This document shows, one piece after another, positions 1 through 64,000 of a stretch of 64,000 nt of DNA; position 1 is the first letter of the stretch; every line of letters starts with the position of its first letter. Source of the stretch: Methanomassiliicoccus sp. (GTDB lineage: Archaea > Thermoplasmatota > Thermoplasmata > Methanomassiliicoccales > Methanomassiliicoccaceae); assembly GCA_033485155.1 (NCBI GenBank), contig JAWQJJ010000002.1, positions 248,001 to 312,000 of the forward strand. Direction: 5' to 3'. The notes under the pieces are model-generated. The model searched no databases, was not told where the DNA came from, and was given only the letters and a program-made list of their open reading frames with translations. Made by a program: the position numbers and the translations under genes.

Positions 1-369
1 GGCAAGATATTCAAGAAATCCCTGATGGTCATATACGCCATACTTATCCCCCTGGTCCTGCTCATCATCTGCCTGGGACCCTGGATCCTGGGGATCCTGG
101 GCGAGGAGTACGCCGCCCAAGGACCGATCATCCTGGACCTGCTGGTCATCTCCAGCCTGTTCCTGGCCCCGTACCTGGCAGAGAGCACGGCCCTGAAGAT
201 AAGGGGAAAGGTAAGAGGGCTCATCATCCTCAGCGCGATAAACGCGATATCGTTCTTCGCCCTGCTGCTGGCATTGGTCTCCCTTTACGGAATGGATGGC
301 ATCGGTATGGCGTGGATCGGTTCCTTTGCCATCTGCACGGTGGTCGGTTATGTGATGGTCCGGGACTGA
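1..369 (+). CDS. Polysaccharide flippase (Wzx/MATE-like), C-terminal end only
   Basis: The reading frame is open from the first base of the window, so this is the last 122 residues of a longer membrane protein; the ATG at 25 is internal. What remains is very hydrophobic, with about three membrane segments and short charged turns such as KIRGKVRG, the pattern of the last helices of O-antigen/teichoic-acid flippases. The full flippase at 44020-45501 has a comparable C-terminal half. The family moves lipid-linked oligosaccharides across the membrane. The assignment rests on hydropathy, general pattern and neighbouring glycan genes, because the diagnostic N-terminal part lies outside the window. 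Confidence 0.6.
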   Translation, partial: GKIFKKSLMVIYAILIPLVLLIICLGPWILGILGEEYAAQGPIILDLLVISSLFLAPYLAESTALKIRGKVRGLIILSAINAISFFALLLALVSLYGMDGIGMAWIGSFAICTVVGYVMVRD

Positions 370-676
370 TCACGAGCAGGGTTCGTTCCGGCGTCGTCCC
401 TCCCGGCCCTGGAGTCGTCGATAATCGCCGATCATCCTTGCTTGCCATGCCAGCAATATGGCGGAGAGCGAACTTGCGGCCTCATGGGGTAAAAACGATC
501 GCCGTTTCTTCTATCTTGCCAAATAATCAGGTTTGATATTTTGAATGCTACTTTTTAATTATCTCCGGCCTTAGAAGGCCAAGTAATTTTGTCAATCATC
601 GAGTATTATTAATAAAATAATATTAAAAACCAAACGCCAACAATGTCAGGACAGGGCGAAAGCGCGGGGTGGTTCG
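370..676. other. Intergenic region with AT-rich promoter zone
   Basis: No convincing gene. The first 160 bases are GC-rich and hold only shadow frames. From about 535 the DNA turns AT-rich, and around 607-633 a run of A/T with repeated TTAATAAAAT-type sequence is a good candidate TATA region for the beta-helix gene starting at 677. Confidence 0.5.
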
Positions 677-2839
677 ATGGTAAAAGTCTTTAATAAGCTC
701 GGACGGAAGCTGAAGTATCTGGTAGTGGTCGTCGCGATTGTGGCTATGGTCATCAGCGTCGCGGTCATGGTCCCCCTGACCTCGGGAAGCACTGACCCGA
801 CGGTCTTCGGCAAACAACGCAAAGTCAGCTCGTCCATCACCATATCCATCGACTCTTCGACCCAGACCGTGGGCAAGAACGTCCACGCCGATTGCATCCT
901 CAAGGCCGGAAGCGGTATCACTTATGCCAAAGTCTCGATCAAGGTCATCCAGCCTAACGGCTTGACCGCCTACCCCACCCAGGGCTCGTCCACAACCACG
1001 GGCAGCAATGGCAAGTTCTCCATGGACTATACTCCCAAGATGACCGGTACCCACAAATTCGTGGCCACCTTCAACGGAAACAGCTACTACTCCTCAGCTA
1101 CCGACACCGAGTCATTCATCGTGAAATCTTCGACCTCCTCCCAAGGGACCGTGGCCAAGAGCTCTTCGACCATCGACCTGACAGTCTCGTCGTCGACCGT
1201 CTACACCGGCGCCACCATTCACGCTTACGGCCAGCTTAGCAGCGCCTCCGTCATCAGCAACGGGGCGGTGCAGCTGAAGGTGACCCTGCCCAACGGTGGA
1301 ACGGCTTATCCGGTGCAGGGATCCTCCGTGTCCGCTGACAGCAATGGCAGCTTCACCGCTGACTACGTCCCGACGACGACTGGTACTTTCACTTTGACTG
1401 CCACCTTCGCCGGGGACAGCACCCACAGCGGTTCCTCGGCTAACGTGTCGTTCGTTGCGACAGCCCAACCTTCCGCGACCACGGATCCGACAACCAACAC
1501 CACCACGGGCACGACCGATACGACCACCAACACGACCACCGGTGCCAACTCCACGGTGGCCTCCTCCTACAAGTACATCGTTACCAACGTCGGTGGGACC
1601 TACTACGCCAAGAACGCGGTCACCGGCGCGACCATATCGTCGGGCACCAACGCGGCCACGGTCATCCAGGCCGCCCTCAACTCCCTGACCTCCGGCAGGA
1701 CGGTCAAGGAAGGAGTCCTGCTGCAGGGCAGCTTCACCCTCACCTCGGCGATTACAATTCCCAGCTACACCACCCTCAAGCTCGAGGGGACGGTGACCGC
1801 CACCTCTTCCAACCACATGCTCACCGCCAACGGGCAGGCCAATCAGCCCAAGGCCTACTTTGACATCGTGGGCGGGGAATGGAACGGCAATGGCAAGTCC
1901 AGCATTCCCTTCTACTTCCGGTACTGCAGCGACGTCTCCGTATCCGGGCTTAAGGTCCATGACAGCCCCAGCGATCTCATCGAGTTCATATCGTGCAGCC
2001 GGATCACCGTGTCCAACGTCGAGAGCTACAACGGCGTGGGGTCATGCTGCGGGCTGGTCTACAGCAACAACTGCGTGGTGGAGAACAACAACTTCCATGA
2101 TGGGGGTTCGGGCATCTACTGCTACGCCGAGGATGATGGGATCGTGCAGGACATCAGCGATATGATCATCCGGGGCAACACCGTCGCCCGCACCCAGGCC
2201 TCCGGCATCGAGGCTCCCAGCCTGAGGGGTCTGGAAGACATCGGCGATAATTATCTGATCGAAAACAACCTGTGCATCGACTGCGGGATGGACGGGGACC
2301 ACCCCGGCATCATGGTTGGCTGGGGAGGCTTCGGCTCGGTGCAGATCAGGTTCGCCACCAACGCCATCGTGCGCAACAATGAGATCTACACCACCGGCGC
2401 CTATGCCTGCGACCAGGGCATCGACTTCAAGTGCAATTCGGGAGGCAAGGTCTACGGCAACTACATCCACGATGCCTACACCGTTGGGATGATCATCAGG
2501 GGTGTGGGCAATGAGGTCTACAGCAACACCATCACCGGCGGCCGGACCAGCGCCCCAGGAGTGGAGCTGTGGGACGCCAGCTCGACCTACTTCCACGATA
2601 ACGTTCTTACCGGTCTCAAGGGCACCGGGATTTGGATCGTTGTCAGTGACGGGTCCAAGGTCGGATGCAACAACAATGTCATAGACCACAACACCATCAA
2701 CGGGGTCTCCGGTGAATGGGTATCCATCTCCGATTCCATAAGCACGGGGAACGTGATCCAGAACAACACGTTCTACAAGAAAGGCTCCATAGCCAATGCC
2801 GGAACGGGAACCGTCATCCTGAACAACACAATCATCTGA
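677..2839 (+). CDS. Secreted Ig-like/parallel beta-helix surface protein
   Basis: A 720-residue exported protein. Residues about 14-34 form one hydrophobic segment after a basic N terminus (signal peptide or anchor). Two Ig-like beta-sandwich repeats follow (about 50-150 and 163-262), each with the pattern 'VGKNVHA...V.V..PNG...YP.QGSS...G.FS.DY.P...GT..F.ATF'. A Thr-rich linker (about 263-300) leads to a right-handed parallel beta-helix built of short repeats rich in NN, NT and GN turns, as in pectate-lyase-like proteins. Many N-x-S/T sequons are present. A GGGGTGG ribosome site lies just before the ATG. It is a paralogue of 29528-31702. Such proteins bind or cleave polysaccharide; no catalytic triad was identified, so the activity is unknown. 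Confidence 0.85.
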   Translation: MVKVFNKLGRKLKYLVVVVAIVAMVISVAVMVPLTSGSTDPTVFGKQRKVSSSITISIDSSTQTVGKNVHADCILKAGSGITYAKVSIKVIQPNGLTAYPTQGSSTTTGSNGKFSMDYTPKMTGTHKFVATFNGNSYYSSATDTESFIVKSSTSSQGTVAKSSSTIDLTVSSSTVYTGATIHAYGQLSSASVISNGAVQLKVTLPNGGTAYPVQGSSVSADSNGSFTADYVPTTTGTFTLTATFAGDSTHSGSSANVSFVATAQPSATTDPTTNTTTGTTDTTTNTTTGANSTVASSYKYIVTNVGGTYYAKNAVTGATISSGTNAATVIQAALNSLTSGRTVKEGVLLQGSFTLTSAITIPSYTTLKLEGTVTATSSNHMLTANGQANQPKAYFDIVGGEWNGNGKSSIPFYFRYCSDVSVSGLKVHDSPSDLIEFISCSRITVSNVESYNGVGSCCGLVYSNNCVVENNNFHDGGSGIYCYAEDDGIVQDISDMIIRGNTVARTQASGIEAPSLRGLEDIGDNYLIENNLCIDCGMDGDHPGIMVGWGGFGSVQIRFATNAIVRNNEIYTTGAYACDQGIDFKCNSGGKVYGNYIHDAYTVGMIIRGVGNEVYSNTITGGRTSAPGVELWDASSTYFHDNVLTGLKGTGIWIVVSDGSKVGCNNNVIDHNTINGVSGEWVSISDSISTGNVIQNNTFYKKGSIANAGTGTVILNNTII

Positions 2840-2844
2840 TCGGA

Positions 2845-2912
2845 TAGCCCGGCCCGAACGAGGTGAGGGTAGCCCCGCCCCCATCCTTTTGGATGGGCTC
2901 GATTCCGGGCTA
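2845..2912. terminator. Nested hairpin between convergent genes
   Basis: TAGCCCGG (2845-2852) pairs perfectly with CCGGGCTA (2905-2912). Inside, CCCATCC (2880-2886) and GGATGGG (2891-2897) form a second perfect stem around TTTT. It lies between the convergent beta-helix gene and the GT4 gene and overlaps the latter's stop codon. A bidirectional terminator or mRNA 3' end structure is the simplest reading. Confidence 0.6.
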
Positions 2913-4058
2913 GCTCTCCGCGGGCTGAGGATTGCCGGCCGCTTTGGGTCTGTCGACCTCAGTGGCCTCGAGAACGCCCTGGTAGACCTTCACCGTCTCC
3001 TCGGCGATCCGCCTCCAGTGGAAGTCCGCCGCGTAGGTACTGATGGCTGACCGGTCCCACTCCCGTTCCAGGGCCTTTTGCAGCTCTTCGGCCAGTGCGG
3101 CCGGGTCTCCCCGTTCGCACAGCAGCCCGTATCGGTCCGAGGATACGATCTGGGGCACTCCCCCCACCTTGGTCCCCACGAACGGGATCCCGCAGGCCAG
3201 GCACTCGAACATGACTGTCGGGTTCCCCTCGTGACAGCTCGACAGCACGAATATGTCCGCAGAGTTGTGCCACAGGCAGATGCCCTCCGCGGTCTGATAG
3301 TCAACGATTAGGGAGATCTTGTCGCTCAACCCGCTATTCTCGATCTGATCCCTGATAGCCTGCTCCTGGGAGCCGTGGCCGACGATGCACAGATGGACAT
3401 CGTCCCTCTTTTGGCACAATATCCTCATCGCTTCGATCAGGTGCCGGTGGGCCTTGTATCTCTCCAGGTTGGCAATGTTCACCAGCAGCTTGCCCGGAGC
3501 GGTGATGCCCAGCTTGGCCCTCGACTCCTCCCTGTCCAGCGGGAAGATGGCTTGGGGATTGAACCCGTTGGAGATGACGTGGATCTTGCCCAGAGCGGTC
3601 GAACCGAACGCCTGACCGAACGCCTCCTTCTGCCGGTTGGAGACCAGTATGCACGCCGATGAGGAATCGAGCACAAGTTTCATCATCCGATGATGCGAGG
3701 AGACGAACTGCTCGGTCTGGCTGTAGTGGAATGTGAATATCTGCTCCTTTCCCAGGATGCGGGTGAACACCGAAGCTACCATGGCAGTGATGAACCCTGG
3801 CATCCCGCCCGAGGATTGAGTATGAACGATGTCGTATTCTTTCCTCCGCTTCACCAGTTGAATGGGGAACCCGATGAACCGGCCGTACATCTTGTGGATG
3901 ATGGCGTCGATATTCTCTCCTGATCGGGAGAGGGACGAGTCGTAGGTAATGAGCTGCAGGCCAGGCATGCCGGTCATTTCCTTCTTCAAGTACCTCATGT
4001 GGTTGCTGACGCCACCGGTCTTGTCTTGCGGCCCCTCCATGAAAACCCGAACGTTCAT
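2910..4058 (-). CDS. Glycosyltransferase family 4 (GT-B fold)
   Basis: A 382-residue cytoplasmic GT4 enzyme that would transfer a sugar from a nucleotide donor to a lipid-linked glycan. The N-terminal acceptor domain has the 'GGVSNHMRYLKKEM' loop. The C-terminal donor domain contains 'VNIANLERYKAHRHLIEAM', 'LCIVGHGSQE' and the E-x7-E region 'SSCHEGNPTVMFECLACGIPFVGTKVGG', typical of the family. The ATG has a GAGGGG ribosome site six bases upstream. It stands alone on this strand, divergent from the PIG-L deacetylase gene. Donor and acceptor cannot be deduced. It resembles the GT4 at 53158-54267, including the GNPTVMFECLGCG block. Confidence 0.9.
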   Translation of the reverse strand: MNVRVFMEGPQDKTGGVSNHMRYLKKEMTGMPGLQLITYDSSLSRSGENIDAIIHKMYGRFIGFPIQLVKRRKEYDIVHTQSSGGMPGFITAMVASVFTRILGKEQIFTFHYSQTEQFVSSHHRMMKLVLDSSSACILVSNRQKEAFGQAFGSTALGKIHVISNGFNPQAIFPLDREESRAKLGITAPGKLLVNIANLERYKAHRHLIEAMRILCQKRDDVHLCIVGHGSQEQAIRDQIENSGLSDKISLIVDYQTAEGICLWHNSADIFVLSSCHEGNPTVMFECLACGIPFVGTKVGGVPQIVSSDRYGLLCERGDPAALAEELQKALEREWDRSAISTYAADFHWRRIAEETVKVYQGVLEATEVDRPKAAGNPQPAES

Positions 4059-4122
4059 TGCTTGCCCCTCATCTCCAATTCTTTTAGACCTAGATTATCA
4101 TCTGAGATATATTATGATTGCA

Positions 4123-4138
4123 ACTTATATATAAATAA
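4123..4138. promoter_or_regulatory. Symmetric TATA region, divergent promoters
   Basis: The run CTTATATATAAATAAA sits between the divergent GT4 (start 4058, minus) and PIG-L (start 4232, plus) genes. It is nearly self-complementary and could serve as TATA box in either direction. A second plus-strand candidate, ATTATATATGAT, lies at about 4169-4180. No other regulatory motif was recognised. Confidence 0.4.
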
Positions 4139-4231
4139 ACCGATTAGGCATGGTTCAATAGTTTATCCATTATATATGATAGATAATTCTTAAATGGGAA
4201 ATGATCATCTGACACGAGCGGGGTGGAACGC

Positions 4232-5041
4232 ATGGTAGGTGCAGCCAAGGTAGATGAGAGGGTCCGTCCTCTCCTTATCGGGGGGAAGATGAGGAGATAT
4301 ATGAAGTTCGTGAAAATTTTTGGTCGGATCACCGTGGGAAAATGCTCGCCACAACCCCCCATCAGGCCGGTGGAGGAGGCCCAGAGAGTGCTAGTCATCG
4401 CTCCCCACCCCGACGACGAGGTCCTCGGTTGCGGAGGGACGGTTAAGAAGTACGGGGAAAGGGGCGCTCACATCAAGACCTTGTACTTCACCGATGGGAG
4501 CGAGGGCAATCCGGACCTCGGCGGTCAGGAGTTGGCGACCATGCGGAGGCAGGAGGCCGAAGAAGGCCTCAAGATCATCGGATGTCACGATAGCCAGTTC
4601 CTCGACAACAAGGATGGCGACCTGCGCGCCGATCGCAATGCCATAGGCGCCACCGGGGAGGTCCTGGATATGTTCCATCCGGACATAATCTTCGTTCCAT
4701 TCATTTTCGACAACCATTCCGACCACATCCAGTCGGCCATTGCTCTTGCGGAGGCTCTTAAGAACTACCGGGAGCCTGTGATCTGCTACTGCTACGAGGT
4801 GTGGACTCCCCTCTTTCCCAACCTGCTCGTCGACATCACCGACACCATCGATGCCAAGATGAAGGCCATGGACGCCCACCGCTCGCAGATTGACCATCAG
4901 AACATCAAGGAGTGCGTCTTCGGGCTGAACTCATACCGGGCCATCGGGTGGGGCAAGAAGGTCAAAGCCTGTGAGGCCTTCTATAGGTGCTCCAGGAAGG
5001 AGTACATCAAGATCGTCCTTGATCAGGGAAAGATCGGCTGA
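4232..5041 (+). CDS. PIG-L/LmbE family zinc deacetylase
   Basis: A 269-residue member of the PIG-L superfamily, which removes the acetyl group from N-acetylglucosaminyl compounds. The signature HPDDE is at residues 59-63 after 'VLVIAP'; the third zinc ligand motif is NHSDH (His162-Asp164-His165). An N-terminal stretch of about 50 residues precedes the catalytic fold. The ATG at 4232 follows GGGGTGG at suitable spacing; a GTG at 4223 in the same frame is less well placed. It converges on the FemAB-like gene with a four-base gap. In this locus it could free an amino group on a glycan sugar for re-acylation, which is inference. Confidence 0.9.
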   Translation: MVGAAKVDERVRPLLIGGKMRRYMKFVKIFGRITVGKCSPQPPIRPVEEAQRVLVIAPHPDDEVLGCGGTVKKYGERGAHIKTLYFTDGSEGNPDLGGQELATMRRQEAEEGLKIIGCHDSQFLDNKDGDLRADRNAIGATGEVLDMFHPDIIFVPFIFDNHSDHIQSAIALAEALKNYREPVICYCYEVWTPLFPNLLVDITDTIDAKMKAMDAHRSQIDHQNIKECVFGLNSYRAIGWGKKVKACEAFYRCSRKEYIKIVLDQGKIG

Positions 5042-5045
5042 TCGG

Positions 5046-6164
5046 TCACTCTCCGTTGCCTTTGGTCCCCTCGTCTGCGGGGCCGGCCTCGCTAGCCTGA
5101 TGCACGGGCTTGTCCCGGTCCTTGATCTCTTTGAGCTTCTGATACCCTGAATAAATGAGCCGGGCGCCATAGTTCATAGGTGCCACAGTCGAGTAATAGT
5201 CATGGTATTCGGGCCCGAACCCCCTCTTCATGGCGTAGTTTCGGTCCATAGGGTCCTTGTTATTGGTGCCGAAGCAGACCAGGTGGATATTGTTGGCGTA
5301 GGCAAATTGGATCTCTTCCCATGAGAGCGCATAAGGTGGATGATAGGTCTTGCCGATGTCTCGATTGAGGGCCAGATAACGAAGGTGGATGGCCCCTCTC
5401 TGAGTATCGATCAACCCCATCGCCCCTCCGGCCAGGTGATCGTCCTTCTCCAGGAAGGTCATCCTGAGCTCATCCTTGGAGAACAGATCGAAAAGAATCT
5501 CGAAGTGGGACTTGGCAAAGGGCGAAGCTCCGATGTAATTGAGGTTCTCCTCGTAGTAAGTGTAGAACAGGTCGAGGTCCTTCTTGTCCCTGGAATCCCG
5601 GATGGTGTAGCCGGACTGCTCGAACCGGCGGACGTATTTCCTGTGGTTGCGTCGGCTCTTTCCCGACAGCAACGTATTCCATATGTAGTCCGGAGGATTC
5701 TGCTTAAGATCGAGCATGAAGTAGCCGTTGGTGTGAAGGGGATAGGTCTTCAATCGGCTCTGGCTCAGGGTGGCATCGACACGTTCAATGGCCCGGGGAT
5801 CGGGATCGGTGACTATGGCGAAGGAGTATCCCTCTGCCTTCGCCATCGCGGTCAACTCCTTCGCCACCTCCTCGTAGATGGCCATGTCCTGCGCTCGGTC
5901 GACGAGGATATGCCTGATGTCAGTGGCCGGGGGAGGGGTGAGCGATCTCCGTCCATGAAGGGGGACCTCGAAGAAGGGGCAAATGGCCACCGGCTTCTCT
6001 TTGTCATATATGATGAAATATCGGCCTTTATGGCCGAACGACCGCTCGATGACCTGCTTCCATCTTAGCGAATGATAGATAGTGCCATCCGGGCAGTCAC
6101 GATTGAAAGCTTCCCAGTCCTGTTCGTTGTCCTTCGTCAGCTGCTCGCAATGGAACGGTGCCAT
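5046..6164 (-). CDS. FemAB-like GNAT-fold transferase
   Basis: A 372-residue soluble protein of the FemAB/Acetyltransf_6 group, whose bacterial members add amino acids to peptidoglycan precursors or acylate exopolysaccharide. The N terminus 'CEQLTKDNEQDWEAFNRDC' followed by 'YHSLRWKQVIERSFGH' is the usual start. The region 'SGKSRRNHRKYVRRFEQSGY' matches the basic helix of the family, and 'NYAMKRGFGPEYHDYYSTV' is its C-terminal motif. This organism probably lacks murein, so the acceptor is more likely an amino sugar or lipid. It belongs to the same broad fold as the four proteins at 41678-48247 but is only distantly similar to them. The substrate is unknown. Confidence 0.8.
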   Translation of the reverse strand: MAPFHCEQLTKDNEQDWEAFNRDCPDGTIYHSLRWKQVIERSFGHKGRYFIIYDKEKPVAICPFFEVPLHGRRSLTPPPATDIRHILVDRAQDMAIYEEVAKELTAMAKAEGYSFAIVTDPDPRAIERVDATLSQSRLKTYPLHTNGYFMLDLKQNPPDYIWNTLLSGKSRRNHRKYVRRFEQSGYTIRDSRDKKDLDLFYTYYEENLNYIGASPFAKSHFEILFDLFSKDELRMTFLEKDDHLAGGAMGLIDTQRGAIHLRYLALNRDIGKTYHPPYALSWEEIQFAYANNIHLVCFGTNNKDPMDRNYAMKRGFGPEYHDYYSTVAPMNYGARLIYSGYQKLKEIKDRDKPVHQASEAGPADEGTKGNGE

Positions 6165-6309
6165 TCAATTTTATTAGATATCTTTTTATTAATAATCTTT
6201 GCTATTCGTGTCCCGCCTGCAACAACGGACCCCTGGCCAGCCATGGCCAACGCCACCAGCGCCGGCTTGGGCTTCCTGGACAGCGTCCTCCGCCCCGGTT
6301 TAGGCGAGT

Positions 6310-7485
6310 TCACCGGAAGTTGTCTTGATAAGCTCGAACGGTACGTTCCCAGGTGTACCGGCGGGCGTCCAGCTCGGCCTTGCGTCCTTTTCGCTCCCGG
6401 TCCTCGCGGTCGGAGATGAAACGCTCGATGGACTCGGCGATCTCTTCCGGCTCGTTGCTGACCAATCGGCCGTTGCTCTCGTTGATGATCTCGGGTATCC
6501 CTCCCACCGCCGAGGCCACGACCGGCTTCCCCTGGGACATCGCCTCCAGCACGGCCATCGACAGCGCCTCGTTCAGGGTGATGTGGGTGAAGATATCGCA
6601 CGCCCTCACCGCCAAGAAAGGGTTCTGCAGGTTCCCTGTAAATACGACGTGGGACGCTATGCCCTCCTGTCGAGCATATGACTTCAGTTCCTCGGCGTAC
6701 CGGCCCTCGCCCGTCAGCACGAGAACGATACGGGGATGGCGTTCCAGGAGCAGTTTCAGGGACGACATGAGCAGCTTCACCCCCTCGTACTTGAGCCGAT
6801 GGTTCAGGAGGCCATGTCCAAGCAGCATGATGTCGCCGTCCGTCAGACCGTACCGCGTCCTGAACACTTTGACCTCTTCCTCTGGGATCGAAGGTGGATT
6901 CACTCCAGCGTAGGTGATGATGCTCTTCCTGAAGGTCGCGCCATAGATCTTTTTGGTCTCCGCCTCCATGTACACGGTGGTGAAGGCCACGACGTCGCAC
7001 CGACCCCACAGGAACCTCATCATCCTTCGGTTCAGGAAGGACGGGTCGTCGGCCACGGTGTGGACCGAACCGATCAGGCGGGTACCGCTCACCTTTCTAT
7101 ACATCAGGCCGGGGATCAGGCAGAACCAGTAGCTCAAGGAGATGGTCACCTTGGGCTTGGATCGGAGCAGCTCGAGCAGTGAACCGGCCATGAACAGGAG
7201 CTTGTTGCGGGGCAGAGCGACGTTCTTGGGGTCCCTCCCCTCCCTGAATAGCACGAAATGAGGGATGCCCTCTGCCTGCAGTTCATCGGTGAAACCGACC
7301 AGGAATGTCTTGATGCCCCCGCCGGCGCTCTCCTTCCAGAAGTTGGTGACAACAGCCACTTCTTTGCCACCAACCCCGGCTGCACCTGACCGCACTTGCC
7401 TCTCGGTTTCGGTCGTCCCCATCGGAGGATTTGGAGATCGCGTCATGGGAACGTTCACCGGTTCGTCTGTCATCAGCGCAACCAT
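6310..7485 (-). CDS. Glycosyltransferase family 4
   Basis: A 391-residue GT-B glycosyltransferase. The acceptor domain has the 'SAGGGIKTFLVGFTDELQAEG' loop. The donor domain has 'GHGLLNHRLKYEGVKLLMSSLKLLL', 'VLTGEGRYAEELKSYA' and 'ALSMAVLEAMSQGKPVVASAVGGIPEII', where the two glutamates frame the nucleotide-sugar site. A charged tail of about 40 residues closes it. It starts 10 bases after the stop of the GT-C-like gene at 7496-9175 with a GAGGGTC ribosome site, so the two form an operon. The same pairing recurs at 54304-56064 and 53158-54267. Confidence 0.9.
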   Translation of the reverse strand: MVALMTDEPVNVPMTRSPNPPMGTTETERQVRSGAAGVGGKEVAVVTNFWKESAGGGIKTFLVGFTDELQAEGIPHFVLFREGRDPKNVALPRNKLLFMAGSLLELLRSKPKVTISLSYWFCLIPGLMYRKVSGTRLIGSVHTVADDPSFLNRRMMRFLWGRCDVVAFTTVYMEAETKKIYGATFRKSIITYAGVNPPSIPEEEVKVFRTRYGLTDGDIMLLGHGLLNHRLKYEGVKLLMSSLKLLLERHPRIVLVLTGEGRYAEELKSYARQEGIASHVVFTGNLQNPFLAVRACDIFTHITLNEALSMAVLEAMSQGKPVVASAVGGIPEIINESNGRLVSNEPEEIAESIERFISDREDRERKGRKAELDARRYTWERTVRAYQDNFR

Positions 7486-7495
7486 CGATGGACCC

Positions 7496-9175
7496 TCATG
7501 CTCTCGTGTAGGTGGTCAGACAATCGCTCATGTAAACGTGGTTGACCTCGGTCGACCACGTGACCGAGCCGAAGTCGCTGGCGTTGTACTTGTCGGCGGC
7601 CGCCCAGGTCCTGGTGTAGGCGAGGACGTCGTAGTCGGAGAAGATCAGATATTGCATGCTTTCCGTCCTGTTGGCGTTCAAGAACGGATCGAGATGGGGG
7701 GACGCTTCTGTGATGTTCCACAAATTGCTGTTCTGCCTGACGGCGATCTCGTCATGGGACAGGCTGGTGAAGCGGATGGGATTGGTCAGGACGACGTAGG
7801 TCATCGAGCCGTTCTCCTGCTCCGTGATCAGCCAGTTGTTGCCGACGACCTCGGACTTGGCCAAAGCTCCGTTGGGATAGACCTCCAACGGATCCTGGTA
7901 CATCGTGAATACGGTGGCGACCATGCAGACCACGATGAGGGCGGCCAGCGCCTGGGACCGGTACCTCTTCTTATCCTTCCTGAAAGTGTATAGAAGGTAA
8001 CCAACCAGAGGTATGGTGAAGATCATGGTGAAGTTGAGATTGATCATCCGGAAGGGATTGTGAGTATAGGTGAACACGACCATCACCGCAAGGAATGCCG
8101 CTCCGCCCAGGAAGCAGGCCATGGTAACGGTCATCGGATGCGTCCTCCATCCGTTCTTGAGGATTATTATCCCCACCCAAAGGGACAGGAGGATGTAGAT
8201 CAGATCATCCACTGTCACCACGAGTATCGATTGGACTATCGACAGAATTCCCATCTGGGAGGATTGCCCCTGAGCGGTCCCCAGGGTACTGGCCCCCACA
8301 GCCAATCCCATCAGCTGCTCCACAATGTTCTGAAGGTCCCGAACCAATCCCGCGTTGAAGACGATCCAGCCGAACAAGATGACGACGCAGAAGAGAAGGA
8401 ATGAAGGAGAGATGGACCTTACCTTCGTTCTGGACAGATCTTGAGTCAAGAGGGTGATGAACATGACGAGGAGGGCCCCAACGGCGACCAGGGGGTGCCC
8501 GAACACGAAGAAGAGGACCATCAACCCTGCAAGTGCCTTGTAGCTCGCCTTTCCCGTGGTGCATCGTTGCAGGATGAAAAAGAAGAAGGGGAGCATGAGC
8601 ACGCACCAGGTCTCGTGGTATATCGTGGGGATGTACCACGCGAAGAAGATGGGAATGGCTGCCATCATCATCGATGTCACGAACAACGGCTTGGTCGATA
8701 TGGCCCTTGCCCAGCACAGGATGCCCAGAGTGTAGGCGGTGAAGAAAAGGGCAGGGAACAGTTGCGACATCATGACAACGCTCTGTCCGGTGACCATCCC
8801 AGTCATGGCCATGATCAGTGATCCGATGGGATAGAAGTTGTAATCGGGGATCGAGCCCAGCTGGACTATGTCCTTCCCAAAGCCGACGTAGGTCTGAGAA
8901 TCGAAGCGCTCGAGGTAGATGAAACCCCTGTAGAGGTAGAGTGTGATAAGAACGAAGTTGGTGATAAGGAGCTGGAATAGCCCCACGCTGAAGAAGAATC
9001 GGCTTTTTCCGTAGCTGAAGATTAGGGTGGCGATACCGGAAACGATTCCCAGGATGATCGCGATCCAAAAGATGGCAGGAGTGCTCTGATATACAGAATA
9101 TTCATACTTGCCCATCGGAGCGTTGTACACCGAGATGATGGCTAACGTCATCAGGACGAACGAGAACGCTGCCAA
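7496..9175 (-). CDS. GT-C-like multipass membrane protein
   Basis: At least 559 residues with about 12 membrane helices and a C-terminal outer domain of about 130 residues. The first large loop carries 'YLERFDSQTYVGFGKDI'. An acidic-residue motif after helix 3-4 and a C-terminal soluble domain are features of GT-C glycosyltransferases that use polyprenyl-phosphate sugars, but no definite family was recognised. It is clearly homologous to 54304-56064 (ERTDSLSYVGYAKDI). The TTG at 9173-9175 lies inside the conserved first helix; the frame stays open upstream to a TGA at 9245-9247 with no ATG, GTG or TTG, so the true start may be a rare codon such as ATT at 9224-9226. Confidence 0.7.
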   Translation of the reverse strand: MAAFSFVLMTLAIISVYNAPMGKYEYSVYQSTPAIFWIAIILGIVSGIATLIFSYGKSRFFFSVGLFQLLITNFVLITLYLYRGFIYLERFDSQTYVGFGKDIVQLGSIPDYNFYPIGSLIMAMTGMVTGQSVVMMSQLFPALFFTAYTLGILCWARAISTKPLFVTSMMMAAIPIFFAWYIPTIYHETWCVLMLPFFFFILQRCTTGKASYKALAGLMVLFFVFGHPLVAVGALLVMFITLLTQDLSRTKVRSISPSFLLFCVVILFGWIVFNAGLVRDLQNIVEQLMGLAVGASTLGTAQGQSSQMGILSIVQSILVVTVDDLIYILLSLWVGIIILKNGWRTHPMTVTMACFLGGAAFLAVMVVFTYTHNPFRMINLNFTMIFTIPLVGYLLYTFRKDKKRYRSQALAALIVVCMVATVFTMYQDPLEVYPNGALAKSEVVGNNWLITEQENGSMTYVVLTNPIRFTSLSHDEIAVRQNSNLWNITEASPHLDPFLNANRTESMQYLIFSDYDVLAYTRTWAAADKYNASDFGSVTWSTEVNHVYMSDCLTTYTRA

Positions 9176-9443
9176 TAGGGCGAGGCGCCGCCGGACCTTG
9201 CTCTGACTCCACTCCGTATTGTCAATCTCCCCAGCCGTTGATCTTCAACTCGGCGGCACAAGAATGTCGTCCGCCTAATTATATATCATGTATCAAAATT
9301 ATTAGAAAAGAATCCATATGGTGCGAGCCGGACCGCGATCGGCGGCCGATACGAAACCTTTGTCTCCCGCGAGCCCCCCTCCGAGAAGATTAAATAGGAC
9401 CAGCTCTACTTTATTATCTTAGATTTATAAATTAGGTGTCGGT

Positions 9444-9455
9444 AAAATATAATAA
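9444..9455 (+). promoter_or_regulatory. Candidate TATA box
   Basis: AAAATATAATAA in an AT-rich stretch about 95 bases upstream of the start chosen for the propeller protein. It implies a leader of about 65-70 bases if the usual TATA-to-start spacing holds. Confidence 0.35.
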
Positions 9456-9547
9456 GCGGGGGAATCAAACACGAGGGCTATTAAGGGGGGAAGCAGTTTC
9501 GGAGGATGGACTTTCGAACATCTGGATGCAGGGAAGGTGATGCTGGT

Positions 9548-10843
9548 ATGATGGCTCGCTACCCTCTCATAGTCCTCCTGTCGTTCATGGTCCTCGCCAT
9601 CCCGTTCGTCGCCATCCAAGGGGCGGCGGCGAGCCCGGAGGCTACGACATCGGTGCAGAGCGTGGCGGTCCAAGGGAACGTCTCGGGCTGTCACATCGCC
9701 GTGGACCTCAACGGCAACGCCCACCTCTGCTATTTCAACGAGGACGACGGGAAGCTGATGTATGCGACCAACGCCGGCGGGGAGTGGGCCATCCAGACCA
9801 TCGCCGATCGGGGAGAGGCAGGCAGGGACTGCTCGATCGCCGTGGATTCCAACGGCATCGCTCACGTATCCTTCGTCGGCAACATCAACGACGGCTATGG
9901 CGACCTCATTTACGCAGCTGAACGCAACGGATCGTGGGAGAGCCGGGTGATCGATCCCGGATATGTGCTGGGGTCTACTTCGATCGCCATCGACCCGAAG
10001 GACAGGGTCTGCATCAGCTACCACACCGGGCATGAGGCCAGCAACGATGATCTGATGTACGCCACCAATGCCGACGGGAAGTGGAGCACCGAGGTTGTCG
10101 ACACCGGCATCTCCGGCTACTACAACGCCCTCGCCGTGGACCTCAACGGCAACGCCCACATCCTGTCCTATGCCGGGATCGGCGGGATGCCCCTTAAGTA
10201 CAGCACCAACGCCGGAGGGTCCTGGAGCACCCAGAACGTCGAGGACAGCGTGTGGATCGGAAGCTACTGCTCGATCGCCACTGACTCCCTCGGCCGCCCT
10301 CACGCCGCCATCTCCACCAGCGACAAGATCGGCCAGGTCGATCTGAAGCACGTTCTCCTCTCCGAGAGCTCCTGGGAGCCCCAGGCGATCGAGTCCGGAG
10401 GGTATGTGTGGAGCAACTCCATCGCCGTCGACGGCAATGAGGCAGTGCACATCGCCTACCGGTCGGCCACCGACGGCAGCCTGAAGTACGCCACCAACGC
10501 CGGCGGGGAGTGGACAACGAGGACGATCGATAATACCGCCGCATCGAGCGCCTGCGCCTCCATCGCTGTCGACAGAGAGGGCAACGTCCACATGTGCTAT
10601 ATCGCCACGGACGCCTCCGGGGATCACCTGCGGTACGCTGAAGTAAAGCAAACCAAGGCCGCCGAGACGTCCACTGCCACCGAGCAGGCAGCTGATCCCG
10701 CAGTCACCGAAGAGGGGGCGACCTTCGACAGCCCCAGCACCACCTCTGCCCATCCCTTGATTGGCGGCCTGGAAATGGCCGGACTCGCTGTGATCGCCAC
10801 GGCGGGAGCGATCCTGATCCTGAAGAGACGGCTAGGGCCTTAA
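9548..10843 (+). CDS. Secreted beta-propeller surface protein with C-terminal anchor
   Basis: A 431-residue exported protein. A signal peptide (about residues 1-28) precedes roughly six repeats of 55-65 residues with the pattern 'Y.TNAGG.W....I.......SIAVD..GNAH..Y', which predicts a beta-propeller. After a Thr/Ala/Glu-rich linker comes one membrane helix (about 405-425) and a short basic tail, so the propeller faces outward. The ATG at 9548 has GGTGA seven bases upstream; the in-frame ATG at 9506 abuts its GGAGG and is less likely. It has no operon partner. The ligand is unknown; related propellers bind sugar or protein. Confidence 0.85.
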   Translation: MMARYPLIVLLSFMVLAIPFVAIQGAAASPEATTSVQSVAVQGNVSGCHIAVDLNGNAHLCYFNEDDGKLMYATNAGGEWAIQTIADRGEAGRDCSIAVDSNGIAHVSFVGNINDGYGDLIYAAERNGSWESRVIDPGYVLGSTSIAIDPKDRVCISYHTGHEASNDDLMYATNADGKWSTEVVDTGISGYYNALAVDLNGNAHILSYAGIGGMPLKYSTNAGGSWSTQNVEDSVWIGSYCSIATDSLGRPHAAISTSDKIGQVDLKHVLLSESSWEPQAIESGGYVWSNSIAVDGNEAVHIAYRSATDGSLKYATNAGGEWTTRTIDNTAASSACASIAVDREGNVHMCYIATDASGDHLRYAEVKQTKAAETSTATEQAADPAVTEEGATFDSPSTTSAHPLIGGLEMAGLAVIATAGAILILKRRLGP

Positions 10844-11029
10844 CTGGGATTGCTCACCGGCCTCTCTTTCTCAATTTTTTCACATCATCTATAGGACTCT
10901 ATCGGACATCGAGACACATTCTCGTACGCCAGCCGATTTACAAGTTTTAATTATACGTTGGACAATAAACCGGTTGGGGGAAACTAGCACGAGGAGCGTA
11001 CAGCGTCCCATCAAGGCAGGTGTTCACCG

Positions 11030-11968
11030 ATGATGCCCATTGAGGTGGCCGAACTACGGAAGAACTACGGCGAGATCAAGGCGGTCGACGGCATATCCTT
11101 CACCGTGAGGGAGGGAGAGGTCTTCGGACTGCTGGGACCGAACGGCGCCGGGAAGACCACGACCATCGAGATCCTGGAAGGTCTCCGGAGGAAGGACGGC
11201 GGCGAGGCGCGCGTCCTGGGTCTGGACCCCTGGGACGAGGGCAACGCCCTCCACAACAAGATCGGGGTCATCCCCCAGGAGTTCAACTTCTTCGAGAAGA
11301 CCACCCCGCGGGAGGCCGTCATCTACTATGCCAGCCTCTTCGGGGTCAAGGTGGATCCGGACGAGATCCTGAGGTCGGTGCTTCTCGACGACTCCGCCAA
11401 CAACGGGTTCGAGAACCTATCGGGAGGGCAAAAACAGAAGACCGGGCTCGCTTTGTCCCTAGTCAACTCACCGGACCTGCTGTTCCTGGACGAGCCGACC
11501 ACCGGTCTCGACCCCAACGCCCGGCGGGCGATCTGGGAGGTCATCAAGGGCCTCAAGGCCAAGGGTAAGACGATCATCCTCACCACCCACTATCTGGACG
11601 AGGCTCAGCAGCTCTCCGACCGCGTGGCCATCATGAACCATGGGCATATCGTGGCCCTGGGCACCACCGAGGAGATCATTAGCCAGCATGGCTCTGGAGA
11701 GAGGTTAGAGATCCAGGGGAGCAAGGAGCTTGCTGACTACATCCGGACGAGCACAGGGCTGGAGGTCGAGGCCCACGACAACGTCGTCAGCATCGCCATG
11801 AAGCACAAGAACGATGCCCTGGCCGCGCTGGAGGCGGCCGACCGCTCTAAGATGGAGTGGGGCGACATCCGCACCCGGCGGGACAGTCTGGACGACGTGT
11901 TCGTGAAGCTGGTGCGGGGACAGGTAGATGATAGCGGAGAGTTCGTGGGGGGTGGCCGCAGTGGATAA
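11030..11968 (+). CDS. ABC transporter ATP-binding protein (ABC-2 exporter type)
   Basis: A 312-residue nucleotide-binding subunit of the drug/Na+ exporter (CcmA) class. Walker A is GPNGAGKTT (about residues 37-45), the signature LSGGQKQKTGLA, Walker B LLFLDEPTTGLD and the switch His in LTTHYLDEA. A C-terminal domain of about 80 residues (after 'GTTEEII') is typical of this class. The stop overlaps the start of the permease gene, so the two are co-translated. The substrate is not readable; drugs, lipids and peptides are all known for relatives. Confidence 0.93.
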   Translation: MMPIEVAELRKNYGEIKAVDGISFTVREGEVFGLLGPNGAGKTTTIEILEGLRRKDGGEARVLGLDPWDEGNALHNKIGVIPQEFNFFEKTTPREAVIYYASLFGVKVDPDEILRSVLLDDSANNGFENLSGGQKQKTGLALSLVNSPDLLFLDEPTTGLDPNARRAIWEVIKGLKAKGKTIILTTHYLDEAQQLSDRVAIMNHGHIVALGTTEEIISQHGSGERLEIQGSKELADYIRTSTGLEVEAHDNVVSIAMKHKNDALAALEAADRSKMEWGDIRTRRDSLDDVFVKLVRGQVDDSGEFVGGGRSG

Positions 11969-13097
11969 GCGTCCTCGCAGCAGGTTCAGCGGTCGCCGGG
12001 TCATGGCCGACTTCAGGGTCTACAGCCGCGGCTACATGCGGAACCGGGTGGGACTCTTCTTTGGCCTCGTCTTCCCGATCATCCTCATCCTCATCTTCGG
12101 CGCTATCTTCTCCGGGACGTCGTCGGGGACGGTGACCGTGTACGTCCAGAACCAGGACACCGGCCCCTTCCCCAACCCGCAGATGGATGTCGCCAGCCAG
12201 TTCATCGGCGCGCTGAACAGCTCGGGAACCGTCACCGTGGTCATGGTGGACCCCTCCGAGGACTTCTCGAGGTACCTCGCCGATCACTCCTCATCGGACG
12301 GCATCATCATCCCGGCCAACTTCTCCGCGGACTATCAGGCCGCTCAGCCCATCAACGTCACCGTGTACGGTAATCCCTCTTCCAGCACCAGCAGTATCGT
12401 CTCCGGCACGGTCAACGGGATAGCCAACGGGTTCAACCTCCATCGGTTCAACGGGACGAGCGTCATCGGCGTCGATCAGGCCACGGTCAACTCCCAGCAG
12501 ACCCAGTACATCGACTTCCTCATCCCCGGACTGATCGGCTTCTCCATCCTGGTCAGCCCCATGTTCTCGCTGGTCAACATTTCCTCGGAGTACAAGAAGA
12601 ACAAGCTGTTCAAGCAGCTGAGCCTCACCCCCCTGACCAAGATGGAATGGCTGGCGTCGAAGGTGATGTGGTACATCGTGCTCTCGTCAGCCTCCTTCAT
12701 CCTCATGGTGCTGGTGGGAGTGGCCGCGTTCGGGGCTCACATCACCCTGACCCCGGGAATCATCCCCTTCCTCATCCTGGGCCCCACGCTCTTCGCGTCG
12801 ATAGGCATGCTGGTCGGCACGGTGTCCAAGAACCCCGAGACCGCCGGCGTGGTCGGCAACATCGTCACCTTCCCCATGATGTTTCTGGCGGGGACCTTCT
12901 TCCCCATCAGCGTCATGCCTGACTATCTGCAGGCCATAGCCCACGTGCTCCCGCTGTACTACGTCATCGAGGGGCTGAACAACGTCATGGTCTACGGCAA
13001 TATGGCCGGAGCGCTCTTCGATATCGCCGTCGTAGCCGTCCTGACCGCGATCTTCTTCATCGCCGCGGTGAAGCTGTTCAAATGGAGGGAGGACTGA
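11961..13097 (+). CDS. ABC-2 type transporter permease
   Basis: A 378-residue permease partner of the preceding ATPase. One membrane helix near the N terminus ('VGLFFGLVFPIILILIFGAIF') is followed by an outer domain of about 150 residues and then five or six helices (about 180-370), the layout of the ABC-2 family. The GTG at 11961 has a GGGGGGTGG ribosome site and overlaps the ATPase stop by eight bases (GTGGATAA). An earlier ATG at 11928 lies within the ATPase gene and adds 11 residues with no obvious ribosome site. With the ATPase it forms a complete exporter. Confidence 0.9.
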   Translation: MDKRPRSRFSGRRVMADFRVYSRGYMRNRVGLFFGLVFPIILILIFGAIFSGTSSGTVTVYVQNQDTGPFPNPQMDVASQFIGALNSSGTVTVVMVDPSEDFSRYLADHSSSDGIIIPANFSADYQAAQPINVTVYGNPSSSTSSIVSGTVNGIANGFNLHRFNGTSVIGVDQATVNSQQTQYIDFLIPGLIGFSILVSPMFSLVNISSEYKKNKLFKQLSLTPLTKMEWLASKVMWYIVLSSASFILMVLVGVAAFGAHITLTPGIIPFLILGPTLFASIGMLVGTVSKNPETAGVVGNIVTFPMMFLAGTFFPISVMPDYLQAIAHVLPLYYVIEGLNNVMVYGNMAGALFDIAVVAVLTAIFFIAAVKLFKWRED

Positions 13098-13134
13098 GCG
13101 AGGCCGTCGATAGCGGATGCTTCCGGCTCCTCGA

Positions 13135-14280
13135 TCACGGGCGGCCCCGGTCGAGGATCGGCCTCCCCTCCATGTCCCGGGGGAGGCCGACGTACCTCAG
13201 CACCTCCTCGTCTAGTAGGAGGTCGATGACCGGTACCACCAGGAACACCGGCAGGTATCCGAAGATGTTCGTCTCCACCACATCGTACACCGCCATCGGG
13301 CAGTAGGTGCACATGAGCTCCTCGTAGCTTCGTCCGTCGACCGTGGGGCGGGTGGCATCGGAATCGATCAGGGCATCGAGAGGCTGTAGGCAATCCTGCT
13401 CGAGGTCCTGCAACCGCTGGTCGATGAGCACAAGCGCCATCTGGCGGCTGGCCCTGCTCTGCAGCACGCGCATGATGAGGAACTCCGCCCCCAGGATGGC
13501 CGCCAATGCCAGGATGTGTGAGATATCGTTGCCCTGGAAGAAGCCAATCAGCAGGTCCAGGGTCTTACCGGGAAGCAGTATCGCCCCGACCGCCACGACG
13601 CAGATGACGAAGACGATGCTGCCCGCGAACACCATCGCCCAGATGTATGCCTGCCGTCCCTTGGAGCGGGCGGTCAGAATGCGATACTTGAGGGAGCGGG
13701 CCATCTTGGTGAAGCCCTGCGATTGCGGACTGACGATCACCACGAGAAGCAAGTAAGCCATGATGACCAGGATCTGGACGATCAGGTTGAGGGTCAGCCC
13801 CGCTGGGAGCTCTCCGAGCAAGGTCCCATGGATTATCGTGAACACGAATCCTATGCCGAACAGCACGAAGAAGCTCCGGGCCAGGGGGACCATCCCCACC
13901 AGGAACATGGTCAGGCCCACCTCCACCGCGAACCGGCGCCTGTATCTCAGCATGAAGAGGAGCGGTTCCTTGATGGGTCGCTTGGGGATAAGCGGTCTTT
14001 TCTCCCTCCGCTCGCCGCGGTGCCTGGTGAGGGGAAGGAAGAAGACGATGTAGTTGAACGAGTAGAGGATGAAAGTAACGATGGCCCACACGATCAGGGC
14101 CTCGTACCAGGTGAGCATGATGAGGGTGGAGACGATGAGCAGGGCGGCCGTCAGCACGATGAACTCCCCGTCGTACTTCGCTGGCGAGAGGACCGCACGG
14201 CGCATCGCCCGGTAGCGGTCAATGTCCGCCTGGACCCTGGACCTCATCTCCGCCATCCCCGCGTCGTCAGTCCTGCTCAT
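13135..14280 (-). CDS. Conserved-looking multipass membrane protein of unknown function
   Basis: A 381-residue protein I do not recognise. A charged N terminus (residues 1-35) precedes two close helices ('FIVLTAALLIVSTLIML', 'ALIVWAIVTFILYSF'). After a very basic cytoplasmic stretch ('RHRGERREKRPLIPKRPIKE') come four or five more helices to about residue 270. The C-terminal 110 residues are mostly soluble, with 'DQRLQDLEQDCLQPLDALID' (helical) and 'YEELMCTYCPMAVYDVVETN', which contains a Cys-x2-Cys pair. It converges on the ABC exporter operon with a 37-base gap. Confidence 0.7.
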   Translation of the reverse strand: MSRTDDAGMAEMRSRVQADIDRYRAMRRAVLSPAKYDGEFIVLTAALLIVSTLIMLTWYEALIVWAIVTFILYSFNYIVFFLPLTRHRGERREKRPLIPKRPIKEPLLFMLRYRRRFAVEVGLTMFLVGMVPLARSFFVLFGIGFVFTIIHGTLLGELPAGLTLNLIVQILVIMAYLLLVVIVSPQSQGFTKMARSLKYRILTARSKGRQAYIWAMVFAGSIVFVICVVAVGAILLPGKTLDLLIGFFQGNDISHILALAAILGAEFLIMRVLQSRASRQMALVLIDQRLQDLEQDCLQPLDALIDSDATRPTVDGRSYEELMCTYCPMAVYDVVETNIFGYLPVFLVVPVIDLLLDEEVLRYVGLPRDMEGRPILDRGRP

Positions 14281-14395
14281 CTAGCCCCCCTAACGCCAGT
14301 ATGGCCGACACCACCAAATAACCGACCGCCGCCCCTAAGAATATTGCTCTGATGTCTTTGGATCCAATAAAACCCTAGGGCCGAGAGCGAGCACC

Positions 14396-14962
14396 TCACG
14401 GCTGTGCGGCCTTGTAGCGAGCGTACCGCCCCGCCAGATGCTCGTCTCTGAGCGCATGGTAGGCACGGGCGTTGTTCTCCGCCCGGTCGTGGACGGTGGG
14501 GTCGTTGGACCTCACTATCCTTCCGGGCACGCCGACGACGATCGAGCCCGAAGGGATGACCATTTTGCCGGTGACGACCGCATTGGCGCCTATGATGCAG
14601 TCGTCGCTGATGATCGCTCCCTCTACCACCGTCGCGTTCATCCCAATGATGCAATGGTCGCCGACCTTCGCCCTGTTGATGATCGCCCCATGGCCGACGG
14701 TGACGTTCCTTCCGATGATCGTCGGGAATCCCGTGTCCACGTGCAGTACGGCGTGCTCCTGCACGTTGCTGCCCTCTCCCACCACCACGCGATCATGGTC
14801 CGCTCGTATCACTGCATACGGCCAGATGCTGACCCCATCCTCCAGCTCGTAGTTGCCGATGAGCACCGCGGTGGGATCGATGTACCTGCACACTCTTCCA
14901 TCCTCTGGGAACGGTATCGCCGGAAGGCACCTAATACTATTCTTGACCTTAGAAGCTGACAA
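14396..14962 (-). CDS. Gamma-carbonic-anhydrase-like hexapeptide protein, one zinc ligand replaced
   Basis: A 188-residue left-handed beta-helix protein of the gamma-carbonic anhydrase/YrdA-PaaY group, with [IV]-G-x4 repeats from about residue 30 to 150. Arg53 and Gln68 ('VIRAD', 'NVQEHAVLH'), conserved in the family, are present. Two zinc histidines match (His74 in VLH, His91 in VGH), but the third, normally in 'LHGC', is Asn96 in 'AIINR'; a histidine occurs seven residues later (His103). This may change or abolish carbonic anhydrase activity. The start is a TTG without a clear ribosome site. It is divergent from the HD-domain gene. Confidence 0.85.
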   Translation of the reverse strand: MSASKVKNSIRCLPAIPFPEDGRVCRYIDPTAVLIGNYELEDGVSIWPYAVIRADHDRVVVGEGSNVQEHAVLHVDTGFPTIIGRNVTVGHGAIINRAKVGDHCIIGMNATVVEGAIISDDCIIGANAVVTGKMVIPSGSIVVGVPGRIVRSNDPTVHDRAENNARAYHALRDEHLAGRYARYKAAQP

Positions 14963-15013
14963 TGTGCCATAGCCATTTAAGACTCAGCTGGCCATAATGA
15001 TGGAGGAACGAGC

Positions 15014-15565
15014 ATGGTCTCAAGAGAATCCGCCCTGGCCTTGGTGCGCGAGCACGTGAAGAAGGAGAGCAACATCAAGCACATGGTGGCGGTGGGCGCG
15101 ATCATGCGCGAGATCGCTGTCCGCTCGGGCGAGGACGCCGATCGGTGGGAGCTCGCCGGGATACTCCACGACATCGACATGGAGGTGTGCTCGGGGATGA
15201 GAGACCACACCTTGGTGGCGAAGGATCTTCTCGCCGGAAAGGTCGACGAGGGGCTCGTGGAGGTCATCATGGCCCACAACCACGAGGTCACCGGCATACC
15301 GGTCGATAGCCGATTCAAGGTCGCCCTCATCGCCGCGGACGCGGCCTCCGGGCTGGTCATCGCCTGTGCCCTGGTGATGCCATCCAAGAGGCTTGCCGAT
15401 GTCCAGTTGTCCTCATTGAGGAAGAAGTTCGGGAACAAGGACTTTGCCAAGGGCGTAAGTCGGGAGCGCATCATGCGCTGCGAGGAGCTGGGCATGCCTC
15501 GTGACGAGTTCCTGGAAGTTGCCCTGGACGGTCTGAATAAAGTCTCCGCCGAGCTTGGTTTGTGA
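15014..15565 (+). CDS. HD-domain (HDIG-type) metal-dependent phosphohydrolase-like protein
   Basis: A 183-residue soluble protein. The HD motif is in 'WELAGILHDIDME' (about residues 46-58), with 'IMAHNHE' further on as a later metal-site motif; this is the compact HDIG form found alone in many archaea. The family hydrolyses nucleotide or phosphate esters, but single-domain members such as this are mostly uncharacterised. GGAGG lies seven bases before the ATG. No operon partner; the next gene is convergent and 20 bases away. Confidence 0.85.
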   Translation: MVSRESALALVREHVKKESNIKHMVAVGAIMREIAVRSGEDADRWELAGILHDIDMEVCSGMRDHTLVAKDLLAGKVDEGLVEVIMAHNHEVTGIPVDSRFKVALIAADAASGLVIACALVMPSKRLADVQLSSLRKKFGNKDFAKGVSRERIMRCEELGMPRDEFLEVALDGLNKVSAELGL

Positions 15566-15585
15566 GGCTCAGGCGATCAGGTCGC

Positions 15586-15765
15586 TCATCGCTCGCCCTT
15601 CTGCTCCTTCGTCTCTCCCTTCTCCCGCCTCTCCTTGTTGACGGTGGCGGCGGCGATGCGCTTGGCATCCTCCTCCGAGCGTCCTTCCTTTTCCTCCTCG
15701 GACTCTTTGATGTGCTGATACTGCCGCTCCTCTTTCTTGGTGAAATACTCGGGCATGGTCACCAT
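15586..15765 (-). CDS. Small highly charged conserved protein (ERQYxHIKES family)
   Basis: A 59-residue protein too short for most gene finders. The core 'KKEERQYQHIKESEEE' and 'SEEDAKRIAAATVNKERREKG' match a small family widespread in bacteria and archaea, often labelled plasmid stabilisation protein without experimental support. About half the residues are charged, so it is probably helical. Two starts are possible: ATG at 15765, or ATG at 15756 preceded closely by GGTGA. The partly overlapping longer minus-strand frame (15569-15922) has poor composition and was rejected. Function unknown; nucleic-acid binding is plausible from charge only. Confidence 0.75.
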   Translation of the reverse strand: MVTMPEYFTKKEERQYQHIKESEEEKEGRSEEDAKRIAAATVNKERREKGETKEQKGER

Positions 15766-16424
15766 CGAGCACTAAATGTGAGAGAGGGTCACATAAAACA
15801 CGTCCCGGCCGGGGCAGGTACGGCGATAGGCTGCATGCCTGGCCTCTTGAATAATGGTGCCGTTGACGACAACGTGATCGTCGGCTTGAGCCGGGATCTA
15901 CGCGAATATCGCACGACGGCAAACAGAATCACGTGATTGAGAACAAGTGGGGCCGGGGGAAGGAGTTGCACCTTCGAACGCGGACTTGCGGTCCACTCCA
16001 TTGATGCTCTGGCACCCCGGCATGGTGTGACGATCGGGAAGTATTTCCCGGCCAGGTCACCCGCTGCCTCCTCAAGAGAATCGAATGACGTTATAAAACC
16101 CACCCCCACCAGTATCACCTTCGATATAATGGGCGAGGCGATGGCTCTACGGCATATCTGCGCGGTCAACCAGATGGGAGCCAGTTCCTCTGATCTCGAG
16201 CCCGGCACCGGCCTAGAATGTTCTCGGTCGTCGACCGCTGTTCCCCTGGAGACACCAATGGTCACTTATGTAGGATTGACGACCGAGAAGGTCCTTCGCG
16301 TGCTAAGATTTACAAAGAGTATATGTGAGCACAAGCGGTTGTTTGTTCTCCCGGCTGGCAGGGCTTCAAGTCCTTCGATTGTCGCCCAGGTTTCCTCCGT
16401 TGGCTCTATCGGCCGGGAGGTAAC
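15766..16424. other. Gene-poor stretch around the tRNA-like element
   Basis: Apart from the tRNA-like element, no gene is convincing here. Overlapping frames exist on both strands (for example 15789-16265 minus and 15937-16593 plus), but they cross the tRNA-like sequence and match nothing recognised. The region may be a remnant of an inserted or deleted segment. Confidence 0.4.
15948..16021 (-). tRNA. tRNA-Cys-like gene (anticodon GCA) with unusual core
   Basis: On the minus strand 74 bases fold as a cloverleaf. The acceptor is GCCGGGG (16015-16021) with CCCCGGC (15952-15958), seven perfect pairs, then C73 and an encoded CCA (15948-15950). The T arm is GAAGG/CCTTC with a seven-base loop. The anticodon stem is GTGGA/TCCGC around CCGCAAG, giving anticodon GCA (Cys). 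The D stem has three pairs. Oddities: C instead of U at 33, G at 55 in the T loop (TGCAACT), no GG in the D loop, and C rather than U as discriminator. It is either a decaying tRNA-Cys copy or a specialised tRNA-like RNA. Confidence 0.5.
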
Positions 16425-16476
16425 AAAAAAAGGCTGCGGTGGGGGTGGGGCGGCTTCGTCCCGCTCGCCCCACCGC
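16425..16476 (-). terminator. Strong hairpin plus T7 terminator
   Basis: GCGGTGGGG (16436-16444) pairs with CCCCACCGC (16468-16476), with further G/C pairing possible around the central CTTCG. On the minus strand the hairpin is followed by seven T (16425-16431). It lies directly after the stop of the gene at 16478-18325. Confidence 0.75.
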
Positions 16477-16477
16477 C

Positions 16478-18325
16478 CTACTTCCTTCTGCGCACCATGT
16501 ACACAACGAAACCGACCCCGATCACCGCGACGATCAATACCGCCGCTATCGGAACGAGGTCCAGGGACTGGCCGTCGGCGCTCTCAAGGCTAAGCGCTCC
16601 GATGTCCTTGGTGCCAGAGGCTGCGACATCGACGCTCATGGTCGCCACCCGGTAGCCGTCCTTGCTCACGGTGATGGTGAAGTGGCCGACCCCGAGTTTG
16701 TCGAAGAAGAAACGGCCATTGGCGTCAGTGGTCGTGGTCATGCCGTTGCTGAGCTTGACCACGGCATTGGCGACCGCTTTCCCATTGGCATCCCTGATAA
16801 CGCCCGAGATGCTGCCATGGTCGCTGATGGTGGTGAACGACCAGCTCACGTTGAAAGAATCTCCCTTAGCGGTCTTGCCGGAGACGGTGGCCTCGTAGGT
16901 GGTTTCCGGGCTGAGGGTCGAGGACGGAGTGAAGGTGACATTGTCACCGTTCCACGACAGCGTGCCGGTGACGCCCTTGACGGTGAGGCTGATGGATCCC
17001 TTGTCCACAGGGTCAGTGAACGAGACGACGATGGCAGTGTCGTTCTTCACGTCGCTGCCAGTGGGAGTAAAGGTCATCGAGGGAGCATGCAGGTTCACGC
17101 TGAAGGTGACCGATGTCTTGGCCGAGTTGCCGGCCGCGTCAAACACCTGCACCCAGGCGGTATGCGATCCCTCGGAAAGGGAGGTGAAGGCCATCGACTC
17201 GCCGGTAGTATCGGCCCACGTCCCGTTGTCCATGGAGACCTGTGCCCTTATCACCCAGGTGCCTTTGTCGTCGGCATTCCACCCGATGGTGACCATGCCC
17301 GTGCTGTGTGTCGATTGCTGGGCAGGGGTCGTTATGTTCACCGTGGGAGAGACCATGTCCACGGTAAACGACGCCTCGGCCACCGTCTTCATGGTCTCGG
17401 TATTGGTCGAGTTGCTGGCGAGGCTGAATAACTGGTACTGTCCATCACTGGGAGCGATGAATGTGATGGGAGAGGTGCTGAACAGGCCGTCAGTGTGGGT
17501 GGCGTCGACGTAATGGGTCCACCCTCCCCCGTTGATGCGGTAGTAGAGAGAGACACGGTCGGCGTTGGTCCAGGTCACCGGCACCTGTACGGTCCGGCTA
17601 CTGTAGTAATCGCTGATCCCGCTGCCGATATGAGAGGCGGGCGGATCGGCGAGCACGTTGGCCGCGTTCAGGCTCATATCATCGATGAGCGCACCGGGGT
17701 AGTCTTTGGTACCGGCCGCGGCGCTGGACTTGAACTCCCACTCCAGCCAAGTCGTTCCCGCCGGCAGGGAGACCGTCGCCAGCTGCCATCCGCCGCTGTC
17801 GGCCGAGGGCTGCTTCCAGACCATTGTCGTCGCCGTCCCGTTATTGGCGTTGACGCACAGGTAGTTCGAGGCGGTATCCGACGTCTTGGCCCAGTAATAG
17901 AAGCTGAGGGTCAGTCCCTCGAGGCGGGTGGGGTTGGATACCGTGTATCTCACCCACGAGTCCATGCCCGGGTCGGGGTAGCCGTTATCGATGTTCTTCT
18001 CGCCGTTGGGACCATTGCCCAGCTTGGCACAATAGAGCGCCGTGTATTCGGTGTGCGGACTGATGGTATATCCCACCGCCCGGGACAGGTTGCCGAACCA
18101 TGTGGAATTGGCCCGGCACCACAGGTCGTCGTCATGGCCTGCGGCGTAGTCTCCACGGGACCACCCCAAGGACTCCCATTCCACGATGAAGTCCCCGTTG
18201 CCGTCGAAATTGGTCTCAAAAACCACTGCTGGCGTGGCGGCCTGAGTTACACTTACTGGTACTAGCACGATGAGTAGCATGGCGGTCAAGAGCACCGCTG
18301 AGGTTATGCCCCGTATTTGGCCCAC
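16478..18325 (-). CDS. Membrane-anchored multi-domain surface protein
   Basis: A 615-residue exported protein. A signal peptide (1-30) precedes a jelly-roll domain (about 30-215) with 'DDLWCRANSTW', 'ALYCAKLG' and 'LTLSFYYWAKTSD', shared with 20817-22553. Next are two Ig-like domains, the first with 'YYRINGGGWTHY', a Big_5-type domain ('PSMTFTPTGSDVKNDTAIVV'), a carboxypeptidase-regulatory-like domain (about 505-585, 'GSISGVIRDANGKAVANAVV'), and one C-terminal helix with a basic tail (VRRRK). It probably stands on the cell surface. The GTG start lacks a ribosome site, and a TATA-like CTTAAATAATT lies about 25-30 bases upstream, suggesting a leaderless mRNA. Confidence 0.85.
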   Translation of the reverse strand: MGQIRGITSAVLLTAMLLIVLVPVSVTQAATPAVVFETNFDGNGDFIVEWESLGWSRGDYAAGHDDDLWCRANSTWFGNLSRAVGYTISPHTEYTALYCAKLGNGPNGEKNIDNGYPDPGMDSWVRYTVSNPTRLEGLTLSFYYWAKTSDTASNYLCVNANNGTATTMVWKQPSADSGGWQLATVSLPAGTTWLEWEFKSSAAAGTKDYPGALIDDMSLNAANVLADPPASHIGSGISDYYSSRTVQVPVTWTNADRVSLYYRINGGGWTHYVDATHTDGLFSTSPITFIAPSDGQYQLFSLASNSTNTETMKTVAEASFTVDMVSPTVNITTPAQQSTHSTGMVTIGWNADDKGTWVIRAQVSMDNGTWADTTGESMAFTSLSEGSHTAWVQVFDAAGNSAKTSVTFSVNLHAPSMTFTPTGSDVKNDTAIVVSFTDPVDKGSISLTVKGVTGTLSWNGDNVTFTPSSTLSPETTYEATVSGKTAKGDSFNVSWSFTTISDHGSISGVIRDANGKAVANAVVKLSNGMTTTTDANGRFFFDKLGVGHFTITVSKDGYRVATMSVDVAASGTKDIGALSLESADGQSLDLVPIAAVLIVAVIGVGFVVYMVRRRK

Positions 18326-18359
18326 GGATTGAATTAAGTCGAGCTTGAATTATTTAAGT

Positions 18360-19544
18360 TTAACTGATATTTTTCCTCAGCATCCTACTTCTTGCCGTCC
18401 ATTCCTTCTTCTCCGGCCTGATTCCGGCACCCTTGTGCTTCATCCCCGCCTCCCTGTCGATCCAGGCGAAGATGATCACCGCCAGCAGCTGCACGCTCAC
18501 TGATGCGGCGATCATCAGGGGAAGGCTGATGGAGTACAGCAACCCGGCCAGGGCGTTGCCCAGGAACCACATGATCCCGAAGATGGTGGAGAATGTGCCA
18601 AAACCCGCTCCCCGGCGGTCGGCGGGGACCAGATTGGAGACCGCCCCCCTGAGGATCGAACCCATCGCTCCCTGTCCCACTCCCCACAGCATGATGCCCA
18701 GGACCATGAGGCCAAGGTCGCTCGCGAACACCAGGGGCACGAAAAGAGAGGAAAGGGCGAACACCGCGACGATGGCGGTCATGCCCAGCCGGTCGAAGAA
18801 GTGGCCGAGGACCAATGCGCTGATGGCATCCAGCCCCATCGCCACAGCGTAGAGCACCGGGATCCAGAAGTCCTGCAGGTGATCGTTCGAACTCAGGTGA
18901 TAGGAGATTAGCGGGAAGTCGATGTACGCCGCCGCCAGGAGGCCGGCCCCCAGGAGATATATCCAGAACAGACGGGGCAGTTTGCCTTTCTCCATCCTAT
19001 GCTTGGTCGCGTGGGGCACCTCCAGGCCCATGGGGTGGGGGTACCACCGCCTCGACAGGAACAGGATGATGATGGCCAGGATCGCAGGGACGACCGTGAT
19101 GCTGAACGCCGCCCCATATCCCATGTTCGCCTGCAGGATCAGGGCGACGACGATCGGTCCGATCATGGAGCCGACATCGCTCATCGCCTCGTGCAGCCCG
19201 AACGCTCTGCCCACCCCGCCCATCCCCTTGGCCGCGTGAGATATGATGGAGTCCCGGGCGGGGGCGCGAAGGGCCTGTCCCACCCGCTGGAAGACGATGA
19301 GGCCGAATGCCAGCTCCCAGTGATCGGCGAGGGCGAGCATGGGTACGGCAATGAAGTTTATGAGCAGTCCGGCCCCCAGCATCCTCCAATAATGATGAGT
19401 GTGGTCGCAGTACCAGCCAGAAGCCAGACGCGGAGTGTAAGTGACCAGGCCAGCGATCCCGGTGATCAGGGTCACCAGCGCCGCGGTGGCCCCCAGTGAA
19501 CCGAGATAGGTGCCGACCACGCTGTAGTACCCGTCCGCGGTCAT
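18360..19544 (-). CDS. Major facilitator superfamily transporter
   Basis: At least 394 residues with 11 visible membrane helices, a secondary transporter of the inner membrane. Typical MFS loops are present: 'YTPRLASGWYCDHTHHYWRM' after helix 2, and 'FQRVGQALRAPARDSIISHAA' in helices 4-5, with the second-half equivalent 'GHFFDRLGMTA'. The ATG at 19544 falls at the end of helix 1. Upstream in frame, codons for 'FKLVFLIGAISLFAD' complete that helix, but there is no ATG, GTG or TTG before the stop at 19677-19679, so either a rare start codon or a frameshift is involved. The substrate is unknown. Confidence 0.85.
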   Translation of the reverse strand: MTADGYYSVVGTYLGSLGATAALVTLITGIAGLVTYTPRLASGWYCDHTHHYWRMLGAGLLINFIAVPMLALADHWELAFGLIVFQRVGQALRAPARDSIISHAAKGMGGVGRAFGLHEAMSDVGSMIGPIVVALILQANMGYGAAFSITVVPAILAIIILFLSRRWYPHPMGLEVPHATKHRMEKGKLPRLFWIYLLGAGLLAAAYIDFPLISYHLSSNDHLQDFWIPVLYAVAMGLDAISALVLGHFFDRLGMTAIVAVFALSSLFVPLVFASDLGLMVLGIMLWGVGQGAMGSILRGAVSNLVPADRRGAGFGTFSTIFGIMWFLGNALAGLLYSISLPLMIAASVSVQLLAVIIFAWIDREAGMKHKGAGIRPEKKEWTARSRMLRKNIS

Positions 19545-19756
19545 GTCCGCAAACAGGGAGATCGCCCCTATGAGAAAGACTAACTTGAATGCGTCGAGCT
19601 CATGAGAGTTGAGCTTCCATGTAGTGTGTTGATGTCGATACCCAAAGGTGATCCCATCCCCTGAACCGCCGACGCATTATTAACTTAGATATTAGCCGTT
19701 CGGTCCTGAGTCGCCGAGGCAGAGAACATCGATGAAAAGTATGGCCACAGGTTGGC

Positions 19757-20005
19757 TCAGACCAGAGCGGCATAGGCGCCCGAGTGCCCTACCCGTCTGC
19801 TCCTCATGTCCAGATAATGCTCGAAGGCGGTCTGGTTGGTGATGTTGACCGTGAGGACATATCCGTCCTCCTCCTCCCTTGCTCCCATGACCGCGCCCAC
19901 TGGGTGATCATCAAGGCAGTATGATACACTCTCTCCGGCCATGAACTTCTCGTACATGGTCTTGGTGGACATGTCCCTGGAGGGAGAGGTAATTCTGAGA
20001 ATCAC
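19757..20005 (-). CDS. Small hypothetical protein
   Basis: An 82-residue soluble protein not recognised. It reads as alternating strands and helices ('YVLTVNITNQTAFEHYLDMR') and has no motif I can name. The GTG start has no ribosome site, but a TATA-like TTTATACTA lies about 25 bases upstream, which fits a leaderless transcript. It may share a promoter region with other small genes here; the downstream neighbour on this strand is the MFS gene, 200 bases away. Confidence 0.6.
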   Translation of the reverse strand: MILRITSPSRDMSTKTMYEKFMAGESVSYCLDDHPVGAVMGAREEEDGYVLTVNITNQTAFEHYLDMRSRRVGHSGAYAALV

Positions 20006-20221
20006 GGGATTTAGAATTAATTATTAGTATAAATGTAATATGATGTAAATTTATCCTCTTGATAGCCAACCTGGGCTGCCCTTTAACATGCGCCTCTGGC
20101 GGCGAGGGGCAACAGGTTCCGGTAATTTGGATCGTCGTGATCTCTCCGTCATGCGGCAGGCGAACATGCCGTGGTATGAACGTCCATAGAAACCAGGCTT
20201 GATCGGGCGGCCACGGTTAGC

Positions 20222-20248
20222 AAAAGAATCTGGGGGATTGTCCCCCAG
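20222..20248 (-). terminator. Hairpin terminator of the RHH gene
   Basis: CTGGGGGA (20230-20237) and TCCCCCAG (20241-20248) form a perfect eight-base stem with a three-base loop. On the minus strand it is followed by TTCTTTTG. It begins immediately after the TAG of the gene at 20249. Confidence 0.75.
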
Positions 20249-20512
20249 CTACTTCTTGAGTGGGACCGACGGCCTTTCCTCCTCATCGAAAGAAGCCTTG
20301 ACATCGCGGGCCGTCCTTCTCGTCGGCAGGTAGTCCAAGTATTGCCTTATTGCCGTGACGACGAACTCCGAACGGGATTTGAACTCCCCGTTCTCGACCC
20401 ACATGTCCATGTTGGTGACTAGAGCCTGAGGTACCCTGACGTTGATGATGGTCGTGCCTCTTCTCTTGTAAAAGGGCGCGATCGTGGCAGCTTCATCTGA
20501 GTTCTCTGTCAT
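20249..20512 (-). CDS. Ribbon-helix-helix (CopG/NikR-type) DNA-binding protein
   Basis: An 87-residue protein with one RHH domain (about residues 15-62): the strand 'RRGTTIINVRVPQALVTNMD' is followed by helices 'MDMWVENGEFKSRSEFVVTAIRQYLDYL', including the 'SRSEFV' turn typical of CopG-like repressors. A charged tail of about 25 residues follows. There is no nickel or ligand domain and no adjacent toxin gene, so a free-standing transcriptional regulator is likely. The ATG at 20512 lies about 30 bases after a TATATAAAAATATG-type region, which suggests a near-leaderless mRNA; an earlier in-frame start at 20539 would lie inside that promoter. Confidence 0.85.
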   Translation of the reverse strand: MTENSDEAATIAPFYKRRGTTIINVRVPQALVTNMDMWVENGEFKSRSEFVVTAIRQYLDYLPTRRTARDVKASFDEEERPSVPLKK

Positions 20513-20539
20513 TATTATCTGGTTACCAAGGTAATACAA

Positions 20540-20556
20540 CGGTATATAAAAATATG
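20540..20556 (-). promoter_or_regulatory. TATA box of the RHH gene
   Basis: On the minus strand this reads CATATTTTTATATACCG, about 30-40 bases before the ATG at 20512, the spacing expected for a leaderless or very short-leader archaeal transcript. Confidence 0.5.
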
Positions 20557-20785
20557 TGGGGCGATCAGCCCGGCCTGATATTTAAATTGATAGTAAAATG
20601 GCGTAAACATCGAAATTTGAACAGTAGGCTCTGGTTTATGCATTCTTTCATTCATTACGTGTGAGATTAACAGGTGTATCGGGGTCCTCGTCGCAGGGGT
20701 CCCGATCCCCATAAACGGCGTCTCAACCACCGACTGTCGGGAAAATGTGCGCTAGCGAGCCATATGGGTCTTAAGAAAATATAAT

Positions 20786-20810
20786 AAAAAGGGAAGGGGG
20801 GCGAAGCCCC
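20786..20810 (-). terminator. GC hairpin plus T-run terminator
   Basis: GGGGC (20798-20802) and GCCCC (20806-20810) form a tight hairpin with a GAA loop, followed on the minus strand by CCCTTCCC and five T (20786-20790). It ends the surface-protein gene at 20817. Confidence 0.65.
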
Positions 20811-20816
20811 GTTCGT

Positions 20817-22553
20817 TCACTTCTTGCGCCGGACGAACCAGAACACACCAGCCACGGCAACGATCACCACGGCGATGATGCCGATGAGGACCAGCGGGTC
20901 GCTGAACCAGGAGCCGAAGCCGCTGCTCTTGACGGAGAAGGTGGTCTCGCCGACCAACACCTCACCATTGGAGTCGGTCGCTCTGATGGTCAGGGTGTGG
21001 TCCCCCTCCTTCAGCCCGGTGAAGGACACCGAGGTGTTGGCGGGGTCCAGGTTAGTCAACGCACCATCGTCCAGCTGATACTGCAGCGCCTTGACCGTCG
21101 TCCCGTTGAGGGCCACGGTGAAGTTCACCGTGACATCCCCGTTCGAGGAGATGACCGGATTCTCGAACACAATGCCGGGGGAGGCCTTGGACAGAGTTAT
21201 CGTCGAGCTCTTGACGCTCTCGTTGTTACCTGCTTTGTCAGTGGCGTAGTAGTCGATCTTATACTGTCCGTTCTTGGCCAGGCCAACCGCGGAGGAGTAT
21301 TCCATCCAGTTCCCGCCGTTGATGCGGTAGTGGATCGAGTCGATGCCCGAGACCGCGTCGGTTCCGGTGATGCTGAAGGAGACCGCGCCCTCGTAGGCGG
21401 AGCCGTCCCCTTTTCCGGAGAACTTGATGGTCGAGGTCGGGCCGCTCAGGTCGATGGTCGTCGAGGCTTCTGCTACAGTCTTGGCCCCCTCCATCACGTC
21501 CAGGTTGTCAGTGCCCCGGGTAAAGAACTCATAGGTCCCTTCCTTGGGAGCAGTGAACTCTATGGCCGTAGTGCTGTTGGGGAACTTACCGTCCGGCCTC
21601 AGCGAGGTCTCGTACTTCTTCCAGTCCCCGGTTCCGTCAACGCGGTAGAAGAGGTCTATCCACTTCATGCCCAGCTCAGGGTCGTTGGTGGAATAGCTTA
21701 CGTTGAAGGTCAAGCTGTTCTCGTAATCGGGGAGAGGGTCGACCGCGGTCGACAGCGCCTGGGCCGGCAGCTTGTCGCTACCGATCACAGTGATGTCATC
21801 GAGGAACACGCCCTCCTTCATTCCTCCATTCACGATATTGACCCAGGAGGCGGGGCTAGAAGCGTCGCCGCCCTGAGGTGCAGTGGTCCCGGAAACGAAC
21901 TCGAACCCAACCCTGGTGGAGTTGCTGGGGATGACAATGGACACCTGGGTCCAGGTCTTGGCCATCGCCTGGGCCTGAGTATCGGTCCACGCCACATGCT
22001 TGGTGAGAGTGGAGCCGGTTCCGGTGTAATAAATGAGGTTCAGGAAGTCATAGCCGACGCTGGCACTATCGGACGGCTGTTTGGCGTCCGAGATGCCGGT
22101 GTCGGACCAGAACCAGAAGGTGACCGTGACCGTGCCGTAGTAGCGGGCCGACGTGTCCAGGGCCTTCCACATGATGGAATCCTGATTGGTGTCGTACCTA
22201 AGAACGTCGCTTTGCTGGCTTGGGTCCTGGGCGTGAGTGATGTTCACATCCTCGCACTGTGTCCCGTTCGAGTAGTAATGGGAGTTATACCCGTTCTTGG
22301 CGCAGTAGATGGAATGTGATCCGCTGTGCACCTCATGCATGGTCCGGCACCACCAGTCTTGGCTGTCGGCGTTGTTGGCGTCGAACCGCGTGAACTGTTG
22401 ATCCCACAAAGCATAGGTCGATTCCTCAGCACCCTCGGAAATGAACGTTTGCTCCGAGGGGAGGGCCGCCTTCACCCCGGTCGGGATGACGGTGACCAAT
22501 AATGCTACACATACAAGCATAGCGACAGCTATGCTGAACCTGGAGCCTTTCAC
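20817..22553 (-). CDS. Membrane-anchored Ig-domain surface protein
   Basis: A 578-residue exported protein. A signal peptide (1-29) is followed by a jelly-roll domain (about 30-260) with 'SQDWWCRTMHEVHSGSHSIY' and 'GTVTVTFWFWSDTG'. Three Ig-like repeats come next, containing 'DLFYRVDGTGDWKKYETSLR' and 'IHYRINGGNWMEYSSAVGLA', then one C-terminal helix (about 555-574) and the basic tail VRRKK. The domain order and the shared WCR/YCAK motifs make it a paralogue of 16478-18325, without the carboxypeptidase-regulatory domain. The cysteine pair in WCR and YCAK could form a conserved disulphide. The GTG start has only a weak upstream signal. Ligand unknown. Confidence 0.85.
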   Translation of the reverse strand: MKGSRFSIAVAMLVCVALLVTVIPTGVKAALPSEQTFISEGAEESTYALWDQQFTRFDANNADSQDWWCRTMHEVHSGSHSIYCAKNGYNSHYYSNGTQCEDVNITHAQDPSQQSDVLRYDTNQDSIMWKALDTSARYYGTVTVTFWFWSDTGISDAKQPSDSASVGYDFLNLIYYTGTGSTLTKHVAWTDTQAQAMAKTWTQVSIVIPSNSTRVGFEFVSGTTAPQGGDASSPASWVNIVNGGMKEGVFLDDITVIGSDKLPAQALSTAVDPLPDYENSLTFNVSYSTNDPELGMKWIDLFYRVDGTGDWKKYETSLRPDGKFPNSTTAIEFTAPKEGTYEFFTRGTDNLDVMEGAKTVAEASTTIDLSGPTSTIKFSGKGDGSAYEGAVSFSITGTDAVSGIDSIHYRINGGNWMEYSSAVGLAKNGQYKIDYYATDKAGNNESVKSSTITLSKASPGIVFENPVISSNGDVTVNFTVALNGTTVKALQYQLDDGALTNLDPANTSVSFTGLKEGDHTLTIRATDSNGEVLVGETTFSVKSSGFGSWFSDPLVLIGIIAVVIVAVAGVFWFVRRKK

Positions 22554-22796
22554 GGCGGGCGATTAATTATTTCCAGGTAAATAACTTGCTATCGGATTCA
22601 TACGATGGGGGGTTTAACAACCAATGGAGGACGATTATCCAGACGATGCATCGTTTTTTCATTTCGGTGAACACCGTTAACTCAAACGCCAGTTCTCATT
22701 GATCGCCGCCCGTCGTTCGGTGTGCACTGATCCCAGGGATGCAAGCAACATATTACGAGAGATAGAAAGGTATCTTGACCTAAAGGACATTACTCG

Positions 22797-25280
22797 ATGG
22801 GGGAGTGCATGGCGGACGATAAGATCGAACCGGAGCAGGGGACGACGACAGACAACTCGCTCCTGGACGCGGTCCAGGAGCAGATGGAGGAAGGTCTGGA
22901 ACGCTCCGGTATGTTCATCTACCTTATCGATCGCCAGTATCGGTTCCGGTATGTCAGCTCCACCGCCGCCCAGTCCCTGGGCCTGAGGGCGGAGAAAATC
23001 ATCGGCAAGACTCCCGATCAGGTCGGCATACCCGATGACATATATGAGGCGATCAAAGGCCTCGTCAACGCCACCCTGGAAGGCAGACGGACCATCCGTG
23101 GCATCTTCACGACCAATGTCCGGGGCATGGAGCAGTTCGAGTTCGACTCGACCCCGATCTTCGCCGGAGGGACGGAACCAGAGGCCATACTGGCTCTTGT
23201 ATTCGACCGCACCTCGCAGGTGAGGGAGCAGAAGGCCCTGGAAGCCATCGCCCGCGTCAATGATCACGTGAGGTCCTCGCCCGATCCGGACGAGCTGGTA
23301 TCCAAGACCATCTGCGCGGTGACCGGAGCGTTGGACGATGATGCCTTCGCTTTGGTGATCAACAATGGAGGAGAATGGAGGGCCAACCATTCTCTGCGTA
23401 TCGATCCTGATGAGGCCAAGAAACTGGCCGATGAGATCGTCAGCTTGGCCTCCAAACTGATCAACAGCGATCGCAGCGAGGCCATTCTTGACGTGACCAG
23501 GGATCCCAGGGGCAACTGCGATGTCCTGTCGAGGTACCCGGGCAGATCGATCCTTGTCGTCCCGGTGCGGATCAGCGATAGGGTCAGGATCGTACTCCTG
23601 TTCGTGCGGTTCAAGGTCCTCCCGTATAAACAATACGAGATCGACCTGGGGGAGAAGATAGCATCATCGGTCGCGGTGGCAGTCAACGAGCAGCTGATCC
23701 TTCAGGAACTGCGAAAAGCCAACGACGAGAGGCAATCCCTGATCAACATCCTGGCCAAGGAAAGCGAGAAACTGATCAGCATACTGGATGCCATGCCGGT
23801 GGCCATCGGCCTGTTCGAAAACGAAGGGACCGACTTCCGTCTGACGCTGTGCAATACCTTGTTCCGTAATCGAATCCTTCATGCCGTCCCCCGTCCCCTT
23901 GAGGGCAAACGCTGTGAGGAGCTGGCCACGCCCTTGGAGGTCGAGAGGATCAAGAAGATGGTGGGGGAAGCCCTAACGGCCTGGACGGTCCAGATAAGCC
24001 AGGATCACATGCACAGCCTGGGAGAGGTCGAATATCCGGCCCAGGTGATGATCGCCCCCATCTCCCGCGACCCGGTGTCCTTCCTCCTGGTGGGGATCAA
24101 TACCACTGAGCTGGTGAACGCTCGAAAACAGGTGGAAGAGTACGCTGCCAGGGTCGACGCTGAGCGGGTGCGGCTCAGAGCAATAATCGACAATCTGCCG
24201 GTCGGGGTAGTCCTCGTCGATGCCAACGGCAAGGTCCTCGAGGCCAATCACAGGCGGGTGGAGATATGGGGCAACAATGCGACCAAGGACAACATCATCG
24301 ACCAGGTGCGCAGCATCAGGGCCAAGTGGTCCAATAATGGAATGCCGGTGACCAAGGATGGCTGGCCCATCTCCCGGGCGTTGAAGAACGGGGAGTTCAT
24401 CAGGGGCGAGATGATCGATGTCGTCCGCGCCGACGGGAGGCGCGGAACGGAAATGATCTCCGCCGCGCCCATCCATGACAGCAACGGCAAGCGCATCGGG
24501 GCGGTGGGAATCGTGCAGGACGTGACCGACCAGAGGCAGCTGGAGCACGAGGCCCTGGAAGCCAAAGAGCGAGCGGAGATGTATCTGGACCTCCTCACCC
24601 ACGACATCCAGGGGCACAATGCGGCCATCTCTGGATACATACAGCTGGCCATGGTCAAGGACAAGCACACCAAGAAGAGGGACGAGCTGCAGAAGGCCTT
24701 GGACGCCATTACCGCCTCCAGCGATCTGATCGACACCATGAGAAAGATCCAGATGGTGGAGATGCATGATTCGGCGCACGGTCAGATCGAACTTTCAACC
24801 ATGCTGGAGGACGTTATCTCCGACGTCCATGTGGTGGGCGGGGAGCGCATACACATCGAGAAGCACACCCAACCGGACAGTTATACCATGGCCTCCTCCA
24901 TGATCAAGGAGGCGTTCTGGAACATACTGATCAATTGCGTCAAGCATTCAGAGGGCGATATCCACATCAAGATCAGGCAGAACCACATCTACGACGGAGG
25001 GCGGGAGTATCACAAATTCATCATCGAGGACGACGGCCCAGGCATCCCGGATGATGTGAAGCCCAAGGTATTCCTACGCAAGTACCGGGGCAGGACCAAG
25101 GCCCAGGGGAGCGGCCTGGGGTTGTATCTCACCAAGCGGTTGGTGGAGGAGCATGGCGGCAAGATATGGGTGGAGGACCGCGTTCCCGGCGACTTCTCCC
25201 AGGGGACAAGGTTCATCATCCACCTGCCGGCATTGGCCACCCCCATGGACCAGGCGGAGGCTGTACCGCCCGGGATGTGA
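22797..25280 (+). CDS. Cytosolic multi-PAS/GAF sensor histidine kinase
   Basis: An 827-residue signal-transduction kinase without membrane helices. PAS (about 35-135), GAF (150-300) and two more PAS domains (315-440 and 462-590) are followed by the dimerisation helix with His602 in 'DLLTHDIQGHNAAISGY' and a HATPase_c domain: N box 'NILINCVKHS', G1 'DDGPGIP', G2 'GSGLGL'. Several PAS domains suggest a small-molecule, redox or light input in the cytoplasm. No response regulator is adjacent, as is common for archaeal kinases. The ATG at 22797 or the one at 22809 could be used; both have purine-rich upstream sequence. Confidence 0.93.
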   Translation: MGECMADDKIEPEQGTTTDNSLLDAVQEQMEEGLERSGMFIYLIDRQYRFRYVSSTAAQSLGLRAEKIIGKTPDQVGIPDDIYEAIKGLVNATLEGRRTIRGIFTTNVRGMEQFEFDSTPIFAGGTEPEAILALVFDRTSQVREQKALEAIARVNDHVRSSPDPDELVSKTICAVTGALDDDAFALVINNGGEWRANHSLRIDPDEAKKLADEIVSLASKLINSDRSEAILDVTRDPRGNCDVLSRYPGRSILVVPVRISDRVRIVLLFVRFKVLPYKQYEIDLGEKIASSVAVAVNEQLILQELRKANDERQSLINILAKESEKLISILDAMPVAIGLFENEGTDFRLTLCNTLFRNRILHAVPRPLEGKRCEELATPLEVERIKKMVGEALTAWTVQISQDHMHSLGEVEYPAQVMIAPISRDPVSFLLVGINTTELVNARKQVEEYAARVDAERVRLRAIIDNLPVGVVLVDANGKVLEANHRRVEIWGNNATKDNIIDQVRSIRAKWSNNGMPVTKDGWPISRALKNGEFIRGEMIDVVRADGRRGTEMISAAPIHDSNGKRIGAVGIVQDVTDQRQLEHEALEAKERAEMYLDLLTHDIQGHNAAISGYIQLAMVKDKHTKKRDELQKALDAITASSDLIDTMRKIQMVEMHDSAHGQIELSTMLEDVISDVHVVGGERIHIEKHTQPDSYTMASSMIKEAFWNILINCVKHSEGDIHIKIRQNHIYDGGREYHKFIIEDDGPGIPDDVKPKVFLRKYRGRTKAQGSGLGLYLTKRLVEEHGGKIWVEDRVPGDFSQGTRFIIHLPALATPMDQAEAVPPGM

Positions 25281-25391
25281 CGGCGCATGGGCTCGAAAGC
25301 ATGGTCCAGGATTATTTATATGCGTAAAGATTTTTATAAATGGCTCTGTTAGATTTATATCCCGGAGGCTCGTTCATTGCCCGGTGCATAG

Positions 25392-25634
25392 TTGATTAGG
25401 GAATCCCGGTTCCTCAGGGCACTCATCCTCACCACCTGGTTCTACAGTCTTCTCACCTGGCTGTACGTCGCGGCGAGGATCGTGAGCTATGACTACATCG
25501 TCTTTGATCCGTTCGTTTACGCCGTTCCCTGGTTATCCTTCGGCGAACTGGGGGCGCTCACTTTCATACTGAGCTCGGCCAGCATGTTCCTTTACCTATA
25601 CCTTTGGGGATTCGCCCGGGACCGCAGGATGTGA
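25392..25634 (+). CDS. Small two-helix membrane protein
   Basis: An 80-residue protein with two hydrophobic stretches ('ALILTTWFYSLLTWLYVAA' and 'LGALTFILSSASMFLYLYLWG') and basic ends, so both termini probably face the cytoplasm. The TTG start is preceded by GGTG at a workable distance and directly by an in-frame TAG. No family recognised. It follows the histidine kinase at 110 bases, with an AT-rich, promoter-like gap between. Confidence 0.6.
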   Translation: MIRESRFLRALILTTWFYSLLTWLYVAARIVSYDYIVFDPFVYAVPWLSFGELGALTFILSSASMFLYLYLWGFARDRRM

Positions 25635-25817
25635 GGCTGCCTCTCGGAAAATGAGCGAGGGGCAAGGCGCATCGTCGCACGATCCCACCTCGCCCAGGCC
25701 AGTTGCCGCATGTCGCCCGGGTTATTTCGACCGTGCTTTAATTATGTCATCATTCCTATTTCCGATAATCCTTATATAATCCGGGTTTTCACCTCCCTTT
25801 GAGGAGAGGATAAGTGG

Positions 25818-26996
25818 ATGAGAATCGCAACGATATCTGCCCTCTGGGGGCCAGCTTACCCGACCGGGTCTGGTATCTATGCGTTCGAGCTCTCGAAGCT
25901 CATGGCGCGTCATGGCCACAGGGTCGATGCCTATACTTCCGACACTGGCATCTTCAATGATGAGTCATATTCGGCGGACTTCGATCTACATCGTCTGAAA
26001 AGCCACGGTTTCGTAATGGACATGAACCCCGTTTCAAATGTGTTCTTCAAGCTGGTCCGCTCGGACTATGATGTCGTTCACGTACACTCGTATGTCTTCT
26101 TCATGTCCAACTCGGCCGCCATGGCCCGGGCCTTCAGGGATTTCAAGTATGTCCTGACCATCCACGGAGGGGTCGATCACGAGAACTCCCCTGACAGCCG
26201 GTGCTCCTTCCGCTTTTGGCTGAAAGACAAGATATATGACAGCACCATCGGTCGGCAGACGGTCAGGCTGGCCGATAAGGTTATCACCGTATGCAAGAAA
26301 GATATGCCCATCATCGAGGACAAGTTCGGGGTCGAGGCCGAGTACGTGCCCAACGCCGTGTCGACGGACATGTTCAACTATGATCAGGAGCACAAAAAGG
26401 AAGTGGTCTACGTTGGGAAGCTGGAGAGATGGAAGGGTGCGGACGACCTTGTCAAGATATTCAGGAAAGTTCACGAGCTTCACCCTGATGTCAAGTTCAA
26501 GATCGTAGGGAGAGGGAGCCTGGCGGAAGCGATCAGCAACACCAACCTGCCCATCGAAACCATCGGTTACATACCTCATGAGGAAATGCCCAACATCTAT
26601 GGCCGATCTGCCGTCATGATATTGCCGTCATACATGGAGGGGGCGCCGACGACTTGCATGGAGGCCTCGTCCTGCAAGGTACCAGTGGTCGCAACCGACG
26701 TTGGGGACACCAAGGAGATAGTGAAGGATGGTAAGTCTGGGTTCATACACTCGCCGGGGGACGTGGATAGGATCGCCGACAGCGTTGTGCAGCTTATCGA
26801 GGACGAATCGCTGTGCCATGAGATGGGGGCTTACGGCAGGGATCACATCGTTAACAACTTCAGCTATGGGGCGGTGACGCACCGGATGATCAGTATCTAC
26901 GAGTCCCTCTTGAGCGATTCACAGCGTTCAAAGCCGGATGTGATCAAACCTCACGAGTACAATGACGATGACGCGCTCATGCCCATCGGAAAATGA
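25818..26996 (+). CDS. Glycosyltransferase family 4
   Basis: A 392-residue GT-B enzyme. The N terminus 'ISALWGPAYPTGSGIYAFEL' is the glycine-rich acceptor-domain loop. The C-terminal half has 'VVYVGKLERWKGADDLVKIF', 'KIVGRGSLAEAI' and 'LPSYMEGAPTTCMEASSCKV', with the two donor-site glutamates. It would add a sugar to a lipid-linked glycan in the cytoplasm. An AT-rich promoter region (about 25735-25790) lies upstream. It is the first gene of the large polysaccharide locus on the plus strand. Sugar specificity unknown. Confidence 0.9.
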   Translation: MRIATISALWGPAYPTGSGIYAFELSKLMARHGHRVDAYTSDTGIFNDESYSADFDLHRLKSHGFVMDMNPVSNVFFKLVRSDYDVVHVHSYVFFMSNSAAMARAFRDFKYVLTIHGGVDHENSPDSRCSFRFWLKDKIYDSTIGRQTVRLADKVITVCKKDMPIIEDKFGVEAEYVPNAVSTDMFNYDQEHKKEVVYVGKLERWKGADDLVKIFRKVHELHPDVKFKIVGRGSLAEAISNTNLPIETIGYIPHEEMPNIYGRSAVMILPSYMEGAPTTCMEASSCKVPVVATDVGDTKEIVKDGKSGFIHSPGDVDRIADSVVQLIEDESLCHEMGAYGRDHIVNNFSYGAVTHRMISIYESLLSDSQRSKPDVIKPHEYNDDDALMPIGK

Positions 26997-27115
26997 CTGA
27001 GTATGGGAATGGCCATCATCGCCTACGGCGGTCCGATCATGAGTACGATTTCTTAGCTGGCCTGTCGGAACAAGGGCCATGATCGAGACCAAGCGTCAAT
27101 GTCTTCCTTGGTCCT

Positions 27116-27334
27116 TCAGGCGATGTCCGTGTACGTGTCGATGATCCAGTGCGAAAGCAAGGCAAAGAACACCCCCGCCCAGAACGGCGAGCGGAAGGTG
27201 TCCTGCCCGGGCCATACCCGGGAGCAGATGGTCCACATCAGGCAATACCCCAACAAGCCCGAAAGCAAGGTAAACCAGAAGTGTGATTGGAGACAATCGA
27301 TAATATATTCCAGACCATGTCCTACCAGATCCAT
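27116..27334 (-). CDS. Small membrane protein, hypothetical
   Basis: A 72-residue protein with two membrane helices ('FWFTLLSGLLGYCLMWTIC' and 'PFWAGVFFALLSHWIIDTY'). The ATG has a strong GGAGG ribosome site six bases upstream, and third codon positions are G/C-rich as in neighbouring genes, both in favour of a real gene. A second minus-strand frame (27096-27584) overlaps it and contains an 'LPDVDH' string reminiscent of membrane metal-dependent hydrolases, but its codon use is weaker. No function can be assigned. Confidence 0.55.
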   Translation of the reverse strand: MDLVGHGLEYIIDCLQSHFWFTLLSGLLGYCLMWTICSRVWPGQDTFRSPFWAGVFFALLSHWIIDTYTDIA

Positions 27335-27804
27335 TCTCGACCTCCGCCCTATGATCTGCCATCACGGGAGATAATCGCTCCCTTCGAAGAGCGCCCTCGC
27401 CCATCGACGAGAAGGATTCCAAAGGCAGTATCTCCTTTCTTACCATCTCTCCCGGTCGAAGCACCAGGACATCTAAGCCCGGTGCTCCTGTTCCATTCGC
27501 CACGAAAAGGGCCTTCAGATTCCAGGGTAGATAATGGTGACGGAACTCGGCCATGTACCCATGTGGCCAAGGCGACGAAGTCATCCAACGCCGTTCAACG
27601 ACCGACCCGCATCAGTGACCAGGACCGAGGGTCATGAGCCAATGCGTGGTCCGGACATAATGATCGATCGTCGGGCGATGAGAAGTGCCTTACGGTTCAA
27701 ATTATTCAGAAAGACTTAATATTAAATATCATCATAATAACTGCCCTGATTGGTGAGAGGGACCGAGAGGCTAGACCGCAGCAGCGGCCAGGGGTTGAAC
27801 TCAA
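27335..27804. other. Gap with no convincing gene
   Basis: Two competing minus-strand frames (27349-27588 and the upstream part of 27096-27584) cover part of this stretch. Neither has a recognisable domain or the usual third-position G/C bias, although the second reads as a plausible protein ('WNLKALFVANGTGAPGLDVL'). The last 90 bases (around 27700-27740) are AT-rich and probably carry the promoter of the ATP-grasp gene at 27805. Confidence 0.35.
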
Positions 27805-29070
27805 GTGAGTGATCTCGAACGTGGGGCAATTGTACTGGGCAACAATCTGAGCGTCGTGCATGAGCTGGGACGGAAAGGCATCGACTGCACGGTGATGGTC
27901 CACAACAGGCCTCCGTCGACCTACTCCCGGTTCGCTAAGTACGTCCGGTGCGTGAACCCGGCGCTGCACGAAGACCGGGCCATCGAGTTCCTGTACGACC
28001 GATGCCAGAAGATGGCCGATCGCCCCGTCGTCATCCCGGTGTCCGACCAGTGGGTGATGGCCCTCTCCAGGCATCGTGATCGGATGGGGGAAGTGTGTGC
28101 GCCCTGTGTTGCCGGCCGCCAGGCGGCAGAACGGCTGATGGACAAGAGAGCGTTCTGCCGGCTGGGTCAGGAGCGGGGTTACATGGCCCCGAGGTGTTGG
28201 ACCCATGAGGACGTGGCCGATGTCAAGGACGAGGTATTCCCCATCGTGGCCAAGCCCCGCCTCCACCGTTGGTCGAGCAACGAAGACCAGCGGGTCCTTC
28301 AGCGCCAGATGCTGCGACTGCGCTTCACGGTGTTGCGGAACAGGGTCGAGCTCAACGGCTTCCTTTCCCGTGAAGAGAGATGGCTGGACCATCTATTCTT
28401 CCAAGAATACGTGAGAGGGCCGTCTAGCAATCTCTACGATTTCGGAGCGTATATTGATCGCTCCGGTAAGGTCCTGGCTTCGGTGAGCGGGCACAAGATC
28501 AGGGGCTGTCTGAGCAACCATGGCGACTGCAACCTTGGCGAGAGCTGTGTGCTGCCCGAGAAGCTGGTAAGCAATGTCATGCGGATTATCCATGAGCAGG
28601 GCATCACCGGACTGGTCGAGTTCGAATACAAGCAAGATGCCGACAGCGGTGAGTTCAAGCTCATCGAGGTGAACCCGAGGGCCTGGGCGTGGTGTGGTTT
28701 GGCTCCCGCCTGCGGGGCGGACCTGCCCCTCATCGCATATCAGGATCTCACCGGAAGTTACGATCCAGCGGCCGTTGTCCCGTTCAAGGGGACGGTGAGA
28801 TACGTTCGCCTGTTCTACGATCTGCCCAACTGTCTGATCTACAGTCGAAGGAACAACCCCGAATGGAAGCGGTCGTTAGGCCAGTGGCGCAATGACATCA
28901 AGGCCGACAGGGTGGTGTTCGAGGAGCTGGGGAGCGGGGATTGGCTGGTGACGGTGATCCAAGCGACGGAGGCCCTGCAGACCCTGGTGGGCCGTTCCCT
29001 GCGGCACCTATCCCGCAAGAACGCCCCCAGCTCGCGTGATGGACCCCTAGCCGACGAGGACCGTAGTTAA
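27805..29070 (+). CDS. ATP-grasp carboxylate-amine ligase-like protein
   Basis: A 421-residue cytoplasmic protein. The N-terminal pre-ATP-grasp region ('GAIVLGNNLSVVHELGRKGI') is followed by 'VFPIVAKPRLHRW', where the lysine binds ATP, and by 'GLVEFEYKQDADSGEFKLIE' and 'VNPRAWAW', where the Glu and Asn of 'EVNPR' bind Mg-ATP. The order matches carbamoyl-phosphate-synthetase-type ATP-grasp enzymes, which join a carboxylate to an amine or thiol through an acyl phosphate. It is a distant paralogue of 48346-49545. The GTG start is weakly marked. In this locus it may join an acid to an amino sugar, which is inference. Confidence 0.8.
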   Translation: MSDLERGAIVLGNNLSVVHELGRKGIDCTVMVHNRPPSTYSRFAKYVRCVNPALHEDRAIEFLYDRCQKMADRPVVIPVSDQWVMALSRHRDRMGEVCAPCVAGRQAAERLMDKRAFCRLGQERGYMAPRCWTHEDVADVKDEVFPIVAKPRLHRWSSNEDQRVLQRQMLRLRFTVLRNRVELNGFLSREERWLDHLFFQEYVRGPSSNLYDFGAYIDRSGKVLASVSGHKIRGCLSNHGDCNLGESCVLPEKLVSNVMRIIHEQGITGLVEFEYKQDADSGEFKLIEVNPRAWAWCGLAPACGADLPLIAYQDLTGSYDPAAVVPFKGTVRYVRLFYDLPNCLIYSRRNNPEWKRSLGQWRNDIKADRVVFEELGSGDWLVTVIQATEALQTLVGRSLRHLSRKNAPSSRDGPLADEDRS

Positions 29071-29527
29071 AAGGCGGCCGTGAAGCGTTCGAGCCTAGAA
29101 AAAGGCCCCTCGACGATCGATCAATTAGCTCCAGGTTCACAACTTCACGTCCTCGGCTAAAGGGGCCGTTCGGCGCGCCCAAAAGGGCCCTTCCAGGCTG
29201 GACAAGCTATTGTTCCATTTTTTATAATAATATATTGGGTTACATCAAATTGTGAAAAATTAATTATAAATTTACATTTAACTTATTATCAGAAATGAAA
29301 TACACTATGATGTCTATCGCCATCGTTATCGAGTCTCAGAATTATAAGCTCCCATTTCCTGGCCTTGATACTGAGGCGACAGACATTATAAACGTTGTAG
29401 ACGTCGCCTCTACTAGTAAAAAAATGTTGAATATTTCCGGACATTCGTAATTATATTAATTACAGAATGTTGAACCGCCATTGCGGCGGACCGATCCGGC
29501 CGGTTAACGACCACGGGGCGATCCGAG
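29071..29527. other. Long intergenic region with inverted repeats and promoter
   Basis: No gene. Inverted repeats: GGCCCCT (29104-29110) with AGGGGCC (29161-29167), which encloses further partial pairing such as CTTCACG with the upstream CGTGAAG; and GAGGCGAC (29373-29380) with GTCGCCTC (29403-29410). Two very AT-rich blocks (about 29215-29300 and 29415-29465) are promoter candidates for the beta-helix gene at 29528. Confidence 0.5.
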
Positions 29528-31702
29528 ATGAACAGACTTAAGGAATTTATGACGACCAAACCGAGATACAAATTGGTAGCGATCCCGGTTATCGCCACAT
29601 TGCTGTTGGTGGCAGTCCTGGCGCCTATGGCCCTGGATCAGTCCAGCACTGGTTTTGTGTTGATGAAGAAGAGCGCTACTATCACGTTGAACGTCACCAC
29701 TACCGATCTCCAGGTCGGCAAGAACGTCCACGTGTCGGGCATCCTCTCGGGGATCTCGACCAGGTCGGATGTCAGGATCTCGCTGACGGTTACCTTGCCC
29801 AATGGCTCAGTAGCTTATCCCACTCAGGGTAAGACGACGAGCACGGCTAGGGATGGCAGCTTCTCCATGGACTTCGTCCCGCGCGTGGCCGGTAACTACA
29901 CCTTCACCGCTTCCTACAACTCAAGCCAATATTCGGCATCAGCGAAGAAGGTGGTTTCTGTGCAGGGACCTTCGTCCAGCACCAACACTGGCACCGGGAC
30001 GTCCGTCTCCGCCATGGCCCTTAACATCACCTCCCCGAGCATCGTGCTCGGCAACAGCATCCACGCCGAAGGTAAGCTATCCTCGGCAGGCACCGCGGTC
30101 TCCGGCGCGGCCGTGATGGTCAATGTGACCCTGCCGAACGGAACGGTGACGACACTGTCGAGTTCCAAGGTCACCGACAGTAACGGTGCGTTCAGCGTCG
30201 ACTACACGCCGCCGGTTATCGGCAACTACAGCCTGACCGCGTCCTACCTAGGAGGCGCCACCATCGGTCCGTCAATCACCAGTGCGTCTTTCAAGGTGTC
30301 TTCGACACTGCCGACCACGCTCACCGCGACCTCCATGGTCCTGACACCGACATCGACAAGCGTTGAGACGGGCTCCACCATGCATGCCAGCGGATTGCTG
30401 AAGACGACGGCGGGCATATCTGGAGCCACGGTCAGCCTCAAGGTGACCCTGCCTGACGGCAGCACCGTTAACCCCACTCAGGGGTCTTCAGCGGTGACTA
30501 ACGGGTCCGGCGGGTTCTCCATGGACTACTCTCCTACCACGGCCGGCACCTACAAGTTCACGGCGACCTATGGCGGCAATGGGCAGTATGATGCCTCTTC
30601 GGTGACCGTGACCTTCACCGTGAAGGCTGCCACTACCACCACCCCGCCGTCCACCACCACCCCGACTTCATACACCTACGCCTACACGGTGACCGCTTCC
30701 GGTTCCACCTACACGACGAAGAGTGCCTCAGGGACCTCGGTGTACTCGGGGACCAACGCTGCGACCGCCATCCAGACCGCTCTCAGCTCGTTGACCTCGG
30801 GCCGGACAGCCAAGCAAGCGGTACTGCTCCAGGGGACCTTCTCCATAACCAAGGCGATCACCATACCCAACTATAGTGTCCTGGTGCTTAACGGCACCGT
30901 GTCCTGGGGCAACACCGGCACCGGCTACATGCTCGCCGCCAGCGGGGCACACGACTTCGAGGTCCAGGGAGGTACCTGGGACGGCAAGCGCGACGTCCGC
31001 TCCACTACGTCTTCCTCGAACCCCATGAACTTCGAGAACTGCTATAATGTGGTTATCGCCAACCTTCGGGTGACCAACGGGCCGTATGACAACATTGAGT
31101 TCCTGGGCGGCAACAACATCGTCATCCGCAACGTCGAGAGCGACCACTCCGACTGGGACTCCTTCATGATGGCGTGGTGCTCGAACTCGCTGATCGAGGG
31201 TTGCTACATCCACGACATCCTGCAGGGCGGCTGCTACTTCTACTGCGAAGACGACGGCATAGTTCAGCACATCGACAACAACATAATGCGGAACAACCGC
31301 GTGGAGCGCACTCTGACCTCCGGGCTGTCGCTTAGCCCCCGTGGGGCCGAGGACATCGTCTCCGGCGGCCTCATCGAGAACAACACGCTGGTCGACTGCG
31401 GGACGGATGGGGACCACCCGGCCATCAATGTCGGGTTCTCCTCCAATGGTAAGGGGACGATCGTCCGCAACAACGTCATCTCCTGTCCCGCCGGCCTGTC
31501 CGGAGCGGGCATCGAGTTCGGGGTCGATAATGGTCAATGCACCGGGAACACTATTTCCGGGACCGGGGAAGCGGGCATCTCCTGCACCGGGTCCGGGAAC
31601 ACGATATCCGGCAACCAGCTGAGCAAGTGCGGCACGCAGGGCTATCCCGCGATCTACAATGGCGGCTCGAACAACGTCGTCACCAGTAACACCGTCACCT
31701 GA
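29528..31702 (+). CDS. Secreted Ig-like/parallel beta-helix surface protein
   Basis: A 724-residue exported protein, paralogue of 677-2839. A basic N terminus and hydrophobic segment (about 15-37) are followed by three Ig-like repeats (about 51-143, 155-255, 268-368) with the 'VGKNVH..G.L...T.TLPNG.........G.FS.DY.P...G.Y.FTA.Y' pattern, one more than its paralogue. A Thr/Pro linker (about 371-385) leads to a right-handed beta-helix. The join 'YSGTNAATAIQTALSSLTSG' is almost the same in both. The helix resembles pectate-lyase or mannuronan-epimerase folds, but no catalytic residues were pinned down. It ends at a perfect 12-pair hairpin. Confidence 0.85.
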   Translation: MNRLKEFMTTKPRYKLVAIPVIATLLLVAVLAPMALDQSSTGFVLMKKSATITLNVTTTDLQVGKNVHVSGILSGISTRSDVRISLTVTLPNGSVAYPTQGKTTSTARDGSFSMDFVPRVAGNYTFTASYNSSQYSASAKKVVSVQGPSSSTNTGTGTSVSAMALNITSPSIVLGNSIHAEGKLSSAGTAVSGAAVMVNVTLPNGTVTTLSSSKVTDSNGAFSVDYTPPVIGNYSLTASYLGGATIGPSITSASFKVSSTLPTTLTATSMVLTPTSTSVETGSTMHASGLLKTTAGISGATVSLKVTLPDGSTVNPTQGSSAVTNGSGGFSMDYSPTTAGTYKFTATYGGNGQYDASSVTVTFTVKAATTTTPPSTTTPTSYTYAYTVTASGSTYTTKSASGTSVYSGTNAATAIQTALSSLTSGRTAKQAVLLQGTFSITKAITIPNYSVLVLNGTVSWGNTGTGYMLAASGAHDFEVQGGTWDGKRDVRSTTSSSNPMNFENCYNVVIANLRVTNGPYDNIEFLGGNNIVIRNVESDHSDWDSFMMAWCSNSLIEGCYIHDILQGGCYFYCEDDGIVQHIDNNIMRNNRVERTLTSGLSLSPRGAEDIVSGGLIENNTLVDCGTDGDHPAINVGFSSNGKGTIVRNNVISCPAGLSGAGIEFGVDNGQCTGNTISGTGEAGISCTGSGNTISGNQLSKCGTQGYPAIYNGGSNNVVTSNTVT

Positions 31703-31715
31703 TCGCCGGGTAACC

Positions 31716-31743
31716 GTCTGAGCGGGCGACCGCCTGCTCAGAC
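31716..31743 (+). terminator. 12-pair hairpin after the beta-helix gene
   Basis: GTCTGAGCGGGC (31716-31727) and GCCTGCTCAGAC (31732-31743) form twelve consecutive pairs (one G-T) around GACC. It starts 13 bases after the stop codon and is followed by a pyrimidine-rich stretch with six T near 31775. Confidence 0.75.
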
Positions 31744-31813
31744 GAAGTGAACTCTCAAACCCCTTCCAAGACCCTTTTTCCCCTTTTCCAATTTTCATCT
31801 CTGGTTCTGCTGT

Positions 31814-31887
31814 CAGGGAGGTGGGAGAACCGATGCCTTCTCCGACCTATTAATGCGAACGGGCGGGCGTTCTCCCAACCTCCCCTG
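31814..31887 (-). terminator. Long inverted repeat after the NodB-like gene
   Basis: CAGGGAGGTGGGAGAAC (31814-31830) is the near-perfect complement of GTTCTCCCAACCTCCCCTG (31869-31887), with two single-base bulges and a 38-base loop. It lies just beyond the stop of the gene at 31898 and would act as a minus-strand 3' end structure. Confidence 0.55.
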
Positions 31888-31897
31888 GTCCAGACCA

Positions 31898-33577
31898 CTA
31901 CTGTTCGCGTACGGCCGCGGCGATGCCGTCGAGCGGTGATGGCAGGATCTGCAGGAGGTTGCTCTGTGAAACCTTCAGATTGCCGGTCACAGGGGGGATG
32001 ACCTCGTAGGTCGCCCCCGACCCGGCATAAAGTACGATGTACTGCCCGTTCACGGTGTAGTCCACATCCTTGACCAGGGCATGTCCATCCTTCAGCACGG
32101 TCGCGTTCTGGGCGTCCGGGAAAGCGATCATTAGCCTCGCCTGGAAGCCGTTGGTCTGGACCGAGAACTTCAGCGAGGTGGAGTTCGTGTCGTTGAGGTA
32201 CTGGACCCTGGTATCCACCTGGTTCATTACCCTTTGGTAGTACTCGTTGAAACCGACAATGTGCTTGCCGGAATAGCTTTGAATCCACTTGGCGAAGTTG
32301 CCGATGTCGATGGAGTAGTCCTCCGCCTCTACCTGGTCGGTCATGTGAGTGAAACTTGGGTAGACGATCTGGCCGTTCGATGTCGAGGACCAGAAGCTGC
32401 TCCACCACCTCTCCTCCAGGTTCCCTATGTTGGAGATGTAGCTTATTCCGGAGTAGCCGTTCCTCCATATCATGTGCAGTTGATTGTAAGCATAGATGGC
32501 ATGAGTGACATTGTCCCCATTCTGGTATGAGCACCACGATGTCGGGGTCCGGCCGAAGATGCTGGTAACGGCGTCGTACTGCTCCTTCATCACCTTCTGG
32601 GCTTCGGCCAGGGGGTGGTTGCTTAGGGAGGTGTTGTAGTGGATGCCCAGCTCCCAGCCGGCGTCAAGCAGGGACTGGATATAGGCCTTCTGCTCCGGCT
32701 CGTACTCTAGCCACTGCAGGTCAGCCCATGCTACTCCGGTCTGTCCTTTCGCCTTCATAAGGTTCGTTCCGTTCTGGTTCGCCTCTACCCGCGGATAGTC
32801 GATGCCGAAGGGCACATAATCGTTCCCCGGCACCGCGGTTACCACTCCGCCGGCGATGGTCTCTTTGACACCATACAGCGAGGTTGTGACGTAGGTGGCA
32901 TAACCGCTCTTTTCGTTCTCGAACCTGAGCGTGGGCAGGGTCATGGGCTCGTAAGGCAGCTTCTGGACCGACCAGTGGCTCAGTGGAGTGGTCACCCCAT
33001 GCTCGCTGTCGAAGTAGACGTAGAGGGACCTGTTCGTCCCGCTCACCATGATGTGGATCGTGTTGATGCCGCCCTCCAGGGCACTGGGTGGGACGTCGTA
33101 GGACGCTTCCTTGTACTTGGCCTCGCTTGTTTGGTACAGCGAGATGACCCGAGCCCCCCCGTTACTGAGGCTCTGGGTCTGTATCCAGAAAGTTGACCCG
33201 AGAATGTACACGTTGGAGTTCCAGTTGTCAGAACTGACCTTTAATCGAATGGTCAGGTTCCCGTTGATGAAGGGCTGGATGCCCACAAACACCGCCCCGC
33301 TCTGGTCTCCCTCGGTGCGGTAGTTGATGGCTCCCGACGAAGAATCGTAGCTCAGGGTCGTGGTGGTGTTGTACTTTTGATTATTGCCCATGAAAATATT
33401 GCTCGGGATTCCGCCCGTGCTCGAATAGGCCTGGTCCATCAGGACGACGCCCTTGTCCTTGGCGGTCGAATCGGCGGAAACTGGTGACTGCATCAGATAG
33501 AAGGCTGACGCCACCAATGCGATCACGACGACCACCGATACCACTGTTATGAGCTTGAACGACTTGCTCTTCGTTAT
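31898..33577 (-). CDS. Secreted polysaccharide-deacetylase-like protein, probable ATA start
   Basis: About 559 residues. A basic N terminus (KSKSFK) and a hydrophobic segment form a signal peptide or anchor. A beta-rich domain (about 35-240) with 'FINGNLTIRLKVSSDNWNSN' resembles lectin-like sandwiches. The central part (about 265-460) has 'YVPFGIDYPRVEANQNG', 'LLDAGWELGIHYNTS' and 'FGRTPTSWCSYQNGDN', which recall NodB-type polysaccharide deacetylases, though the TFDDG motif is not intact. A small C-terminal beta domain follows. The GTG at 33544 lies inside the hydrophobic segment; the ATA at 33577 gives the full signal and has GGGGG seven bases upstream, so I prefer it. Confidence 0.65.
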   Translation of the reverse strand: MTKSKSFKLITVVSVVVVIALVASAFYLMQSPVSADSTAKDKGVVLMDQAYSSTGGIPSNIFMGNNQKYNTTTTLSYDSSSGAINYRTEGDQSGAVFVGIQPFINGNLTIRLKVSSDNWNSNVYILGSTFWIQTQSLSNGGARVISLYQTSEAKYKEASYDVPPSALEGGINTIHIMVSGTNRSLYVYFDSEHGVTTPLSHWSVQKLPYEPMTLPTLRFENEKSGYATYVTTSLYGVKETIAGGVVTAVPGNDYVPFGIDYPRVEANQNGTNLMKAKGQTGVAWADLQWLEYEPEQKAYIQSLLDAGWELGIHYNTSLSNHPLAEAQKVMKEQYDAVTSIFGRTPTSWCSYQNGDNVTHAIYAYNQLHMIWRNGYSGISYISNIGNLEERWWSSFWSSTSNGQIVYPSFTHMTDQVEAEDYSIDIGNFAKWIQSYSGKHIVGFNEYYQRVMNQVDTRVQYLNDTNSTSLKFSVQTNGFQARLMIAFPDAQNATVLKDGHALVKDVDYTVNGQYIVLYAGSGATYEVIPPVTGNLKVSQSNLLQILPSPLDGIAAAVREQ

Positions 33578-34116
33578 CTGAAGGCCCCCACTTTAGTTTT
33601 CAACGAAATAATAGTTTCGGACATTATTCTAATCAAGCTATATATCTACTTTTCCACTCTCCATGATGCTCCTTCTCTGTCAGCCTTCGACGCCTGGACC
33701 ATATGTGCGATGGAAAGGGAGCGACGAGGATGTGTGCGACGGCAAGGTCAATTATGGCACCGGTGCGATTTGGGATGATCGGCGTGCTGGCCCGATCGAG
33801 GCCTTCCTACATTGGGATTGGCTCCCAGCACAACGTCGTGAGGCCGGGGACCGCCTTTGGTCACTGGGCTCGGCGGCATTGTGGCCGCCCCATGACTCCA
33901 GATGGTGATGCTTCCGCTCCCTCCTGGCTCAAGCATTCGATGACGTCAGGCGGGGCGATGCGGCGGCGGTTGCTAGGAACGCGGCCGAGATCGGGGCAGG
34001 AACAAAATTGTGTGAGCAGATGCTCGCCGTTATCATTCCAGATATCGAGCAAGCGGTTTTTATTGCAGGGCAAATTAATAAAAAGATGTTGATACATAAT
34101 ACATCCGCGATCATCG
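33578..34116. other. Gap holding a probable broken gene
   Basis: The first 90 bases are an AT-rich promoter region for the minus-strand NodB-like gene. The remainder, from 33663, contains two consecutive plus-strand fragments in one frame, listed separately as a possible pseudogene. No intact gene was found. Confidence 0.45.

Positions 34117-34127
<11 letters not shown>
33663..34127 (+). pseudogene. Possible gene remnant interrupted by a stop
   Basis: The frame from 33663 runs to a TGA at 33906-33908 (81 codons, G/C-rich third positions, 'EDVCDGKVNYGTGAIWDD'). In the same frame after the stop it continues with coding-like residues 'LLAQAFDDVRRGDAAAVARN' and 'CEQMLAVIIPDIEQAVFIA' up to about 34127. 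The second part resembles the helical C-terminal end of a glycosyltransferase, but this is only a loose impression. No good start exists for the second fragment. It may be a decayed gene or chance. Confidence 0.3.
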
Positions 34128-36689
<2,562 letters not shown>

Positions 36690-36752
36690 ATGGTCAATCA
36701 GGGTGGTCGAATATAACCGTTATCAGGTCAGTCGCGATCCGTTCTGGATCGC

Positions 36753-38000
36753 TCAGCCCTTGCGGACGTCCCACCGGCGGTCCAGGATGATCTGCGACCG
36801 GAGCGGATCAGCCATACCGCCGGAGTTGAAGTCCGAGGGCATGGATACGTTGATCGCCCTCTCCACCCGGTGTCCGGCCAGCATATCGAAGCCCCCCATC
36901 TTATGGGCGCCGATGGTGATGGTGTAGTTACCGGCGACCAGCAACCGCTTGGGGAAGGTAAGCCGAGCTTCGAAGTTGCCAGGCCCCAGGCTGTCGTTTC
37001 GGCTGTCCCAGTCGGTAAAGTACGAGCGGATCAGTTCATCGCCCAGAGAATTGTTGATGAACACTCCCATGCGTAGCTTGTCCGCCCTCTCCGACAGGTT
37101 GAAACGCACGATGATGTCGAACTCCTCCGACCCGTCGATGAGTATGGCATCCCGTCCCGACTGGAGGATCTCCATGGACACAATCTCGATGCCCTGGGCT
37201 CTGACCGGGAAGATGCCGTCCTGAGCGTCGAGGGACTGCGAGTACTCGGCGATGACATCGTCGACCGCGCCCTTCCCCGCGACCTTTCCCGACTTGAGGA
37301 GCAGGGCGCTCTGGCACAGGTTCTTCACGGCGTGCATGTTGTGGGAGACGAAGATGACCGTGCGTCCCTCCTCGGACACCTCCTTCATCTTGCCCAGGCA
37401 CTTGGTCTGGAACTGCTGATCCCCGACCGCCAGCACCTCGTCGGCGATGAGGACGTCCGGCTCCAGATGCGCGGCCACGGCGAACGCCAGGCGGAGGTAC
37501 ATTCCTGAAGAGAACCTCTTGATGGGCGTATCCAGGAACTTCTCGACCTCGGCGAACTGTACGATGGCGTCGAACCGAGCCTCGATCTGCTTCTTGGTCA
37601 TCCCCAGGATGGCTCCGTTGAGAAAGATGTTCTCCCTGCCGGTCAGGTCCGGGTGGAATCCGGTGCCTACTTCCAGGAGGGACCCCACCGACCCGCGGAG
37701 AACGACCTCGCCCTCAGTAGGGTAGGTGATCTGGGAGAGGATCTTCAGGAGCGTGCTCTTTCCTGCCCCATTACGACCGATGATACCCACGCTCTCTCCC
37801 TTCTGTACGTCGTATTTGATGTCCTGCAGGGCCCAGAAGCACTCCTTGGGCTGGCGGACGTTCTTGATGCTGCGGATAGGATGGCGGACCGCCATGGCCA
37901 GATTGTCGCCCAGCCTCCCGCCCCCGGCATGATAGTAGCCTTTGCTCTGACTTATGAAATACTGCTTAGAAACATTCCGAATCTCGATCATGGGCTCCAA
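36753..38000 (-). CDS. Wzt-like ABC ATPase for polysaccharide export
   Basis: A 415-residue ATPase of the O-antigen/teichoic-acid export class. The NBD has Walker A GRNGAGKST, signature 'FSSGMYLRLAFAVA' and Walker B 'LIADEVLAVGD', all characteristic of Wzt/TagH. From about residue 250 an extra beta-sandwich domain ('IEIVSMEILQSGRDAILIDG') resembles the Wzt C-terminal domain that recognises the glycan end. The TTG start has GGAGGTG five bases upstream; an in-frame ATG lies at 37991. The matching permease is not adjacent but about 18 kb away (56184-57011). It lies just upstream of gmd on the same strand. Confidence 0.9.
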   Translation of the reverse strand: MEPMIEIRNVSKQYFISQSKGYYHAGGGRLGDNLAMAVRHPIRSIKNVRQPKECFWALQDIKYDVQKGESVGIIGRNGAGKSTLLKILSQITYPTEGEVVLRGSVGSLLEVGTGFHPDLTGRENIFLNGAILGMTKKQIEARFDAIVQFAEVEKFLDTPIKRFSSGMYLRLAFAVAAHLEPDVLIADEVLAVGDQQFQTKCLGKMKEVSEEGRTVIFVSHNMHAVKNLCQSALLLKSGKVAGKGAVDDVIAEYSQSLDAQDGIFPVRAQGIEIVSMEILQSGRDAILIDGSEEFDIIVRFNLSERADKLRMGVFINNSLGDELIRSYFTDWDSRNDSLGPGNFEARLTFPKRLLVAGNYTITIGAHKMGGFDMLAGHRVERAINVSMPSDFNSGGMADPLRSQIILDRRWDVRKG

Positions 38001-38142
38001 AGGAACACCTCCCGAACGCGCTCGATACTCCTGGCCATTCGGTCACTGATTGACATTCAACTATTAAGTGGATGTGCCCTGGTATCGCACACCCAACACT
38101 ATATGGCACGCCCTCAAGGTTCGTCGTTCTAAGCTTCACTTA

Positions 38143-38153
38143 TCGTTATAAAT
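38143..38153 (+). promoter_or_regulatory. Candidate TATA box of the enolase-like operon
   Basis: CGTTATAAATA lies about 75 bases upstream of the enolase-like start in the divergent gap facing the Wzt gene. A second AT-rich run (TATTAATATAAG, about 38202-38213) is too close to the ATG to be its TATA box. Confidence 0.35.
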
Positions 38154-38223
38154 ATCGTTCGCACGGCACTGGTGCTGATAGAAAAGATTTACATAGTCCC
38201 TGTATTAATATAAGTCGACCGAT

Positions 38224-39426
38224 ATGCAACTTGACGAGTCCGCGAAGAAGATTAAGGACGTCTCCTGGAGACGGGTCCTCAACTCTCACATGGGTTTCAC
38301 CAACGAGTTCATCATCGAGCTCGAGAGTGGCAATATCGGTATCGGAGCGTCGCCCCAGGGGGAGACCATCAGCATTTTCGAGGATCGGACCACTCGCTCC
38401 GATGCCGGGGGCATCGTCGAGGAGATGCGCGCGGATCGGTCGTTCGACCGGCCGGTGACCCAAGCGGACGTCGACGCTTTCCTGGAGCAGAGGATGAAGC
38501 GGTTCGGCCGCAATAACTGCTGGGCGCTATCGCTGGCGTTCTTCAACGCCTCCCAGTTCCCACCCTCCCGGTTGTGGGGGTCCAGGGACGGCCGGGATGT
38601 GGCCCGGTTCCCCCGTCTGTGCCTTAATGTCGTCAACGGTGGGAACCATGCGTATACCAATCCCATCCTCAGCGACTTCCCGGAGTATCTCTATGTGCCG
38701 CGCTTCGACGATGTCGGGCAGGTCATCCAAGACCATGCGGCCATGCAGACTGATATCAGGGAGAGGCTGGCGAAGTGCAAGCGCAGGATAGTCAACGGCA
38801 ATCCGGTGTTCTGCTTCGACACTCCTGACAACCGAGAGGTCTTCCGCTTCCTCCAGGATACCCTCGACCGGCTGGGGCTCGGGGACCGTTATGATATTTG
38901 GGTCGATGCGTCGGCGGGGGATCTGTGGACCGAAGAAGGATATAATTTCTCGGTCACCGACGGGTCGGTGAGGTCGTCGGAGGACCTGACCAGTTACTGG
39001 ATGGACATCATCAAGGAGTTCGGGCTGGGATTCCTGGAGGATCCGCTCCGGGAGCTAGACCACGAAGCCTGGAAGGCGCTCGCCGGCGGTCAGTCCCGGT
39101 GCAAGATAATCGGTGACAACCTGTACTCCACCGACCCTGCCAGGATCGAGAGCGGGGCCAGAGAGGGCCTTACCCACGGTGAGATCATCAAGCCCAACCA
39201 GGCGGGGACGGTCACCGCGGTCCTGCGCGCGGTGGAGGTCGCTAACAAGCATGGGCAGATCACCATCACCTCTCACAGGTCCATCAGCACGGAGTCGACC
39301 TTCCTTTCCCCCTTGACCGTGTTCGGCGGGGTTAGGTACATGAAGATCGGCCCGCTGTACACCGATTACTCATCCGTGCTCCGACTGAACGAGCTGATCC
39401 GGCTGACGGGGGCGAACATTGGCTGA
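38224..39426 (+). CDS. Divergent enolase homologue lacking the second catalytic glutamate
   Basis: A 400-residue member of the enolase family. Conserved features: GAS loop near the N terminus, 'LNVVNGGNHA' (His142), Glu154, metal ligands Asp228, Glu272 ('FLEDP') and Asp298 ('IGDNL'), base Lys323 ('IKPNQAGT'), 'TSHRS' (His351) and Lys374. The segment that in enolases reads GDEGG and supplies the proton-donating Glu211 is replaced (around residues 192-196, 'GNPVF'). A glycolytic enolase is therefore unlikely; elimination of water or phosphate from a related sugar acid is possible. It overlaps the phosphatase gene by eight bases and heads an operon with it and a PaaK-like ligase. Confidence 0.85.
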   Translation: MQLDESAKKIKDVSWRRVLNSHMGFTNEFIIELESGNIGIGASPQGETISIFEDRTTRSDAGGIVEEMRADRSFDRPVTQADVDAFLEQRMKRFGRNNCWALSLAFFNASQFPPSRLWGSRDGRDVARFPRLCLNVVNGGNHAYTNPILSDFPEYLYVPRFDDVGQVIQDHAAMQTDIRERLAKCKRRIVNGNPVFCFDTPDNREVFRFLQDTLDRLGLGDRYDIWVDASAGDLWTEEGYNFSVTDGSVRSSEDLTSYWMDIIKEFGLGFLEDPLRELDHEAWKALAGGQSRCKIIGDNLYSTDPARIESGAREGLTHGEIIKPNQAGTVTAVLRAVEVANKHGQITITSHRSISTESTFLSPLTVFGGVRYMKIGPLYTDYSSVLRLNELIRLTGANIG

Positions 39427-40045
39427 ACGCTGGTATCTTGCCACCATACGCCACGGCGAGACTGACTTCAACAAGCAAAGCCGGTACGCGGGGACGATGG
39501 ACATCCCCCTCAACGGAGCGGGCCGGGAGGACGCCAGGCGGGCCTACGGAGAGATCATGAGAATCGGATTCGACGTGTCGGTGGCTTCGCCCTTGCAACG
39601 AGCCGTGGAGACGGCCGAGATACTGACCGGAGGCAGCGTGCGGGTCGTCACCTGCGAGCATGCCAGAGAGCGTGATTTCGGCGTTCTGCAGGGACGAACT
39701 AGCGCGGACGTGGAGAGCGTTAGGCCGCCCATACATTTCATTAAGGTGGGGAACGACTATCATTCCGTAGATATCCCCGGAGGAGAAAAGTTCGAGGACC
39801 TGAGGGCCCGTGCCGAAAGGTTCCACCAATACATGCTCGACAACCACCGGGGCCGGCGGGTGCTGGTGGTCTCCCATGGAGTCTTCCTCCAGCAGTACCA
39901 CGGGGTCCTTAGGGGACAGGACTGGATCGACGCGCTGTGCTCCCATGTGGGGAACCTGGAGCTTACCATGTTCGAGATGGACGGCGACAGGGTGGTATCG
40001 GAGGAGCGCAGACGACTGATGGGCAGAGCCCAGAACGAGTTCTGA
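39419..40045 (+). CDS. Histidine phosphatase (phosphoglycerate-mutase-like)
   Basis: A 208-residue branch-1 histidine phosphatase superfamily protein. The phospho-histidine motif RHGE is at residues 11-14 ('LATIRHGETDFNKQSRYAGT'), followed by 'ASPLQRAVETAEIL', the proton-donor region 'ERDFGVLQG' and the second catalytic His in 'VLVVSHGVF'. Such proteins are phosphatases or cofactor-dependent mutases; the length and 'DIPLNGAGRE' fit the CobC/GpmB type. The TTG start has GGGGG six bases upstream and overlaps the enolase-like stop. The pairing with an enolase-like protein suggests a phosphoglycerate-like or phospho-sugar-acid substrate. Confidence 0.9.
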   Translation: MAERWYLATIRHGETDFNKQSRYAGTMDIPLNGAGREDARRAYGEIMRIGFDVSVASPLQRAVETAEILTGGSVRVVTCEHARERDFGVLQGRTSADVESVRPPIHFIKVGNDYHSVDIPGGEKFEDLRARAERFHQYMLDNHRGRRVLVVSHGVFLQQYHGVLRGQDWIDALCSHVGNLELTMFEMDGDRVVSEERRRLMGRAQNEF

Positions 40046-40102
40046 GCTCCCACCGTTCACCATGGTTGCCAGCAGATGACCGAAAAACGAAGGGGAAGGA
40101 AA

Positions 40103-41515
40103 ATGGCTGTCAGCAAGGAGCTGTACATTAAGATGCAGAACAAGGTGCAGCCGCATCTCAAGAGCGTATATACTCGGGCCAGCAGGGTGCTTCCGGAATC
40201 ACTGATCATGTCCGAGAGGTACTTCGAGGCCAAGAGGTACCTGGAGCTGGAGGACATCAATGATGAGTCCTCCGCGTCCATCCATTCAGCCCAAGAGGTC
40301 CTCCTGACCAGGACGCTGAAGAACGCCCTCGAGAACGTCCCCTACTATCGGGACCGGGTGAATCTGGATCCGGACAAGATCGTTCCTTCCACCGCGATGG
40401 ATTCCCTGCGTCTGTTCCCCTACATCGACAAGCAGGAGATCACCTCTCATCCGGAAGAGTTCATTTCCGACCGGTTCAGCAAACTGTCCCTCATATACAC
40501 CACCAGCGGCGGATCGACCGGCCAAGGGGTTGTGCTCTGGAAGAACCGCGATGAGTATCAGGTGGAGGAGGCGTTCATCGAGGACATGTGGGGCCGGTAC
40601 GGCTACGAGCGAGGAGCTAGGATCCTCCGCATCGCGGCGGACGGGATCGCCCCCGAGGACAAGCCCCCCTGCCGCCGCCAGGACCGCCGCCTGCTGGTAT
40701 CCCCCCGCCACCTCAACGACAAGTGGCTGGACCACATCATCGACCGATCGCAGGAGTTCCGGCCGGAGTTCATTCACACCTATCCCTCCTGCCTCGAGGT
40801 CGTGGCCGCTCATCTCAAGGCTACCGGACGGACCCTGAACGTCAAGGGCATCTTCCTGGCATCGGAGGAGGTCACCTCCGAGCAGCTTGACTTCTTCCAG
40901 GAGGTTTTCCATGTCCCCATATGCTTTTTCTACGGGGCGTCGGAGCACGTCCTCCTCGGCTATGGCTGCTACGACGGGACGCGGACCACGTATCATATGA
41001 ACCCTCTATATGGGTACGCAGAGAACCGGGAGGACGAGTACGGCTTCGAGCTGGTGGGTACCGGACTGTGGAACGAGGCCATGCCGCTAATCCGCTACCG
41101 GACCCAGGACTACGGTCGCATCGCAGAACTCGTGAAATGCCCGACCTGCGGGCGGAGGGTGAGGACCGTGGAGCGGCTGGATGGACGGAAGCAGAACTAC
41201 CTTATCACCAAGCAGGGCACCAGGTTCCCCGGCCTGTCGGTATGGGTGGACAAGTTCATATGGGACTATGTGAGCACGTTCCAGTTCGTTCAGAACCGGC
41301 CGGGGGCGATCGAACTCCATATCTGTCCGAGGGACAACCTGACTCCCGAGGTGGAGCAGAGGATCATCGAAGCCCAGCGGCAGAAGCTCTCCGACTGGTT
41401 CGATCCGATCACCCTGGTCAAGGTCCCCCGGATCGATCAGACCAAGGGAGGAAAGCGCCGATTGGTAGTTGTCAACATCGAAGGCGAGGTCAAGAATGCC
41501 CCTTCAACGCACTAG
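40103..41515 (+). CDS. PaaK/CapK-like AMP-forming ligase
   Basis: A 470-residue adenylate-forming protein related to phenylacetate-CoA ligase. The N terminus 'YFEAKRYLELED' and 'LKNALENVPYYRDRV' are typical. The P-loop is 'IYTTSGGSTGQGVVLW', the adenine region 'FFYGASEHVLLGYGCY', and the Asp of 'YRTQDYGRI' binds ribose. A CPTCGRR metal-knuckle-like segment follows, as in PaaK relatives. It would activate a carboxylic acid as acyl-AMP and pass it to a thiol or amine. The ATG at 40103 with GGGGAAGGA is preferred over the one at 40076. Third gene of the operon; the acid is unknown. Confidence 0.85.
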   Translation: MAVSKELYIKMQNKVQPHLKSVYTRASRVLPESLIMSERYFEAKRYLELEDINDESSASIHSAQEVLLTRTLKNALENVPYYRDRVNLDPDKIVPSTAMDSLRLFPYIDKQEITSHPEEFISDRFSKLSLIYTTSGGSTGQGVVLWKNRDEYQVEEAFIEDMWGRYGYERGARILRIAADGIAPEDKPPCRRQDRRLLVSPRHLNDKWLDHIIDRSQEFRPEFIHTYPSCLEVVAAHLKATGRTLNVKGIFLASEEVTSEQLDFFQEVFHVPICFFYGASEHVLLGYGCYDGTRTTYHMNPLYGYAENREDEYGFELVGTGLWNEAMPLIRYRTQDYGRIAELVKCPTCGRRVRTVERLDGRKQNYLITKQGTRFPGLSVWVDKFIWDYVSTFQFVQNRPGAIELHICPRDNLTPEVEQRIIEAQRQKLSDWFDPITLVKVPRIDQTKGGKRRLVVVNIEGEVKNAPSTH

Positions 41516-41677
41516 GTTCTTTGGTGCTTATCCCGCTGAGGATCACCATCAGGCTCTTGTAGAGACTATCGGCCGATCGAGCTTCGAACGGGGGAGGAAC
41601 GGCTGGGAGCATAAAAGGATGGCGGAAAATAAATTATATACGCATTTATTCATATAACTCTCGTACCGGGGACCACT

Positions 41678-42868
41678 TTGAAAACCTCTGTGATAGGATC
41701 GATCGAGGAGATGCGGGATTTCGAGGACCGCTGGGAACGGTTGAGGCTCGAGAGCGGCGGGACGGTCTTCTCCTCTGATTTCCTCGTTCGGACGTGGTTC
41801 GAGGCGTTCTCCAAGACGGCTTCCCCCAGGGTGGTCGTCGTAGAGAATGACCATGGCCTCATTGGTGTCGCCCCGCTGGCCTATTACAGGTACCGGGTAG
41901 CTGGATTTCCCTTCAAGATGTTGACCCTGGCTGGGGACGTCAAGGGACTGCTTCGGCTGTACACCAACTCGGTCCTTTACCGGAGTGAGGACCCTGAAGC
42001 TCTTGAATCCCTGGTCATGGCCATCAAGCGCCAGGACTGGAACGTGCTATGGACGGCCAACATGGACCGGTGCAAGCTAGTCGACCAGTACATGGAGAAG
42101 GCCTCATCCACCTGGAACTGCCTCGATTTCGACCCGGTCAGTAAGGTGACCATCCCCATACCCGACAGCGGCGAGATCAGCTGCCTGTTCGACAAGAAGG
42201 GGAAGCGGACGTTGAAGAAAGCACTCAACAAGATCGAGCGGGAGGGTCACCGTATGACCTTTAGGAACGTGCCCTACGAGGACATCGATCGAGCCGCCGA
42301 GACCTATGCCCAGCAGCATATCGGGCGCTGGGCCACCAAGGGGGGGAGCCACTTCAGCAACACGAACAACGTCGATTTCCTGAAGATGGCCAGCAAGGCC
42401 GCCTACACTCGGAAAAAGGGCTTCGTTTACGAGCTGGAGATCGACGGCCAGGTCGCCGCCCAGATGTTCGGCTTTCTGGAGGGGAGAACGGCCTATGGCT
42501 ACCGCATCGGCATGAGCAATGATTTCATGCCCTACTCCCCCGGTTGGCTCATTTGCAATTCCCTGTTCGCCGAGCTTCGGGAGAAAGGGATCGAATGCTG
42601 CGTGATGGGCCGCGGCTCGGAGCGGTACAAGTACGAGATGGGAGGGGTTGAGTCCCCTCTGGTGGGCATAGGAGCGACCCGGGGGATCGCTTCCTGGGTG
42701 TCCCGCATCGCATCGTCAAGGCCGGTAAAGGCCATCGGGTCTAGGCTCAATCAGAGCGGCCCGGCGAGCGTCCACATCGCTCCGGGGGAAACCCCTGTGG
42801 GAGCGGACGATATGTCGGAAGGGACGCGAAACCAGGCGCCGCTATCACCAGGAGGTGTTGAGGATTGA
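41678..42868 (+). CDS. CelD/FemAB-like GNAT protein, copy 1
   Basis: A 396-residue protein of the Acetyltransf_6 (CelD/BcsL, FemAB-like) family. It opens with 'EDRWERLRLESGGTVFSSDF' and 'VGVAPL'-like strands. The core 'IGRWATKGGSHFSNTNNVDF' is followed by the GNAT half: 'VAAQMFGFLEGRTAYGYRIG', 'YSPGWLICNSL' and 'RGSERYKYEMGG'. A tail of about 50 residues is unlike the other copies. The TTG start has GGGG upstream. First of four homologues in this stretch; the next overlaps it by four bases. Family members acylate polysaccharide or add amino acids; the substrate here is unknown. Confidence 0.85.
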   Translation: MKTSVIGSIEEMRDFEDRWERLRLESGGTVFSSDFLVRTWFEAFSKTASPRVVVVENDHGLIGVAPLAYYRYRVAGFPFKMLTLAGDVKGLLRLYTNSVLYRSEDPEALESLVMAIKRQDWNVLWTANMDRCKLVDQYMEKASSTWNCLDFDPVSKVTIPIPDSGEISCLFDKKGKRTLKKALNKIEREGHRMTFRNVPYEDIDRAAETYAQQHIGRWATKGGSHFSNTNNVDFLKMASKAAYTRKKGFVYELEIDGQVAAQMFGFLEGRTAYGYRIGMSNDFMPYSPGWLICNSLFAELREKGIECCVMGRGSERYKYEMGGVESPLVGIGATRGIASWVSRIASSRPVKAIGSRLNQSGPASVHIAPGETPVGADDMSEGTRNQAPLSPGGVED

Positions 42869-43980
42869 AGAGCACAGTCATAACTTCTTACGAGGAGCTT
42901 GCTGAGCACGAGGATCGCTGGGAAGTGTTAAGGAGGGAATGCAGGGGCACTGTGTTCTCTTCCAACTACCTGACCCAGGCCTGGTTCAAGGCCAATGAGG
43001 CATCGGCGGCTCCTAGGGTCATCCTGATCGAGGACAAGGGTGAGCTGGTTGGCGTTGCGCCATTGACGACATACCGGTACAAGGTCGCCGGGATCCCCGT
43101 TAAGATGCTGGCCCTCGCCGGCGAGATGAAGGACCGCCTACGGCTTTCCACCACTCAGGTGCTCTATCCTCAGGGGCGGGCTGATGTCCTCCATGAGATC
43201 ATCGACCAGATCAAGCGCCTGGACTGGGGCATGATGACGACCATCAACCTGGAGAGCAATCGGGCCACCAAGGACTTCCTTGAAGCGGTTCGAGGGAAAT
43301 GGTTCACCACGGAGTTCCCCCAGGGCCAGAAGCTCACCCTCACCCTACCGGCGGAGGGGGACATCACCCAGAACTTCAACTTCAACGCCCGGCGCAACCT
43401 GAAGAAGAACCTGCGACGTATGGAACGGGCCGGGCATACCATAGAGCTCAAGCGGCTGGCGGCAGAAGACATCGACCGGGCGGTCGATGTTTACACTCAG
43501 CAGCACATCGAGCGCTGGGCCTCCAAGGGAGGGAGCTACTTCCGGAACCCGGAGAACCCTGGCTTCCTCAGGGAGGCGGTCATGGCGGCATACAAGCGGG
43601 ACGTAGGCTTCGCCTACGAGCTCCTGATCGACGGTCAGATCGCTTCCCAGCGCTTCGGGTTCTTTGACGGGGACCGCGCCTACGGTTACCGTTTCGGCAT
43701 GAACAATGCGCTGATGGACCATTCCCCCGGTTGGCTGATGAACTATTACTTTTTCAACGAATTGAGGGACAAGGGATACACCACCCTAGTGATCGGCGCG
43801 GGGACAGAGTCCTACAAGTACGAGATGGGCGGAGAGGTCACCCCGCTCATCGGGGTGCGGGCCTCCCGAGGTGTCGTGTCCCTGATGAACCGGGTCCTGA
43901 TGTCGCCGTTCATGCAGCGGCTCGACGATCGGTTCGGGCTCACTAACAAGGTCGTCAAGACCGGCTCGGAGACCGACTGA
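42865..43980 (+). CDS. CelD/FemAB-like GNAT protein, copy 2
   Basis: A 371-residue homologue of copy 1. Landmarks are 'EDRWEVLRRECRGTVFSSNY', the basic helix 'NFNARRNLKKNLRRMERAGH', 'HIERWASKGGSYFRNPEN', and the C-terminal set 'HSPGWLMNYYF' and 'GAGTESYKYEMGG'. The TTG start overlaps the stop of copy 1 (TTGA) and has GGAGGTG upstream, so translation is coupled. A run of eight T follows the stop. The protein looks complete, with a GNAT fold in each half, as in FemX-type enzymes. Confidence 0.87.
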   Translation: MKSTVITSYEELAEHEDRWEVLRRECRGTVFSSNYLTQAWFKANEASAAPRVILIEDKGELVGVAPLTTYRYKVAGIPVKMLALAGEMKDRLRLSTTQVLYPQGRADVLHEIIDQIKRLDWGMMTTINLESNRATKDFLEAVRGKWFTTEFPQGQKLTLTLPAEGDITQNFNFNARRNLKKNLRRMERAGHTIELKRLAAEDIDRAVDVYTQQHIERWASKGGSYFRNPENPGFLREAVMAAYKRDVGFAYELLIDGQIASQRFGFFDGDRAYGYRFGMNNALMDHSPGWLMNYYFFNELRDKGYTTLVIGAGTESYKYEMGGEVTPLIGVRASRGVVSLMNRVLMSPFMQRLDDRFGLTNKVVKTGSETD

Positions 43981-43989
43981 GGGATAATA

Positions 43990-43997
43990 TTTTTTTT
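43990..43997 (+). terminator. T8 run after CelD/FemAB-like copy 2
   Basis: Eight consecutive T start nine bases after the stop codon, in a short AT-rich gap before a convergent gene. Archaeal RNA polymerase stops at such T-runs without a hairpin. Confidence 0.55.
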
Positions 43998-44019
43998 CCG
44001 AACACTGAGATATCTGCTC

Positions 44020-45501
44020 TTAGTGCTCCAGCCTCTTCTCTTTCTTCCAGGCGAGGGCCCGGTGGATGTATTCCTTGACAATGTCCACCTCGACTCGAGT
44101 GAATCCCCTGAGGACGTACAGCATGGCGAAGTAGGCCGGAATGCTCACCGCAATGGCCAGGGCAATCCCCATTATGTTACTGGGGTTAATCAATAGTATG
44201 AGGGCGATCATCGCCAGTGAGGCCGCGGCGCTCTTGAGCACGAAGTTCCACTCCACGGAGAACCTCAGGAACTTACGGGAGATGAGCACACCGATGATGA
44301 GCATCTCGATGTAAGAGATGGTAGTAGCCAGGGCGGCCCCTGCTATTCCCATGTGAGGAGTTAGTACGAGGACAAGGACGACATCGGTGAGCGCTGGAAA
44401 GCCAAAGGTGATGAGATTGAGATGGGTCTTCTTGACCAGGTGGGTGACGTTCTCCACGAACTTAAACATCCCGTTGGCTAATCCAGCGATGGCGACGAGC
44501 GGGATAACTATGGCACCGATAGCGTAATTCGGATTGGTCATAGCGATCATGATAGGGGAGGCCAGTATGGATAAGCCGACTACAGCGGGCATCGCCAGCA
44601 TCATGTAGTAACGGAAGGATCGTCTCATGTATTCCTTGACCTCATCGATGTTGCCCTCATCGTAGAGCTTCGCCAGCGTGGGGTAGAGGATCATCTGGAT
44701 GGGGGCGACTATCAGGAACATTACTCCGCCGATGTTGTAGGCCGCTGAATATATGCCGGCCATGGTCAACCCCAGGATGAGGTTGACGAGGATCCTGTCA
44801 CTGGATTGTATGACCCATCGGATGATGTTGTTAGGAGCGAGGGGCAACCCGAATTTCATGTTGCGCCTAGCCATCTTCCAGCTGGGGCGAGTTATGCCGA
44901 CCTGGTGGACGACCAGGGCGAAGCCGATGGAGAAGGCGAGAATGCCGATGACGAGCGAACCCAGCACTGCCCCGAACACCCCTAGCCCGCCGAGGACGAA
45001 CACAAGGATAAGGCTGATCTCACCAAAAGCATGGAAGATGCTCAGTGCTGCAAAGGTCCTAATCTTCCCCATCGCTCGGAAGTAAGCGTAGTTCATACCG
45101 ACCAACGCTTCTAAGGGAATGATCATCGCGGCCATTGCAAGCAAGGCAGCATAGCTTCCGTTGTCTAGCAGGATATTGGCCAGGGGGACAGACAGGATGC
45201 ACAGCGGTAGAGATAGGCACGCACTGCCTAGCGTGACCATGCCGACAACAGTGAAATATTCGGTGCTGATGCTCCTTTTATCATCTTTCGCCCTCATGAA
45301 CCGCAGGATGGTCATGACCTGGCCCAGCATCGCTACCGAGGATAGCAGGGAGATTATGACCAGCACCTGGGTCCACAGCCCATAGTCGTTGGTCGATAGG
45401 CCGTTGGTGATGAATGGCAGCAGGAGGAAATTGCCTAGGTTCACCATGACTTGCGTGATCCCGATGATCACCGCATCCTTGGCAAGATCCTTGTACCCCA
45501 T
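44020..45501 (-). CDS. Polysaccharide flippase (Wzx/MATE-like)
   Basis: A 493-residue protein with about 14 membrane helices. The N terminus 'AVIIGITQVMVNLGNFLLLP' and 'LSTNDYGLWTQVLVIISLLS' are typical of O-antigen flippases of the oligosaccharide/polysaccharide exporter superfamily. 'PTLAKLYDEGNIDEVKEYMR' between the two halves is the usual linker. It would flip lipid-linked repeat units across the membrane. It splits the run of GNAT genes, being on the opposite strand between copies 2 and 3. An AT-rich gap upstream probably holds its promoter. Together with the Wzt/Wzm exporter it implies two export routes. Confidence 0.9.
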   Translation of the reverse strand: MGYKDLAKDAVIIGITQVMVNLGNFLLLPFITNGLSTNDYGLWTQVLVIISLLSSVAMLGQVMTILRFMRAKDDKRSISTEYFTVVGMVTLGSACLSLPLCILSVPLANILLDNGSYAALLAMAAMIIPLEALVGMNYAYFRAMGKIRTFAALSIFHAFGEISLILVFVLGGLGVFGAVLGSLVIGILAFSIGFALVVHQVGITRPSWKMARRNMKFGLPLAPNNIIRWVIQSSDRILVNLILGLTMAGIYSAAYNIGGVMFLIVAPIQMILYPTLAKLYDEGNIDEVKEYMRRSFRYYMMLAMPAVVGLSILASPIMIAMTNPNYAIGAIVIPLVAIAGLANGMFKFVENVTHLVKKTHLNLITFGFPALTDVVLVLVLTPHMGIAGAALATTISYIEMLIIGVLISRKFLRFSVEWNFVLKSAAASLAMIALILLINPSNIMGIALAIAVSIPAYFAMLYVLRGFTRVEVDIVKEYIHRALAWKKEKRLEH

Positions 45502-45963
45502 GCTTCACCCACTTTAATTGTCTGATAAATATGAACAGGTTCTTAATAGAATCTCCGGTCTGATTGAGTTCTTCCTAGCCTCGTCGAACAAGCCTTCTGG
45601 GACCATCTAGGTCCAAATCCATATTTAACTTTCATCCGCCATCATAGGGCGCCGCAGGTCGAACGGCCTTATCCGGACTGGGTATTTTATCTCATTTCGT
45701 CGAATGGTCACATTGAGGCAGTCAGGTATTCGCCCCGACCGCTGTTGTCTGCCCTGGAGGCATGGGTGAACAGATGCTAAGCGTTCACGAGCCATCAGGC
45801 GGAACAGGCCCCCGGATTTCAAAGCGATCCGAGAATTGCGATGTTCCGGCGTACCGTCATTGCAAACTCTCAGAATGATTGCTGCGCCATAATATATGTG
45901 AAATATTTAAATAAAACACAACTAAGATATATTGGAAGCATCGCTATATTCTACGGTGCTTAG
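45502..45963. other. Divergent intergenic region
   Basis: No gene is convincing; a 65-codon minus-strand frame (45625-45822) has no features of a protein. Both ends are AT-rich. ATATTTAAATAAA at about 45903-45915 is a good TATA candidate for the GNAT copy 3 gene (start 45964), and the other end probably serves the flippase. Confidence 0.5.
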
Positions 45964-47118
45964 CTGCAGGCGAAAGTAATCAATTCCCTCGATGGGTTAT
46001 CGGAGCATGAGGGGGGTTGGGAGGATCTCCGGCGCGAGTGTGGGGGTACGGTCTATTCCTCATTCTTCCTGACTCGGGCATGGTTTGAAGCGTTCTCAGG
46101 CTCTGCCGCTCCCCGAGTCATAATTATCGAGGAGAATGGAGAAATCGTGGGTCTGGCACCCCTGTGTACCTATCGATATCGCGTAAAAGGCCTCCCTATA
46201 AAGGTCCTCTCTCTCGCCGGGGACATGCGCGACAGGCTCAGGCTCTCAACCAACTCGATACTCTATCGTCCGGATCGTTTCGATGTGCTCGAAACCCTCC
46301 TGGGCGAGATCAAGAAGCTTGACTGGAGCGTCCTGTGGGCGATCAATATGGAGAGATCGGAGCCCACAGGCCATTTCATCGAAAGGGTGAGGTCAACCTG
46401 GAACGTCATCGAGTGCGATGAGAAGAGCAACCTGGTGGTACCTCTCCCTGCTGCCGGGGACCTGAGCGAGATGTATGATTACAATGCGAGGAGGAACTAT
46501 CGGAAGATAGTCAACCGCATGGAGCGGGAGAAGATGGAGGTGAGGCTGGAGGAGATCACAGCGGACGGCATCGACCAGGCGGTGGATCTCTACGCGAGAC
46601 AGCACATCGAGCGCTGGGCCTCCAAGGGCGGGAGCTACTTCCGGAACCCGGAGAACGTCAAGTTCATGAAGCTGGCCACGCGAGAAGCCTGCGCCCGCCA
46701 CTACGGTTACGCCTACCAGCTGCGTATCAACGGAGAGGTGGCGGCCCAGGTGTTCGGATTCCAAGAAGGGAAGAGAGCCTATGGCGAGCGGATCGGAATG
46801 GACGACCGGTTCGGCCGATACTCGCCGGGATGGCTCATCAGCCACCGTCTGCTCATGACCTTGCGAGACCAGGGTGTGGAGGAGTTCGAGCTGGGGTGGG
46901 GGGGAGAGAGCTACAAGTACAAGATGGGCGGGGAGGAGAGGCCGTTAGTGGGGATTGGAGCGACCCGAGGAATAGTGTCTCTTGCCGTTCGCCTCGTCCT
47001 GCAGCCTCGGATGCAAGGAGTGAAGGACCGTCTTGGCATCATGTCCGGTAAGAGGGATGTCAAGCCGGCCGCCCAATCGATCGGACCGGAGCACGACCAG
47101 GAGAGCATAGTCCAATGA
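45964..47118 (+). CDS. CelD/FemAB-like GNAT protein, copy 3, CTG start
   Basis: A 384-residue homologue of copies 1, 2 and 4. The frame follows directly on a TAG at 45961-45963, and its first codons read L-Q-A-K-V-I-N-S, aligning with the first residues of copies 1 and 2 (TTG starts, K-T-S-V-I-G-S and K-S-T-V-I-T-S) and copy 4 (GTG start). There is no ATG, GTG or TTG before the conserved 'LRRECGGTVYSSFF', so CTG at 45964 is the likely start, with GGTG five bases upstream. A GTG at 46147 would delete 61 conserved residues. Later motifs: 'HIERWASKGGSYFRNPEN', 'YSPGWLIS', 'GWGGESYKYKMGG'. Confidence 0.85.
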   Translation: MQAKVINSLDGLSEHEGGWEDLRRECGGTVYSSFFLTRAWFEAFSGSAAPRVIIIEENGEIVGLAPLCTYRYRVKGLPIKVLSLAGDMRDRLRLSTNSILYRPDRFDVLETLLGEIKKLDWSVLWAINMERSEPTGHFIERVRSTWNVIECDEKSNLVVPLPAAGDLSEMYDYNARRNYRKIVNRMEREKMEVRLEEITADGIDQAVDLYARQHIERWASKGGSYFRNPENVKFMKLATREACARHYGYAYQLRINGEVAAQVFGFQEGKRAYGERIGMDDRFGRYSPGWLISHRLLMTLRDQGVEEFELGWGGESYKYKMGGEERPLVGIGATRGIVSLAVRLVLQPRMQGVKDRLGIMSGKRDVKPAAQSIGPEHDQESIVQ

Positions 47119-47131
47119 TGGGGGGAAATAG

Positions 47132-48247
47132 GTGAAGGTCACACTGATCGATTCTCCTGAGGAGCTGCCCGATTTCGAGGAGCGATGGGAATCATTGAGG
47201 CGGGAATGCGGGGGCACGGTCTTCGCTTCCAACTATCTGACGAGGGCATGGTTCGAGGGATACGGGCACATCGCCGAGCCCCGGGTGATAGTCGTCGAGG
47301 ACGGTGGGGACCTGGTGGGAGTGGCTCCACTGACCACATATCAATATCGCATCGGGAAGCTGCCGGTTAAAGTGCTCGCCCTGGCCGGGGAGATGAGGGA
47401 TCGATTGCGGCTATCCACCACCTCCCTGCTATTCATGCCGGAGCGCAAGGACATCCTTGACCTTATGATGCGGGAGATTAAACGCCTAGATTGGAACCTT
47501 TTCACGATGATCAACCTGGTGAGCACTCCGGCCAACACCACACTGATAGAGGAAGTAAGGACGAGCTGGCAGAGTTACGATTTCCCTCCCGGTCGAATGC
47601 TGACCGCCCATTTTACAGAGGGTGGCCGGTTGTTCGATACGCTGGATACCAAGACGAAGAAGAACATCAGATACCGCCTCAATCTGCTGGAGAGGGAGGG
47701 CCACCATATCGAATTCCGCCGACTACCGGCGGATGGCATCGACCAGGCGGTGGATCTCTACGCGAAGCATCACATCGAGCGCTGGGCCTCCAAGGGCGGG
47801 AGCTACTTCCAGAATCCCGATAACGTCCGGTATCTGAAGCTCTCCACCGCCAGCTCGTACCGCGCCGGTATCGGACATGTTTTCGAACTCCTCATCGATG
47901 GCAGGATCGCTGCCCAAGACTTTGACATCCTGGATGGAGAGACATGCTACGGCGATAAGACCGGCATGAGCAACGATTTCCTGCGCTACTCGCCCGGCTG
48001 GCTGGTCATGATGCATGCCATGGACCAGCTGCAGGACAGGGGAGCGAAGAGGTGCGTCATGGGGATCGGAGGAGAGAGCTACAAGTACGAAATGGGCGGG
48101 GTGGAGAGTCCGCTCATAGGGATCAGGGCGACCCGAGGCCTGGTCGCCGTCCTCAGCAAGGTGTCCGCTTCCCCGCTTGTGCAGAAGGTCAGCACTCGGC
48201 TGGGCTTCAAGGGGGACGAGGTCGCGGTGAACGTTCCACGCACCTGA
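47132..48247 (+). CDS. CelD/FemAB-like GNAT protein, copy 4
   Basis: A 371-residue homologue, 13 bases downstream of copy 3 and in the same transcript. Landmarks: 'EERWESLRRECGGTVFASNY', 'HIERWASKGGSYFQNPDN', 'YSPGWLVMMHAMDQL' and 'GIGGESYKYEMGG'. The GTG start has GGGGGG upstream. An 82-base block (47729-47810) differs at only four positions from 46561-46642 in copy 3, although the proteins as a whole diverge far more. Substrate unknown; different copies may use different acyl donors or acceptors. Confidence 0.87.
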   Translation: MKVTLIDSPEELPDFEERWESLRRECGGTVFASNYLTRAWFEGYGHIAEPRVIVVEDGGDLVGVAPLTTYQYRIGKLPVKVLALAGEMRDRLRLSTTSLLFMPERKDILDLMMREIKRLDWNLFTMINLVSTPANTTLIEEVRTSWQSYDFPPGRMLTAHFTEGGRLFDTLDTKTKKNIRYRLNLLEREGHHIEFRRLPADGIDQAVDLYAKHHIERWASKGGSYFQNPDNVRYLKLSTASSYRAGIGHVFELLIDGRIAAQDFDILDGETCYGDKTGMSNDFLRYSPGWLVMMHAMDQLQDRGAKRCVMGIGGESYKYEMGGVESPLIGIRATRGLVAVLSKVSASPLVQKVSTRLGFKGDEVAVNVPRT

Positions 48248-48345
48248 GGATCGCCCCTGGACTGAGGTCCGTTTCAGCGGCCTGAGTCGAAAGCAGCCCG
48301 AGCCTCGAGGCTCACGGCGGTCGACGGAAACGTCATTACGTCTCC

Positions 48346-49545
48346 CTAAACTTCCCTTCCTCCCGCCTGGAAGATGAGGTTGGCGAAGGTGGCTCGGGAG
48401 AAGGTACGTGATATGGCTGGCCGAGGGTCGTCCCAGGCGTAGTAGGAGTAGCACCGGGCCTTCGTCCAGGGTTGGAGCACATCGGTTAAGGGGTTCAGCT
48501 GGCCGCGGCGGCCGATGACCGACAGTAGGTCCGACGGCCCGTTGAGCCAGCCCACTCCGTCACGCTGCTCCGGGGTCTCGGGAATTTCCTGGCCGGTAAG
48601 ATCAAGGTACTGGATCAGTGGAAAGTTGATCCCCGCCTGGGTGGCCTGGACTGTCTGATACCAGAACCGGCAGTTGATGTCCAGCATCTTGTAGGTCCCG
48701 TCCCGCGCGTCGAGCTTGAACTCAATATCGGCAATCCCCCGGTACCCCATTCCTTCCAGCAAGCGGACCCCCAGGGCGGCCACCTCTTCGTTGCGCACGC
48801 TCCTCACCAGCGTCCCCATCCCGAAATCGATGGGGTACTGCCGTATCTTCTGGGCGGTGAACACGCCCCTGGTCCGCCCTTTCTTGTCGATGTAGACGCT
48901 CACCTCGAAGTGGTTGGTGTTCGGTCCGACCACGATCTCCTGTACCATCGCTTCCAGGCCGGTAGGGAAGACCCGATCGAAGATGGAAGTGAGGTGTTCA
49001 GGACCATCGGCCCGAAAGCCCTTGTTGGGGAAGTGGACCCTCCACAGGTGGCCGGCGTAAGGCTTAACGAACACCGGATACTGCAGCCGGTCCCGCAGTT
49101 CCTCGACGTCCCCAGGGGTCCGGGGGTAAAAGGTCCTGGCGATGGGTATGCCCAGACGCTCAGCCTCGTCCTGCTGGAACCTTTTATCGGTCAATCCTCG
49201 ACAGACCCTCTCGTCAGGAAGGATTATCTCGAATCCCGCGGAAAGGGCGGTGCGATGCTGGGATACGAACTGCACCCAGTGATCGGAGGCGGGGAAGATA
49301 ACTCCCTTCTCGCCTAACTTGGCCGCCTCCTCCATGAGCGCATCGCGCGCCGATGCCGGTTCGCTCCGGGGGCTGGCGGTGAGCAATCCCTGGCCGTAGC
49401 GTGTGGATAAGCCAGCCGAAGGGGAGTAATCGACCACTGTGAGAGGAATCCCAACTCTCCCCAGGCTCCTGGCCACCCCCAGGCCGCTGACGTCTCCGTC
49501 CAGGACGAACGCCCTGGCCTCCCGCGAGAATGAGCTCGTGTCCAC
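48346..49545 (-). CDS. ATP-grasp ligase-like protein
   Basis: A 399-residue ATP-grasp protein. The N-terminal domain has 'AFVLDGDVSGLGVARSLGRV' and 'GVIFPASDHWVQFVSQHRTA'. The ATP-binding part includes 'YPVFVKPYAGHLWRVHF', 'EAMVQEIVVGPNTNHFEVSV' and 'DIEFKLDARDGTYKMLDINC', whose final Glu/Asp-Asn residues bind Mg-ATP. It shares layout with 27805-29070, including 'PASDHWV'/'PVSDQWV', so the two are paralogues. It would form an amide or ester from a carboxylic acid through an acyl phosphate. It starts 57 bases from the PaaK-like gene on the same strand, with an AT-rich gap between. Confidence 0.82.
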   Translation of the reverse strand: MDTSSFSREARAFVLDGDVSGLGVARSLGRVGIPLTVVDYSPSAGLSTRYGQGLLTASPRSEPASARDALMEEAAKLGEKGVIFPASDHWVQFVSQHRTALSAGFEIILPDERVCRGLTDKRFQQDEAERLGIPIARTFYPRTPGDVEELRDRLQYPVFVKPYAGHLWRVHFPNKGFRADGPEHLTSIFDRVFPTGLEAMVQEIVVGPNTNHFEVSVYIDKKGRTRGVFTAQKIRQYPIDFGMGTLVRSVRNEEVAALGVRLLEGMGYRGIADIEFKLDARDGTYKMLDINCRFWYQTVQATQAGINFPLIQYLDLTGQEIPETPEQRDGVGWLNGPSDLLSVIGRRGQLNPLTDVLQPWTKARCYSYYAWDDPRPAISRTFSRATFANLIFQAGGREV

Positions 49546-49602
49546 CGTGGTCCCCCGTTGTTGGATGGTCCCTTATTGTATTTATTGATACAAATAAATA
49601 TC

Positions 49603-51027
49603 TCATGCAGTCCGCGGAGCAATCAATCGGACCATATCTTCAGGGGCCAGCCTCGACTCCACGTTCTTCCATTTCTTCTGTTCCGGGAAGATGTCGAGGC
49701 TCTTTATCCTGATCCCGGCCTCGTACCCCAGCAGGCTGCGGAACCTCTCCTCCACGAGGGTCAAGTCACCTTCGGTCATCCCCTCGCGTCGGAACAGCTC
49801 CACCGTAAAGTCCCCCGCCTTCTCCTGAATCAGCTTCAGGTATTCGGGCACACCTGAAAGCCGAGGTATGATCTCTTTCTCGTAGTAGTTGTCGATGCCC
49901 ACTCCGGAAAGGGCCGTGCCGTCGGTAGTGATGATCATGTCGTTGACCCTCCCTTCGATCGACCTGAAGGTCAGATGGCTACATCCGCATGAGCAACCGT
50001 CCCCAATGGCCACATGGTCTCCCACATCGTAGTTGATGAGGGGCATGGATTTATTCCACAGGCTAGTGCCTATCACGCGCTCCATCCCCCATCCGTCCTC
50101 CACCACCCTTACTATCCCAGCCTCCATGGTCTGGTGATATGAGCCCTCGGCGCATTCTCCCGCTGAGATGACGTTCTCGGACTGCCCGTACCAATCGTAG
50201 ATCGGACAGCCGAGGCTGTTCTCGATAGTTTCCCGCATGAACCGGGGTAGCTGCTCGGAGCTGGTGTGCACGAACTTCGGGGCTACGTCCAAGGATATGC
50301 TGGAAGCTTCCATTCCCTTGGCCAGCACATATAGCGAATGAGGGTACCCCCTGATGATTTCGGGGCGGAAGCGGTTCAATCGATCAGCCATTCTCCGAAC
50401 ATTGATCGGCTCCAGCGCATAGGTGTTGAAGGTGAGCTCCCCTACCCGGCCGTCCCATCTCCACAGAGATCCGCTGGCTCGTTCAGAGACGAAGTCGCCG
50501 CGGAAGGAAGCGATGCGAGCGCTGAGGCCCGAGGCACCGCTGGCCAGGTAGTGCCGCCATACCGCGGCCTGCTCAATTTCGCGGGTCTGCTGGTCAAGGA
50601 GGAACCGAAGGGGGCGGCCGGTGGAACCGGTAGTATTGGCTTCCCCCGCCTGTTCGGAGAAGTCGACCGCCACCAATCGAGAATATTCGTTCCTGACGAT
50701 GTCCTTGGTCAGGATCGGTATTTTCTCCAATGTTCTTAGGTCCGCGGAGCTCGGGTCCAGCCCTGATCGATGGAACTGATCGTGGTAATACGGCACACTT
50801 TTTTCCGCATGGGTCAGCATAGCGCGCAGCCGATTGATTTGGTAGCGTTCCAGCTCCTCGGCGGACCAATGCTCGGAGCTGCGCAGATCGACCAATCGCT
50901 TGTAGAATCCGCTACCCAGTAAGGTCCTTCGGGGCAAAGGACGCATCATGGTGCTGACCATTCGACGAGCCCTCGGGGGCATGCTGTCGTAGAACCTCAA
51001 TCCCACGCTGTAGGGAACGAAGCTCAA
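49603..51027 (-). CDS. PaaK/CapK-like AMP-forming ligase
   Basis: A 474-residue adenylate-forming protein. 'ERYQINRLRAMLTHAEKSVP' and 'YYHDQF' are the typical N-terminal region, 'ANTTGSTGRPLRFL' the ATP loop, 'YDWYGQSENVISAGECAEGS' the adenine-binding part, and the Asp of 'NYDVGDHVAI' binds ribose; 'CSCGCSHLTFRSIEGRVND' is the metal-knuckle segment. It is a distant paralogue of 40103-41515 and would activate a carboxylic acid with ATP. The TTG start overlaps the stop of a small upstream frame (TTGA), so translation may be coupled. Substrate unknown. Confidence 0.85.
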   Translation of the reverse strand: MSFVPYSVGLRFYDSMPPRARRMVSTMMRPLPRRTLLGSGFYKRLVDLRSSEHWSAEELERYQINRLRAMLTHAEKSVPYYHDQFHRSGLDPSSADLRTLEKIPILTKDIVRNEYSRLVAVDFSEQAGEANTTGSTGRPLRFLLDQQTREIEQAAVWRHYLASGASGLSARIASFRGDFVSERASGSLWRWDGRVGELTFNTYALEPINVRRMADRLNRFRPEIIRGYPHSLYVLAKGMEASSISLDVAPKFVHTSSEQLPRFMRETIENSLGCPIYDWYGQSENVISAGECAEGSYHQTMEAGIVRVVEDGWGMERVIGTSLWNKSMPLINYDVGDHVAIGDGCSCGCSHLTFRSIEGRVNDMIITTDGTALSGVGIDNYYEKEIIPRLSGVPEYLKLIQEKAGDFTVELFRREGMTEGDLTLVEERFRSLLGYEAGIRIKSLDIFPEQKKWKNVESRLAPEDMVRLIAPRTA

Positions 51028-51137
51028 AGCTCCACTCTCCCGACTCTCTGCCCTACCGACACATAGGTCATGTCATCACATTCGATGATCACGCCCTCCA
51101 CGCTCCGGCCTCCCATCTTCACGCGCTCCTTCCCCAC
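51024..51137 (-). CDS. Possible 37-residue leader or small protein before the PaaK-like gene
   Basis: A short minus-strand frame begins at GTG 51137 with GGAGG four bases upstream and ends in a TGA that overlaps the TTG start of the PaaK-like gene by two bases. The product would contain 'GGRSVEGVIIECDDMTYVSV', which has a protein-like composition. It could be a real small protein, a translation-coupling leader, or the tail of a lost gene. No family recognised. Confidence 0.35.
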   Translation of the reverse strand: MGKERVKMGGRSVEGVIIECDDMTYVSVGQRVGRVEL

Positions 51138-51513
51138 ATTTCCTCCGGATGGATGCAGCCCTCAGGCCCCGCTCCTTGGAGCGAGGGCCGTATGATGATG
51201 GGGCTGCAAGAAAAGCGGCCACTGTCGCCTGTGCCTTTCTTTCATTGAATCAAAGGACCTGATCACTCGATGCTCCCCCTCCATCGGCTCCCCCGTCCTA
51301 TGGCCCACCGCCACCGGGGATGTGAAAACTTCACCATAAATGCTAGCATGAGGAACCTGCCTTGTAGCTGCTGCCCGAATTATTTTGAGTAATATATATC
51401 CAACTTCCCCTTTTTGAATATCACGGCATTACATTATATCGATTGAATTCAATACTGGCTTGGTGCTAGGTAAAGTCGGTCACGATCGGCCACACTTGGC
51501 ACCGGTGGATGGG
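51138..51513. other. Divergent intergenic region
   Basis: No gene seen. The GC-rich part (51138-51350) has no clear signal. From about 51375 the DNA is AT-rich (AGTAATATATATCC, ACATTATATCGA), a good promoter zone for the gene at 51514. Confidence 0.5.
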
Positions 51514-53157
51514 ATGAGTTCCAAGCTTAGGGTCGGTTTGTTGTTGGACGGTGCGAGCGTGCCATACTGGGCCGCTCGGTCGATCGAGAGGATGGCCAAG
51601 CTGGAGTCAGCGGAGATCGTCTTGGTGGTGGTGGACGGGGGGACCGAAAAACCGATCGACCCCACGCGGGCCACGGAATCGTTCCTTTACGACACCTACA
51701 TCTGGTTAGACCGTCGGAAGAACCGCCAGGCCCTGGACCCACTGGCCCGGGAGGATCTGCCCAAGGAGCTGGACAAGGCGGGACGGGTGTATCTCAAGCG
51801 CACCGCGGATCCCCACCGGACCATTTCTGAGGAAGTGGTGAGCAAAATAAAAGAAAAGGACCTTGACGTCCTGATCGACATAGGAAAGGTCACCCCCCTG
51901 GGCGAGCTGTCGAGGTGCGCGAGACAGGGCGTTTGGTCTTTCTCCGCCGGCGACGGGGAAAGTTACGATGGCCATTCCCCGGGCTTCTGGGAGATCTACC
52001 ATCACGAGCCGATCACCTCCGCTCACGTCCGCCGGATATGCGGGGGCACCACATCCATCATCTACATTTCGCACTCGCACACCATCACTCGTTCGGAGAA
52101 GAAGAACCGTGACCAGCTCTACATCAAGGGCATATCGTTTCTCCCCCGCCTGCTGGACGAGCAATCGGCGAGGGGCAACGAGCCTCTTACCGCCAAGAAC
52201 GACGGGACGGTGACCGATTGGGGGCCCCTGCACCGCTCCGGCCCGGGCAACCTGGACATGCTGTCCTTCTACCTGCGACGCTTACCCCGGGACCTCACCT
52301 TCCTGACCAAGCGGGCGCTGTTCGAAGAGCGCTGGGGGGTCATGTACAGTATGGACGGGAAGATACCGTCCAACTACTCCGGGTTCAAGCATCTTGTGCC
52401 CCCTCCTCACACCTGGTGGGGGGATCCCATGGTCGCCCAAGATGACAAGGACTTCTACATCTTCGTCGAGGAGCTGGTACTCCCCAGAAGTCGCAACCAC
52501 GCGCACATATCGGTCATCAAGGTCGATGCCAAGGGGGGCCATCAGGCTCCGGTGACCGTGCTGGAGCGCCCCTACCATCTATCCTATCCCTTCGTTTTCC
52601 AGTGGAAGGGCACTCATTACATGGTGCCGGAATCCTCCAACAACCGGACCATCGAGCTTTATGAGGCGACCGAGTTCCCGTACAACTGGAAGCCGGTGAA
52701 GGAGATCATGACCGGGGTCTCGGCCGTCGACACCACATTGGTGCGACGGAACGGTTTGTGGTGGATGTTCACCAACATCCGGGAGAACGAGGGCGGACCG
52801 ATCAACGACGAACTCTTCCTATTCTACTCCGAGGACCTCTTGGCGGATCGCTGGGAGCCCCATCCCCTGAATCCCATCATCTCCGACGCCAGCACGGCCC
52901 GGCCCGCCGGACGAATCTTCGAAATGGATGGTGTGTTGTACCGTCCCTCGCAGGACTGCTCCCGATGCTACGGCTATGCGGTCAATATCAACCGCATCCA
53001 GGAGATGGACGAGAAGAGCTATCGGGAGACAAGGACGGCATATTTGGAGCCTAAGGAGTTCCCTGGGGCCAGTAGGGTCCACACCTTCAGCCATATCCAC
53101 GGCCTGACCGCGGTGGACACCTACATCGCCCGTTCCCGCTTCATCCCCAATCGCTGA
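51514..53157 (+). CDS. Formyltransferase-like/beta-propeller fusion (GINT1-N-like)
   Basis: A 547-residue cytoplasmic protein. Residues about 1-215 resemble the formyltransferase fold: 'KLRVGLLLDGASVPYWAARS', 'DVLIDIGKVTPLG' and 'GVWSFSAGDGESYDGHSPGF', where the last matches the 'G.hN.H' substrate region of formyltransferases. From about 265 on, a propeller of GH43/GINT1 N-terminal type follows: 'NYSGFKHLVPPPHTWWGDPM', 'KDFYIFVEEL', 'YPFVFQWKGTHYMVPESSNN'. The combination occurs in polysaccharide loci and may N-formylate or transfer an amino sugar; the reaction is not established. The ATG at 51514 has GGTGG upstream; a TTG at 51460 adds 18 unlikely residues. Confidence 0.75.
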   Translation: MSSKLRVGLLLDGASVPYWAARSIERMAKLESAEIVLVVVDGGTEKPIDPTRATESFLYDTYIWLDRRKNRQALDPLAREDLPKELDKAGRVYLKRTADPHRTISEEVVSKIKEKDLDVLIDIGKVTPLGELSRCARQGVWSFSAGDGESYDGHSPGFWEIYHHEPITSAHVRRICGGTTSIIYISHSHTITRSEKKNRDQLYIKGISFLPRLLDEQSARGNEPLTAKNDGTVTDWGPLHRSGPGNLDMLSFYLRRLPRDLTFLTKRALFEERWGVMYSMDGKIPSNYSGFKHLVPPPHTWWGDPMVAQDDKDFYIFVEELVLPRSRNHAHISVIKVDAKGGHQAPVTVLERPYHLSYPFVFQWKGTHYMVPESSNNRTIELYEATEFPYNWKPVKEIMTGVSAVDTTLVRRNGLWWMFTNIRENEGGPINDELFLFYSEDLLADRWEPHPLNPIISDASTARPAGRIFEMDGVLYRPSQDCSRCYGYAVNINRIQEMDEKSYRETRTAYLEPKEFPGASRVHTFSHIHGLTAVDTYIARSRFIPNR

Positions 53158-54267
53158 TCACCGGTGCTCGGTCAGCAGGCGAAGGTAGACCGCCGATAGC
53201 TGGTCAGCGAGGTTGGGCCAGGCGTAACGTTGCGCCTGGGTCGCGATCTCATCGGCATCCCACCGGCGGTCCAGGGCATCCTCGATGCACTTGGCCAGCG
53301 AGGCCGAGTCCCCGGGAGGGCACAGCAGGCCGAGCTTCTCTGAGGATATGATGTCGGGAATGCCCCCCACCCTCGTCCCCACGAACGGACGGCCGCAGCC
53401 CAGGCACTCGAACATCACCGTCGGATTGCCCTCTCCAAGGCTGGGAAGGACGAAGACATCTGCGGCGGTCATCCACTGGGCGATGCTGGACGAGGGCATG
53501 GGCGGGTGGACGAATTGCACCATTTCCGTTAGATGAAGCTCTGCCACCCGGTCCGCGAGCTTTTGCCTCAGGGAACCGTCGCCGAGGATGAAAAGGCGGG
53601 CATCGGGCACTTGCTCGCCGACCTCGGCCATGGCCTCGATGAGATGGGCATGTCCCTTGATCGGCTCCAGGTATCCCACCGTCACCAGTACCCGCCCTTC
53701 GACCGGGATGCCGAGAGCCCTCCTGGCCTCGTCCCGATCCCCGGGCCGGAAGGCCCTCGCATCGAAGCCGTTAGGCAGGGAGAGGACCTCCCGCCCTTTA
53801 CCGACGATCGGGCCGATGCTGTCCACCCACGAGGGTGACGTGACCAGCACGGCGTCGGCCTTCCCGAGCGTCCTCCGCACCAACCATCTGGTCGGTGAGG
53901 AGGCCTGTTCGTAGAATTCCTTGAACATCCCGCCGTGGATGTGGACGACCACGGCCCGCGCTATGCGCTTCGCCCGGTTGATGTACGGCACGTTGCGCAG
54001 GAAACTGTAATAGGACGAGGTGTGGACGTGAACGATGTCCGCCCGGTAGCGCTTGGAGGTGAAGTTAAAGCTGATCACGGCCCTCAGGTCGCGGAGCGGC
54101 TGGAGAAAGGGGTAGCGCGAACCCGAACCTCCGGTCCGGAACACCGTGACCTCGAACCCGTTGTATGGTAAGAAATCCCGCATGTTGCGGACGAAGTTGG
54201 CCACTCCGCCGTTGGGCGGGGGGAGGGGGCCCACCATAATCACCGAGCCCTTATGCTGGTCAGGCAT
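53158..54267 (-). CDS. Glycosyltransferase family 4
   Basis: A 369-residue GT-B enzyme. The acceptor domain has 'PPPNGGVANFVRNMRDFLPY'. The donor domain has 'VLVTVGYLEPIKGHAHLIEA', 'LFILGDGSLRQKL' and 'LPSLGEGNPTVMFECLGCGR', with the expected glutamates. It starts 36 bases after the GT-C-like gene on the same strand with GGAGG seven bases before the ATG, and its stop abuts the end of the convergent gene at 53157. It pairs with the GT-C-like gene as 6310-7485 does with 7496-9175. Confidence 0.9.
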   Translation of the reverse strand: MPDQHKGSVIMVGPLPPPNGGVANFVRNMRDFLPYNGFEVTVFRTGGSGSRYPFLQPLRDLRAVISFNFTSKRYRADIVHVHTSSYYSFLRNVPYINRAKRIARAVVVHIHGGMFKEFYEQASSPTRWLVRRTLGKADAVLVTSPSWVDSIGPIVGKGREVLSLPNGFDARAFRPGDRDEARRALGIPVEGRVLVTVGYLEPIKGHAHLIEAMAEVGEQVPDARLFILGDGSLRQKLADRVAELHLTEMVQFVHPPMPSSSIAQWMTAADVFVLPSLGEGNPTVMFECLGCGRPFVGTRVGGIPDIISSEKLGLLCPPGDSASLAKCIEDALDRRWDADEIATQAQRYAWPNLADQLSAVYLRLLTEHR

Positions 54268-54303
54268 GCGCCTGCCTCCAGGCCGTGATGCAGCTCACGA
54301 CGG

Positions 54304-56064
54304 TCACCGCGACCGCATGTACACCGTCATGTCGCCGCCTTCGTACACATGACCTACCGTCCTCTGGTACTCGAGTCCCTGAAAGTCGCTCGCCGTCTGC
54401 TTTTCGGTGGCCGCCCAGGCCTTGGTGTAGGCCATCTCCTCATAGGTGGTGATGACCAGGTAGGCAGCAGTGGTCGCTGTATCATTGAAGTTCAGGAACG
54501 AGCTGAAGTGGGCTCCCGTAGTGATATCGTTGTCCTGGATCGCTGAACCTTCGCCCCTGGTGTACGACGCGCCGTAGAGGAGGTTGGTATACCTCCAAGG
54601 TGAGGTCTGGACGGTGAAGAGGGTAAAGTCATCGCTCTTATCGGTGATCAGCCAGTTGGAACCTACAGTCTCCGCCTTGGTCACCGAGGCGTTGGGGAAC
54701 CTGCTGTTGGGGTCCTGGTACACCGTGTACACGGTGCTCACCAGGCAGAGGACGATGACCAGCGAGACCAGGCGGTGCAGGTTCTTCCTGCCTCCCGACC
54801 TCAGGGTGTACAGAACGAACCCGACCAGGGGGATGGTGAAGATGATGATGAAATCCAGGTTGATCAGCCGGTACGGGTTGTGGGTGTAGGTGAAGAGCAC
54901 GATCCCGGCCAGGAACACGCCCCCGATGATGAAGAGCGCGACCAGGACGGTCATGATGTGCGTCCTCCAGCCCCGCCTGAGCACGTACACCGCGGCGGCG
55001 AGGGCGATCACCGCATAGATCAGGTCGTCGATGGTGCACACGAGCACCGATTGCAGCGTGGACAGGAGCCCGATCTCGGACGCCTGGGCAGAGGCATTGG
55101 CGAAGGTGCTGGTGCCCTCTCCCAGAACCATGAGCTCCTTGATGATGTTCTGCAGGTCGACGACCAGAGTGGAATGGAAGACGATCCATCCGAACAGCAA
55201 AGCGAAGCCGAACAAGGCCATGTAGATGGAGACGGACCGGGTCTTCTTCGCGGTCACCTTCTCGGTGACCGCCACGATCGCCAGGAAGATGATGGCGAAC
55301 ATCGCCACCAGGGGATGCCCGATGGTGAAGAATATGACGAACAGGACGAGAGGCACCTTGAACCGCCAATCGCCGCTCTGGCACTTCCACAGCACGAAGA
55401 AGAAGAGCGGGAGTAGCAGCACGCTCAGGGTCTCATTGAACAAGGTGGGGATGAACCAGGCGAAGAAGATGGGCATGGACGCCAGCATCATCGAGGTCAC
55501 ATACATGGGCTTGGGGATGATGGTCCGGGACCAGCAGAGGATGCCCACGGTGTAGGCGGTGAAGAAGATGGCCGGGAAGATCTGGGACATCAGGATCATG
55601 CCCTGGCCGATGATGTCACCGGTCATGGCCATGATGATCGAGGCGTAAGGGTAGAAGTTGGAGGCGCTGAAGAAACCGCTGGCGAAGATGTCCTTGGCGT
55701 AACCGACGTAGGAGAGGGAATCGGTCCTCTCGATGTAGATGAACCCCTTGATGAGATACAGCGAGATAAGCACGAAGTTGGAGAGGATGATCTCGAACAG
55801 CCCCACCGCCCACAGCTTGTGTTTTGTCCCATAGTAGGTGTAGAACAGCAGGATGCCGGTGAGCTGGCAGAAGATGACCGCCAGCCAGAAGATCAACGGC
55901 GTGCTTTCATAGACCGAATACTCGTACCCGCTCATGGGGTTATTGTATACCACGAGCACCGCCGCGGTCATGATGACGAACGAAAGCACCCCGAGGAGGA
56001 CAAAGTACCTATGAAGCCTTTGATCCTCAGACACTCCCACCATCGGCTTAGATCCCTGTCCCAT
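54304..56064 (-). CDS. GT-C-like multipass membrane protein
   Basis: A 586-residue protein with about 12 membrane helices and a C-terminal outer domain (about 450-586). The first outer loop holds 'YIERTDSLSYVGYAKDI'. A later part reads 'PTLFNETLSVLLLPLFFFVL' and the outer domain 'VGSNWLITDKSDDFTLFTVQ'. It is the full-length paralogue of 7496-9175 ('YNNPMSGYEYSVYESTP' against 'YNAPMGKYEYSVYQSTP') and shows that the other gene's start lies upstream of its TTG. GT-C enzymes use lipid-phosphate sugars on the outer face; membership is likely from topology and the acidic loop but not proven. Confidence 0.72.
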   Translation of the reverse strand: MGQGSKPMVGVSEDQRLHRYFVLLGVLSFVIMTAAVLVVYNNPMSGYEYSVYESTPLIFWLAVIFCQLTGILLFYTYYGTKHKLWAVGLFEIILSNFVLISLYLIKGFIYIERTDSLSYVGYAKDIFASGFFSASNFYPYASIIMAMTGDIIGQGMILMSQIFPAIFFTAYTVGILCWSRTIIPKPMYVTSMMLASMPIFFAWFIPTLFNETLSVLLLPLFFFVLWKCQSGDWRFKVPLVLFVIFFTIGHPLVAMFAIIFLAIVAVTEKVTAKKTRSVSIYMALFGFALLFGWIVFHSTLVVDLQNIIKELMVLGEGTSTFANASAQASEIGLLSTLQSVLVCTIDDLIYAVIALAAAVYVLRRGWRTHIMTVLVALFIIGGVFLAGIVLFTYTHNPYRLINLDFIIIFTIPLVGFVLYTLRSGGRKNLHRLVSLVIVLCLVSTVYTVYQDPNSRFPNASVTKAETVGSNWLITDKSDDFTLFTVQTSPWRYTNLLYGASYTRGEGSAIQDNDITTGAHFSSFLNFNDTATTAAYLVITTYEEMAYTKAWAATEKQTASDFQGLEYQRTVGHVYEGGDMTVYMRSR

Positions 56065-56183
56065 TGCTTTGCCTCGCGTGACTAGGCGTATTTATTACTG
56101 AACCAATAATAATGTTTCGGCTATAGTAACCACCCACGGGACTCTGCCAGCGGTATGGTCGCGACGGAAGGCCGGTCGCAGGC

Positions 56184-57011
56184 TCAGATGACATCGGCCA
56201 ACCGCCGCTCGTAGGCTTTGAAGTACAGCAGCCCGAAGAAGAACACCGCCAGGGTCAGGGGGATGGACACCAGGAACAGCTGGATGTCGAGGGCGGAATC
56301 GAAGATGAAGGCACGCTGGGCGGACATTATTCCTGCCAGGGGGTTCAGGGTGAGGAACCACTTCAGGGTCGGGTCCTGCACCCAGGAGGCTGGATAAAGC
56401 ACAGGTGTGGCGTACAGGAGGATGGTGATGAAGAATGGCACGATGTATTGCACATCGCGGTACTTGGCGGCCATGGCCGACATGAAGAACGATAGGCCGG
56501 TCACCAGCAGGAAGGTCAGCACCAGGGGGAGAATGACCAATGGCAGGTAGAGGGACAACCCCGTTCCGGTGGCGATGATGATGACGAAGAACAATCCCCA
56601 TGCGATTCCATAGTCCAGCAAGGCTGCGATGACCAGGCTCAGGGGCAGCAGGAGGCGGGGGAAGTATACCTTGGTGACCATCGCCGAGTTGGTGACCAAG
56701 CTCATCGATGCACCGTTGAGGGCGGTGGAGAAGAAGGTCCACAGCATCAGGCCGGCATAGAGGAAGGGCACCGGCTTCACCCCGCCGGTTTTTAGTCCGG
56801 CGACGTTGTAGAAGATGACCGCGAAGATGACCGTGGTGAGAAGGGGCTGCAAGACCGCCCACAGCACGCCGATGGCCGTCTGCTTGTATTTGGTCTTGAT
56901 CTGCTTCAGGGTGAGGAAATAGAGCAGTTCCCGGTAATCCCATATCTCCTTGAGGCCAAGCTCCCATCGGGAGGCCTTGGGGCGGATGTACTTCTCCTTT
57001 ACGCTAACCAT
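56184..57011 (-). CDS. Wzm-like ABC-2 permease for polysaccharide export
   Basis: A 275-residue permease with six membrane helices. The amphipathic N-terminal part 'ELGLKEIWDYRELLYFLTLK' and 'QIKTKYKQTAIGVLWAVLQP' are the hallmark of Wzm/TagG exporters, and 'KYRDVQYIVPFFITILLYAT' and 'LNPLAGIMSAQRAF' follow as usual. With the Wzt-like ATPase at 36753-38000 it would export a finished polysaccharide. The ATG at 57011 is preceded in frame by a TTG at 57014. Downstream on the same strand are the GT-C-like and GT4 genes. Confidence 0.9.
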   Translation of the reverse strand: MVSVKEKYIRPKASRWELGLKEIWDYRELLYFLTLKQIKTKYKQTAIGVLWAVLQPLLTTVIFAVIFYNVAGLKTGGVKPVPFLYAGLMLWTFFSTALNGASMSLVTNSAMVTKVYFPRLLLPLSLVIAALLDYGIAWGLFFVIIIATGTGLSLYLPLVILPLVLTFLLVTGLSFFMSAMAAKYRDVQYIVPFFITILLYATPVLYPASWVQDPTLKWFLTLNPLAGIMSAQRAFIFDSALDIQLFLVSIPLTLAVFFFGLLYFKAYERRLADVI

Positions 57012-57118
57012 CAACCGTCACTGATGCTCACCCACACATGCGAAGCCCACTATAAATCGTTGGGGCCATCACAACTGGGCAGCAACCATAATAAATCCCT
57101 CCCGCCCCTCTTGCGGGC

Positions 57119-57535
57119 ATGCCCCTCGGAGACCCTATGGGCGGGGAGACCCCGGAGATCGAACGCGGCAAGCTGCTTAGAGTGGGACAGGTCTGGGTGC
57201 CTGTCAGCGATCTCCCCCGAGCGGTGGAGGTATACACCACGGTGTTCGGCCTCACCCTCGTGGCCACCGACGAGCGGAACGGCTTCGCCCGGCTGTCCAT
57301 GAGGGACGGCCCCGACCTCGTGCTCCATCTCCCCCGATCGGGGGGTGAGGAGCCAGGGATTAACACTGGCATAACCTTCATCACCGATTCGATCTACGAT
57401 TTTCACAAGGTCATGGTGGACGAGGCGGTGGACTTCCCGCTGAAGCCGATGCGCGATTCCAGCGGCCGCCTGGTGGCAAGGTTCACCGACGAGGACGGGA
57501 ACGAGTTCGAGGTCATGGAAGCCTCGCCCGGATGA
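57119..57535 (+). CDS. Glyoxalase/bleomycin-resistance (VOC) family protein
   Basis: A 138-residue VOC-superfamily protein. 'LRVGQVWVPVSDLPRAVEVY' with 'TTVFGLTLVATDERNGFARL' and 'ARFTDEDGNEFEVMEA' are the two halves of the beta-alpha-beta repeat. The usual first metal histidine in 'V.HV...D' is a Trp/Val here, while Glu in 'NEFEVME' remains, so metal binding is uncertain. A TATA-like ATAATAAATC about 30 bases before the ATG suggests a leaderless mRNA. Function of this member unknown; it ends four bases from the convergent surface-protein gene. Confidence 0.8.
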   Translation: MPLGDPMGGETPEIERGKLLRVGQVWVPVSDLPRAVEVYTTVFGLTLVATDERNGFARLSMRDGPDLVLHLPRSGGEEPGINTGITFITDSIYDFHKVMVDEAVDFPLKPMRDSSGRLVARFTDEDGNEFEVMEASPG

Positions 57536-57538
57536 CCC

Positions 57539-60247
57539 TCAGATCCTCGGCCGATACCGTTTCGCCACCACGAGGATGATGGTCGCCGCCGCGATGATGC
57601 CCAGCACCGCGAACACCAGGACGGTCTCGGAGATCGGGCCGCTCTCGGCGGACGGGGCGCCCGCCCGGCTGAGCGGGGAAAAGCTCTGGGCGACCCGGTC
57701 GAAGATCGGGGCGTAGGACTGATAAGCCCCTTCAGGAGTCTCGCAGGTAAACATCCAGTAGCGATGGCTTGGCCCGTCCACGATGTAGTAGACCTCCTGG
57801 ATCATCGTTATATTGTTCTGCGGATCTGTCCACGTGATGGAGAACACCATGGCGGTATGATCGGAAATGCTCAGGATGCGTGCCCCCTCATACACCGAGG
57901 CCTCGATGCCCCTGGCCTTCAGTCCGGGAAGGAACTTGTTCGGGACCAGGGATGGCAGATAGGCGGGGTCGTCCCGGAGCGACGGATCGGTGCCGTTCTC
58001 AAGGAGGATGGTGACATGAAGCTCCCCGACGCGAGGGCCGGTGAGCTTGAGCGATGCTGTGGTATCGCCAATGACGGCCTCTCGCTTGAGGGTCCAGTTA
58101 TCCGGCACCATCAGCTGGTAGTCGCCCAGCATGCGATAGTAAGCATAACCCTGGGTCCCCGGAGGAGCGACCACCGGGGTGATGTTGTCGGCCTTGATCT
58201 TCACCCCGCTGATCACGTGCTCGAAGGTCGGCCACAGGTCTATGAAGTTGGTGTCGGAAGCCGAGCACTTGATGAGCCAGCGGTTCCCGTTGACCTCGTC
58301 CACGATCAGCGCATAAGCCTCCTGGATGCCCTGGGCGGTAAGGCGGATCTTCCACACTCCGGCGGTCAGGTAGGAGATTGCGGTGTGATTGACGTCCCCG
58401 ACCATCTCCGCCGGCTCGCCCCCTTTGATGGTGTCCGAGAGGACCGTCTGGGCGTAGGTGTCGATATAGGCCTGGTTCGCCCTGACCGAGGTGTCGTGGG
58501 CGATATCCACGAGAACGGTGGTGCTGACGCTGTTGTACGACGGCCCGGTGATCGTCAGTTCCCACCCCCTGGAGTCCCGTTGGACCGTCCAATCGGCGGG
58601 CGAGGGCATACTGAAGTTGTCACCATAATCGACCGTCCCTCCCGCCCATCCGGAGGCTGTGTCATCGACCACTGTGAAGGTCCACGAGTCGTTCACTTCG
58701 AGGCCGTCGGTCGAGACGCGGGCGGTCACGGTATTGTCGCCGACCAGGTCCAGGCCGGACGGGATGGTGGCGACGAACCTCGAGGGATCGTCAGGTCCGG
58801 CGACCGCGCTCAGGGCCAGGTCGTTAACCGTGACGGTAGCGTTGGCCTTGTAGGGCGGAGGCGACGCCGCGGTCATCTCCAGGACGATGCGGTCGGGGCT
58901 GACGGTGGAGCTCGAGCCTGCCGCCGGCTCGACTAGGTTCAACATCGGCCGGAGGGCCGTGGCCTCGGCGGAGCCGCTGACGAAGGTCCAGGTGGCTGGG
59001 ACGGTCGTTCCCCCCCAAGGAACGTCGACCTCCACGGCGTGGGTGCCGGGAGAGAGCGCAGAGGTCAGGTTGATCTGGTAGACGTCGGAGCTCATCCGCA
59101 GCACGGGATACACCGTGCCGTCGACGGTTGCGGTGATCGACGAAGCCTCGATCACCGGATCGTGGGTTATGTTGAACCGGACGTAAGCGGGAGAGTAAGC
59201 GTACACCGCGTCCGCGGCGGGGGAGTTGGCCTCGATCTCCGGGCCGATCGTCTCCAGGGTGAGCGGGGCAGCGGTGCCCACGACCCAGCTGTCGGCGGTG
59301 GGAACGATTGGCCCAGTCTCGTAGCTCACATACTTCCTGGAGAGCTGGTTGCCGGAATGATCGAAAGCGTAGATGACGGACTGGCCGGCAGGGTAAGTCC
59401 CTCCCGTGCTGATGCCGTAGATCACCGAGTCGTCCCGGGAGAGGGCGACTCCGGAGGGGTATGACGGCATGCTGAAGACCGTCTCGAGGGCCATCGTGGA
59501 TAGAGAGACTACCTGTATGCCCGCCGCGTTGGTGCACGCCAGATAGATGCGGTCGTTAGTAGCCTCGAACTGGGCCAGCTTGCCGGTGACGGACCCCAGC
59601 TGGCCGGTCTTGGAGGGAATCGCTGTGGAGCCCCCGGCGAGAGAATAACTTATGATGACGGTATCGGCGGCACTCCCCATGGTCGCTGCCAAAAGCACTG
59701 TCCGGGCCTCATTGGTCCTTAGGATGCAGGTGTTGGCCAGTCCCGTGTCCACACCCAGGCCGGCGACGTAACCTGAGGACGGGTTATAAGTATCGATGTA
59801 CGAACTGCTCTCGTACGTGACATATATGCCGCCATCGGCGCCGAAACAGAGGCTCTTCACGTTCCCGCTCTGTGAGCTGATGGCGCTCGACGAGGTCGGC
59901 ACTCCCGCTGTCAAGGTCAAGATGTATATGGTCGCGCCACAGGCGACCGCCAGCTTGGTTCCGTCGGCGCTGAGGTCCATGGAGTCTACGTAGGAGCTTG
60001 CCCCACTGAGTCCCTCGGAGGTCCTTGCCCCGGTCTGATAGTTGTACGCGGTGATCTGCGAATTGCCTCCGTAGTAGATGTACGGCAGAGAGGGGTTGGC
60101 GATGAGCTCCTGATTACCGTTCAGGGGCTCTGCCCCGCTTAACCTCGCTTCGGCCGGGCCGGAGACCAGGACCAGGGGGGAGAGCGAGCACACCAAAAGG
60201 ATGGCGGCAATGGCTACAGCTGGCGGTCTCTGACCCTGGGGTAACAA
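57539..60247 (-). CDS. Large anchored surface protein with propeller and PsbP/DcrB-like domains
   Basis: A 902-residue exported protein. A signal peptide (1-34) precedes a seven-bladed-type propeller (about 45-340, 'ADGTKLAVACGATIYILTL') and two Ig-like domains (about 345-545, 'YVRFNITHDPVIEASSITAT'). Two repeats of about 150 residues (550-695 and 705-860) follow, each opening 'M..P.DWT..R' and containing 'WELTITGPSYNS'/'ASLKLTGPRVGE', a PsbP/DcrB-like pattern. One C-terminal membrane helix and the tail KRYRPRI close it. The TTG start has GAGGA six bases upstream. It stands outside the cell; the ligand is unknown. Confidence 0.82.
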   Translation of the reverse strand: MLPQGQRPPAVAIAAILLVCSLSPLVLVSGPAEARLSGAEPLNGNQELIANPSLPYIYYGGNSQITAYNYQTGARTSEGLSGASSYVDSMDLSADGTKLAVACGATIYILTLTAGVPTSSSAISSQSGNVKSLCFGADGGIYVTYESSSYIDTYNPSSGYVAGLGVDTGLANTCILRTNEARTVLLAATMGSAADTVIISYSLAGGSTAIPSKTGQLGSVTGKLAQFEATNDRIYLACTNAAGIQVVSLSTMALETVFSMPSYPSGVALSRDDSVIYGISTGGTYPAGQSVIYAFDHSGNQLSRKYVSYETGPIVPTADSWVVGTAAPLTLETIGPEIEANSPAADAVYAYSPAYVRFNITHDPVIEASSITATVDGTVYPVLRMSSDVYQINLTSALSPGTHAVEVDVPWGGTTVPATWTFVSGSAEATALRPMLNLVEPAAGSSSTVSPDRIVLEMTAASPPPYKANATVTVNDLALSAVAGPDDPSRFVATIPSGLDLVGDNTVTARVSTDGLEVNDSWTFTVVDDTASGWAGGTVDYGDNFSMPSPADWTVQRDSRGWELTITGPSYNSVSTTVLVDIAHDTSVRANQAYIDTYAQTVLSDTIKGGEPAEMVGDVNHTAISYLTAGVWKIRLTAQGIQEAYALIVDEVNGNRWLIKCSASDTNFIDLWPTFEHVISGVKIKADNITPVVAPPGTQGYAYYRMLGDYQLMVPDNWTLKREAVIGDTTASLKLTGPRVGELHVTILLENGTDPSLRDDPAYLPSLVPNKFLPGLKARGIEASVYEGARILSISDHTAMVFSITWTDPQNNITMIQEVYYIVDGPSHRYWMFTCETPEGAYQSYAPIFDRVAQSFSPLSRAGAPSAESGPISETVLVFAVLGIIAAATIILVVAKRYRPRI

Positions 60248-60411
60248 TCAGATTCCTCGGCTAGGACACCCCTTAGGAATATAATAGCTTTACTAATTTA
60301 TAAGAATCATCATTAAACGATCGACCCGCCGTGTGGATATGGACCATGTGAATGGACTGCTGGCCGAATCCGAGGGGCGTACATAAAGAAAGAGGAGTTT
60401 ACCACGCCGGG

Positions 60412-60431
60412 CCTCGGGAACCACGGCGTGG
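60412..60431 (-). terminator. Hairpin after the winged-helix gene
   Basis: CCACGCCG (60412-60419) pairs perfectly with CGGCGTGG (60424-60431) across a short loop. On the minus strand it lies 23 bases after the stop of the gene at 60455 and is followed by a CTCTTTCTTT stretch. Confidence 0.6.
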
Positions 60432-60454
60432 AAAAGCTTCGATGATGGTCGTTT

Positions 60455-60901
60455 TCACTTGGTCGCCAGGCCTTCGGCCTCGGCGCTGGATACGATCTCG
60501 TTGGATATCGCAGTGGAGCATACTTCCCGTACCACGCTCATGGTCTGGCCGTTCTTCCACACGATGCTGATCTCGATAAGCCCATTGGACACGTCGACCC
60601 CGAAGGTCTTCATGGACGAGCTGTACATCGATGCCTTGCCCCGGGTCGAGGTGCGAACCTTCCCGGTCTCAGCGAGTAGCCCGATGCCCGCCATCTTCTC
60701 CACCAGCTTGTAGCAGGTGGCCAAGGGTATCGCGGTCACGGTCGAGATCTCGCGAACGGTCAGGTCACGCCTGGCGGTCGCCGCCATGATGATCAGTACC
60801 GAGTTGTCTACCAACGACTCGGCCAGTTCTTCCCGGTGAGCATTTGCAGTCCTTATTGCCTCAAGGATGCAAAGTTCCTCCTGGTCTGCTGAAATTCTCA
60901 T
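60455..60901 (-). CDS. Winged helix-turn-helix transcriptional regulator
   Basis: A 148-residue DNA-binding protein. After a helical N terminus ('LCILEAIRTANAHREELAES'), the winged helix lies at about residues 36-92: 'SVLIIMAATARRDLTVREIS', recognition helix 'IPLATCYKLVEKMAGIGLLA' and wing 'ETGKVRTSTRGKASMYSSSM', ArsR-like. The C-terminal 50 residues form a small alpha/beta domain. The ATG at 60901 has GGAGG nine bases upstream; a GTG at 60979 adds 26 residues with no ribosome site. It is not in an operon; targets are unknown. Confidence 0.82.
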   Translation of the reverse strand: MRISADQEELCILEAIRTANAHREELAESLVDNSVLIIMAATARRDLTVREISTVTAIPLATCYKLVEKMAGIGLLAETGKVRTSTRGKASMYSSSMKTFGVDVSNGLIEISIVWKNGQTMSVVREVCSTAISNEIVSSAEAEGLATK

Positions 60902-61087
60902 TACAGAGTGCCTCCGTACTGAGTATTCCGGAAGTATAGATGCCTTATTAATCTTTTTACCGGCATATTCGTATTCCACACAAATTATGTGCCGGCCAGA
61001 TTGACTATGCGGACTGATATTAATGTCCCCTGACCGACCTTTTGCTGATAATTCTATAATAATATAAAGATTTGGGGCCAGAGCGGT

Positions 61088-62314
61088 CTAGCCTTTGGCC
61101 AGCTCGCTCTGGGCTATGGTCTGGTCGATCTCCGCCTTAAGCTCCTCCGGAATGTTCCGGATGCCGACCTCTAGGAACCCGCGGACGATCATGCCCACCG
61201 CCTCCTCCTCGGTCAGACCGCGGGACATGATGTACTCCACCTGGTCCCGGGCGATCTTGCCCAGCGAAGCCTCATGGGTCATCTCCACGTCCGGCACCCG
61301 GGCCTCCAGCTCAGGTATGGCGATGTTCGCACCCTTGTTCCCCAGGATGAGGCCGCGGCACTCCAGATGGGCCTTGATATCCGGGGCTTCGCCGACCAGC
61401 CGGCCGCGGTTGATCACCGTGCCGCCGGTGGTGATTGATCGGGAGATGATCTCGGCCTTGGACCCCGGAGCGCTGAGGATGGCCCGGGAACCCAGGTCCA
61501 GCTCCGCGCCCGGTTGGGCGACAGCCACGGTATTGAAGTGGGCGACGGCCCCCCTGCCGACCAGCTTGGCGGTGGGATAGGTCTGCACGCTGCGGACCTT
61601 CTTGAGAATGACATAGTTATTCACGTACGACCCGCCTTCCTCCACTACGATCCCGGTGCGAGGCCGCACCCCCACCTGCTCGGCCCAGTTGTGTATCATC
61701 GTAAAGGTGAGCTTCCCACCTTTATGGACATAGAACTCCGAGATGCCCATGTGGATCGCCCGCTCGACATGGGGACTGGTGGCGCATCCGGTGACGACCT
61801 CGAGGGAAGCGCCCTCCTCCACGATGATGATGTTGTGGATGGTCTGGGCGGTGTTCTCGTGGCCCACCATCAGGCAGGTCTGTACCGGCAGCTTGACCTT
61901 CTGCCCCGGCAGCGCCCGAATGAAGTAGCCCGGAGCATCGGCGAGGTAGGTGCTAGCAGTATACTTATCGGCGTCGGGCTGCACCGCCTGCCAGGAATAA
62001 TCCTTGAGCCAATCGTGCTTCTTCAGAGCCTCGCGGGTGTCCATCAGCTCGAACCCCTTTCCCAGGGTGGAGGAAGCGATCACCGAGTTGTCGAGGATGA
62101 CGAAGCTGCCCTCCCGCCCCTGCTCCGAAGGGACGACCCCGGAGCGTAGGAGGGTGTCCTGCAGCTCGTCAGGAAGCTTCACCAGGCTGGATTCCAGAGG
62201 TATATCGTTGGCGCCCTCCCTGAACTTACTGAGATCGAAATCCTCCCCGAAGCTGGCTTTCTTCTGCAGGGCGCTTTCCGCACGCTTCTTCAGTTCATCC
62301 TTACTAGCCGACAT
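61088..62314 (-). CDS. sufB: Fe-S cluster assembly scaffold SufB/SufD family
   Basis: A 408-residue scaffold protein of the SUF system, which builds iron-sulphur clusters with SufC. The beta-helical core ends in 'IKAHLECRGLILGNKGANIA', whose cysteine matches the conserved SufB Cys, and 'EMTHEASLGKIARDQVEYIM' carries the His/Glu pair. 'MSRGLTEEEAVGMIVRGFLE' is the C-terminal signature. The ATG at 62314 overlaps the end of sufC by 25 bases and has GAGGAG eight bases upstream; longer upstream starts are inside sufC. Archaea often use this SufBC pair alone. An AT-rich T-run follows the stop. Confidence 0.93.
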   Translation of the reverse strand: MSASKDELKKRAESALQKKASFGEDFDLSKFREGANDIPLESSLVKLPDELQDTLLRSGVVPSEQGREGSFVILDNSVIASSTLGKGFELMDTREALKKHDWLKDYSWQAVQPDADKYTASTYLADAPGYFIRALPGQKVKLPVQTCLMVGHENTAQTIHNIIIVEEGASLEVVTGCATSPHVERAIHMGISEFYVHKGGKLTFTMIHNWAEQVGVRPRTGIVVEEGGSYVNNYVILKKVRSVQTYPTAKLVGRGAVAHFNTVAVAQPGAELDLGSRAILSAPGSKAEIISRSITTGGTVINRGRLVGEAPDIKAHLECRGLILGNKGANIAIPELEARVPDVEMTHEASLGKIARDQVEYIMSRGLTEEEAVGMIVRGFLEVGIRNIPEELKAEIDQTIAQSELAKG

Positions 62315-63039
62315 TTGACACACTCCTCGTAGCCCTTCGCGCGGATTTCCCTCAACAGCTCCCTCGGATTGCCAGCGCAGGAGATGGTGCCGTTGCACAG
62401 CACGTACCCGCGGTCTGCCTCCATGTAGTCTAAAATCTGCCCGGTGTGGGTGATGACCAGGGCGCTCTTGCCCTCACGCTCCCGCCTCCCGGCGCAGGTG
62501 ATGCCGCCGGCGATCAGATCATGGATCATCTTACCGACCTTCTCGATGCTCTCCAGGTCGACTCCCGACTCCGGCTCGTCCAGGAGATACATGCAGGGAT
62601 TCTGCGCTGCCAGCTGGAGCAGCTCGGAGCGCTTGATCTCGCCGCCGGAGAACCCCACGTTGACATCCCGGTCCAGGAACCTGTCCATCCCCAGGGTGCC
62701 GGCCAGGGCGTTGGGGTCCACTTTCCCGTGACCGGTGACACGAAGCATGGTCTTCAGCTGCACTCCAACCAGGTTCGGGGGGCGCTGGGACATCAGCCCA
62801 ATACCGAGCTTGGCCCGCTCGTGAATGGGCATGTCCGTGATGTCCTTACCGTCCAGGACTATCTGGCCGCTGACTACCTTGTAGTTGCCCAATCCCATGA
62901 TGGTAGAGAGGAGGGTCGATTTGCCCGAGCCGTTGGGCCCGAACAGCACGCTGGTGGAGCCGGACATGACCGAGAGGTTTATGTCCTTCAGCACGCGGCG
63001 GTTGCCCACCTCGACAGTGAGGTTCTTGATCTCTAACAT
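62290..63039 (-). CDS. sufC: Fe-S cluster assembly ATPase SufC
   Basis: A 249-residue ABC-type ATPase of the SUF system. Walker A is GPNGSGKST, the signature 'FSGGEIKRSELLQL', Walker B 'MYLLDEPESGVD' and the switch His in 'LVITHTGQIL'; the 'GGEIKR' form and 'PESGVD' are specific to SufC. It powers cluster assembly on SufB in the cytoplasm. The stop of this gene lies inside the start of sufB, so the two are translated together. A likely promoter is in the 80-base gap upstream, which is only moderately AT-rich. Confidence 0.94.
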   Translation of the reverse strand: MLEIKNLTVEVGNRRVLKDINLSVMSGSTSVLFGPNGSGKSTLLSTIMGLGNYKVVSGQIVLDGKDITDMPIHERAKLGIGLMSQRPPNLVGVQLKTMLRVTGHGKVDPNALAGTLGMDRFLDRDVNVGFSGGEIKRSELLQLAAQNPCMYLLDEPESGVDLESIEKVGKMIHDLIAGGITCAGRREREGKSALVITHTGQILDYMEADRGYVLCNGTISCAGNPRELLREIRAKGYEECVKCRLVRMN

Positions 63040-63141
63040 GGTCCTCCCGCCCTTAGAACCAAATCGTTGATAATAACCCTTTCATAGCTTCGAACGGAAG
63101 AACCGAACCTCCTGGAGGCTAAATAGCCGTCTTAACAGTGT

Positions 63142-64000
63142 TCAATCCGTCGCCCTCCACCATCGCAGCCTCTGGCGTCCCCCGCCCTTGGTCCGGACCC
63201 CGGAGACCTTCGTGCCGTACGGGAACAGGTCGATGATGAATAATATGGCCACGCTGACGACGATGGCCCCCACGTACATCAGGAGGTAGAATCCTACGTC
63301 GGAGGCGAACAGGCCGACGGCCCACAGGCGGTTCACCACGATCGCGAGCGCTAGGATATGCACCATATAGATCCCGAACGAGTATCGTCCCAGGACCTCG
63401 AAGAGCGAAGAGATCATCCCTTGCCTGGAGGCCAGCACGGCCGAGGCCCGGTATACCAGGGAGGAAGCGAGGATGGCGTACGGTACGACGACCATGGCCC
63501 ACAAGAAGGACCCTTTTCCCATGAGCCCCATGCCTATGGGCATGGCCAGGACGATGACGGCCATAGGCAGGCGGCCGATCCCGTTGATGCTCCGGAGGCC
63601 GGTCCCGGGGGTGCGAGCGAGGTACATGCCCAGGGCGAAGAACAGGAGGTATCCCGGGAACAGCAGCTCGGCCAGTCGGCCTCCGGCGTTGTCGGTGGGC
63701 AGGGAGAGGGCGTTGACCGAGTCGGTGGTGGCACCGAGCAGGACAGCCCACCACGCCACGTACAATATGCCGGCGTACACCGGCAGCTTCCAGGCCTTGC
63801 GGGCGACGATCAGTCGATCCAGCCAAATCGAAAGGAAGGGGAACAGGAGGTACATCTGGATCATCGCCCCGAGAAACCAGAAGACCCCAGTGGTGTCGAA
63901 CAGTAGGTAGGACCATGCCGCCTGGAACAGGTCGGTCTGACCCATGATAAGGTAGTTGTAGAGCAGGTAGACGGTGGAGAAGAAGATGTATGGGGGCACT
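63142..64000 (-). CDS. Acyltransferase family 3 membrane protein, N terminus beyond window
   Basis: The last 286 residues of a multipass membrane acyltransferase (OafA/NodX-like). The frame is open to the window edge, so the start is missing; the GTG at 63999 is internal. Eight hydrophobic segments are visible, with 'FWFLGAMIQMYLLFPFLSIW', the motif that in this family follows the first helices, and 'LGRYSFGIYMVHILALAIVV', which contains the conserved YxxHI near the C terminus. The catalytic Arg/His of helix 1-2 would lie outside the window. It would O-acylate a sugar on the outer surface, in line with the other surface-glycan genes. A basic tail closes it. Confidence 0.85.
   Translation of the reverse strand, partial: VPPYIFFSTVYLLYNYLIMGQTDLFQAAWSYLLFDTTGVFWFLGAMIQMYLLFPFLSIWLDRLIVARKAWKLPVYAGILYVAWWAVLLGATTDSVNALSLPTDNAGGRLAELLFPGYLLFFALGMYLARTPGTGLRSINGIGRLPMAVIVLAMPIGMGLMGKGSFLWAMVVVPYAILASSLVYRASAVLASRQGMISSLFEVLGRYSFGIYMVHILALAIVVNRLWAVGLFASDVGFYLLMYVGAIVVSVAILFIIDLFPYGTKVSGVRTKGGGRQRLRWWRATD

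Follow-up and report, generated by a model that had tools for sequence, protein, structure and literature searches.

A three-gene accessory cassette with a diverged enolase paralogue in a variable surface-glycan locus of Methanomassiliicoccus sp.

Organization of the locus

The analysed window comprises 64,000 nt of Methanomassiliicoccus sp. (GCA_033485155.1, JAWQJJ010000002.1, positions 248,001-312,000; G000:C2:248001-312000 in the 2.8 Mb host genome, G000), and all coordinates below are relative to it unless a genome prefix is given. Three genes located next to each other on the forward strand, at 38224-41515, encode successively an enolase-like protein, a histidine phosphatase and a PaaK/CapK-like ligase. 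The trio and its immediate surroundings are composed of the following features:

34690-36689, reverse strand: GDP-L-fucose synthase-like and GDP-mannose 4,6-dehydratase genes, the nucleotide-sugar part of the locus
36753-38000, reverse strand: Wzt-type ABC exporter ATPase, the left flank of the trio, found in relatives with and without the trio
38188-38223, forward strand: promoter-like stretch, TTTACATA, then AATATAAGTC immediately 5' of the ATG
38224-39426, forward strand: enolase-like gene, 400 aa (profile matches, residue alignment, model)
39419-40045, forward strand: histidine phosphatase, branch 1, PhoE/CobC/PspA-like (profile matches, motifs)
40103-41515, forward strand: PaaK/CapK-like adenylate-forming ligase (motifs; the longest ORF starts at 40076)
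41678-43980, forward strand: two of four tandem FemAB-like GNAT transferases, the right flank of the trio

The gene positions, the 8-base overlap between the first two genes and the gap before the third agree with the initial annotation. The histidine phosphatase gene begins with TTG, and both this start and the overlap are identical in a second species, Methanomassiliicoccus sp. MXMAG1. For the ligase gene, the ATG at 40103 is preferred over the start at 40076 on the basis of the alignment with the MXMAG1 copy and an upstream purine-rich stretch, and with this start the gap after the phosphatase gene amounts to 57 bases. The promoter-like stretch 5' of the enolase-like gene is mostly kept in MXMAG1 (locus L034), as suggested by a by-eye comparison of the upstream sequences.

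Farther to the right lie a flippase, an ATP-grasp protein, a second PaaK-like protein, a GINT1-type protein and glycosyltransferases, and a PIG-L deacetylase is also among the contents of the region. Judged by this gene content, the locus around the trio is a surface-polysaccharide locus; the surface-glycan setting proposed earlier for the operon is borne out by the nucleotide-sugar, glycosyltransferase, Wzt and flippase genes.

The four FemAB-like GNAT genes (41678-43980 and about 45964-48247) are fast-diverging tandem paralogues with poor one-to-one orthology among relatives. On the reverse strand, at 48346-51027, the ATP-grasp protein adjoins the second PaaK-like ligase, which differs from that of the trio; the pair is kept in the relative G001, and this second PaaK-like gene is present in the relative G005 too. 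The protein encoded at 51460-53157 (forward strand) possesses a GINT1_N domain, of the N-terminal type of the plant glucosamine inositolphosphorylceramide transferase; homologues occur in five further genomes of the genus, likewise in their glycan loci. The same glycan region also encodes, at 677-2839 and 29528-31702 (forward strand), large proteins of the surface type that contain Ig-like (Big) repeats and a right-handed beta-helix.

Family and paralogy of the enolase-like protein

The enolase-like protein matches Enolase_C with 95 bits. Against the TIGR01060 equivalog it reaches about 126 bits, below the curated cut-off of 300, and thus scores outside the glycolytic enolases. The initial annotation had regarded normal enolase activity, combined with the lack of any other enolase gene, as speaking against its reading; an ordinary enolase is encoded elsewhere in the host genome (G000:C3:66820-68070, 577 bits), in the same genome search that gave 124 bits for the enolase-like gene (cut-off 300). 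Because of this separate canonical enolase, the enolase-like gene is a paralogue, and it is thereby free for another role. The overall identity of its product to ordinary enolase is about 28%. A third enolase-like match in the genome (G000:C6, 28 bits) falls in frames that contain no enolase ORF and was taken as chance.

When placed in a tree together with 45 other enolases, the host and MXMAG1 proteins pair on a very long stem (about 6.5 changes per column), which leaves their position unsure; the tree gives no support to the idea that the gene was copied recently from the organism's own enolase. All genes of the trio are under purifying selection, with dN/dS between the host and MXMAG1 of 0.13 for the enolase-like gene, 0.12 for the histidine phosphatase and 0.16 for the PaaK-like ligase. 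The archaeal enolase paralogues described previously are located in a ribosomal superoperon or scattered (PMC4390880), and the enolase-like gene is a different case. A literature search for an enolase paralogue in glycan loci found none.

Active site and fold of the enolase-like protein

Both enolase-like copies (host and MXMAG1) were aligned with 45 ordinary enolases, and the residues are given here in yeast numbering. Twelve of the 21 functional positions are kept in both copies: E44, H159, E168, D246, E295, D320, K345, Q348, H373, R374, S375 and K396 (in the protein's own numbering, H142, E154, D228, E272, D298, K323, H351, R352, S353 and K374). They include (i) the Mg(I) ligands Asp246, Glu295 and Asp320, retained as D228, E272 and D298; and (ii) the base Lys345 together with Lys396, retained as K323 and K374. 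Every active-site residue named in the initial annotation is present.

The changes common to both copies are R14H, S39T, Q167P, D210N, E211P (or N, depending on gap placement), D321N and E377S, at positions that are changed in none of the 45 ordinary enolases. The GDEGG segment, whose replacement the initial annotation had noticed in the host, reads NGNPV in both copies and in 0 of the 45 ordinary enolases; Glu211 is Glu in all 45 of these, and its position holds neither an acid nor a base in the enolase-like copies. The two glycines of the segment, replaced by VF/VH, are not invariant among the ordinary enolases. At the Mg(II) site, Ser39 of loop 1 corresponds to Thr48 and Asp321 to Asn299, so that the canonical residues are not present; Thr48 could still bind metal. 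Both copies retain 36 of the 56 invariant columns; the losses are in many cases clustered in the DSRG stretch at the N-terminus, loop 1, GDEGG, D321 and SHRSGE.

During the enolase reaction, the alpha proton is abstracted by Lys345 and Glu211 serves as the general acid for hydroxide loss; Ser39 is a Mg(II) ligand and Asp321 orders the Mg(II) waters (PMC4450660). The E204A mutant of Mycobacterium tuberculosis enolase, altered at the equivalent of Glu211, is non-functional yet binds PEP, and on this basis normal dehydration is predicted to be lost with Glu211 (PMC10619443). From its residues, the enolase-like protein looks capable of the first half-reaction and not of the usual second half.

The AlphaFold2 model of the protein (pLDDT 76, pTM 0.79) has enolases only as its best PDB matches (TM 0.76-0.84 by query length) and displays the capping domain plus barrel fold, a result that is not independent of the sequence, as canonical enolases were included in the input alignment. 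The model is poor at the altered loops (residues 47-52, 188-195 and 353-361), exactly where the acid side is rebuilt, and this side is therefore not visible in it. Compared to enolase (TIGR01060 / PF00113), the protein shares the fold, the Mg(I) triad, Lys345, Lys396, His159, Glu168, His373, Arg374 and Ser375, but differs in the loss of Glu211, in S39T, D321N, R14H and E377S, and in its location in a glycan locus.

The histidine phosphatase and the PaaK/CapK-like ligase

The second protein matches His_Phos_1 with 141 bits and contains all the catalytic motifs (RHGE, SPLQR, ERDFG and SHG). R11, H12 and G13, as well as the second catalytic histidine, H153, are conserved in the MXMAG1 copy, which assigns the protein to branch 1. 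Its best PDB match is the phosphatase 1h2e/1ebb, with about 75 bits, whereas the dPGM models, with cut-offs of about 82-421, give no more than 56 bits, and the protein thus does not classify as a phosphoglycerate mutase. The catalytic motifs are shared with the PhoE/CobC/PspA-type histidine phosphatases, but the score remains under every equivalog cut-off. Branch-1 histidine phosphatases are often promiscuous, and gene adjacency therefore says little on the substrate.

The ligase has weak PaaK-type profile matches (50 bits against a PaaK cut-off of 646) and falls outside the phenylacetate-CoA ligases. The motifs YTTSGGSTG, YGASEH, YRTQDYG and the C-terminal TKGGKRR are present, and TTSGGSTG (residues 142-149) and YRTxD (341-345) are kept in the MXMAG1 copy, which places the protein in the PaaK-like adenylate-forming superfamily. 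The adenylation motifs are common to the CapK/PaaK-like ligases of polysaccharide loci. Plasmid homologues with about 25-29% identity are mostly located in polysaccharide loci, and none of the six examined has an annotated enolase neighbour. The ligase thus fits its setting, since CapK-like genes elsewhere are mostly found in such loci, and the enolase-like gene is the odd one. No assayed function was found in a literature search for CapK-like proteins of polysaccharide loci.

Distribution of the cassette

The whole trio occurs in one other species, MXMAG1 (G006). In the relatives G001 (L062/L065) and G005 (L064), the trio is missing from the same site, and a GNAT gene comes immediately after the Wzt gene. 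The neighbourhood search proposed in the initial annotation thus finds the three genes present together or absent together. The enolase-like gene was identified in two of the 147 genomes of the order, both of which carry the whole trio, a co-occurrence that rests on two species and thus on few independent cases.

The host is closer to the trio-less G001 and G005 than to the trio-bearing G006, with identities of 84.8-85.2% versus 83.5% for the canonical enolase, 88-89% versus 77% for Wzt and 76-80% versus 68% for the GINT1 protein. This relationship indicates that the cassette has been repeatedly lost, or has moved. Within this surface-glycan locus, which is variable, the trio forms an accessory cassette. 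None of the locus transferases, the GNAT acceptor candidates included, shares its pattern of presence and absence.

Beyond the two carriers, examination of 400 genomes of the class and of 390 of the phylum revealed no further copy of the enolase-like gene. When about 85,000 species genomes were scanned with a pattern, an approach that sees close relatives only, MXMAG1 alone matched. The best matches in the phylum without an obvious GDEGG carry GDEGA or GDEKA with the normal catalytic set and are ordinary enolases. The plasmid enolases examined as wider relatives retain the GDE motif, and no relative was found in viral contigs that would indicate a viral source.

Proposed function of the cassette

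The best overall explanation, held tentatively and at somewhat less than an even chance, is that of a three-enzyme accessory cassette making and activating an acid for the surface glycan. That the trio makes and activates a small acid is a reasonable interpretation, and it accounts most simply for the joint occurrence of a diverged enolase, a phosphatase and an acid ligase. The initial annotation had suggested such a small-acid operon, possibly starting from a phosphoglycerate or a phospho-sugar acid, and its proposal is partly supported: the freed paralogue, the loss of Glu211, the linkage of the trio, the type of locus and the CapK-like precedent speak for it. Against the cassette model stands the lack of a transferase that co-varies with the trio.

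The enolase-like protein retains the machinery of the first half-reaction (the Mg(I) site, Lys323 and Lys374) and the Arg/Ser pair binding the 2-phosphate. The proposed sequence of events would begin with the abstraction of the alpha proton from a 2-phosphorylated hydroxy acid. Without Glu211, no PEP would be made from 2-phosphoglycerate and another outcome would follow, the likeliest being an elimination on another acid with a leaving group that does not depend on Glu211; Glu154 and His142 could assist. The histidine phosphatase would then release the free acid from the phosphorylated product, and the PaaK/CapK-like ligase would activate it as acyl-AMP or acyl-CoA. At the end, a transferase of the locus would attach the acyl group to the polysaccharide; the FemAB-like GNATs are possible acceptor transferases for the product of the trio.

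The same residues bear on other readings. The enolase-like protein could be a pseudoenzyme that serves in binding or regulation, such as a 2-phosphoglycerate/PEP sensor or a scaffold for the phosphatase and the ligase, with all chemistry left to these two. The lost Glu211, the changed S39 and D321 and the inactive yet PEP-binding E204A mutant (PMC10619443) agree with such a role, which is nevertheless unlikely, as the Mg(I) triad, both lysines, His159, Glu168, His373, Arg374 and Ser375 are kept in both copies despite the identity of about 28%. Alternatively, the protein may still make PEP, or reverse PEP to 2-phosphoglycerate, with Glu154 as the acid, and supply a local demand, for instance for a pyruvyl ketal, or, after dephosphorylation, yield glycerate. 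The residues on the 2-phosphate and carboxylate sides are indeed kept, and the neighbouring enzyme belongs to a superfamily including phosphoglycerate mutases and phosphatases; the non-functional mutant at the Glu211 equivalent (PMC10619443), the intact enolase elsewhere in the genome and the phosphatase score, far under every phosphoglycerate mutase cut-off, make this improbable.

Reprotonation of the enolate on the other face would be an epimerisation at C2, converting D- to L-2-phosphoglycerate, from which the phosphatase would free L-glycerate for activation by the ligase. This would explain the retention of the first-half-reaction residues along with the loss of the dehydration acid, but a second base is not evident on the opposite face and the Glu211 position holds neither acid nor base, which leaves the route a low probability. 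Very improbable is a condensation as attributed to carboxyphosphonoenolpyruvate synthase, in which an enolpyruvate unit would be linked to an activated acid: that enzyme of the phosphinothricin pathway is, to our knowledge, the one other non-enolase member of the subgroup and a precedent for a non-dehydrating relative, but the host genome contains no PEP mutase (no match to TIGR02320) and the trio no nucleotidyltransferase, so that the phosphonate pathway itself is unlikely.

With the making and activation of an acid for the glycan as the preferred reading, the family context is as follows. Enolase is among the most conserved enzymes, and we know of almost no alternative functions in its close subgroup. 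There is nearly an even chance that the cassette, not described before, represents a new enzymatic function in this nearly monofunctional subgroup, namely a relative devoid of the dehydration acid that makes a precursor for glycan decoration. A paralogue under selection that keeps only the first half-reaction offers a clean test of the ways in which enolase chemistry can be redirected. If true, the proposed function would point to an unknown acid decoration on the archaeal cell surface.
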